Part shown: piece by piece, positions 1 through 38,995 of the stretch
Position numbering within the stretch: position 1 is the stretch's first letter
Layout of the letters: each line of letters begins with the position of its first letter
NCBI GenBank assembly: GCA_903836465.1
Contig: CAILRB010000072.1
Span: 1 to 38,995 of the forward strand
Reading direction: 5' to 3'
Source of the DNA: an uncultured Chlorobiaceae bacterium
Lineage (GTDB): Bacteria; Bacteroidota; Chlorobiia; Chlorobiales; Chlorobiaceae
DNA: 38,995 nucleotides
The notes under the pieces: model-generated
Told to the model about the DNA's origin: nothing
Database searches by the model: none
The model's input: the letters and a program-made list of their open reading frames with translations, nothing else
Translations under genes and position numbers: made by a program

Positions 1-94
1 GATAAGGAGTGACATCAAAACGACCAACACGGCCATCTTCCGAAACAATTGACAACACCCAATCAGGTTGTGGATGTAGTTCTGCAATTCTCAT
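1..94 (-). CDS. DUF2442-like protein, N-terminal part, runs off the window
   Basis: Only the first 31 codons are visible. They begin with ATG at 92-94 and read MRIAELHPQPDWVLSI followed by a segment ending in DVTPY. This resembles the N-terminus of DUF2442 proteins, which are usually encoded directly after a DUF4160 protein. Here the start overlaps the stop of the upstream DUF4160 fragment by an ATGA overlap (91-94), the usual arrangement of that pair, which is often listed as a possible toxin-antitoxin module. Function is unproven. The rest of the gene lies outside the window, so I cannot say whether it is intact. Confidence 0.6.
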   Translation of the reverse strand, partial: MRIAELHPQPDWVLSIVSEDGRVGRFDVTPY

Positions 95-291
95 TGATCA
101 AGTCCCTTTATCGGAAATGGTTTCTTTCCATTTACTGCCAAATTCCAGTCAGCCAATAAATCTTCGTGATGAATCTCGATCCAAGCAACTACCAGCTTGT
201 GTTTGTTCGGTGGCAGTAAACCTGCCAATAGCGTTCCTTCAGGGATAGAGTACACTGCAACGTTTCCCTGATAATCTGCATGTATGTGCTG
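91..291 (-). pseudogene. DUF4160-family protein, N-terminally truncated
   Basis: An open frame reads HIHADYQGNVAVYSIPEG, then a segment with AGLLPPNKHKLVVAW, and ends in PIKGLDQ at a stop at 91-93. This matches the conserved core and C-terminus of DUF4160 proteins. The usual first 20 or so residues and a start codon are missing. Immediately upstream, around position 292-296, the homology switches to a copy of an unrelated gene (see the pseudogene at 296-540), so the N-terminus was probably lost by a deletion or recombination event. The partner DUF2442 gene follows with an ATGA overlap. It is probably not expressed as a normal protein. Confidence 0.6.
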
Positions 292-295
292 TGGG

Positions 296-540
296 GGCCA
301 GAAACATTATATTTTGCACGAAAGTAAAAATAGCATCGATACCATTTTGTATAAATATCAGCAATGTAATTGCGCTGAAACGTATCAGGAGCTGCTGGGG
401 GAGGTTGAATGTGTTGTGGTTTCAAAACCTTTTCCACAAGTTCGTCTGCCTTTTGCTGGACAATTACTTTCGTATTCGTTGACCCTTTTGGAGCAGGGTT
501 TAGGTGGACTATACACCCACATTTTCTGATTTTTAGCCAT
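296..540 (-). pseudogene. Truncated, frameshifted copy of the 139-aa protein gene found at 6465-6884
   Basis: The DNA from the ATG at 538-540 down to about 296 is closely similar to the first part of the gene at 6465-6884. Both encode MAKNQ, then KVIVQQKADELVEKVLKP, then NYIADIYTKWYR. This copy lacks two bases near 498-500 relative to the other copy, which breaks the frame after about 15 residues. It then ends abruptly after NVSGP, where sequence from a DUF4160 gene begins. The two copies are direct repeats about 6.3 kb apart. Function of the parent protein is unknown. Confidence 0.75.
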
Positions 541-592
541 ACTGTCTACTTTGTATTACCAATCCATAGTATAGATCTCGATCCCTTATAGA

Positions 593-638
593 GCTGAACG
601 TCTGAAGTCAGCGGTAACGCTGCAACGCAGTATTAGGC
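593..638 (-). repeat. Weak attC-like palindrome
   Basis: Read on the minus strand it runs from GCCTAAT to GTTCAGC over 46 bases, with an inner pairing of CAGCG with CGCTG. The ends only partly match the integron attC consensus, and the site is shorter than usual attC sites. It overlaps the last codons of the small gene at 608-829, which gives that protein its NTALQRYR tail. I treat it as a degenerate site, supported mainly by its position after a gene. Confidence 0.3.
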
Positions 639-829
639 GCCGGACACTCAGACGCAGGAATAAATGGATGACCAGCGGCAATATGTTCAGCTTCTGACTG
701 TTTCAAATCAGCATAGATAGCCTGCAAGTCATAGCCAAATTTGGCTGGATGGGCATCACGAATAGCTCTTACTTCATCCACGATTTCGCTCCCAAGTAGT
801 TCTTCGGGGGTGCAAATGAACGGCAGCAA
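608..829 (-). CDS. Small conserved-type hypothetical protein
   Basis: About 73 residues with the segments EIVDEVRAIRDAHPAKFGYD and IYADLKQSEAEHIAAG. This pattern resembles small bacterial proteins of unknown function that are often found near toxin-antitoxin genes. No ATG is present. The frame opens after a TGA near 862, and 829 is a TTG, so the true start is uncertain and the first 15 or so residues may not belong to the family. The C-terminus (APNTALQRYR) is encoded by an attC-like palindrome. It lies downstream of the BrnT-like toxin/antitoxin pair at 866-1439 in the same orientation and may share its transcript. I cannot assign a function. Confidence 0.5.
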   Translation of the reverse strand: MLPFICTPEELLGSEIVDEVRAIRDAHPAKFGYDLQAIYADLKQSEAEHIAAGHPFIPASECPAPNTALQRYR

Positions 830-865
830 TAAGCCAATACCGTCGAGGCTCCACAGGGTGAATCA

Positions 866-1165
866 TCAGGGCCTGGTTTGCACCTCTTTTGCTGCTCCAT
901 CAACCAGTGTTCCGTTAATGAACTTGTGAATAATACTTGAGATATAACTCTGATACGGCAAACCTTCCTTGACGGCTTTTCTTTGCAACTCAGTGAGGTC
1001 TCTTTCAGAAATCCGAATATTCAGTCTCCTGTCCTTTCTCAAAGTATTACAGGCGTACTCAGCCAACTCTTTTCTTCTTTTTGGAAGGTCGGCGACAGGA
1101 ACCCATTCACCTTTTTCAAAGCTTTCCAGTATTTCCTTCTCTTCTTTGGTCAGTTTAGTCGTCAT
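866..1165 (-). CDS. RHH/CopG-like antitoxin of a BrnT-like toxin pair
   Basis: A 99-aa protein when started at the ATG at 1163-1165, which has a GGAG about 7 bases upstream. The open frame continues to a TTG at 1177. The central segment RLNIRISERDLTELQRKA followed by GLPYQSYISSIIHKF has the beta-strand plus two-helix pattern of ribbon-helix-helix DNA-binding antitoxins. The gene overlaps the 3' end of the preceding toxin gene by 11 bases, so the two are probably translated together. By analogy with such modules it should neutralise the toxin and repress the shared promoter; this is inference. A paralogue lies at 2701-2982. Confidence 0.75.
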   Translation of the reverse strand: MTTKLTKEEKEILESFEKGEWVPVADLPKRRKELAEYACNTLRKDRRLNIRISERDLTELQRKAVKEGLPYQSYISSIIHKFINGTLVDGAAKEVQTRP

Positions 1166-1439
1166 GTTTTTCTCCAAAATATTGCTGAGTGGCCTTCCTG
1201 CTCGGGATAATGGTTTTCAGAAACAACTCTTCCTCATTCTCAACATAAGGTACGAGATATGCGTAATTGAACACGCTCAATACCATGATTCGTTGTCCAG
1301 GGTATACCTTCTGGTTGGGATGTAGATAGTCGTCCAATATCTCACCCCTTTCAATAAAGAAAACCACATCCTCGAAACAGATGCCCCGTGACGCTTTGAG
1401 TGCCACGCTCTTTTCCGTGTTCCAATTGATGCGTTTCAT
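1155..1439 (-). CDS. BrnT-like toxin
   Basis: A 94-aa protein starting at ATG 1437-1439. It has the features of the small toxins paired with CopG/RHH antitoxins: an N-terminal INWNTEKSVALKASRGICFE segment, a central HPNQKVYPGQRI segment, and the C-terminal pattern ELFLKTIIPSRKATQQYFGE. Members of the BrnT-like group are predicted RNases of the RelE-type fold. The antitoxin gene follows with an 11-base overlap; toxin-first order is usual for BrnT modules. The cassette is bounded upstream by an attC-like site (1501-1562). A truncated paralogue is at 2975-3058. Confidence 0.72.
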   Translation of the reverse strand: MKRINWNTEKSVALKASRGICFEDVVFFIERGEILDDYLHPNQKVYPGQRIMVLSVFNYAYLVPYVENEEELFLKTIIPSRKATQQYFGEKHDD

Positions 1440-1445
1440 TTTACC

Positions 1446-1474
1446 AATTTATCACAATGTGTGCAGTTTGGCAA
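1446..1474 (-). promoter_or_regulatory. Possible sigma-70-type promoter for the toxin-antitoxin pair
   Basis: On the minus strand, TTGCCA (1469-1474) and TAAATT (1446-1451) are separated by 17 bases. The start codon of the toxin is at 1437-1439, so the transcript would have almost no leader. This may be chance in AT-rich DNA. It would fit the common finding that toxin-antitoxin cassettes carry their own promoters. Confidence 0.25.
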
Positions 1475-1500
1475 CGGTAAACGACTTGTTTTTGCATGTG

Positions 1501-1562
1501 GTCTAACGAAAAGGTCACCTGCTGGCGGCGAAGCCGACAGTCAAGTGACGTGATTTTATGAG
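1501..1562 (-). repeat. attC-like site
   Basis: On the minus strand the site ends in a consensus GTTAGAC core (1501-1507). It is preceded by a long imperfect hairpin whose arms lie at 1514-1529 and 1533-1549, with a 3-base loop. The arms pair over about 16 positions with one bulged base and two mismatches, and a bulged (extrahelical) base is a typical attC feature. The outer end next to the stop codon of the ParE gene is degenerate. Six-base spacers flank the arms on both sides. It sits directly after the gene at 1556-1864, where an attC is expected. Confidence 0.55.
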
Positions 1563-1864
1563 ATGCAGTCTATTCTGTTTTTTAATAAGGCTGGACTTCT
1601 TTTACCATGAAGCACTGCCAGAACAAAAATTGCATCATTTTTGAATAGATAGATTATTTTATAAGGGAATTTTTTAATGACGCGCTTCCTTGCTTCTTTA
1701 TATTCTACTGGGGTGAGCTCAGGATTCCTTTGGATAAATTTAAGACCGGCCTCAATCTGAAGCAAGAAGTCATGTCCCAACCCCTGCCTTTTTCCTTCAT
1801 ACCAAAGGAATGATTCTCTTAAATCATTTTCAGCCTCAGGTCTGATTATGATTTGATGCTTCAT
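1556..1864 (-). CDS. ParE/RelE-family toxin
   Basis: A 102-aa protein with the family pattern IIIRPEAENDLRESFLWYE at the N-terminus, a helix with GLGHDFLLQIEAGL, then VIKKFPYKIIYLF and VLAVLHGKRSP at the C-terminus. This is the RelE/ParE toxin fold; ParE members poison DNA gyrase and RelE members cleave mRNA, and the sequence alone does not decide which. The start codon overlaps the stop of the upstream antitoxin gene by an ATGA overlap (1861-1864). The stop codon abuts the attC-like site at 1501-1562, so the pair looks like a single cassette. Confidence 0.85.
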   Translation of the reverse strand: MKHQIIIRPEAENDLRESFLWYEGKRQGLGHDFLLQIEAGLKFIQRNPELTPVEYKEARKRVIKKFPYKIIYLFKNDAIFVLAVLHGKRSPALLKNRIDCIS

Positions 1865-2082
1865 CGCTTAGATACTATTCTCTTATAAACATCTTCCCAC
1901 GGAGCACCTAATGTGGGGTTTCTGTGATATGCTTCCAAACGTTCATCAATTATTATTTTTTCTTCGTCCGATAACTGGACAGCTTCAGGTTCGTTAGATA
2001 TCGTATCCCAGATGTCTTCTACCAACTGAATTCTCTCCGGGACTGATAACTCAAGGGTATCCGTAGCGGTTATATGTTTCAT
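1861..2082 (-). CDS. Addiction module antitoxin (TIGR02574-type)
   Basis: A 73-aa protein with LSVPERIQLVEDIWDTIS near the N-terminus and the conserved region RLEAYHRNPTLGAPWEDV near the C-terminus, diagnostic of the putative addiction module component family that accompanies ParE/RelE toxins. An AGGAGG-like sequence precedes the ATG at 2080-2082 (minus strand AACAGGAGGTAATTGCC). Translationally coupled to the downstream toxin (ATGA overlap). It should bind and neutralise that toxin. Confidence 0.85.
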   Translation of the reverse strand: MKHITATDTLELSVPERIQLVEDIWDTISNEPEAVQLSDEEKIIIDERLEAYHRNPTLGAPWEDVYKRIVSKR

Positions 2083-2097
2083 GGCAATTACCTCCTG

Positions 2098-2190
2098 TTA
2101 ACATGGATAAAAAACGTTATCGATTACATTTGCTGTTTCGACTTTATAGAAGTCCGATGAAATTACAGTTGTTGCATTCTCCAGTTTCCA
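2098..2190 (-). pseudogene. Possible PIN-domain (VapC) toxin remnant
   Basis: A short open frame contains TTVISSDFYKVETANVI, which resembles the region around the second conserved acidic residue of PIN-domain toxins (typically DLYxVEVANV). It ends soon after at a stop (2098-2100). No start codon, first aspartate motif or C-terminal half is visible. It lies just downstream of a FitA-like antitoxin gene, exactly where a PIN toxin would be expected. The match is short, so the call is tentative. Confidence 0.3.
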
Positions 2191-2260
2191 TGAAATGTTG
2201 CAGCACTTTCCTTATCTAATTCTTGATTTCTTTGAGGAGATGCTTTCGTTCAGCGCTTCT

Positions 2261-2395
2261 TTACTCTTGAAAATTCAACGCTTTTCTCAATAAAAATATG
2301 GTTTCCTCTGCGATAGTTCTCTTATCCGCTTTAGCTGTTTGAGTTAATTTTTCATACAGCTCTTCAGGAATATTTCTTACTTGGAGAAAAGGCAT
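2261..2395 (-). CDS. FitA-like ribbon-helix-helix antitoxin (short)
   Basis: A 44-aa frame from ATG 2393-2395 to TAA 2261-2263 reads MPFLQVRNIPEELYEKL followed by AKADKRTIAEETIFLLRKAL. This is the typical N-terminal DNA-binding part of FitA/VapB-type antitoxins. Family members are usually 70-80 residues, because a toxin-binding tail follows. Here the frame stops early, although open codons (RSAERKHLLKEIKN) continue in frame past the TAA, so a premature stop may have removed the tail. Its toxin partner appears reduced to a PIN-like fragment at 2098-2190. It may be an orphan or non-functional antitoxin. Confidence 0.6.
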   Translation of the reverse strand: MPFLQVRNIPEELYEKLTQTAKADKRTIAEETIFLLRKALNFQE

Positions 2396-2482
2396 AATTC
2401 AGATCCTATAATGAAATTACCACGGATGATACAGAGAATTCGAATTTTCCGATAATTGCGCCACTTATACATCGAAAAGTAA

Positions 2483-2662
2483 TCAAAAATAGCAAAAAAC
2501 TTTTTCTATTTCAGTTTTTCTCTCCAACTCATCATACTCCTCCACAAACTGCTGGAAATCTGCCTTGAGTGGCAGACTTCTTTCCCCGGAGAGAACCTTA
2601 TACAGACTTTCCCGAGACCACCCAGCGACCCTTGCCACCTGTATCATCTCATTTTGCCGTTG
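2483..2662 (-). pseudogene. HigA-type addiction-module antidote, C-terminal fragment
   Basis: The frame reads QVARVAGWSRESLYKVLSGE, the helix-turn-helix of the COG3636 'probable addiction module antidote' family (xHigA). It is followed by an unusual tail and a stop at 2483-2485. The N-terminal 40 or so residues of the family are missing, and the only ATG (2645-2647) lies inside the helix-turn-helix. The companion RelE-type toxin is not visible nearby. This is a decayed toxin-antitoxin gene. Confidence 0.6.
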
Positions 2663-2700
2663 CGTTGTCCCCCAACCTTTTTAATAAATTGATCTTGATG

Positions 2701-2982
2701 TCAGGCGGATGTCTTCTCTTTTTTTTCGATGATTCTTCCCGTAACATATTTGTGCAGGATACTTGTAACGAGAGTTTGGTAGGGAATACCTTCTTCAAGT
2801 GCTTTGGTCTTGAGGGCTTCCACATCACGTTTGGAGATTCTCACATTAATTCGATAGTCTTTGAGAGCCGTTTCTGAAGCGGCTTTCATAAGCCTCTCTT
2901 TCATAGAGGTAAGGTCGGCAACGGAAGACCATTCACCAGCTTCCACCGAGATGATAAGTTCTGCTTCCTCTGTCTTATTCAT
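2701..2982 (-). CDS. RHH/CopG-like antitoxin, paralogue of the one at 866-1165
   Basis: A 93-aa protein whose middle reads YRINVRISKRDVEALKTKA, then GIPYQTLVTSILHKY. It aligns clearly with the antitoxin at 866-1165, including EAGEWSSVADL against EKGEWVPVADL. The frame is intact, with ATG at 2980-2982. Its cognate toxin survives only as a C-terminal remnant (2975-3058) whose stop codon overlaps this start. It may therefore be an orphan antitoxin that could still neutralise the related toxin at 1155-1439; that is a hypothesis. Variation in copies like this is common in TA-rich arrays. Confidence 0.7.
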   Translation of the reverse strand: MNKTEEAELIISVEAGEWSSVADLTSMKERLMKAASETALKDYRINVRISKRDVEALKTKALEEGIPYQTLVTSILHKYVTGRIIEKKEKTSA

Positions 2983-3058
2983 TTCTTTTCTCCAAATCGA
3001 ATTGCTTTGTGTACTTCCTGCCTGGAAAGAGGGTCTTCAAGAAAAAGTCGATATGGCT
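2975..3058 (-). pseudogene. C-terminal remnant of a BrnT-like toxin
   Basis: The open frame reads SHIDFFLKTLFPGRKYTKQF and ends in EKRNE at a TAA (2975-2977). This matches the C-terminus of the intact toxin at 1155-1439 (ELFLKTIIPSRKATQQYF). A TAG immediately precedes the segment, and the first two thirds of the gene are absent. It overlaps the start of the antitoxin at 2701-2982, the same arrangement as in the intact pair. A deletion evidently removed the rest, and the DNA just upstream leads into an attC-like site at 3102. Confidence 0.65.
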
Positions 3059-3101
3059 CTATGTGGACCTTTTGTCAATCATAATCGCCCCTGCAGAGTC
3101 C

Positions 3102-3175
3102 GCCTAACGCCCAAGCTCAGGGTCCGCGCAGCGTCGGGTTGACCGTAGGGTTCTGTCACATTTCACGCGTTACGG
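3102..3175 (-). repeat. attC-like site
   Basis: The minus strand ends in a consensus GTTAGGC core (3102-3108). The opposite end, overlapping the last codons of the BrnA gene, reads CCGTAAC (3169-3175). The inside is GC-rich but I cannot draw a clean bulged hairpin. The core-proximal bases (GAGCTT next to the core, and GGACYCTGC beyond it) resemble those of the site at 5311-5370. Confidence 0.42.
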
Positions 3176-3462
3176 GAATGGCACGTTACGTACTCACGAA
3201 GCACACCATCCATTCGCGATTGCCAACCTTCACCGGTTGACTTGAAGTAGGCGACGACCTCGGGGCTATAACGCACAGACACAAGCAGCTTCTTGTTTTC
3301 AGACCTCGGACGACCACGCAGGGCGCGGATTGGCACCATCGCCTTCAGTTGCTTTGGCGTGAGTGGCTGCGCGTCAGGATCACTTTTAGCTGCCGCAGTA
3401 ATGGCCTTGTCCTCTTCCGCTGTGGGCATGAGGATAGTTGAACGCTTAGAGATTTTCGACAT
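3163..3462 (-). CDS. brnA: BrnA-family antitoxin
   Basis: A 99-aa protein with the C-terminal BrnA signature: KKLLVSVRYSPEVVAYFKST followed by GEGWQSRMDGVLREYV. This forms the ribbon-helix-helix DNA-binding domain. In the described Brucella BrnTA system, BrnA dimers bind two BrnT toxins and repress the operon. The gene overlaps the 3' end of brnT by 17 bases. This pair is noticeably richer in GC than the neighbouring TA genes, which suggests a separate origin and fits a captured cassette. The stop codon lies in the attC-like site at 3102-3175. Confidence 0.85.
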   Translation of the reverse strand: MSKISKRSTILMPTAEEDKAITAAAKSDPDAQPLTPKQLKAMVPIRALRGRPRSENKKLLVSVRYSPEVVAYFKSTGEGWQSRMDGVLREYVTCHSRNA

Positions 3463-3727
3463 AATTTTCGATATAGTGTTTCACCTCTCGACGATTGGCA
3501 CGGCGCAGGCTGATGACCCTTCGCACTTCGCCTCGGTCAACAAATGCCACGCAGTACAGGATTTCGGTTTGCGGAGCGAGCGCAATCATTCGCGACTCGC
3601 CGTACTCAAACCGTTCATCAACCCACACCAGTGCGGCTTCCCAGTCAAGGTCGCCTGCCATAGCCAGAGACACACCGTGCTTCGCCTGGTTTGCTGCGTC
3701 CTTGACGGGATCGAACTCGACTGTCAT
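3446..3727 (-). CDS. brnT: BrnT-family ribonuclease toxin
   Basis: A 93-aa protein with the BrnT pattern: FDPVKDAANQAKHGVSLAMA at the N-terminus, a central ESRMIALAP segment, and the C-terminal VRRVISLRRANRREVKHY. BrnT toxins have a RelE-like fold and inhibit translation by RNA cleavage. The gene precedes and overlaps brnA. An attC-like site (3758-3842) lies upstream, so brnT-brnA appears to be one cassette between two such sites. Confidence 0.87.
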   Translation of the reverse strand: MTVEFDPVKDAANQAKHGVSLAMAGDLDWEAALVWVDERFEYGESRMIALAPQTEILYCVAFVDRGEVRRVISLRRANRREVKHYIENYVENL

Positions 3728-3757
3728 AATTTTAATGTAGCTACAATTAATGAGATT

Positions 3758-3842
3758 ATCAAACGAACCGCGCGTTGATCTTCAATGGGCCGAACGGTGA
3801 AATAACCGGCGCGGAGCGTCCGAGTTTATGGCTTTGTTAGGG
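3758..3842 (-). repeat. attC-like site, one good half
   Basis: On the minus strand it begins with CCCTAAC (3836-3842), which includes the stop codon of the upstream gene, followed by AAAGCC, typical of the left half of attC sites. GCGCGG/CCGCGC segments can pair inside. The far end (GTTTGAT, 3758-3764) deviates from the consensus. It separates the 334-aa gene from the brnTA cassette. Confidence 0.4.
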
Positions 3843-4841
3843 CACCTCCAGAGTTGCTCGCACTTCTCGTTCAATCCGAGATTTGTTTAGACCCCACGGA
3901 GTCTCCTCTTCAAAATACTTCCGCAATTCATCCACCGCTTCTTTATCTGTCGAAATGACTTTAACTATAGGGCTGATGGGTTTTCTTCTCAGTACGCGGT
4001 TGTTGAACAGATTGCTGAGAAAAATATTTTGAAGCTCGACATTCAAATCAAATAGGTAGCCCTCAAAATCGTCCTTTGCAGCAACATAGGCTGATGTTAA
4101 TGTCTCAAAATCTTGGATATGCTGACTTGTTGGGCAAATAACATTCATCGCCTGAGTACCGTTGGGAGTCAGAATATCCATGGGCAAGATTGCAAGCATG
4201 GATTCATAAAGAGGACTGAATGTCTCTCTTAGATCATGACTTGCGACATTCAGCGCCAACTGAAATATCTCAAGGTCATGCGTCACAACCTGGTATTTCT
4301 CAATCAATCGTATTATTTTAACGATTTCGTTGGCTGCATCATGATGTCTTCTGCAAAATTCGATTGCTCGCTCCTTAAGGGGTGCAGGCGTAAGTCCTCG
4401 TGCACATTGCACGGAATAGGCATGCATGTTGATAGCCATCAGAGCCACATACGTTCCAGCATTGATTGCCTTGTCGCTGGCATCAACAAGCACCGGCGCG
4501 AATTCTTGATATACTTGGAGCCGCAGCTGTTCCCTGGCATTCTCCTTTTGAAGTTCCATTGCCTGCTTGTGTTGCCGACCCAGCTGCCAAACGACCACAA
4601 AAGCGCCGACAAATATGCCGAAGAGCGTGAGTAAATCGCCGAGCCACCATGGTCGTGGCTCTACCGGGGCTCCATTAGGCTGCTGTACAGGCGGTGGAGA
4701 AACTGCGGTCAAGGGCATGACGAGCGGGGAATGTGGGCCGTCAGCCTGTGCGCTGATCGTCAGCGCATTTTTTCCTTGGCCAGCTACCGTAGGTGGTAGG
4801 GCGGCAAGAAATAGTAGCAAAAATAGCGCAGCCGTTCTCAT
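3837..4841 (-). CDS. Membrane-anchored protein of unknown function
   Basis: A 334-aa protein. A hydrophobic signal-like segment covers residues 2-20, and a second membrane segment is near residues 68-88 (LLTLFGIFVGAFVVVW). It is followed by a charged, probably helical region (QHKQAMELQKENAREQLRL) and a long predominantly helical cytoplasmic or periplasmic domain without a motif I recognise. No catalytic pattern is evident. It is flanked by an R-box GTTAGGT 22 bases upstream and an attC-like site at its stop codon, so it has cassette-like borders. At 1 kb it is large for a cassette gene. Function unknown. Confidence 0.7.
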   Translation of the reverse strand: MRTAALFLLLFLAALPPTVAGQGKNALTISAQADGPHSPLVMPLTAVSPPPVQQPNGAPVEPRPWWLGDLLTLFGIFVGAFVVVWQLGRQHKQAMELQKENAREQLRLQVYQEFAPVLVDASDKAINAGTYVALMAINMHAYSVQCARGLTPAPLKERAIEFCRRHHDAANEIVKIIRLIEKYQVVTHDLEIFQLALNVASHDLRETFSPLYESMLAILPMDILTPNGTQAMNVICPTSQHIQDFETLTSAYVAAKDDFEGYLFDLNVELQNIFLSNLFNNRVLRRKPISPIVKVISTDKEAVDELRKYFEEETPWGLNKSRIEREVRATLEVP

Positions 4842-4862
4842 ATCATGCTTTCAATCCGGGAG

Positions 4863-4869
4863 ACCTAAC
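4863..4869 (-). other. Integron-type core site GTTAGGT (possible attI or cassette boundary)
   Basis: The minus strand reads GTTAGGT, matching GTTRRRY, 22 bases before the ATG of the 334-aa gene. About 30 bases upstream lies a related GTTTAGGC. No paired attC half is evident on the upstream side. Because an integrase remnant lies about 260 bases upstream, this could be the attI-like recombination point, but I cannot verify it. Confidence 0.4.
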
Positions 4870-4915
4870 AATAAATAGACTGACCCGCCTAAACTGCGGA
4901 TTTTTGAATTACAAC

Positions 4916-5016
4916 CCATATAAGACGCAAATTTCAAACTACTCGAAATACCGGTAATCGTTTTAATAAATAATAGTTAACCATTGCATTATGTTTTATT
5001 TTAGCGTCTTATATGG
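4916..5016 (+). repeat. 101-bp AT-rich segment bounded by perfect 13-bp inverted repeats
   Basis: CCATATAAGACGC at 4916-4928 is repeated in inverted form as GCGTCTTATATGG at 5004-5016. The match extends to 16 bp with one mismatch. The interior has no coding capacity. It lies in the roughly 290-base gene-free stretch between the 334-aa gene and the integrase remnant. It could be a miniature inverted-repeat element, a recombinase binding region or a large stem-loop. I do not see a flanking target-site duplication. Confidence 0.6.
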
Positions 5017-5084
5017 ATCGGCATAACAACGTTGCTTACAAGCCATCAACAGGACTTTTTACCCCATGGCCACCTTTGATCAAT

Positions 5085-5109
5085 TACCCCGCAGCAGAGC
5101 TACGGGGTA
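5085..5109 (+). repeat. Short palindromic repeat with TACCCCG/CGGGGTA stem
   Basis: A 7-bp perfect stem encloses an 11-base loop containing CAGCAGAGCTA. GC-rich hairpins of this form are common dispersed intergenic repeats in bacteria. It lies just downstream (in minus-strand direction) of the integrase remnant and could also act as a weak stem in RNA, but no T-run follows. Confidence 0.45.
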
Positions 5110-5127
5110 TGAGTTCATGTTTAGGAA

Positions 5128-5249
5128 TTACTTCACAAAGCACAGCTTCGAGGAATATGTCCTATAGCGATTCAAAACATGGGTATAAATCATCGAGGTG
5201 CTTACATCTTTATGACCCATTAATTCCTGAATAGTGCGGACCATAATTT
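5128..5249 (-). pseudogene. C-terminal remnant of an integron-type tyrosine recombinase (IntI-like)
   Basis: The frame reads [20 protein letters not shown] followed by VLNR, then diverges and stops at 5128-5130. It contains the GH of the LxGH motif (conserved H) and the catalytic Tyr of the tyrosine-recombinase C-terminus. The combination MIYTHVLNR after the GH box is typical of integron integrases, though some phage and Xer-type enzymes are similar. Everything upstream of about residue V(RTIQ), including the HxR box, is missing, and the tail after LNR is unrelated. The remnant lies on the same strand as the cassette genes. Integrons with this reversed integrase orientation are known in some lineages, to my recollection. 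It cannot be an active enzyme. Confidence 0.72.
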
Positions 5250-5310
5250 CACTTTCTTCAAACCCTTGAAATGCTGATTGGAATATCTTCTATCGCGCCC
5301 CGCAGGGTCC

Positions 5311-5370
5311 ACCTGACGCAAAGCTCAGCAGCGGAGGGTTAGCGGGGTGCGCTGGAGCGTTGCGTCAGGC
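5311..5370 (-). repeat. attC-like site with bulged inner arms
   Basis: The minus strand runs from GCCTGAC (5364-5370) to GTCAGGT (5311-5317), and these ends are complementary at 6 of 7 positions. The inner arms GCTC-CAGCG and CGCTGCTGAGC pair with two extra bases bulged on one side, the hallmark of attC hairpins. The core carries GTCAGG instead of GTTAGG. The site covers the last 11 codons of the antitoxin gene at 5339-5584 and lies just upstream of the integrase remnant. Confidence 0.68.
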
Positions 5371-5584
5371 GGGTTGAGGCTTCTGCGACCTCCAATAAAT
5401 AACGAAGAGCTTTATTGACGGCTTCATCGTTAGGAAATGCCTGTGCAACATCAGGCTCCAGGAAAACAACATTTGTTTCGTCTTTTATGCGATCTGCATA
5501 TTTGCCGCGTACAATTTCACCTAAATCTGACCTTTTATATTCTGGTCTCGCCTCATCTGACATATCAAAATTACCCTTCTTCAT
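5339..5584 (-). CDS. Probable antitoxin partner of BrnT-family toxin
   Basis: An 81-aa protein with the segments GEIVRGKYADRIKDETNVVF and LEPDVAQAFPNDEAVNKAL. This is the non-RHH antitoxin type commonly encoded after BrnT toxins, with the motif VRGKYAxR followed by LEPDVAxxFP. It overlaps the toxin gene by 14 bases, so translation is likely coupled. The final residues (RLTQRSSAPR) are encoded by the attC-like palindrome at 5311-5370. They probably represent a cassette-derived extension rather than part of the family fold. Confidence 0.75.
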   Translation of the reverse strand: MKKGNFDMSDEARPEYKRSDLGEIVRGKYADRIKDETNVVFLEPDVAQAFPNDEAVNKALRYLLEVAEASTRLTQRSSAPR

Positions 5585-5843
5585 AAATTTTCCTTTCAGT
5601 CTTTGTTGCTAATCGTGCAGATATGATGCGAATTGCATTTCCTCTTTCAGTATGTGATACCATAAGTAAGCGTCCTGACGAAGAAACGCCATAGGATATA
5701 AAACGCACCTCATCTATTGAATGGTCTGGATCATGAGCGGTTGCAGAAAATGGATCCCGCAATGAACTTGTAGCTTCTTCAAAGGAAACACCATGTTTAC
5801 GTTTGTTTGCAGCAGCTTTTTTTAAGTCCCACTCAAAGTGCAT
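5571..5843 (-). CDS. brnT: BrnT-family toxin
   Basis: A 90-aa protein with the BrnT pattern FEWDLKKAAANKRKHGVSFE, a central DEVRFISYGVSSSGRLLMV, and C-terminal IRIISARLATKTERKIYEEG. It is a predicted RelE-fold ribonuclease. It differs clearly from the other BrnT at 3446-3727, so the two were acquired separately. The antitoxin gene follows with a 14-base overlap. The 226 bases upstream (5844-6069) contain no recognisable gene and are AT-rich, so a promoter for the pair may lie there. Confidence 0.87.
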   Translation of the reverse strand: MHFEWDLKKAAANKRKHGVSFEEATSSLRDPFSATAHDPDHSIDEVRFISYGVSSSGRLLMVSHTERGNAIRIISARLATKTERKIYEEG

Positions 5844-6069
5844 AATAGAAACGAATAATCCTTTGCTACTTTCTGCGTATTGTTGAAGGATCAGATGAAC
5901 CAGATTTCAATTCTACTCCGGCAGTTTTGTAATGTATCTGTTCTTCTCACAAACAATATCTCTCTAAACTATAGCTAAATATTTTCAGATTGTCAATAAA
6001 GCGTAAAATATACAAAAAAAGAGATCAGAATAATCGGGCGGCCATAATCCCCTCAAACCAAAAACAGGC

Positions 6070-6279
6070 TTACGCAGTCTCCCTGTGAGGGATTTCCTGA
6101 TAAGAAAATTCCCACAAGCCAGCATTTTCTTTAGCATGCTCAATGGTCATACTGACAAGATTCCCCTTCTCATAAACATCAATCAAGATGTTTTCACTAA
6201 TCTCGCGAGTTTCAAACACCGGCTTGTCAAGTAATTCAACATAAGCGGTATCGGTATCCTCAAAATATTTCACCTTCAT
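6070..6279 (-). CDS. DUF2283 family protein
   Basis: A 69-aa protein with KYFEDTDTAYVELLDKPVFE and then ILIDVYEKGNLVSMTIEHAK. This is the classic DUF2283 pattern of short beta-hairpin proteins often encoded next to DUF4258 proteins and regarded as possible antitoxins. No DUF4258 gene is seen upstream. The segment 6280-6464 has a short open frame (with SGERITLVSQSII) just before this gene that could be the tail of a lost partner, but I cannot identify it. A GGAG precedes the start. Confidence 0.8.
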   Translation of the reverse strand: MKVKYFEDTDTAYVELLDKPVFETREISENILIDVYEKGNLVSMTIEHAKENAGLWEFSYQEIPHRETA

Positions 6280-6464
6280 GGCTTAGCTCTCCTTGTATGA
6301 TCGATTGGGAAACAAGAGTGATTCGTTCACCAGAGACATTCTTGCCAGGCTGTTCATTTTGTTGTGTGAGCTGCTTCTGCGTGCAATTTCAAGCCCAAGG
6401 AGCTTATTACTTTAAAAATAGCATCAAACCCTGAACTTGTTTCCCCGGAATACATCAATAAAGG

Positions 6465-6884
6465 TTACGGATGAAAAAATGGGTCGTTTTCAACTGCTTC
6501 CAAACACTGATCAAGCGATAAGTCTTGATAAATTTCTACCCACTCACCAGTATAGCGCATGAACGCCATATTGAACTGATTGTCCTGGATATATTTCAAC
6601 CGGGCAAACTTGGCTTCAAAGAAAGGGGTAAGAGCGTTGGGGCCAGGGACATTATATTTTGCACAAAAGTAAAAATAGTGTCGATACCATTTTGTATAGA
6701 TATCAGCAATGTAATTATGCTGAAATTCATCAGGAGCGGGCGGAGATTGAATGTTTTTTGGTTTCAAAACCTTTTCCACAAGTTCGTCCGCCTTTTGCTG
6801 GACAATTACTTTTGTATTCATTGACACTTTTGGAGCAGGTGGTTTAGGTGGTCTATAAACCCACATTCTCTGATTTTTAGCCAT
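6465..6884 (-). CDS. Unrecognised 139-aa protein (intact copy of a duplicated gene)
   Basis: The N-terminus is proline- and lysine-rich (VYRPPKPPAPKV). It is followed by KVIVQQKADELVEKVLKP and a domain with NYIADIYTKWYRHYFYFCAK, and an acidic C-terminus (YQDLSLDQCLEAVENDPFF). This could be a small nucleic-acid-associated protein, but I recognise no family. A truncated, frameshifted copy of the first half lies at 296-540. The gene is followed by CCGTAAC at its stop codon, reminiscent of an attC left end, but no matching right end is clear. The 184 bases after it contain no confident gene. Confidence 0.7.
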   Translation of the reverse strand: MAKNQRMWVYRPPKPPAPKVSMNTKVIVQQKADELVEKVLKPKNIQSPPAPDEFQHNYIADIYTKWYRHYFYFCAKYNVPGPNALTPFFEAKFARLKYIQDNQFNMAFMRYTGEWVEIYQDLSLDQCLEAVENDPFFHP

Positions 6885-6912
6885 AATGCCTGCTTTATGT
6901 TACAAAGAAAAG

Positions 6913-6982
6913 GCCCAGCGTGCAGCTTGTAGGGCGAGGAGGGAGCAAGTAAAGCTTGCTGGCGGAGCATCTGTTGTTAGAC
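6913..6982 (-). repeat. attC-like site
   Basis: The minus strand begins with a consensus GTCTAAC (6976-6982), 10 bases after the stop codon of the gene at 6993-7451. It contains a GCAAG/CTTGC hairpin in the centre and ends in GCTGGGC (6913-6919), one change from GTTGGGC. The position directly after a gene and the 70-base length fit an attC site. The inner arms pair only partly. Confidence 0.5.
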
Positions 6983-6992
6983 CTTGCACATT

Positions 6993-7451
6993 TCATTTTG
7001 GCTTTTTCGGTAGCTTGTCAATTAGCAGTTGGATATCTTGAACGCTCAGAATGGGGAAGATGTTCCTGTTTTCATCTCCTACTGAAAACTGTGCTTGCCA
7101 TATCCGCCCATTGTCCTGATCAACCAACATGAAATTCCACATATTGTTTGTCGGATAAAGAGTGAACCTTCCATTCTTGGCGTCTGATGCCAGTGGACTG
7201 GAATTGATCGGCAGCTTTATGCGACTTGAGTCTTTGTCAACAGTAAACTGTATTTGCCACAATCGTCCAGTCTGCGTGTCCAATTCCAAGAAATTCCACA
7301 TATTTTCTGTCTTGAATAGGCGGAAGCGCACGTCTAACCGCTGTGGAGGATCGGTTTCAAATTTGATCTTATCAGCAGCATGGGTCGGTGTGTTTAATGT
7401 CAACGAGATACAACAACCCACGAAAAATTTCAAAATAGCTGAGCATCTCAT
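6993..7451 (-). CDS. Exported protein with two tandem beta repeats, function unknown
   Basis: A 152-aa protein with a signal peptide: positive start, hydrophobic ILKFFVGCCISLTL, and likely cleavage after THA (about residue 25). The mature part carries two copies of a roughly 45-residue unit: RFRLFKTENMWNFLELD, then GRLWQIQFTV, and RFTLYPTNNMWNFMLVD, then GRIWQAQFSV. Such NMWNF...GRxWQ repeats suggest a small beta-propeller-like or beta-sandwich binding protein in the periplasm. The start overlaps the stop of the 468-aa gene (ATGA) and lies 18 bases after the core of the attC-like site at 7469-7526, so the gene occupies its own cassette between two such sites. Confidence 0.75.
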   Translation of the reverse strand: MRCSAILKFFVGCCISLTLNTPTHAADKIKFETDPPQRLDVRFRLFKTENMWNFLELDTQTGRLWQIQFTVDKDSSRIKLPINSSPLASDAKNGRFTLYPTNNMWNFMLVDQDNGRIWQAQFSVGDENRNIFPILSVQDIQLLIDKLPKKPK

Positions 7452-8854
7452 GTACGGTCTCCCATGTGGTCTAACGCTGAAATCAGGGGTGCGGCTTTTT
7501 GCGTCTCCTGTAATAATTTGTTAGGCGATTCCTGCCTCATCTGTAAAAGTATGTTTTTAATTAAGTTAATTGGACGCTGATGATGGTACATGGCTCTTAA
7601 GAAAATTCCGTCCATTATTAATTGTTCACTTTGTCCATCCCCTACAAAGATAGCCTTTCCTTTGTGTCTATATGGCTTAATGCCTGTTTGATCAGCCTTT
7701 GTTGCCTCTTTATTGGTTGCGAATCTGACCTCTAAGCCTGACTTCTCACATTGCCCCAAAAAGCCTTCGACATTGAATCCAATGCAAACGTGAATACGAC
7801 CAAATAATGTATCAAATTTCAGATCGTTACTAATTTGTAAATTGAAGACAGGAAATGCCAGTGGGTGGATCATTGAACTGAAGAGTGACCCCCGAGGGCA
7901 TTGTGGAGTCGCACCGCACTGATCAAACCAGCTATTAAAAAAAATATGTCCCGCTAATCGCATTTTTTCTTCTGAATAACACCCAATGAATATACTGTCA
8001 TCAATGGTATTGATTGCCCACCCTCTGTCTTTCGAAGCCAGCATGGTATCCTGAAGAACATCGTACCATGTCTCTGTATCTATCATTTCATCTGGTATAT
8101 ACACCATCATCTTTTTATCGGGATCTTCGGATACTCCTTTTGACATAACCTCTGCCACATGAGCCATGCGACCTATTTGCCGAGCCATGCGACCCATTTG
8201 CTTCATGGTCAATTGTCCTTCAGACTCGGCAAATAGGTGAAGAAATAGATCACATTTTGATTCTGAATAAAATTTAAGCGCGTCAGAAATTTCTTTATTC
8301 TTCTCTCCTTCTTTCACCTCGATAATGCCTTGTTGACCTATATTACTCATCGTGAGTAAGTCACCGACCTGAACAAACGATGTCAAATCGGATATCAGGG
8401 CGATGCTCCCTGGGTTGTCACTCATGTGGCTTTCTGCGGCAAAAACGACAGAATCAAAATTGCATTGGTCTATGTTTGGCTGGTCGTGACCCTTAAAAAA
8501 CCTCCTGGCATAGCAAAGCTGCATATTGATTAGTTGCCAGGCAATTGCATCGGCAATGCCTCTAAATAATACGTGGTGAGAAACGCTTATGGATTTTCCC
8601 GAGCGAAGATTGTCTATGATTATTGACTGAGCCTCTGACATCCCCGCATGAGAGGCCGTTAAGAATTTCTTTCTCGATTCAATATTGCCGGAAACATCTT
8701 CAAGACCAGTCATTTTGGGCCATACCGACCTGCTTCCAGCACATGATAATTCGAATAGATTTTTTGCCAAATCTTCTAGCCCATGGCTCAACGACATGAA
8801 TTGAAGCGTAGTAGCTGGATCGTATGTGTTTTTCTTTTTCTTCCTTTTTGGCAT
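7448..8854 (-). CDS. Unrecognised 468-aa protein with a possible PD-(D/E)XK nuclease motif
   Basis: The protein starts with a basic stretch (MPKRKKKKN). Residues 160-185 read FVQVGDLLTM, a gap, then GIIEVKEGEKN, giving D165 and E179-x-K181. This spacing and the hydrophobic strands around it resemble the core of PD-(D/E)XK nucleases. The rest is mixed alpha/beta with no other motif I know; GKAIFVGDGQSEQLIMDG is near the C-terminus. The last 25 or so codons run through the attC-like site 7469-7526, and the stop overlaps the next gene's start. The upstream end has a GTTAGAC core at 8868-8874, so the gene is cassette-bounded, although unusually long for a cassette. It lies 50 bases downstream of the large helicase-nuclease gene. 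A role in nucleic-acid restriction is a hypothesis. Confidence 0.65.
   Translation of the reverse strand: MPKRKKKKNTYDPATTLQFMSLSHGLEDLAKNLFELSCAGSRSVWPKMTGLEDVSGNIESRKKFLTASHAGMSEAQSIIIDNLRSGKSISVSHHVLFRGIADAIAWQLINMQLCYARRFFKGHDQPNIDQCNFDSVVFAAESHMSDNPGSIALISDLTSFVQVGDLLTMSNIGQQGIIEVKEGEKNKEISDALKFYSESKCDLFLHLFAESEGQLTMKQMGRMARQIGRMAHVAEVMSKGVSEDPDKKMMVYIPDEMIDTETWYDVLQDTMLASKDRGWAINTIDDSIFIGCYSEEKMRLAGHIFFNSWFDQCGATPQCPRGSLFSSMIHPLAFPVFNLQISNDLKFDTLFGRIHVCIGFNVEGFLGQCEKSGLEVRFATNKEATKADQTGIKPYRHKGKAIFVGDGQSEQLIMDGIFLRAMYHHQRPINLIKNILLQMRQESPNKLLQETQKAAPLISALDHMGDRT
7469..7526 (-). repeat. attC-like site with both consensus ends
   Basis: The minus strand runs from GCCTAAC (7520-7526) to GTTAGAC (7469-7475), complementary at 6 of 7 positions and both matching the consensus. 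The 58-base length is typical of short attC sites. Inner arms CAGGAGACGC and GCCGCACCCCTG pair imperfectly around an A-rich loop, with mismatched or bulged bases. The site lies inside the 3' coding end of the 468-aa gene and just before the next gene. It is the clearest attC candidate in the window. Confidence 0.7.
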
Positions 8855-8867
8855 TATTAACTCTACC

Positions 8868-8909
8868 GTCTAACTAAATCATCGTGGTGCAAATGGGCTT
8901 ACCTCAGAC
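8868..8909 (-). repeat. attC-like boundary, degenerate
   Basis: The minus strand ends in a consensus GTTAGAC (8868-8874), 14 bases before the start codon of the 468-aa gene. The other end, GTCTGAG (8903-8909), includes the stop codon of the helicase gene and matches GTCTAAC at 5 of 7 positions. At 42 bases and without clear inner arms it is probably a decayed site or only a boundary. Confidence 0.38.
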
Positions 8910-11900
8910 ATACGGATATGCCTTATCCAAAATATCCAACAGTGAGGTACTGACCTGAGTTGTCAGTCTCCGAAGATCGTAATACTCCAGAATAGCGCGC
9001 AGATGTTCATCTGAACCATGCTTCAAGCTATCAACTGACTCCAATTTTTTTGCCACTGTCAGAAGCTCACTGGGAGGTATCTCAGAAAAGTCCCTCGGGC
9101 CTCTGCTGCGAACCAATACAGCTGTGCTGCCTTTCGGGCGGACAATGGTGTACATCAAGCCACCCTTTCCAAGCTCATCTTCCTTGATAACATGTCCATC
9201 ATTGATCAAGTATTGTAACGCTTTGTTCATGGTTTTACGCAACTCCCCGCCCATGCGCTGTATTCCGCAACCGTGTAAATAAATATCATAGGCGCGTTTG
9301 GCGAGCATGGGCGCTTCAGCTTCGATAATTCGCAACAGTCCTTCAGCCACTTGTGCCGTACCAACCTCAATGCTGCGAGGATCTACGCTTATTGATCCTC
9401 GGTACTCAACATAGGTTGACCGACCAACCTTCTCATCAGACTGCCTAATTTCAAGTTCAAGAATCTCTTGCTGCTTACTACCGTCATCGGAACTACCAAT
9501 GATTTCAACTTCATCATCCATATCGCTCGCTATTTCGAGCTGATCTTCAGAAAGGATTTCCCTACCAACAACGTCATACTCTTCATCAAATTCTATTCCT
9601 GTAGGCGGATCTTCACATGTAACAAACTCACAAGGCATATCATTTAATGCCCCCAGTTCGTTAGTCAGTACATTTTCAAAAGCACTACCATTTTCTGCTG
9701 CACTGAAATTAACCGGACTCGGCGGTGCCGCACCAGCAGAATCAACTCCGCCGGGATGGATCCCTAACCTGTCGAGTTCACTCCAAACTGGCTGCATAGC
9801 GGTTTCCGGTTCCCGATAAAAATGGGCACCACGAATGCGGATAAATTGCCAGCCAGCCCGTTCGAGGTCACGCTGCCGCGCCATATCGTGTTCATAGCGA
9901 TCTGGGCCATGCCAACGATCTCCATCACACTCCACAGCAAGCCTACCCTGCATTCCTTCAACCACCAAATCAATCCTGTAACGATGGTTTGTAGGATCAC
10001 CAATACAAACCTGCGTTCTGACATAGAATCCACGATCGCAAATGCGCTGATACACTGCCCGTTCAAATTCAGAGTCAAACCGTTGTTCATTTTCGGCGGA
10101 AGATTCCCGCTTTGGCTCCAGCATGTATTTCAGCAAGCGGTAACGCATACAAAGATCACTCAGCACGTCCAGCGTTGCAGTATGGAATAACCACAACTGA
10201 TCTTGGGCACGGCTGACTGCTACGTTAAATCGTTGACGGGCTGAATCTGTCGTCAGGGCACCGATACGTGTTTCTCCAGGTGCTGCCACCATACTCAGAA
10301 AAATAATATGTCGCTCGTCGCCCTGAAACGCATAAGCATCACCACAGATCAACTGGCGCTCCTCAATCACTTCAGGCTCCAATTGTTCCAACAACTTTTT
10401 CTCTATCAGCTTTGCTTGCGCTTCTCCCTGTAAACTGATGACACCCATCGTTTTTCCCTTGTAGCGAGGATCTGAAATACAACCTGCAATCTGAGCGACA
10501 ATCGCATCCGCTTCTGGAATATTCTGGGCATACTGACTACTCCCTATCCGATAGCCGTCAGCAACATGCCTGAGCACCAATGGCTGCAAACGGTTTGCTG
10601 GGTAGGCTCTTAGTGGATCCAAAGGGGTACCGTTGCTGGCATAACAGAGGTCATTAGAAAACTGGATAATCTCCGGCATGCAACGAAAATGCTCGCGCAA
10701 CACCACATTTTGGCTAAAACGAATTTTGGCATTGCCATACAAACTACTCTGTGGAGACAGTGCGTGACGGTGTGGTATTCCTTCCAGATAATGTTCCTGT
10801 AATCCCGCTATCGCCTCATCAGCAATACCAATGCCATAGGGGCTAATCTGCTGATCGTCACCAACCACCACCATTTTTTTTGCGATATAGAATAGAAAAA
10901 GGCTTTCAATACCGAGCTGGCTGGCCTCATCAACAATAACCATGTCATATCGCCCTGGCGCTGGATCAATCATTTCCGCCACCAGATAACGAGGCATAAT
11001 CCAAATAGGAATGGCATCGCGACATGCATCCATGTACTGGCGAGCCTCTTGGCGCAACCGTGCCATTTTGGCCGACTTGCCAGTTCCCTTGCCTATAGCT
11101 TTGACAGCTTCACGCCAACTTTTAAGCGCTGCTGATTCCCGTTGCGAAAGGCGTTTGAAAAAATGCGTCCAGGCACGAAGCGCTGCTGACTCGGCCACTA
11201 AACGGCCAATCATGGCATCTATATCATGACGTCTCCGCCACAATTTTTGCTGATATGAAAAATCAGTACGCTTTTCGAGCCAGTTATCCGCTATTGCCCA
11301 ATGCCAAGCATTTTCCCAGAAGGAAAAACGCTGATGCCAGTCAGATTTTTTTAGGCTTCCTGCAATATCTGAAACCAAGTAAGGCACTTGAGCATTAAGG
11401 CGGTTTTCAATATCGGCGCGGTGCAACTGTTCTGAACGGATTTCTTCAATTGCAACCAGATCAGCATAATATCGGCTATAGTCGCAAATATTTCTCTCCT
11501 CCACTGCGGACACTATCTTCGCTGCTAGCGGATGGGCGTCGTGCAACTCGACGATTGGATTCACCGCCGCAGCACAACTATTCACTGCATCACATGCGGT
11601 GTGATAGTTGGCTTCTTTTTCAGCGACATCAAGCAGTTCAATCCATAGCGTAATCTCACCACTCAACCAGTCCGGTTCGGGCACTGCCGTGGAGAAAGAA
11701 GATAAGGTGCGGCCAGCCTTTAGGCAATCCTCGGCATAAGCCACACAGCGCTCAAGATCTGCTCGCTGTTCTTGCAAGTCAGCCAACAGTATGCGACGAT
11801 TTCCCGCAACAGGTTGTGCGCCCACATCTGACCATATCGATACCAACTCTTCAAACACAAAATCAAGTGACAGCTTATCACATACAGCCTGCAACTGCCC

Positions 11901-14177
11901 TATAGTTGCCGCTCCCACGCCGTCTACCAATACTTCATCTTTGAGGTAGGTTTTGCCTTTCAACTCAGCCGGGGTAAACATGCCCATACGCTTCCATGCC
12001 CCCCCTTCATTCAGAAACTTAATAGCCGCCAAGGCATCGGTGCGTACTTTCCTGCGATCCTGATTTTCAGGCAGGCTGACAGCATATTTGCCAAGCCGAG
12101 AGATCAAGTCCTCAGCCTCGGTTAAAAGCTCCTGATTACGGGTTAACACGGTGTCCCATCGGACGTGTTTGCCAGCAATCAACTCACTCAAGGCGACCGT
12201 AGACCAGCCACTGGTAATACGTATCACGGCGAGACGTTGCTCTTCCAGCTTGCGCAGGGCTTGGCCCATCGCGATGCGTTGCTCAGTTGTTAGAGCATGA
12301 ACAGCGCCATAGACCCGATGTTTGAGGAATACTTCCAGTTGCTGCAACCCCACTATAGCAGCAGATTCATTTGATACCGCTGTAGCAAATGTTTGCGGGG
12401 CCACCAGTTTGCTACTGGCAGGTAGCTTTAAACGGGCATCCGCAATCTGAGCCTCTTTATAACGGCCATAAATCTCCAACCATATCAGCATTTCCTTACT
12501 GCTGACCGGTGGATGAGAAGGGGCATCGTAAGGTAGCTTCAACCATTCATATTCTACCCGTTCGCGTGCCACTTGCGCAGCAATCATAGATGCGGTGCCA
12601 TGATAGGTGCCATCAGCAATCTGGTAGGGACATGTTTCTTCTTCGCGCAGACTGCGAATTTCGCTATCGATTGCAGCGAGCTTACTACGGTTGGTATCCA
12701 ACTCGGCATCAATTTCGACAATGCGCGGCTCATAGGCCCCCGGTGTATAAGCAGCTTGCCGGGTTGTAATCCCCTGAACCGCCATATTCAATTCCGCAAA
12801 GGCATCACCACCTTGCCCCAGCAAACTGACACATAAAGGTTGAATTTCTTTCGGCAGCTTATCTTTGAGCACCTGCAAGGCACGGCCTGTTTCCGCTGTG
12901 ATTAATACTCGCTTGTCGGTGGCCAGCAGATGGCAAATCAGGTTAGCAATGGTATGGCTTTTCCCTGTACCAGGCGGGCCCTGCACTAACACACCGCGCT
13001 GGCGGTCAATCGCCTCGACAATGCGACGCTGTTCCTTGTTTGCCAGCAGTGGAAAGTAGATTTGCTGCTGACCATCTTCATGGGTGCTTGATTGCTGCAC
13101 CTCACCATTTTCGGTTCGTCCATCATAATACTGATCGTCAACATCATCAATCAGACCACCCCAGCCCTGCGGCACCTCGGCAGACTCACTGCCAAGCTGA
13201 TTAATAATGGCATCATAAATACGCACCATGCCAGACTGTGTGCGCTTGCGCAGGATCAGCGCCGGAGCAAAACTTACCACAGGCATTTTCGTATCAGCGC
13301 CATGGTTACGCAAATCCGCAGAATAGAGCGTATCCGCATTCAATGAACCTGCCCAGTGTTTCAGCGCAACTTGCATCAGAGATTTATCCCAGATATCATC
13401 ACCAAGGTAATCAAGCTGCATTTGCACCGCCTGATACTGGCCATGATCCGGGCGTAGTTCGGCCTCCAGCATATCATCTTCAATACGCAGGCGAGCACCA
13501 TCCCCCGGCGGCTCCAGCCGCATAACCCCTTTACCAGGCTCAAACACCAGTTCCGCGCGCGCTACCAACATATGGCGTCGAATATGGCCCCCCACCGGCG
13601 CCCGCCAGTCGAGCAAGCCTATGCCCAGCACCAATTCCAGCAATTCCCCTTGCTTACGCAGTTGGGTATGCAAGGCGAAAAGCCGGGCGTACAAGTCCTG
13701 AATTTTCTGACGACGCCGGTATTCATCCGACCACCCCTGCCAGCGCAGACGATAGCGGTCATAGGCCGCCTGGACCTCGGGGAAGTCACTTAACGACGCA
13801 TCAATCAACGGTGCCGATTCTCCCTCTGCAAGTTCTGCCGCTTCATCAGGAAGCCGGATGCTGGTTTTAAGCAAGGGAATCTGCTCGCTGGCACGATTCA
13901 GCGCTTGTTCATCAATCCACGGCAGAATGTTTTCTTGAACCGCTGGCATGGCATCGAATTGCTGCTTTTTGACTTCCAGCCAGGGGTCACCCAGTTCGCA
14001 GCCATCCACCCAAGCCGGGCTGAAGCAATCCTTTTCCTGCGGCATATCGCCAAACCACAGTACCATATCGTACTTCGTGACATCGCGCACAGTGGTAGTG
14101 CGCAAGCCGACAAATTCCTTGAGGTACTGCGCTAACCGCAGTGGCGCATTGGCAGTTTGGATATCAGGCATATTCAC
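8904..14177 (-). CDS. Large SF1 (AAA_11/AAA_12) helicase with C-terminal DUF559/MTES_1575-type nuclease
   Basis: A 1757-aa protein. Walker A GPPGTGKSHT is near residues 399-408 and the DEAS Walker B box (MVIVDEASQ) near 1078-1086. Then come VVVGDDQQISP near 1105, and the C-terminal RecA-like motifs with RQRFNVAVSRAQDQLWLF near 1310-1325. A nuclease domain follows at about 1375-1460: RIDLVV, then LAVECDGDRWHG, then WQFIRIRGAHFYR. These are the D...ExD-type core of Vsr/DUF559/MTES_1575 endonucleases. Residues 1595-1690 resemble the DUF3320 winged-helix region. The 700-residue insert between Walker A and DEAS is long and helical. The family is frequent in defence-type islands, and cleavage of foreign nucleic acid is inferred. 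The start ATG at 14177 has AAAGGTG upstream. The gene appears complete. Confidence 0.85.
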   Translation of the reverse strand: MNMPDIQTANAPLRLAQYLKEFVGLRTTTVRDVTKYDMVLWFGDMPQEKDCFSPAWVDGCELGDPWLEVKKQQFDAMPAVQENILPWIDEQALNRASEQIPLLKTSIRLPDEAAELAEGESAPLIDASLSDFPEVQAAYDRYRLRWQGWSDEYRRRQKIQDLYARLFALHTQLRKQGELLELVLGIGLLDWRAPVGGHIRRHMLVARAELVFEPGKGVMRLEPPGDGARLRIEDDMLEAELRPDHGQYQAVQMQLDYLGDDIWDKSLMQVALKHWAGSLNADTLYSADLRNHGADTKMPVVSFAPALILRKRTQSGMVRIYDAIINQLGSESAEVPQGWGGLIDDVDDQYYDGRTENGEVQQSSTHEDGQQQIYFPLLANKEQRRIVEAIDRQRGVLVQGPPGTGKSHTIANLICHLLATDKRVLITAETGRALQVLKDKLPKEIQPLCVSLLGQGGDAFAELNMAVQGITTRQAAYTPGAYEPRIVEIDAELDTNRSKLAAIDSEIRSLREEETCPYQIADGTYHGTASMIAAQVARERVEYEWLKLPYDAPSHPPVSSKEMLIWLEIYGRYKEAQIADARLKLPASSKLVAPQTFATAVSNESAAIVGLQQLEVFLKHRVYGAVHALTTEQRIAMGQALRKLEEQRLAVIRITSGWSTVALSELIAGKHVRWDTVLTRNQELLTEAEDLISRLGKYAVSLPENQDRRKVRTDALAAIKFLNEGGAWKRMGMFTPAELKGKTYLKDEVLVDGVGAATIGQLQAVCDKLSLDFVFEELVSIWSDVGAQPVAGNRRILLADLQEQRADLERCVAYAEDCLKAGRTLSSFSTAVPEPDWLSGEITLWIELLDVAEKEANYHTACDAVNSCAAAVNPIVELHDAHPLAAKIVSAVEERNICDYSRYYADLVAIEEIRSEQLHRADIENRLNAQVPYLVSDIAGSLKKSDWHQRFSFWENAWHWAIADNWLEKRTDFSYQQKLWRRRHDIDAMIGRLVAESAALRAWTHFFKRLSQRESAALKSWREAVKAIGKGTGKSAKMARLRQEARQYMDACRDAIPIWIMPRYLVAEMIDPAPGRYDMVIVDEASQLGIESLFLFYIAKKMVVVGDDQQISPYGIGIADEAIAGLQEHYLEGIPHRHALSPQSSLYGNAKIRFSQNVVLREHFRCMPEIIQFSNDLCYASNGTPLDPLRAYPANRLQPLVLRHVADGYRIGSSQYAQNIPEADAIVAQIAGCISDPRYKGKTMGVISLQGEAQAKLIEKKLLEQLEPEVIEERQLICGDAYAFQGDERHIIFLSMVAAPGETRIGALTTDSARQRFNVAVSRAQDQLWLFHTATLDVLSDLCMRYRLLKYMLEPKRESSAENEQRFDSEFERAVYQRICDRGFYVRTQVCIGDPTNHRYRIDLVVEGMQGRLAVECDGDRWHGPDRYEHDMARQRDLERAGWQFIRIRGAHFYREPETAMQPVWSELDRLGIHPGGVDSAGAAPPSPVNFSAAENGSAFENVLTNELGALNDMPCEFVTCEDPPTGIEFDEEYDVVGREILSEDQLEIASDMDDEVEIIGSSDDGSKQQEILELEIRQSDEKVGRSTYVEYRGSISVDPRSIEVGTAQVAEGLLRIIEAEAPMLAKRAYDIYLHGCGIQRMGGELRKTMNKALQYLINDGHVIKEDELGKGGLMYTIVRPKGSTAVLVRSRGPRDFSEIPPSELLTVAKKLESVDSLKHGSDEHLRAILEYYDLRRLTTQVSTSLLDILDKAYPYV

Positions 14178-14615
14178 CTTTGAGCTCTATTTCTCTTGTA
14201 TTTTTTCTTCGTTGAATGTAATGAGTGAAAGTGAAATTCAAATACTCACCTTTTGAATTAGTAAACCTTCAGTATAGTACAGCGCTTCTTCACCGGTTTT
14301 CGAATTCACCCGTTGGTGCTCCTGAGGAAATACCCACAGCCATCCCAAACCACAACCTCGTAAAGTATAGCAAAATACTCCAAGAGCATAAATAAAACAG
14401 CAAAAACAAGATCAGCATGTCAGACATGAACCTTTTCAAGATGAAACACCCACAACCAGAAGAAAACCGTAGCACATAAAACGATGAATTACGACTTTTG
14501 AAGAATTCTTTTGTTTAAACATGATGGACACTGATCCCCCCGACTCCAAAAAAACAGATAAAATTTCAACTTTAGTAATATCTTCAACAGCATAACAAAC
14601 CCTTACCAAGCCACT
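14178..14615. other. Gene-poor intergenic stretch
   Basis: The 438 bases between the divergent helicase and serB genes are AT-rich and should hold both promoters. I see no convincing gene, RNA or terminator. A 61-codon minus-strand frame (14290-14475) encodes a hydrophobic peptide, but it has no supporting feature. This stretch marks the change from accessory to conserved DNA; no direct repeat or tRNA gene is present at the border. Confidence 0.6.
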
Positions 14616-15872
14616 ATGAGCGAGCTTCTGCTGATCAATATTACAGGCCCCGACAAACCTGGCCTGACTTCAAAAATCACGTCAATCCTTGCTGGCTATA
14701 AAGTGCCGGTGCTTGATATTGGCCAGGCGGTTATTCATAATCATCTATCGCTGGGGATGCTGGTGGAGGTGCCGAAAGAGTCGGCCTCTTCACCGGTGCT
14801 GAAGGATCTGCTCTTTTGCGCTCATACGCTCGGTATTCAGATCACCTTTACGCCGGTTACCGATACCGAGTACAACGACTGGGTGCATGAGCAGGGCAAG
14901 CACCGTTATCTGCTCTCGCTGCTTGCGCGAAAGATTACCGCTGAGCAGCTTGAGCGGGTCTCGTCGATTATTACCGGGCATAACCTCAATATTGAGACCA
15001 TCAATCGCCTCTCGGGCCGTATTCCTCTTGAAAACGAGAACGCTGGACACACAAAGGCTTGCGTGGAGTTTTCGATACGGGGCACGCTGCAAAGCGAAAA
15101 CCGGTTCCGCGAACAGATGCTGGCCATTACCGATACGCTTGGCGTCGATATAGCGTTTCAGGAGGACAACATTTTCAGGCGCAATCGTCGGTTGGTGGTG
15201 TTTGATATGGATTCGACCGTGATTACTTCGGAAGTGATTGATGAGCTTGCCATCGAGGCTGGCGTCGGCGCTGAGGTGGCGGCAATAACTGAGAAGGCGA
15301 TGCGTGGTGAGATCGACTTTACCGGCAGCTTGCAACGGAGAGTCTCCCTGCTGAAAGGGTTGGATGAACATGTTTTGGAAAAAATTGCTCAACGTCTGCA
15401 ACTGACAGAGGGAGCCGAAACGCTCTTTCATAACCTGCACAATCTCGGCTTCAAGACCGCCATTCTCTCGGGCGGCTTTACCTATTTCGGCCACTATCTC
15501 CAGAAAAAGCTGAATATCGATTACGTCTATGCCAACACACTTGAAATTGACAATCACCGGTTAACCGGCAAGGTGATAGGACCGATTGTTGATGGCAAAA
15601 GAAAGGCTGAACTGCTTGAGCTTATTGCGAAAAAGGAGAAGATCCGGCTGGAACAGACCATCGCCGTTGGTGATGGTGCCAATGACCTCCCGATGCTTGG
15701 CAAAGCGGGACTCGGCATCGCCTTCAGGGCCAAGCCGATTGTGAGGGAGAGCGCCAAACAGGCAATCTCAACCCTCGGGCTCGATGCTATTCTCTATCTG
15801 ATGGGATTCAGGGATCGCGACGACCTTCTGGTCAATCAACAAATTCCACAAACTGGTCAAAATCTTTCGTGA
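14616..15872 (+). CDS. serB: Phosphoserine phosphatase with tandem ACT domains
   Basis: SerB dephosphorylates 3-phosphoserine to L-serine, the last step of serine synthesis, in the cytoplasm. The 418-aa protein has two ACT-like domains: residues 1-80 begin LLLINITGPDKPGLTSKI, and 95-175 begin RYLLSLLARKITAEQLERVS. The HAD phosphatase follows. Motif I VVFDMDSTVI lies at about 194-203, with nucleophile Asp near 198. Motif II is ILSGGF near 290, and motifs III-IV are AVGDGANDLPML near 350. Two regulatory ACT domains are known in some bacterial SerB proteins and probably sense serine. It starts at ATG without a clear Shine-Dalgarno. The 3' end overlaps the convergent ferredoxin gene by 41 bases. 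Confidence 0.93.
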   Translation: MSELLLINITGPDKPGLTSKITSILAGYKVPVLDIGQAVIHNHLSLGMLVEVPKESASSPVLKDLLFCAHTLGIQITFTPVTDTEYNDWVHEQGKHRYLLSLLARKITAEQLERVSSIITGHNLNIETINRLSGRIPLENENAGHTKACVEFSIRGTLQSENRFREQMLAITDTLGVDIAFQEDNIFRRNRRLVVFDMDSTVITSEVIDELAIEAGVGAEVAAITEKAMRGEIDFTGSLQRRVSLLKGLDEHVLEKIAQRLQLTEGAETLFHNLHNLGFKTAILSGGFTYFGHYLQKKLNIDYVYANTLEIDNHRLTGKVIGPIVDGKRKAELLELIAKKEKIRLEQTIAVGDGANDLPMLGKAGLGIAFRAKPIVRESAKQAISTLGLDAILYLMGFRDRDDLLVNQQIPQTGQNLS

Positions 15873-16137
15873 CAGGCAGAGTGATAGCGCCTGAAGGACA
15901 AACCGGTTCACATCTGGTACACTGCACAACACAGTTGTAGGGGTTGGCAACGGTCATTCTTGCCCGTTTGACCCCTTCCGGCTCACCAAGCGCAAAAACG
16001 CCGGGTTTGCACATCTCTTCGCAATCGCCACAGCCGTTACAGAGCTCGGTATCAATCTCTGGAAACCAGGCAATCTCTTCGCGAGGAACAAGCAGCCTGC
16101 GTTTTTTCCTTGCTGGTGTTGCTGAGCCGCTCATCAT
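15832..16137 (-). CDS. Two-cluster [4Fe-4S] ferredoxin
   Basis: A 101-aa soluble protein with a basic N-terminus (PARKKRRLL). The first cluster motif is CNGCGDCEEMCKPG (CX2CX2CX3C). The second is CVVQCTRCEPVCPSG, with spacing CX3CX2CX3C rather than the usual CX2C at its start. It is 51 bases downstream of a paralogue with the same spacing. Ferredoxins are the electron donors for 2-oxoglutarate synthase in green sulfur bacteria, and korAB is 4 kb away, so a role as electron carrier is reasonable but not shown. The 3' end overlaps serB by 41 bases in convergent orientation. The ATG pair at 16132-16137 leaves the exact start uncertain by one codon. Confidence 0.85.
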   Translation of the reverse strand: MMSGSATPARKKRRLLVPREEIAWFPEIDTELCNGCGDCEEMCKPGVFALGEPEGVKRARMTVANPYNCVVQCTRCEPVCPSGAITLPVTKDFDQFVEFVD

Positions 16138-16188
16138 CCTCTCCGTTATGTGGTTTGTGAAGTCATCCCCTCTCCGGCAGGCTTTGTG

Positions 16189-16683
16189 TCAGTCTATATA
16201 CTCCACGAAGTGCTCAAATTTCTCTTTTGGAGGTAGAACAATAGCACCTGAGGTGCAAATCGGCACACATCTGTTGCAGAGTACAAGACACTTGTAAGGA
16301 TGCGCAACAATCAGTTTCGGTCGGCAAATGCCCGTTGGGTCTGGTTCGCCCAACTCGAAGACACCGGGCTTGCAGAGAACCTTGCAGTCGCCGCAACCGT
16401 TGCAAAGCTCCGGCTTGATGACAGGATACCACGCAATCTCCTCCCTCGGAGCAAGCAGCCGCTTCCGTTTTTTCGCTGTATCCTGTTTTGGATGCGTTGT
16501 CCTGGCATGCTGAGTCACCGTCTCCGGTTTCTCCCACGAACCGACCGGAGCAACAGAGGAGTTCTCCTGCCTCTGCATTGCGCGTGACTTGAGGGCAAGA
16601 CGCAGTGAGCGAACAAGCCCCAGAGCACAACCATCGCATGAGGGCTTTGCACATCGCCCGAAAAAGCAATCAAGAAGCAGCAT
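16189..16683 (-). CDS. Ferredoxin-like protein with Cys-rich N-terminal extension
   Basis: A 164-aa protein counted from ATG 16681-16683; a TTG two codons upstream is less likely. The N-terminus is extended relative to its neighbour and carries four extra cysteines ([14 protein letters not shown]). Residues 55-80 are a low-complexity linker. The C-terminal 85 residues align with the neighbouring ferredoxin: [14 protein letters not shown] and [15 protein letters not shown], again with a CX3C in the second motif. This arose by tandem duplication. The start lies 6 bases after the alaS stop codon, so the two are likely cotranscribed. The N-terminal cysteines could bind an additional metal centre; this is inference. 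Confidence 0.8.
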
Positions 16684-16689
16684 AACCAA

Positions 16690-19371
16690 TCATTTATTGT
16701 TGACGCATCCCTGTTGCAGCAAAACATTGAGCGATTCGGTATAGGCTGCAAGCGCTTTCGGTATTCCGTCAATATTTTTGCCCCCTGCCGTTGCAAACTC
16801 AGGCTTGCCGCCGCCGCCGCCCTGCACCTGCTTTGCGGCTTCACGAATCAGTTTCCCTGCATCGATGCCGCATGCGCGAACAGCTTTATCGGAAGCAAAA
16901 CTCACCAGCGAGACCTTTCCCTCGTCAACCGTACAGAGCAGACCCACCGCACAGGGCTCCTTCTCGCGCAACGCAAGGGCCGCCTGGCGTAACGTCTCGG
17001 CATCCACCCCGTCAACCACCTTCGTTATCACCCGGCAGCAAGAGATATCGGGTGAAGCCGCGAGTTCAGCGCTTAACGTGGTGAGAAGAGTGGTGATTTT
17101 ACCCTCAAGGAGCTGCTTTTCCAGCTCTTTTTTAGCCTCCATCAGTTCCGCAACTCTCCCCGACACCGCCTCATCCCCTTTGGCTTTCAAAAGATGGCGC
17201 ACCTGCTGAAGCTCGCGATACTCGTTCCATAAGAGCTTTTCAGCCGCGCTGCCGGTCACCGCCTCAAGACGACGGACACCGGATGCTACTGACAATTCAC
17301 TGACGATTTTGACCAGACCGATCCGGCCAATATTATCAACATGGGTGCCGCCACACAGCTCAACCGAAATGCCCGGCACTTCGACCACTCTGACAAGGTC
17401 GGCATACTTGTCGCCAAAAAAAGCGAGTGCGCCTTTGGCAATCGCCTCATCGTAAGGGACATCGGCATGCTTGACTACCGGTTCAGCTCTTCGTATCTGT
17501 TCATTCACTTCGGCCTCAACCGCCTCAATCTCACCTTCAGAGAGCTTTGAAAAGTGGCTGAAGTCAAAACGGAGACGTTCGGCACTCACAAATGAGCCCT
17601 TCTGCTGCACATGTTGCCCCAGAATCCTGCGAAGCGACGCGTGCATAAGGTGTGTTGCGGTATGATTGCGCTCGGCATCCTGACGTACACCGCGATCGAC
17701 AGCGGCTTTCGCTGAAAGCTCGTGGGCATCAAGCGAAAGGTCGTCAAGAAGAACGGACGTATCAAGAAGTTTGTCGAAAGCTTCTGAAATAACATGGATA
17801 ATCGTATCGCCATCCTTGACGGTATCGGCAACCTGAAAACGGTAACGGGTCGTCTCTATCACTCCTTTGTCACCAGTCTGACCACCGCTTTCAGCATAGA
17901 ATGGCGTCTGGTCGAGCGCGAGCAGCAGCTTCTCCTTTGCATGTTTAATACCGGTAATAACAACTGGCATGGCAAGCTGGTCGTAACCGGCAAACAGGGA
18001 TGCATGGACATCGCTGAACCAGCTCCACGTTGTGCCATCATCTCCAACCTGCTGCTTCTCCTTGCGGTCGCTTCTTGCGCGACTCTTCTGTTCGAGCATA
18101 CAGCGCTCAAAGCCCTCGCCATCAACCTGAAGAGCAACTTCCGCAGCCATCAAACTGGTCAAATCAAAAGGAAATCCATAGGTATCATAGAGCTTGAAGG
18201 CATCCTGCCCGTCGATAATCGACCCTTTCGCAAGACGGACTTTTTCGACAACATCGTTGAAAATCTCCATGCCACGATCAAGGGTGACAATAAAACTCTC
18301 CTCTTCTGCCCTGATGATATTGGCGACTGTCTGCTGCTGTTTCTGCAGTTCAGGAAAAACATCGCCCATCGATGCGGCAAGGGTTCCAACAAGCTGATGC
18401 AGAATCGGTTCGTTATAGCCAAGATTTTTTGCATAGCGCAAGGCCCGGCGAAGAATGCGGCGAAGCACATAACCACGCCCCTCGTTTGAGGGCATGGCAC
18501 CATCGGAGAGGGCAAAGGTGAGTGTACGGGCATGATCGGCAATAACCCTCATCGCTATATCGAGGGGATCATCCATTGAGGCGCCGTAGCGGACACCGGT
18601 AATTTCAGTAAGACGATCGAACAACGGCTGAAAGACGTCACTATCATAATTGGAGCCTTTTCCCTGCATAACCGCCACAACGCGCTCAAATCCCATGCCG
18701 GTATCGACATGTTTCATGGGCAGAGGCTCAAGATGACCGTCGCTATGCCGGTTATATTGTATAAAGACAAGGTTCCACAGCTCGATAACCCGATAATCGC
18801 CGACATTGACCAGCTCCCCGCCGGAACCATCCGGTGTCAAATCAATATGAATTTCTGAACAGGGGCCGCAGGGGCCGCTCTCCCCCATCTCCCAGAAATT
18901 ATCCTTGTCACCAAACCGGAGAATATGCTCTGGATTGATGTCCGTCTCGCTCTTCCAGATCTCAAAACTCTCGTCGTCATCCTGATACACTGTGGCATAA
19001 AGGCGCTCTTTCGGCAACGACCAGACATTGGTCAAAAGCTCCCACGCCCAGGTGATCGCCTCTTTTTTATAATAGTCGCCAAACGACCAGTTGCCGAGCA
19101 TCTCAAAAAAGGTGTGGTGATAGGTATCGCGCCCAACATCCTCCAAATCGTTATGCTTGCCGGAGGCCCTGATACATTTCTGTGTATCAGCCGCCCGAAG
19201 ATAGGGCCTTGTTCCCTTGCCAAGGAAGACATCCTTGAACTGGTTCATGCCCGCATTGGTAAACAGAAGGGTGGGATCATCGGCAGGAATAACCGGGGCT
19301 GAACGAACGATAGTATGACCTTTTTGAGCAAAATAATCCAGAAAGGATTGTCTGATTTCTCGGGATTTCAT
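16690..19371 (-). CDS. alaS: Alanyl-tRNA synthetase
   Basis: Attaches alanine to tRNA-Ala, with a separate editing domain that removes mischarged serine or glycine. From ATG 19369-19371 the protein is 893 aa and begins [19 protein letters not shown], the normal start of AlaS. The open frame reaches to 19413 but the extra 14 residues are atypical. Visible signatures are [15 protein letters not shown] and [15 protein letters not shown] in the class II catalytic core. The editing domain has [12 protein letters not shown] and CGGTHV, supplying zinc-binding His/Cys residues. The C-terminal domain ends [16 protein letters not shown] ferredoxin gene follows 6 bases downstream. Confidence 0.97.
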
Positions 19372-19639
19372 AAAAATTAGGATCTTGTTACAGCACATTT
19401 CCTGAGGCAGCACTTACGATGCGGCAACTCTTCTTGGGCCTGAATTTACTCTTTTTTGAGGCTTGTTGCCAACTAAATTTTACCCCTGCTCTTGCAACCA
19501 CCAACATTGCAAGGCAAGAGAGCTTCAGAAGAGGTCAATGCCTGCCACTCTTTTTTAAACAAAAAAAATTATATTAAAACGTAGGGTTTTGGTGAGCTTT
19601 CTGCGTCTCTTTTTTCGATAAAAAAACAGGAGCAATGCT

Positions 19640-19891
19640 ATGAGTTGGGGTATTGGAAGTGAACAAAAACGAAAAGATATTAAGGAGCTGATGGATATTG
19701 CCTCCAGAATCATGCAGGAGAATCCGAATCACGTCAACGAGGTAGCAAAAAGCAAGAACGACTGCTGGATGGAGCAGATGTATCTTATGCAGCGTTGTGA
19801 TTTCTGTGACCTCTCGCCAGACTGTCCAACCAGAGAAGAGCAGGAGTGGCAGGATTACCTCAAAAAAAACAACATCGTCATTGAAAAATAA
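19640..19891 (+). CDS. Small Cys-containing protein of unknown function
   Basis: An 83-aa acidic and hydrophilic protein. It contains a cluster of cysteines, CDFCDLSPDC in the middle plus NDCWMEQ, that could bind a metal ion. A clear ribosome binding site (AGGAGC) lies 8 bases before the ATG. It is divergent from alaS and upstream of korA. I recognise no family. Its position next to korAB in the same orientation may hint at a shared redox role, but that is speculation. Confidence 0.75.
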   Translation: MSWGIGSEQKRKDIKELMDIASRIMQENPNHVNEVAKSKNDCWMEQMYLMQRCDFCDLSPDCPTREEQEWQDYLKKNNIVIEK

Positions 19892-19914
19892 TCTTGGCTA
19901 TCAGGACTAAACTC

Positions 19915-19943
19915 TTGCTTTACTCCTGTAGAACTCTTATAAT
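19915..19943 (+). promoter_or_regulatory. Promoter-like sequence upstream of korA
   Basis: TTGCTT (19915-19920) and a perfect TATAAT (19938-19943) are separated by exactly 17 bases. This would give a transcript with a leader of about 160 bases before korA. It is the best sigma-70-type match I see near this operon. The long leader shows no riboswitch I can recognise. Confidence 0.5.
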
Positions 19944-20111
19944 GCTTATATTCCAGAGTACGGTGGGTAGGGAATTTTATCTGCTCTTTACCCGGCAATA
20001 AGTATACATTTCACCAAAGAATCAACTCCACAGCTTACGTGTTGCGATGTTCCGTTAACACGGTAATATTCTTGCTGTTTACTAACCTTGAAAAGTAATT
20101 AACAGGGAACA

Positions 20112-21998
20112 ATGACTGATACCACTAAATCAACCAGACAGGTCAATGTAACATCAAAAACCAGTGTCTCTGTTCTTTTTGCAGGAGACTCTGGAGACGG
20201 TATGCAGTTGACCGGTACCCAGTTCGCCAATACTGTTGCAACACAGGGAACAGAACTTAATACGTTCCCGAATTTTCCTTCTGAAATCAGGGCTCCTGCT
20301 GGCACGATTGCCGGTGTTTCCGGATTTCAGCTCCAGTTCAGCAGCAAACCAGTTTATACGCCAGGTGCGCGATTTGACGTTATGGTAGCCATGAACTCTG
20401 CGGCACTGAAAGCAAATCTGAAAGACCTGCACCGTGGCGGCATCATCATTGCCGGCACTGAAGGTTTTGATGAAAAAAACCTGAAACTTGCAGGTTATCC
20501 CGAAGGCGCTAATCCACTGGAAGATGGTTCACTGAGCAACTATATCCTTTTTCCTGTCCCGATTCTTCAGCTTACCCGTGAAGCACTGAAAGAGAGCGGC
20601 CTCAGCAGCAAGGAGATTGACCGATGCAAAAACATGTTTGTGTTAGGCCTGCTCTACTGGCTCTACACTCTTCCGCTTGAGGGGACATTTGAAACACTGC
20701 GTGCCAAATTCCAGAAAAATGTTCACATGGCCGAAGCGAACATACGGGCTGTAAAGGCTGGCTATTTCTTTGGTGATGAAACTGAGCTCTTTGCAAACCT
20801 TGGCCGTTTCGATATTGCACCGCAAAAACAGCATGGCACGTATCGCAGGGTCACCGGAAACGAAGCCTGTGCCATAGCTCTGACCGCAGCAGCCAAAAAG
20901 GCCGGTCTGAAACTTTTCCTCGGCTCATACCCCATCACGCCGGCAACTGAAATTCTTTCGACCCTGGCTAAAAAGAAAAAATATGGCGTCAAGACCTATC
21001 AGGCAGAAGATGAGATTGCTGGTATTGTCAGCAGCATCGGCGCGGCTTATGGAGGAGCACTTGCCGCAACAAACACTTCTGGCCCGGGACTTGCGCTGAA
21101 AACTGAAGCTCTTGGTTTAGCGGTTATTCTTGAGCTGCCGCTGGTGGTCATCAATGTACAGCGCGGTGGCCCATCAACCGGCCTTCCAACAAAACCAGAG
21201 CAATCTGATTTATTTATGGCTATGTACGGCAGACATGGAGAGGCTCCGCTTCCGGTTATTGCTGCCAGCTCTCCTGTCGACTGTTTCTATTGTACGTATG
21301 AAGCTGCAAGAATTGCTGTTGAGCACATGACTCCTGTCATCTGCTTGACTGACGGCTATCTTGCTCTCAGTTCGGAACCATGGAAAGTCGAAAGTCCTGA
21401 TAATCTTGCCTCAATAACCCCACGTTTTCACGCTCCAAGGCAACCTGAAGATCCGCCGTTTCTTCCTTACAAACGCGACGATCGACAGGTTCGCGCATGG
21501 GCAATCCCTGGAACCAGGGGGCTTGAACATCGTATTGGCGGACTCGAAAAACAGAATGAAACCGGCAATGTCTCCCATGATCCGGAAAATCATGAGCTGA
21601 TGACACAACTTCGAGCACAGAAAATTAATCAGATCGCTGATACTATTCCGCTTCAGACCATTGACAATGGACCAAAAAAAGGGGATTTACTTGTCCTCGG
21701 ATGGGGCTCCTCTTATGGTGCCATCAAAACCGCTGTTGAGCAGGCCATCGAACAGGGTTATAGCGTCGCTCATGCTCACTTGCGCTATATCCACCCGTTT
21801 CCAAAAAATCTTGAAGAAATTCTCGGCAACTACAAAAAAATACTTATCCCCGAGCTCAATAACGGACAGCTTATCCATATTATTCGCGACACCTTCCTGA
21901 TTGCACCGGAAGGATTCACCAAGATACAGGGAGTCCCATTCAATGAAATGGAAATACTGATTAAAATCACTGACATCATAAAGGAGCTTCAATCATGA
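20112..21998 (+). CDS. korA: 2-oxoglutarate:ferredoxin oxidoreductase, fused gamma-alpha subunit
   Basis: With KorB it catalyses the reversible ferredoxin-dependent interconversion of 2-oxoglutarate with succinyl-CoA and CO2. In green sulfur bacteria it runs in the carboxylating direction as a key step of the reductive TCA cycle. The 628-aa protein has the gamma domain at about residues 15-200 ([20 protein letters not shown]). The alpha domain runs from about 248: [20 protein letters not shown], then [12 protein letters not shown], then [23 protein letters not shown]-type Shine-Dalgarno (AGGGAA) precedes the ATG. The stop overlaps the korB start (ATGA, 21995-21998). No own iron-sulfur motif, as usual for two-subunit enzymes. 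Confidence 0.95.
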
Positions 21999-23041
21999 CC
22001 GATAACACAACAATCCCAGTCCTTCCAGTTCTGATTGCAAAGGATTTTGCTTCGGATCAAGAGCCAAAATGGTGTCCCGGCTGTGGAGATCATGCCGTAC
22101 TGCAGCAAATCAAAAATGTGTTGCCTGAACTGGGTATTGCACCTGAAAACATTGTTTTTGTTTCCGGTATAGGATGCTCGTCCCGCCTCCCTTATTATCT
22201 TGCAACGTATGGCGTTCACGGTATTCACGGCAGAGCTCTCCCTATGGCAACCGGACTCAAAGTCTCACGACCAGAACTGAGTGTCTGGGTTGGAACCGGA
22301 GATGGTGACGCACTCTCAATTGGTGGAAACCACTTTATTCATACCCTGAGAAGAAATCCGGACCTTAATGTGGTGCTCTTCAACAATGAAATTTACGGTC
22401 TCACGAAAGGGCAGTATTCTCCAACCTCGAAAATCGGCTTGAGAACGGTTACCTCTCCCTCAGGAGTTATCGATCAGCCCTTTAATACTGCAGCGCTTAC
22501 TCTTGGCTCCGGGGGCTCATTTTTTGCAAGGGCTTTTGATCGGGACGGCAAATTCCTTCGCTCGATACTGAAACGCGCCGCCCTTCATAAGGGAACTTCG
22601 CTGGTAGAAATTTATCAGAATTGCCCGATTTTTAACGGCGGCGCTTTTGAAGCATTTTCCTCTGCCGACAATAAAGCCAATAACACGGTCTATCTTGAAC
22701 AATCGAAACCTCTTATTTTTGCAAGAGGAAAACGGGGTATTTGGCTTGACGGTTTTCAGCCCATCGTTGTGGATTTGGACAAAGAGGGCATTTCCAGCAG
22801 TGATCTCTGGATTCATGATGAAACCGATATCAATAAAGCATCAATTCTTGCTCATTTTGCTGATGATCATGCTGACTCGGAAGAGTCTCTCCCAAGACCT
22901 TTCGGTGTTTTCTATGCCAAAGAGCGAATCACCTATGAAGATGCTCTGACTGCACAGATCGCTGATGCCCAGAAAAACGGAATCGGCACCTTCGAAGAGC
23001 TCCTTCGGGGCGATCAATCATACGAAATCAAGAAAGCATGA
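21995..23041 (+). CDS. korB: 2-oxoglutarate:ferredoxin oxidoreductase, beta subunit
   Basis: The thiamine-diphosphate-binding subunit, 348 aa. The N-terminus has [15 protein letters not shown], which supplies cluster-ligating cysteines. The TPP motif is [17 protein letters not shown], followed by [18 protein letters not shown]. The C-terminus is longer than the minimal beta subunit. It is coupled to korA by an ATGA overlap with AAGGAG inside korA's end. A strong bidirectional terminator follows 8 bases after the stop. Electrons come from reduced ferredoxin, so the ferredoxins at 15.8-16.7 kb are possible partners. Confidence 0.95.
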
Positions 23042-23048
23042 GGAGAAC

Positions 23049-23080
23049 AAAAAAGCCGGCATGAACGCCGGCTTTTTTTA
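23049..23080. terminator. Bidirectional rho-independent terminator (korB / accA)
   Basis: A-run plus GCCGGC, a six-base loop (ATGAAC), GCCGGC and a run of seven T. The A and T runs make it work in both directions, so it can end korAB from the left and accA from the right. Confidence 0.92.
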
Positions 23081-23093
23081 TTTTCGGGAATTT

Positions 23094-24101
23094 CTATGCC
23101 TCTTCTTTCCAGACACCCATGGCCGAAAACTTTTCTATCCGGTCATGAACAAGATCCCCAGGTTCCTTCGGCAGAAGCAATTTCAACTCCTCAATCAGTA
23201 TACTCTTCAATGTCCCTGCCATAAGATCAGGATCCGTATGAGCACCTCCAAGAGGTTCGGGAATAATTCGGTCGATAATGCCCTGTCCAAGAAGATCCTC
23301 TGCGGTGAGCTGCAAGGCTTCTGCCGCCTGCTCTTTATAGTTCCAGCTTCTCCAGAGAATGGAAGAACAACTTTCGGGTGAGATCACTGAATACCAGCTA
23401 TTTTCAGCCATAAGAATTCGATCACCAACCCCGAGGCCAATAGCTCCCCCACTTGCACCCTCGCCGATAATCACACAAATTATGGGGACGGTCAACTTGG
23501 CCATTTCAAACAGATTGTGGGCAATAGCTTCTGCTTGTCCACGTTCTTCAGCTTCTATGCCGGGAAATGCTCCCGGTGTATCAATTAACGTAATAACCGG
23601 TTTGCGGAATTTCTCTGCAAGTTTCATTAATCGAAGGGCTTTTCTGTATCCTTCGGGCTGTGCCATGCCAAAGTTCCGGTAAAGATTGGATTTGGTATCC
23701 CGACCTTTCTGATGGCCAATAAACATAACCGGCTGAGAAAAACCCGACACACTCTCTTCAATGCGGGCAAAACCTCCGACAATAGCTTTGTCGTCACTGA
23801 AATGCCGATCACCGGCAAGTTCCGCAAAGCCTTTTGTCATCATGTAAATGTAATCAAGCATATAAGGTCTTGCAGGATGGCGGGCAAGCTGCACCTTCTG
23901 CCATCGAGTAAGGTTTTTATAGATAGAGCGACGGAGCGCTCCAACTTTAAGCTCAAGAGCCTCTATATCATGATAAAGCAACTCCGTTTCTGACTGAGTC
24001 TGCTCCCTGGTGCTGCTCCTGAGGCATTGGCGCATTTCGTTGAGCTTGGCTTCAAGCTCAAACAGTGGCTTTTCAAAATCAAGGACAACTTTGGTAACCA
24101 T
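23094..24101 (-). CDS. accA: Acetyl-CoA carboxylase carboxyltransferase subunit alpha
   Basis: Together with AccD (not in this window) it transfers the carboxyl group from carboxybiotin to acetyl-CoA to give malonyl-CoA. The 335-aa protein is close to the usual 320-335. It begins with the helical region [18 protein letters not shown]. It then shows crotonase-fold signatures: [33 protein letters not shown], and [18 protein letters not shown] (oxyanion-hole region). ATG at 24099-24101. The gene lies downstream of HU on the same strand, separated by a terminator hairpin, so it probably has its own promoter or is reached by read-through. Its stop is next to the shared terminator with korB. Confidence 0.96.
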
Positions 24102-24121
24102 AGTGCAGCAATATTAATGAT

Positions 24122-24160
24122 AAAAAAAGCCCATCAAGCAAGCGCTCATGATGGGCTTTA
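24122..24160 (-). terminator. Terminator-like hairpin after the HU gene
   Basis: The arms AAAGCCCATCA (24126-24136) and TGATGGGCTTT (24149-24159) pair perfectly over 11 bases with a 12-base loop. On the minus strand a T-run follows (24122-24128). It lies between the HU stop codon and the accA start. Confidence 0.85.
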
Positions 24161-24186
24161 AAAAAGCAGAAACAAAAAATTCACAA

Positions 24187-24462
24187 TTAACCACCTACCT
24201 CTTCCTTTAATGCTTTGCCCGGTTTGAATTTAACAACTTTTTTCGCAGAAATGGTAATAACTTCACCTGTCTGAGGGTTACGTCCTTGCCTTTCAGCCCT
24301 GTCACCAATGGTAAACGTTCCGAAACCGACAAGCGCAACATCCTCCCCTTCTTTCAATGATGCTGTGACAACAGTAATAAACGCATTAAGAGCGCGCTCA
24401 GCATCAACTTTGGTCAGTTTAGCCTGCTCGGCAATTTTTTCTACTAATTCAGCTTTTGACAT
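24187..24462 (-). CDS. hup: DNA-binding protein HU
   Basis: A 91-aa histone-like protein that bends and compacts DNA. Typical features are [16 protein letters not shown] at the N-terminus, the GFGTF motif ([14 protein letters not shown]), the DNA-contacting arm [16 protein letters not shown], and [12 protein letters not shown] at the end. Length and sequence are normal for HU. It is transcribed divergently from efp across about 214 bases that must hold both promoters. Confidence 0.95.
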
Positions 24463-24676
24463 ATGAATTTTTTATTGTTAGGGTTAAAATTAATTTTGTC
24501 AAATTACACGCCCCTTCTTCCCGAATTTAAACAGTAGGTAACAAACATGCAATGGCTTTTTACCTTTATCCATGATTGAATGAACGGTAATTGGTATTCG
24601 TCCTGTACTGTGTTATATTCAAGCTATTTTATTTGAGGAATCAGGAACTTGTACAAGATAATATTTTATCCGGCTT

Positions 24677-25243
24677 ATGGTCTCAATCAGCAACATTTCA
24701 AAAGGTTCAATTATCCGTTTTAAGGGCGAACCCCACAGTATCGAGAGTCTTATGCACCGTACTCCCGGTAACCTGAGGGCGTTTTACCAGGCAAACATGA
24801 GAAATCTTAAATCCGGCAGGAATGTTGAATACCGCTTCAGTGCCACTGAATCTGTTGATGTGATCGTCACAGAACGAAAACAGTATCAATATCTTTATCG
24901 GGACGGCAGTGACTTTGTCATGATGGACAACGATACCTTCGAGCAGATTAACGTTCCAGAACTTTTGCTTGGCACCTCATCCCGTTTTGTCAAGGATGGC
25001 ATCACGGTAACGATAGTCTTCTCAGATGACGGTTCAATTCTTGGAGTTGAACTTCCTACCTTTGTTGAAGTTGAGGTAACTGAAACCAGCCCGGCATTGA
25101 AGGACGACAGGGCCACCAGCGGAACAAAACCTGCAATTGTAGAAACCGGGGCCGAAGTGAACGTCCCCATGTTTATACAGACTGGAAGCATTATTCGTGT
25201 CGACACCCGTACAGGTGATTATATTGAAAGAGTAAAAAAGTAA
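24677..25243 (+). CDS. efp: Translation elongation factor P
   Basis: EF-P relieves ribosome stalling at consecutive prolines. The 188-aa length and three-domain layout are normal: KOW-like domain 1 (residues 1-65), then the two OB domains, with [16 protein letters not shown] near 125 and [19 protein letters not shown] at the end. The loop that normally carries the modified Lys34 (PGKGQAF in E. coli) reads TPGNLRAF here. The tip position is thus Asn32 instead of Lys or Arg, and the common lysylation or rhamnosylation is impossible at this residue. It is first of the efp-accB-accC group. Confidence 0.94.
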
Positions 25244-25303
25244 CTATCTTTAAAAAGGTTTTTCGGGACGCGTGTGTTTATAACTTATAAGTAACAAAAT
25301 ATC

Positions 25304-25759
25304 ATGAACCTTAGCGAAATCAAACAGCTTATTGACATTGTCAATGGCTCAGATCTTCAGGAAACCATCATTGAGGAGGGAAACTTTAAAATTATCCTGA
25401 GGCGCTCTATGGCCCCAGTAACTCCCCAACTCCTTTCTGTACAGGCAGCACCCGCCTTACAGTCAACTCCTCAGGTCTCAACCGCTGCACCAGCACCAGC
25501 AGAGCCTGAACCTGTATCTGACCTTATCGAGTCACGCTCACCTATTGTCGGCACCTTCTATCATGCTTCATCACCTGATTCCCCTCCCTTTGTTGCAGTT
25601 AATGACATTGTAAAGAAAGGTGATGTGCTTTGTATTATCGAAGCCATGAAGCTGATGAACGAAATTGAAGCTGAGGTCTCCGGTACAATTGTTGAAATTC
25701 TTGTTGAAAACGGACAAGCGGTCGAATATGATCAGCCACTGTTTCGGATTAAACCATAA
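25304..25759 (+). CDS. accB: Biotin carboxyl carrier protein of acetyl-CoA carboxylase
   Basis: Carries biotin between the carboxylase (AccC) and the carboxyltransferase. 151 aa. The N-terminal region ([19 protein letters not shown]) is that of BCCP, residues 36-70 are an Ala/Pro-rich linker, and the C-terminal biotinyl domain has the [12 protein letters not shown] motif with the biotinylated Lys at about residue 116. The adjoining thumb (SPDSPPFV) is also present. It is followed 19 bases later by accC. Confidence 0.96.
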
Positions 25760-25778
25760 TCATTCATCACAAAAAGCC

Positions 25779-27122
25779 TTGTTCAAGAAAATACTTGTTG
25801 CAAATCGCGGCGAAATTGCTTTGCGTATTATGCAAACCTGCCGTGAAATGGGGATCAGTACCGTCGCTGTTTATTCTACAGTTGACGCTGAGTCTATCCA
25901 TGTCAAATACGCCGATGAAGCTGTCTGTATAGGACCGGCTTTGTCACGAGAAAGTTATCTCAATATTCCACGCATTATTGCTGCGGCACAGGTGACCAAT
26001 GCCGATGCTATCCATCCCGGATACGGATTTCTTGCTGAAAACGCCGATTTCGCTGAAGTATGCGAATCAGCCAACATCAAGTTTATCGGTCCTACAGCAA
26101 GAATGATCAACCAGATGGGCGACAAAAATACCGCCAAGGCAACCATGATCACTGCAGGAGTACCGGTTGTTCCTGGAAGCCCGGGCTTGGTCACTGATCT
26201 GAAACAGGCAATTGATACTGCCAAAAAAACTGGTTACCCGGTTATCATCAAACCAACTGCAGGTGGCGGAGGAAAGGGCATGCGGGTGGTCACTGAAGAG
26301 AGCCAGCTTGAAAAAGCGCTGAACACCGCGCGCAGTGAAGCCGAGCAGGCTTTCGGCAACAGCGGCTGCTATATCGAGAAGTATCTTGAAAATCCTCGCC
26401 ATGTTGAAATTCAGATTCTCTCTGACCAGCACGGCAATACCATCCACCTTGGCGAACGCGATTGCACCGTCCAGAGACGTCACCAGAAACTTATTGAAGA
26501 GACCCCTTCACCTGTTGTTGATGAGGCATTGAGAAAAAAAATGGGTGATGCCGCTGTTGCTGCTGCCAGTGCGATCAACTATGAAGGTGCTGGTACAATC
26601 GAGTTTCTTCTCGACAAGCACAAGGACTTTTACTTCATGGAGATGAATACCCGTATCCAGGTTGAGCATCCCGTGACCGAAGAACGCTACGATGTAGATC
26701 TTGTCAAGGAACAGATTCTCATTGCAAGTGGAGAGTCGATTGGAAATCGAACCTTTAGCCCAAAAGGGCACTCCATTGAATGCCGCATTAATGCAGAGGA
26801 TCCGGAACACATGTTCCGTCCTTCACCAGGAAAGCTTCAGGTATTTCACACACCTGGAGGTCATGGTGTAAGAGTGGACTCACATGCGTATGCAAGCTAC
26901 GTGGTGCCATCCAACTATGATTCGATGATTGCCAAGCTCATCGTTACCGCACAAACCAGAGATGAAGCCATTGCAAGGATGTCGCGTGCTCTGGATGAAT
27001 TCATTGTCGTTGGCGTAAAGACTACGATTCCTTTCCATAAGCAGGTGATGCATTCTCCGGTTTTTCAAAGCGGAGAGTTCGATACCAGTTTTCTGGAAAC
27101 GTTCAGATTCGAAAAGAAGTAA
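25779..27122 (+). CDS. accC: Biotin carboxylase subunit of acetyl-CoA carboxylase
   Basis: ATP-dependent carboxylation of biotin on AccB. 447 aa when started at TTG 25779, giving [20 protein letters not shown], the standard AccC N-terminus. The open frame extends upstream into accB but that part is not AccC-like, and no ATG lies at a suitable position, so a TTG start is likely. ATP-grasp signatures include [29 protein letters not shown] and [18 protein letters not shown]. The C-terminus is complete. A terminator begins directly after the stop codon. Confidence 0.95.
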
Positions 27123-27156
27123 AAAAAAAGGGAGATGCGAATCTCCCTTTTTTTTA
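27123..27156. terminator. Bidirectional terminator (accC / rpoC)
   Basis: GGGAGA, six-base loop TGCGAA, TCTCCC, flanked by an A-run on the left and eight T on the right. Symmetric, so it can end both accC from the left and the rpoC transcript from the right. Confidence 0.93.
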
Positions 27157-27184
27157 GTCCTTTCCTGATCTTGCCAGGAAAATA

Positions 27185-30100
27185 CTAACGCTCATTGGCA
27201 AAACCCTCTCGGGTTTCAACAATCACCTCTTCACTCCCTTCTCTGGCAGCCGCCTCCTGACCATCACCAGTAAGTTTTATTGCCTTGTATCTCTTCAGTC
27301 CTGTCCCCGCAGGAATCAGCTTGCCGACAATTACATTTTCTTTAAGACCTGCAAGATAGTCAACCTTTCCTGCAACAGCAGCATCAGTCAACACCTTCGT
27401 GGTTTCCTGGAACGATGCCGCAGAAATCACACTTTCAGTCTGTAGGGCCGCGCTGGTAATACCAAGCAGCACAGGGTGAGAGGTCGCCTGAAGAGCTGGC
27501 TCAAAAGCAATCATATTTTTGGTGTTCTTGCGCAGCTCACGATTCAGCTTGGTTATGTCACGGATTTTATGAAGCTGACTCTCCTGAATCCTTGCCGGAG
27601 CATCACCTTTTTCGGTAATGCGTACCTTTTCTGCAATCCCCTTATTCGACTCAACAAAGGCACTCCGGTCAATAAGGTCACCGGGAAGCAGATCGGTGTC
27701 ACCAGGCTCTTCAACACGAACTTTCTGAAGCATCTGACGCACAATAACCTCAAGATGCTTGTCATTGATTTCAACACCAGCATTAATCTGGTAAACTTTC
27801 TGAATCTCGTTCACCAGATACTGCTGCACAGCATTTGGTCCCTGAATACGCAGAATATCCTGGGGCGACACGGCACCATCAGTCAGCGGATCGCCAGCTT
27901 TGACTTCGTCGCCCTCGTTGGCCAGCACATGCTTTCCAACCTGCACATAATAGATCTTCTCTTCACCAAAGTCATTTTTCACCTTGATCTCTTTACTGCT
28001 CCTGCGCTGAGAACCAAAACTGACATAGCCGTCAATTTCAGTAACAATTGCCGGGTCAGTCGGAATACGTGCTTCAAACAGTTCAGTAACCTTGGGCAAA
28101 CCAGCGGTAATGTCACCTCCAACGCGGTCGAGATTTCTTGGTACCTTGGCCATGATATCACCAGGGTTGACCTTCTGTCCATCTTCAACATAAAGATTTG
28201 ACTTGATCGGCACTGGATAGGTTTTTCTCACCTCACCACTTGCATCAATAATCATCAACCTCGGCTCCCTTGTCTCGGTAGCTCTCAGTTTGGTACGCCA
28301 GTTAATGATGGTATGCTGTGAAAATCCGGTCTGGGGATCAACCTCTTCCTTGTAAGTCACCCCTTTTTCGATATCGGCAAATTTAATAAACCCAGGTATC
28401 TCGGCAATAATCTGTGTACTATTGGGTTCACTGCTGAACATCACCTGATCTTTCTTGACAAGGGAGCCGTTCTTGCAGTGAAGATGCGCACCATGCGGTA
28501 CAATATAGCGTTTCAGAATCTTCCCTGACTCAGGGTCGGCAATATTGATTTTACCGTTTTTCTGAATAACTATGATGCGAAGATCCTCGACGCCATCCTC
28601 ATTGATGGCGGTATGTTCTACAGTCTTGATATCTTCGAACTGAACCTGACCATCATAGAATGCCTTGGTCTCGGTTTCAGAAATACCGCCCTGAGCGGTA
28701 CCACCCTGGTGGAATGTACGAAGTGTAAGCTGTGTTCCCGGTTCCCCAATTGACTGAGCGGCAATAACACCAACCGCTTCGCCAATTTCAACGAGTTCAT
28801 GCACCGAGAGGTTTGTGCCATAGCACTTCGAACAAATACCGATTTTAGATTCACAGGTGAGCACTGAGCGAATTTCGGCCTCTTCTACACCGACTGTCTC
28901 CTGAATAAGTTCGGCAAGTTCTTCTGTAATAATTTCGCCGGCAGATACAACCACTTTGTTATTCAGTGTATCGTAAATATCTCGCGCCGCTACTCGTCCT
29001 TTGATTTTTTCACGGAACTTAATCTGGCCGCTGGTCTCCTCCTCAATGTTACGATGAACATAGAGACCTCGAGTCGTTCCGCAGTCATCAATAGTGACAA
29101 TGACATCCTGTGCAACATCGTGAAGCCTTCTGGTAAGGTAACCGGCATCGGCTGTTTTCAGCGAGGTATCGGAAAGACCCTTACGAGCACCGTGCGTTGA
29201 AATGAAGTACTCAAGAACAGTAAGCCCCTCCTTGAGGTTCGAAATAATCGGGTTTTCAATAATTTCTCCCGGCTGACCCGACATGGACTTCTGCGGACGG
29301 GCAATAAGACCTCTCATGCCGGTCAACTGACGCACCTGTTCCCTGGAACCACGAGCGCCGGAATCAAGCATCATATAAAGGGGATTGAAACCGTCACGAT
29401 CTTTTTTAAGCTTCTGATATGACTCTTCGGCAACAATATTTGAAGTTTTCTGCCAGACATCAACAATCTGGTTATACCGTTCGTTATCAGTAAGCGTACC
29501 TCGGTTGTATTCCTTGACAACTTTGGTACTGTCCCGCTGGGCATTCTTGATATGCTTTACCTTTGTTTCAGGCACAATGGCATCTGAAAGTCCTACAGAA
29601 AGACCGCCTTTCATGGCATAATGGAATCCAACCTCCTTGATATTGTCAAGGAATTTTGCTGTTTCAACATTCCCAACCTCGCTGCTCAGTCGTCCGATCA
29701 GCTCTTTGGCTACCTTTTTATCAATAACCCGGTTAATAAAGCCGATTTCGTCTGGCACGTGCTGATTGAAAATAACCCGGCCTACAGTAGTAAGCAGAAT
29801 AGTCTTCTTTTCAAGCTGTGATTTCAGCCAAACTGACTTTTCAGATGTTGGATCGACAATCGTATCAAGAACACGCAGTGAATCAAATTTCTGGTCAATC
29901 TCACCGGCATACTGAACAAAAATCTGTGCATGCAGACCAACGCGTTGTTCATTGTATGCAATGCGCACATCTTCAGGGCTGTAGAAAATCTGTCCTTCTC
30001 CGAGATCTCCAGAGCGCGATTTGGTCAGATAATACATGCCGAGGACCATGTCCTGTGAAGGAACTGTAACCGGTTTTCCGGACTGAGGGAGAATAAGATT

Positions 30101-31681
30101 ATGAGACGACAGCATAAGCAACGAGGCTTCAAGCTGCGCTTCCTGCGACAGGGGAATATGAACCGCCATCTGATCACCATCAAAGTCAGCATTGAACGCT
30201 GTACAGACAAGAGGATGAATCTGAATAGCCTTGCCTTCTACCAGAAGGGGCTGGAATGCCTGAATACCAAGACGGTGCAGAGTTGGCGCCCTGTTCAGAA
30301 GAACCGGCCTGCCATCAATAACTTTTTCAAGTACATCCCAGACAACAGGATCCTTCCTGTCAATAAGTTTTTTGGCGGATTTGACCGATTTTGCAATACC
30401 ACGATCCACAAGACGGCGAATCACAAATGGCTGAAAGAGCTCAATAGCCATGCTTTTCGGCAGACCACACTCATGAAGTTTCAATTCAGGACCAACAACG
30501 ATCACCGAACGCCCGGAATAATCAACTCTCTTTCCTAACAGATTCTGACGGAAGCGGCCCTGCTTTCCTTTCAATGCGTCAGAAAGCGACTTCAGCGGCC
30601 TGTTTGACTCGCCTGTCTTCACCGCATTTGCTTTGCGGGAATTATCAAACAGGGCATCAACAGCTTCTTGAAGCATTCTCTTTTCATTTCGGAGAATAAC
30701 CTCTGGTGCCCGAATATCGATAAGTTTCTTCAGGCGGTTGTTCCGGATAATTACCCTGCGGTAGAGATCATTAAGATCCGACGTAGCGAACCGGCCTCCT
30801 TCAAGAGGAACAAGGGGACGAAGTTCCGGAGGAATAACCGGAACAACTTCCATGACCATATACTCTGGTTTATTACCCTCGTAAACGTACGGCTCAGGTA
30901 GCTCATCCTCAGGAAAAAGTCCCTGAGGCTTTTTGCGGGTCTTCTTGTGCGGCTCATAACTTTTTCTGAAAGCCTCGACAACTTTAAGTCTTTTCAGTGC
31001 ATCAGCTCTTTTCTGCTCTGAATTGCTCTCCTTCAATACCTTGCGCAAATGTATCGCTGATTCATCAAGATTAATATTCTTGAGCAGCATATGGATGGCT
31101 TCTCCACCCATTTTGGCAACAAATTTGTCCGGATCTGAATCCTCAAGGTCCTGATTATCTTCATACTCCGTGATAATCTGGAAATACTGTTCCTCAGTCA
31201 GACGATCGAGTTTCTTGATGCCCTGTTTTTCACCGGGTTCACCGGGATTGATGACAACATAAACTTCATAATAGATGATCCTTTCAAGCTCTTTGGTCGA
31301 AAGGTCAAGCAGTGCGCCAATCTTGCTGGGAACCGAGCGGAAAAACCAGGTATGCACAACCGGAACTGCCAAAGAAATATGACCCATACGCTCTCTGCGA
31401 ACACTTTTGGTTGTAACCTCAACGCCGCAACGATCGCAGATAATTCCTTTATAGCGAACGCGTTTGTATTTTCCGCAATAGCACTCCCAGTCCTTTGTTG
31501 GACCAAATATTTTTTCGCACATCAACCCGTCACGTTCAGGCTTGAACGTGCGATAGTTGATGGTCTCCGGTTTCAGTACCTCTCCCCTTGAATGGGCGAG
31601 AATACTTTCAGGTGATGCAATACTAAACTTTATTCTTGAAAAATCACCTTTCAAGGGCGATGCTCCCTGTGAAAAAATCAT
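27185..31681 (-). CDS. rpoC: DNA-directed RNA polymerase beta-prime subunit
   Basis: 1498 aa from ATG 31679-31681; the open frame extends two codons further to a TTG. The N-terminal zinc finger is visible ([20 protein letters not shown]). The catalytic magnesium-binding [12 protein letters not shown] is near residue 500. The second zinc-binding region has CGTTRGLYV and then [13 protein letters not shown]. The trigger-loop region contains [18 protein letters not shown]. Length is somewhat above that of E. coli, as in Bacteroidetes/Chlorobi. It is the last gene of the secE-rpoC cluster, 68 bases after rpoB, and ends before a terminator. Confidence 0.97.
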
Positions 31682-31749
31682 AGTCAATATCCTTTTTAAA
31701 CGACTCTTGTTAACGCTCGTTAATGATGTACACGCTACTTAACGAATTA

Positions 31750-34700
31750 CTAAGGAACCTTGTCATCTATACGAATTTCAAGACCCAGACCCTGCAGCTC
31801 CCTTATAAGGACATTGAAGGATTCGGGTATACCCGGCTCGGGCAGGTTCTGACCTTTAACAATAGCTTCATAAGTTTTGTTCCGCCCAATCACATCATCC
31901 GATTTAACCGTCAGCATTTCCCGGAGAATATTGGATGCGCCATAAGCCTCAAGAGCCCAGACTTCCATTTCACCAAATCTCTGGCCTCCAAACTGTGCCT
32001 TTCCTCCAAGCGGCTGCTGGGTAATCAGTGAGTATGGACCCGTGGAACGGGCATGAATCTTGTCATCAACAAGGTGACTCAACTTGAGCATGTAGATATA
32101 ACCAATGGTCACTTCGTCATCAAATCGTTCACCAGTGCGACCATCAAAAAGACTCACTTTGCCATGCGCCGGAAGGCCAGCCCTGTCGAGTTCATGCTGA
32201 ACTTCCTGATACGTAGCACCGTTGAAAATAGGTGTCTTGAACTTGACTCCCAATGTCTTTGCCGCCCAGCCAAGCGATGTTTCATAGAGCTGGCCAATAT
32301 TCATACGACTTGGCACACCCAGAGGGTTCAGAACAATATCAACCGGGGTACCATCTTCCATGAAGGGCATATCCTCGATCGGGAGAATTTTCCCGACGAC
32401 CCCCTTGTTGCCATGACGGCCGGCCATTTTGTCACCGACCTGAATTTTTCTTTTCTGGGCAATATAAACCTTCGCTAACTCCTCAATACCAGGAGGAAGC
32501 TCATCGCCAACATTGATCTTGTATTTCTCGTTGTCACGCTCATCGGACAAATCTTTCAGCATGAAACGAAACTCCTTGACAAGACGAATAACATTATCAT
32601 TAACCTTGTCAGAATCTGTGACGCCTTTTGAAAAGTCAATCGACTCAAGGAACGGCATAACACTGAATTTCGCAAGTACGCTGTCATCATAGAGGGAACC
32701 TTCAGCTACAAGCTGCTTGCCTTTATCACTATAGAGACCTGACGAGTTCTTGCCCTCAAGAAGCTGTTTTATCCATTTGACAAAACGCTTCCGCAGGTCA
32801 TATTCTTTAGCATCAAATTTCCGGTCAACCAACTCAATCTTTTCCTTGACATCAAGGCCGACCTTTTTCTTCCGGCTGAAAAGCTTTGTCTTGATGACAA
32901 TACCTTTCATTCCGGCGGGCACATGCATTGACGCATCCTTGACATCGCTTGATTTGTCGCCGAAAATTGCCCTGAGTAACTTCTCTTCCGGCGTTGGATC
33001 ACTTTCGCCTTTCGGTGTTATTTTTCCGACAAGAATATCCCGCTCCTTGACTTCTGCGCCATTTCGCACGATACCGTTTTCGTCAAGATTTCTGAGCGCT
33101 TCATCGCTGACATTATAAATATCGCGGGTGAACTGCTCCTCACCTCGTTTGGTATCGCGAACATTTGCTTCAAATTCATGGATATGAATCGAGGTAAACA
33201 CATCGTCATAGACAAGCCTTTCACTTAAGATAATGGCATCCTCAAAGTTATAACCGCGCCACGGCATGAAGGCTACCAAAACATTTTTTCCAAGCGCCAG
33301 TTCTCCATTATCTGTCGAAGAGCTGTCGGCAAGCACTGCGCCCTTTTCGACCCGTTGACCGATCTGCACCAGAGGTTTCTGTGAAATGCAGGTATCCTGG
33401 TTTGAACGCTTGAACTTGATCAGCTTGTAGGTTTTCACTCCTTCATCAGGATCAAGCATTGATAACCGCACATCATTGTCGGTATCAATATCGTAGCGAA
33501 TGGTAATATACTCCGCCGTAACGTCTTCAAGCACTCCGGAGGCTTCTGCTAAAATAACTGAACGTGAGTCCCTCGCAACCTTTGCCTCCATGCCGGTACC
33601 AACAACAGGAGCTTCTGATGTCAAAAGCGGAACTGCCTGGCGTTGCATGTTGGCGCCCATAAGTGCGCGGTTACCATCATCGTGTTCAAGAAAGGGAATC
33701 AGTGCTGCGGCGGCGCTGACAATTTGTACCGGTGAGACATCCATAAAGTTAACATCCTCTGCCGCTACAACCGGATAGTCACCCTTTGTTCTGGCCTGAA
33801 CGGTCTCAAGAGCTATTTTATTGTTCTCATCAAGAGGAACACTGACTGGTACCGTAATCTTGTTCTCCTCATCTTCAGCCGAAAGCATCAGAACAGTGTC
33901 AGTCACCTGGCCCTTGTCTACAACTCTGTAAGGTGTTTGTATAAAACCTTTATCATTGATCTCAGCGTAGACCGACAACGAGGAAATAAGACCGATATTC
34001 GGGCCTTCCGGTGTTTCGATGGGGCACAGTCTGCCATAGTGTGTATAGTGCACATCCCGCACCTCAAAACCCGCACGTTCCCTGGTAAGACCTCCAGGTC
34101 CAAGAGCAGAAACCCTTCTCTTGTTGGTCATTTCAGCCAGGGGATTGGTCTGGTCCATAAACTGCGAGAGCTGGCTGGTCGCAAAGAAACTTGAGACGAC
34201 GCTTGATACTGTGCGCGCATTAATCAGATCCGCAGGAGCGATTTTATCTGAATCTCTCGAGTTTAGTTTTTCACGAACATTTTTGCCCATCCTGGCAAGC
34301 CCGATCACAAACTGTGCGGCAAGCTGTTCCCCGACTGAACGCACACGACGATTTGCCAGATGATCAACATCGTCAACATCAGCAAGCCCATTGACCAGCT
34401 TGATGAGATAATAGATGACAGAAATAATATCATAATGCGTCAGCACCAGAATATCATCACCCGTCGGCTCATCCGAAAATGATTGTATCGTCTGAAGAAT
34501 TTTTTCGTAAATGGTATCAGAAAGCTGTTTTAACTCTGGTTTGCCTGAAAGGTATTCAGTCAGATCATCAAACTCTTTACTGAGCTTTTTCTTGATCCTG
34601 TAGCGACCAACCTCACCAAGATCATATTTTTTCTGATTGAAGAAGGTTCTTTCAAGAAAACTCCTTGCCGCATCAATATCGGGTGCTTCGTTGGCTCTCA

Positions 34701-35667
34701 GCTCTTCATAGACAATCTCAAGAGCCTCTTCCTCCGTAGCCGAGCTGTCATTGAGAATGGTATTGATAATGATTGATTTGTCCGCGCCTTTATCCCCGCC
34801 GACAAAGGTTTTCATTACTTTGACGCTTTTGTAGCCCGCAGCCAGAATCTGCTCAAAAATATCTTCCGTGATCGCGGTCCTGGCACTTACCACCTCACCG
34901 GTCTGCATGTCAACAATATCAGACGCAAGGTACTGCCCGACAAGCTGCTCTTTTTTACTGGATTTAAGAGGAATCTCTTCAACCAGATCAAAAAGACCAA
35001 GAATATCCTCATCTCTTGCAAATCCTATGGCGCGCAGAAGGGCACTGACCAGAAAATTCTTTTTCTGATCGATGTAAACAAAAATCTGATTATTGATATC
35101 AGTCTGAAACTCAATCCATGAGCCTCTGGTCGGTACAATTTTAGCCGAATACATTTTCTTGCCATTCGGATGGACTGCTTCACTGAAAACGACGCCTGGC
35201 GAGCGGTGAAGCTGGGCTACCACCACCCTTTCAGCACCATTAACAATAAACGTGCCACGATCCGTCATGTAAGGAATCCTGCCAAGATATACCTCTTGCT
35301 GAATGGTCTCCTTCCAGTCGGTCTCATCAGCCTCGTCCTTATAGGAGAGCTTAAGCTTGACTTTCAGGGAAACATCATAAGTCAGGCCCCTTTCAATACA
35401 ATCCTCGACGGTGTACTTTGGTTTATCAAAACCATAAGAAATATACTCAAGCAGATAGAGGCCTCGTGTATCAGTAATAGGGAAGGCTCCGCGAAGAACC
35501 CTCTCAAGACCTTGATCCTTCCTTTTGGCTAAAGGGACACTATCCTGTATAAAATTATGAAATGAATCTAACTGAACTTTTAATAAGTCGGGAGGCTCTA
35601 TAATACTTTGGATTTTGGAAAAGTCAATACAGGGTGTTGTTGTTGCATCGGCCACTTTCACATGCAC
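31750..35667 (-). CDS. rpoB: DNA-directed RNA polymerase beta subunit
   Basis: About 1305 aa. The frame begins at GTG 35665-35667, with a second GTG two codons later (35659-35661, [10 protein letters not shown]), so the start is uncertain. Signatures include [20 protein letters not shown] in the N-terminal part and the rifampicin region [15 protein letters not shown] with [12 protein letters not shown]. Near the C-terminus are [12 protein letters not shown], then [20 protein letters not shown]. The upstream gene rplL is 204 bases away, and a stable hairpin lies between them. Confidence 0.97.
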
Positions 35668-35815
35668 CTCACTTTTATCAATTGCATGAATTACTTACAG
35701 GTTAAGTCATCACAAATATCGGCAAACGTTAACCGGACAACAAATTACGTCCGGTTGAACCACAATCGTATCATTACAGCAATTACAATTTAAACTGTTC
35801 TTATACAAACAGACA

Positions 35816-35844
35816 AAGCTCCGTTTCATATCGAAACGGAGCTT
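35816..35844 (-). terminator. Hairpin between rplL and rpoB (probable attenuator)
   Basis: The arms AAGCTCCGTTTC and GAAACGGAGCTT pair over 12 bases with a 5-base loop. On the minus strand the stem is followed by TTTGTCTGTTTG, a weak T-rich stretch. This fits a partial terminator that lowers rpoBC expression relative to the ribosomal protein genes, as known for the equivalent E. coli gap. A full stop is unlikely because rpoB has no other obvious promoter, though one in the 150 bases to rpoB cannot be excluded. Confidence 0.7.
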
Positions 35845-35871
35845 GCTTAAGTAATGACTTCTTTTCAAAGA

Positions 35872-36246
35872 TCACTTCACCTCTACTGATGCACCTGCGT
35901 CTTTCAGTTCCTTGGCAATCTTTTCTGCTTCGTCCTTGGAAATAGCTTCTTTTACCGTTTTCGGAGCGCCATCAACAAGATCCTTTGCCTCTTTCAGGCC
36001 TAGACCTGTGATAGCACGAACAGCCTTGATCACATTGATTTTACTTTCACCTGCGGCGGTAAGCACAACATCAAACTCTGTCTGTTCTTCCACTACAGGC
36101 GCATCACCTGCTGCAACTGCTGCAACACCGGCAACCGCGACAGGAGCTGCACTGACACCAAACTTCTCTTCCAGAGCCTTCACTAACGATGAAGCCTCTG
36201 TAAGGGTCAACTTACCAATTTCCTCTACAAGTGTTTCGATAGACAT
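35872..36246 (-). CDS. rplL: 50S ribosomal protein L7/L12
   Basis: A 124-aa stalk protein that recruits GTPase translation factors. The N-terminal dimerisation part is [20 protein letters not shown]; an Ala/Val-rich hinge covers about residues 35-55. The C-terminal domain has [20 protein letters not shown] and [29 protein letters not shown]-type Shine-Dalgarno lies upstream of the ATG. It follows rplJ by 68 bases. Confidence 0.97.
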
Positions 36247-36314
36247 TATTCCCCTCTCTTGTTTAATTTAAAATGTATAGTAATCTCTTTGAGTGCGTAA
36301 TAGTATTTAGAAAT

Positions 36315-36833
36315 CTACTGCTTTTGCCTGGCAACCTGGTCAAGTGCATAAACAAGGTTTCTCATTACGGCATTAACCACCATTGGAACAGAACTGATCA
36401 CATTGTTGATCACACCGGCAGCTCGACCGACATTCTCCTTCTTGCTGAGCATCTCTGAAAGTAATTGAAGCTGATCCGGGCCGAAAACAACACCATCGAT
36501 CGCAGCCATCTTGAACTTCAATGCCTCATTGGTCTTGCCGAACTTCCTGATAACTTTCGCAGGAGCAACGGGATCGTCAAACCCAAATGCAACTGCTGTC
36601 GTGCTTTTTAGTCCCGGGGCAAGCTTGTCGGCTCCGTCAAGATCCTTCAACGCCTTTTTAATCAGGGTGTTTTTTACAACACGATACTCAACGCCTGCTT
36701 TCCTGAACTCGTTGCGAAGTTCCGACATTTTAGCAACACTCAACCCCTGAAACTCCGTCAGATATATACCTTGTGACCTGTTGATCTTTTCAGCAACTTC
36801 CTGAACGATCTGTTCCTTTTTATCTCGCTTCAT
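36315..36833 (-). CDS. rplJ: 50S ribosomal protein L10
   Basis: A 172-aa protein that anchors L7/L12 dimers to the ribosome. It begins MKRDKKEQIVQEVAEKINRS and contains YRVVKNTLIKKAL and the C-terminal helix that binds L12. In many bacteria L10 represses its own operon through the mRNA leader. Only 17 bases separate it from rplA here, so any such site would have to be inside or overlap rplA. Confidence 0.96.
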   Translation of the reverse strand: MKRDKKEQIVQEVAEKINRSQGIYLTEFQGLSVAKMSELRNEFRKAGVEYRVVKNTLIKKALKDLDGADKLAPGLKSTTAVAFGFDDPVAPAKVIRKFGKTNEALKFKMAAIDGVVFGPDQLQLLSEMLSKKENVGRAAGVINNVISSVPMVVNAVMRNLVYALDQVARQKQ

Positions 36834-36850
36834 CGTATAAACCGTTTTTA

Positions 36851-37540
36851 TTAGGCGACAAATTTTTCCATTTTAACCTTCACGCTCGGGGACATCGTGC
36901 TTGAAAGCGCAATACCCTGCACATACTGACCCTTGGCTGCCGATGGCTTCAGACGAACAACCTCCTTAAGGAAGCTGGCGATATTGGCAACCAACTGATC
37001 AGGCTGAAACGAAACCTTGCCGACAGGGGCATGAACATTTCCTGCCTTATCAACCCTGAACTCGATTTTACCAGCCTTGACCTCCTTGACTGCCTTGGCT
37101 ACATCCATCGTCACTGTTCCTGACTTCGGATTCGGCATCAAACCGCGAGGTCCAAGAATCTTGGCGACCTTACCCAACTGGCCCATGACATCGGGAGTTG
37201 CAATAATAACATCAACACCTGTCCACCCTTCCTGGATTTTTTCGATGTATTCCTCAAAACCCACCATATCAGCGCCCGCCTCCCTTGCTTCATCAGCCTT
37301 GGCTTCCTTGCAGACAACCAGCACAGAAACAGTTTTTCCTGTACCATGCGGAAGCATGACTGTACCACGCACAACCTGATCAGCGTGTCGGGGATCAACC
37401 CCAAGCTTTACGGCAATATCAACGGTTGCATCGAACTTCGAAACGGTAATCTCCCTGATCTTCTCAACGGCATCAACCAGATCGTACTCACGAAAACGCT
37501 CGACCTTCAATGCTGCATCTCTGTATTTTTTCCCCGCCAT
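36851..37540 (-). CDS. rplA: 50S ribosomal protein L1
   Basis: 229 aa. Contains FDATVDIAVKLGVDPRHADQ, GTVMLPHGTGKTVSVLV, and GPRGLMPNPKSGTVT. It binds 23S rRNA at the L1 stalk and in many bacteria also represses the rplKA mRNA. It is 74 bases after rplK on the same strand. Confidence 0.97.
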   Translation of the reverse strand: MAGKKYRDAALKVERFREYDLVDAVEKIREITVSKFDATVDIAVKLGVDPRHADQVVRGTVMLPHGTGKTVSVLVVCKEAKADEAREAGADMVGFEEYIEKIQEGWTGVDVIIATPDVMGQLGKVAKILGPRGLMPNPKSGTVTMDVAKAVKEVKAGKIEFRVDKAGNVHAPVGKVSFQPDQLVANIASFLKEVVRLKPSAAKGQYVQGIALSSTMSPSVKVKMEKFVA

Positions 37541-37614
37541 TATTTTTTCTTGTCAAAGTGGTTAAATAAAACGGCCTTTCAGCCTCCCACAGCCTGTATC
37601 ACTAAAAGCTACTG

Positions 37615-38040
37615 CTAGTCCTGAATTACAATGCCCATACTTCTTGCCGTCCCTCTTATCATCTCTTCAGCACCCTTACTATCAAATGCATTGAGATCCG
37701 GTCTTTTCAGCTCAGCAATCTTCCGGATCTGTTCACTGGTAACAGAACCAACCTTATTGCGATTTGGCTCACCCGAACCTTTTTTCAAATTCGCCTCCTT
37801 CAGCAGAAGAACAGCCGCTGGAGGGGTTTTGGTAATAAACGTAAAAGACTTGTCAGAGTAAACCGTAATAACTACAGGAATAATCATTCCCGCTTCAGCC
37901 TGGGTTTTCGCATTGAACTGCTTGCAAAACTCCATGATATTAACACCTTTCTGTCCAAGAGCGGGACCGACAGGAGGAGCAGGGTTTGCTGCACCAGCCG
38001 GAATCTGAAGCTTGATAAAACCGATTACCTTTTTTGCCAT
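37615..38040 (-). CDS. rplK: 50S ribosomal protein L11
   Basis: 141 aa. Begins [20 protein letters not shown] and contains [20 protein letters not shown], the conserved L11 region at the GTPase centre. The C-terminal RNA-binding domain has [18 protein letters not shown] and ends in [11 protein letters not shown]. It follows nusG by 41 bases. Confidence 0.98.
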
Positions 38041-38081
38041 AAACTATTTCAATTCAGAAGCTTAAAATACTTAAGCCCCTA

Positions 38082-38657
38082 TTATTGGGAAACTGACTTA
38101 ACCTGTGAAAAATCAAGCTCTGTCGGCGTACCACGACCAAAAAAGCTTATCATAACCTTAACCTTCATTCTTTCAGTGCTCACCTCATGAACAACACCGG
38201 TCAACGAACTGAATGGCCCGTCAATGACCTTAACTGAATCACCGACCCTGAACGGCGCCTCAACAACTGAGCGATGCTCAATATCCTTCTCCGGTTCCAG
38301 AATTTTTTCTACCTCATCCGGCCTCAGAGGGGTAGGAATATCGTCAACACCAAGAAAACCAATAACAGACGGGATATCAAGGATCAAATTCCTTGTCTGC
38401 TTGTCAAGCACAGCTTCAATAAGCACATAACCCGGAAAAGCGTTTTTGGTTAAACTTCTTTTTTTCCCGTTTTTAACTTCGACAAACCGCTCGTATGGAA
38501 CATAAATCTGCAGTATCTTGTCGGCAAGACCGCACCGAACAACATCCGCATCAATTGCCTCTTTAACCTTGCGCTCATGGCCTGAATAAATCCTGAGTGC
38601 ATACCAGCGTGCAACCGGAACACCCTGAACATCAACATCCTTTTTTTTTGCGCTCAT
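38082..38657 (-). CDS. nusG: Transcription termination/antitermination protein NusG
   Basis: 191 aa from ATG 38655-38657. The NGN domain starts RWYALRIYSGHERKVKEAI and includes NAFPGYVLIEA, where the RNA polymerase clamp binds. The C-terminal KOW domain has FRVGDSVKVIDGPFSSLTGV. It couples RNA polymerase to Rho or to the ribosome. It lies 24 bases after secE, the usual order. Confidence 0.96.
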   Translation of the reverse strand: MSAKKKDVDVQGVPVARWYALRIYSGHERKVKEAIDADVVRCGLADKILQIYVPYERFVEVKNGKKRSLTKNAFPGYVLIEAVLDKQTRNLILDIPSVIGFLGVDDIPTPLRPDEVEKILEPEKDIEHRSVVEAPFRVGDSVKVIDGPFSSLTGVVHEVSTERMKVKVMISFFGRGTPTELDFSQVKSVSQ

Positions 38658-38681
38658 CAATTCAACCTTAACACTGTTATT

Positions 38682-38873
38682 TTACAATAACTTCCCCATA
38701 ACAAAATTTATAACCCAATCAACAAGAAACGTAAACAAGGCCAGAATACCGGAAACCGTCAAGACAACTATAGTCAAATCCTTGATCTCATCCTGACTCG
38801 GCCAGATCACCTTCCGCATCTCATTGATGACATCACGATAGTACTGAGCTGCTTTACCTATATATTTATTCAT
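38682..38873 (-). CDS. secE: Preprotein translocase subunit SecE
   Basis: 63 aa from ATG 38871-38873, starting MNKYIGKAAQYYRDVINEMR. The open frame runs on to 38945 but that overlaps the tRNA gene and is not SecE-like. The segment RKVIWPSQDEI is the conserved amphipathic helix preceding the single membrane span (LTIVVLTVSGILALFTFLVDW). It clamps the SecY channel in the inner membrane. Confidence 0.93.
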   Translation of the reverse strand: MNKYIGKAAQYYRDVINEMRKVIWPSQDEIKDLTIVVLTVSGILALFTFLVDWVINFVMGKLL

Positions 38874-38918
38874 GAATACAAGTGCGGAATAAACAACAGT
38901 GAAAATTTCTTCTGCGTG

Positions 38919-38991
38919 CACGTCAGGAGGGAATCGAACCCCCAACCTGCGGTTTTGGAGACCGCTGCTCTACCAATTAAGCTACTGACGT
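38919..38991 (-). tRNA. tRNA-Trp (anticodon CCA)
   Basis: The minus strand folds as a cloverleaf of 73 bases. The acceptor stem is ACGTCAG with CTGACGT, and the D arm contains TAGCTTAATTGGTAGAGCA. The anticodon stem is GCGGT/ACCGC with loop CTCCAAA and anticodon CCA. The T arm is GGGGGTTCGAATCCCTC. The 3' CCA is not fully encoded. tRNA-Trp directly upstream of secE is a common arrangement. Confidence 0.96.
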
Positions 38992-38995
38992 ATAC

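Follow-up and report, generated by a model that had tools for sequence, protein, structure and literature searches.

The 468-residue gene and its setting beside serB

The window, which is the whole 38,995-nucleotide stretch of DNA analysed here, derives from an uncultured Chlorobiaceae bacterium. It carries an insertion adjacent to serB that holds a gene for a 468-residue (468-aa) protein and a helicase gene (Table 1). In the related genome G003 (locus L107), the distance between a repeat element and the serB block is about 280 bp, versus 9.3 kb in the window. The serB, alaS, and 2-oxoacid oxidoreductase genes are syntenic among relatives, and the flank upstream of serB is different in each relative compared.

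Table 1. Positions of the features in the window and the basis on which each was assigned.
Feature	Position	Strand	Basis
9.3-kb insertion beside serB: 468-aa gene, helicase, BrnT/BrnA-like pair	5239..14560		blastn, window vs L107
468-aa ORF, unnamed family of PD-(D/E)XK-like proteins	7448..8854	-	ORF call, homologues, alignments, model
C-terminal mixed alpha/beta part, residues 241-441, without recognised fold	7532..8134	-	both models, structure searches
Putative catalytic core, residues 133-199, predicted helix-strand-strand-strand-helix	8258..8458	-	DSSP of both AlphaFold2 models, invariant cluster
E179-V180-K181 codons, ExK at end of predicted strand 3; E and K invariant	8312..8320	-	alignment, model
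D165 codon, GD motif at start of predicted strand 2, invariant	8360..8362	-	alignment, model
D156 codon, further invariant acidic residue ahead of GD motif	8387..8389	-	alignment
N-terminal helical part, residues 13-119	8498..8818	-	model; weak structural matches
SF1 helicase with MTES_1575 (Vsr-like) REase domain, 1757 aa, probably a separate defence gene	8904..14177	-	family scans; relatives without the 468-aa gene

The repeat element (window 4864-5083 and 5171-5238) recurs upstream of serB in G003 (L107), G004 (L048), and G043 (L110), the last with a partial second copy further off. It has no match in Rfam, and Rfam and tRNA scans of the insertion edge revealed no RNA. Three toxin–antitoxin-like pairs, one ParE/ParD-like and two BrnT/BrnA-like, are discernible by eye in the variable region left of serB (window 1556-2082, 3163-3727, and 5339-5843).

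A second member of the family from the genus of the window is a homologue with 48% identity in G004. There the gene is found on the side of serB that it also occupies in the window, after a small membrane protein, and its position relative to the repeat element differs from that in the window, which suggests that the two copies were acquired separately.

The ORF is real, as originally predicted, and is read from the minus strand. It has the same orientation as the helicase ORF, whose stop codon precedes its start by 49 bp, close to the 50 bases first given. No terminator-like site was found between the two. At its other end, the stop codon overlaps by 4 bp (ATGA) the start of an ORF on the same strand for a secreted-looking protein of 152 aa with two imperfect repeats (window 6993-7451). 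This small ORF was rejected as a partner, since two genomes that lack the 468-aa gene contain relatives of it.

The motif and the predicted core

The stretch GDLL...IIEVKEG of the window protein contains D165, E179, and K181, the residues that had led to the proposal of a PD-(D/E)XK nuclease. We aligned the protein with 25 diverse homologues, with identities to it down to about 20%, and observe 15 columns that are invariant in all. Seven of these (D156, G164, D165, E179, K181, G183, and N186) fall within one 31-residue stretch, a clustering obtained by random placement in 214 of 200,000 trials. Since this stretch is unvarying across such diverse homologues, the motif represents more than a chance resemblance. 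D165, E179, and K181 are moreover intact in all distinct homologues that cover the region.

The remainder of the protein had been said to match nothing known, and we likewise find no credible model for the window protein in Pfam, PADLOC, NCBIfam, or PHROGs. The 25 sampled homologues have none in Pfam, PADLOC, or PHROGs, and a profile search of the PDB sequences returned nothing.

Proteins of the PD-(D/E)XK superfamily carry the aspartate at the start of strand 2 and the ExK motif at the end of strand 3. An AlphaFold2 model of the full protein, built on the homologue alignment (mean pLDDT 86.5, pTM 0.87), places the motif within the same arrangement. DSSP assigns a helix at residues 133-146, strands at 151-154, 166-169, and 175-178, and a second helix at 184-199, which puts D165 directly before strand 2 and E179-x-K181 at the end of strand 3. 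A second model, of residues 121-440, gave the same core order with a lower pTM (0.61).

Foldseek returned no significant match for the full model or the domain model against the PDB, nor for the full model against viral models. In a second look, the Hjc resolvase (Z 3.7, 68 residues, 2.5 Å) and EcoRI (Z 3.0, 55 residues) aligned on the core, both as weak matches that were tied with unrelated chains.

The family resembles EcoRI, Hjc, and the rest of the superfamily in its GD...ExK motif and in the predicted location of these residues at the expected strand ends. It differs from them in giving no profile match to any superfamily member in Pfam and in the large regions that flank its core on the N- and C-terminal sides, in which no fold was recognised. 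The invariance of the motif and the order of the modelled elements support the proposed nuclease-like core, which we consider very likely; in the absence of a significant structural match it is not proven.

The helicase neighbour

The helicase resembles the PADLOC candidate PDC-S37, Hhe, and NCBIfam ProA, remaining below the curated NCBIfam cut-offs. Its adjacency to the 468-aa gene had raised the possibility of a two-gene restriction or defence system. In such a system, the helicase would sense or unwind phage DNA and the 468-aa protein would act as the effector nuclease. The shared strand, the short gap, and the lack of a detected terminator-like site are compatible with such a pairing, and helicase–nuclease pairs have a precedent in Hachiman (HamAB; PMC12278908). 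The window resembles Hachiman in that a helicase gene adjoins a nuclease-like gene; unlike Hachiman, it has no HamA or other credible PADLOC match, and the association between its two genes is not conserved.

We examined 51 homologue loci, 828 kb in all and some of them overlapping or near-identical, and at an E-value of 1e-5 found no helicase relative encoded in any. Conversely, helicases with 80% (G015) and 36% (G085) identity occur without the 468-aa gene. The helicase also has a nuclease domain of its own, and the GC content of the two genes differs (41.9% for the 468-aa gene versus 50.3% for the helicase). Given the lack of co-occurrence in either direction and the difference in GC content, the helicase and the 468-aa gene look like two cargo genes in one slot, and the co-occurrence expected of a two-gene system fails in the homologues. 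Homologues that never neighbour the helicase had been named beforehand as a finding that would refute the proposal, and this was the outcome in the loci examined. In G015, a different nuclease-like ORF of 108 aa (HNH-like, PtuB-like; L069:12838-13164) lies 19 bp after the helicase, a point in favour of the pairing; the helicase may take changing nuclease neighbours. Overall, we regard a Hachiman-like system of helicase and 468-aa protein as quite improbable.

An identical helicase is present in G043, on a contig that ends 44 bp past the helicase, short of the position of the 468-aa gene. This case was set aside as evidence because the contig seems to be a stray one from the same strain. Over 5884 bp, contig L050 (G043:C34) shares 99.9% identity with the window, in a genome whose own serB is only 89% identical; L050 is probably mis-binned.

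Homologues in prophages and defence loci

The family is found in Chlorobiota, in gamma- and betaproteobacteria, and in their prophages. A tblastn search identified homologues in 13 plasmid records, a scan of GTDB contigs with the alignment gave 11 relatives, and scans of IMG/VR gave 24, plus one later. Scanning genome contigs with the single window sequence gave no relative, and a collection of phage records contained no match to the Klebsiella homologue. The family is rare and patchy: homologues occur in 2 of 150 relatives, in 1 of 394 genomes of the Erwinia order, and in 3 of 398 genomes of the Pseudomonas family. One allele is present in 66 E. coli genomes and another in 18. The gene is under purifying selection, with a dN of 0.043 against a dS of 0.182.

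Often the homologue is a solo gene of a P2-like or Mu-like prophage, in one of several positions; the solo copy of an E. coli P2 prophage has the accession WP_001107526. One solo homologue (L041) lies between gpV and gpS, which is the fun locus of P2. Two others adjoin a portal gene (L090) and a Toprim replication gene (L021), a location corresponding to the P2 old/tin locus. In E. coli, a copy sits between ogr and gpD. L036, L040, and L043 come immediately after int, and L022 is flanked by head genes of a Mu-like phage. Four solo phage copies (L020, L021, L022, and L090) fall within the window protein's own clade in the tree.

Passages from two studies describe the old/tin and fun sites of P2 as defence hotspots (Rousset et al., Vassallo et al.; PMC9122126, PMC9519451). 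The present family was not found in those passages. It shares with the exclusion genes old, tin, and fun, and with other P2-hotspot systems, its prophage positions and its organisation as solo cargo; unlike these systems, it has no credible PADLOC match.

Other homologues neighbour defence genes. AbiH precedes the gene in Klebsiella plasmids and in a lambdoid prophage of E. coli, as do PD-T4-5-like Abi_2 genes in Pantoea and Erwinia. Some copies follow a DUF2971 gene and one precedes such a gene; one adjoins Lamassu genes together with a NOV_C nuclease-like gene, and another has a Schlafen AlbA gene after it. This genomic context supports a role in defence.

A Pseudomonas-family cluster (L086:3178-10953) comprises Lamassu-like LmuA and LmuB, a NOV_C protein, and a homologue, and it also holds a nucleotidyltransferase fused to a DpnII-MboI REase domain.

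The E. coli AbiH cassette with its homologue (WP_000982358; L047:7003-9392) is situated in the lambdoid prophage near hokD. Both genes occur together in 65 of 5426 E. coli genomes, and about 50 others keep part of AbiH only. In the sampled genomes of the latter kind, the match is limited to the 5' part of AbiH and the homologue is missing altogether; one locus that was inspected is interrupted by IS1 and IS3.

These associations allow a different reading, in which the 468-aa protein would assist or regulate abortive-infection effectors (AbiH, PD-T4-5/AbiD), perhaps as their sensor or an antitoxin-like partner. Its ExK site would then perhaps serve binding or processing, and solo copies may act on effectors resident in the host. 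The position of the gene after AbiH or PD-T4-5-like genes, the joint presence of both genes in E. coli, and the absence of any part of the homologue from the sampled genomes with truncated AbiH are in line with this. In the tree, the AbiH and PD-T4-5 copies form one supported clade, in which every row has an Abi effector ahead of the gene, which may therefore need a partner there. Solo prophage copies surround this clade in the tree, however, and many copies lack an adjacent effector. The fully conserved catalytic triad would also suggest an enzymatic function in all copies. We consider an accessory role of this kind rather unlikely.

A prophage gene might instead serve another purpose, such as counter-defence, lysogenic conversion, or DNA recombination, with a PD-(D/E)XK-like fold that does not attack phages. 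Counter-defence genes and unrelated cargo may also sit in prophage hotspots. The occurrence of the family at several positions in many P2-like and Mu-like prophages agrees with this, as does the weak structural match to Hjc, a recombination resolvase. Exclusion genes are, however, known from two of the prophage positions, and defence better fits those copies on chromosomes and plasmids that adjoin Lamassu, AbiH, PD-T4-5, and DUF2971 genes. We give such a role very little weight.

A methyltransferase was noted neither beside the gene in the window nor directly beside the homologues, and a type I RM-like set near one homologue (L009) is on the opposite strand; the family does not show the pairing of a nuclease with its cognate methyltransferase that marks restriction–modification. 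Its solo genes, their variable prophage and hotspot positions, and their patchy spread are those of accessory (moron-type) prophage cargo.

On balance, we favour with some confidence the interpretation of the 468-aa protein as a mobile, self-sufficient phage-exclusion nuclease of the PD-(D/E)XK type. It would be a stand-alone, metal-dependent enzyme, carried as cargo by prophages, plasmids, and genomic islands and stopping other phages. D165, E179, and K181 would cut nucleic acid, either DNA or RNA, and recognition of the target or of a signal of infection is probably the task of the helical N-terminal part and the mixed C-terminal part. Because no methyltransferase was noted directly beside the homologues, self DNA is probably spared in another way, with the enzyme either waiting for infection or recognising a phage-specific substrate. 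The adjacency to the helicase would then reflect the arrival of both genes in one defence slot. The invariance of D156, D165, E179, and K181, the predicted core, the weak core matches to Hjc and EcoRI, the solo prophage copies, some of them in the window protein's own clade, the neighbouring defence genes, the patchy spread, and the purifying selection all count for this interpretation. Against it count the lack of a significant Foldseek match, the tie of the weak core matches with unrelated chains, the other roles that a gene in a prophage hotspot can have, and the clade in which an Abi effector always precedes the gene.

Homologue protein accessions that we tried are named in the main text of no paper found. 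The DefensePredictor study of 2026 (PMC13092281) validated 13 PD-(D/E)XK systems in E. coli, which the family resembles in that they are previously uncharacterised proteins of this type, also from E. coli, whose additional domains are unusual. A prior description of the family, for example among these systems, is possible.

The family recurs across mobile elements and yet lies outside every curated model searched, and a model of its own would fill an annotation gap. The copies in E. coli prophages make stand-alone defence testable in the laboratory. More speculatively, and with only a slim chance of being right in full, the family may represent undescribed, self-sufficient PD-(D/E)XK nucleases that temperate phages carry and that infection activates, with one branch having joined AbiH and PD-T4-5 as a shared sensor or licensing module. 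The mechanism of AbiH is, to our knowledge, still open; if it is true that the Abi-paired branch shares one module among unrelated effectors, AbiH becomes directly testable.
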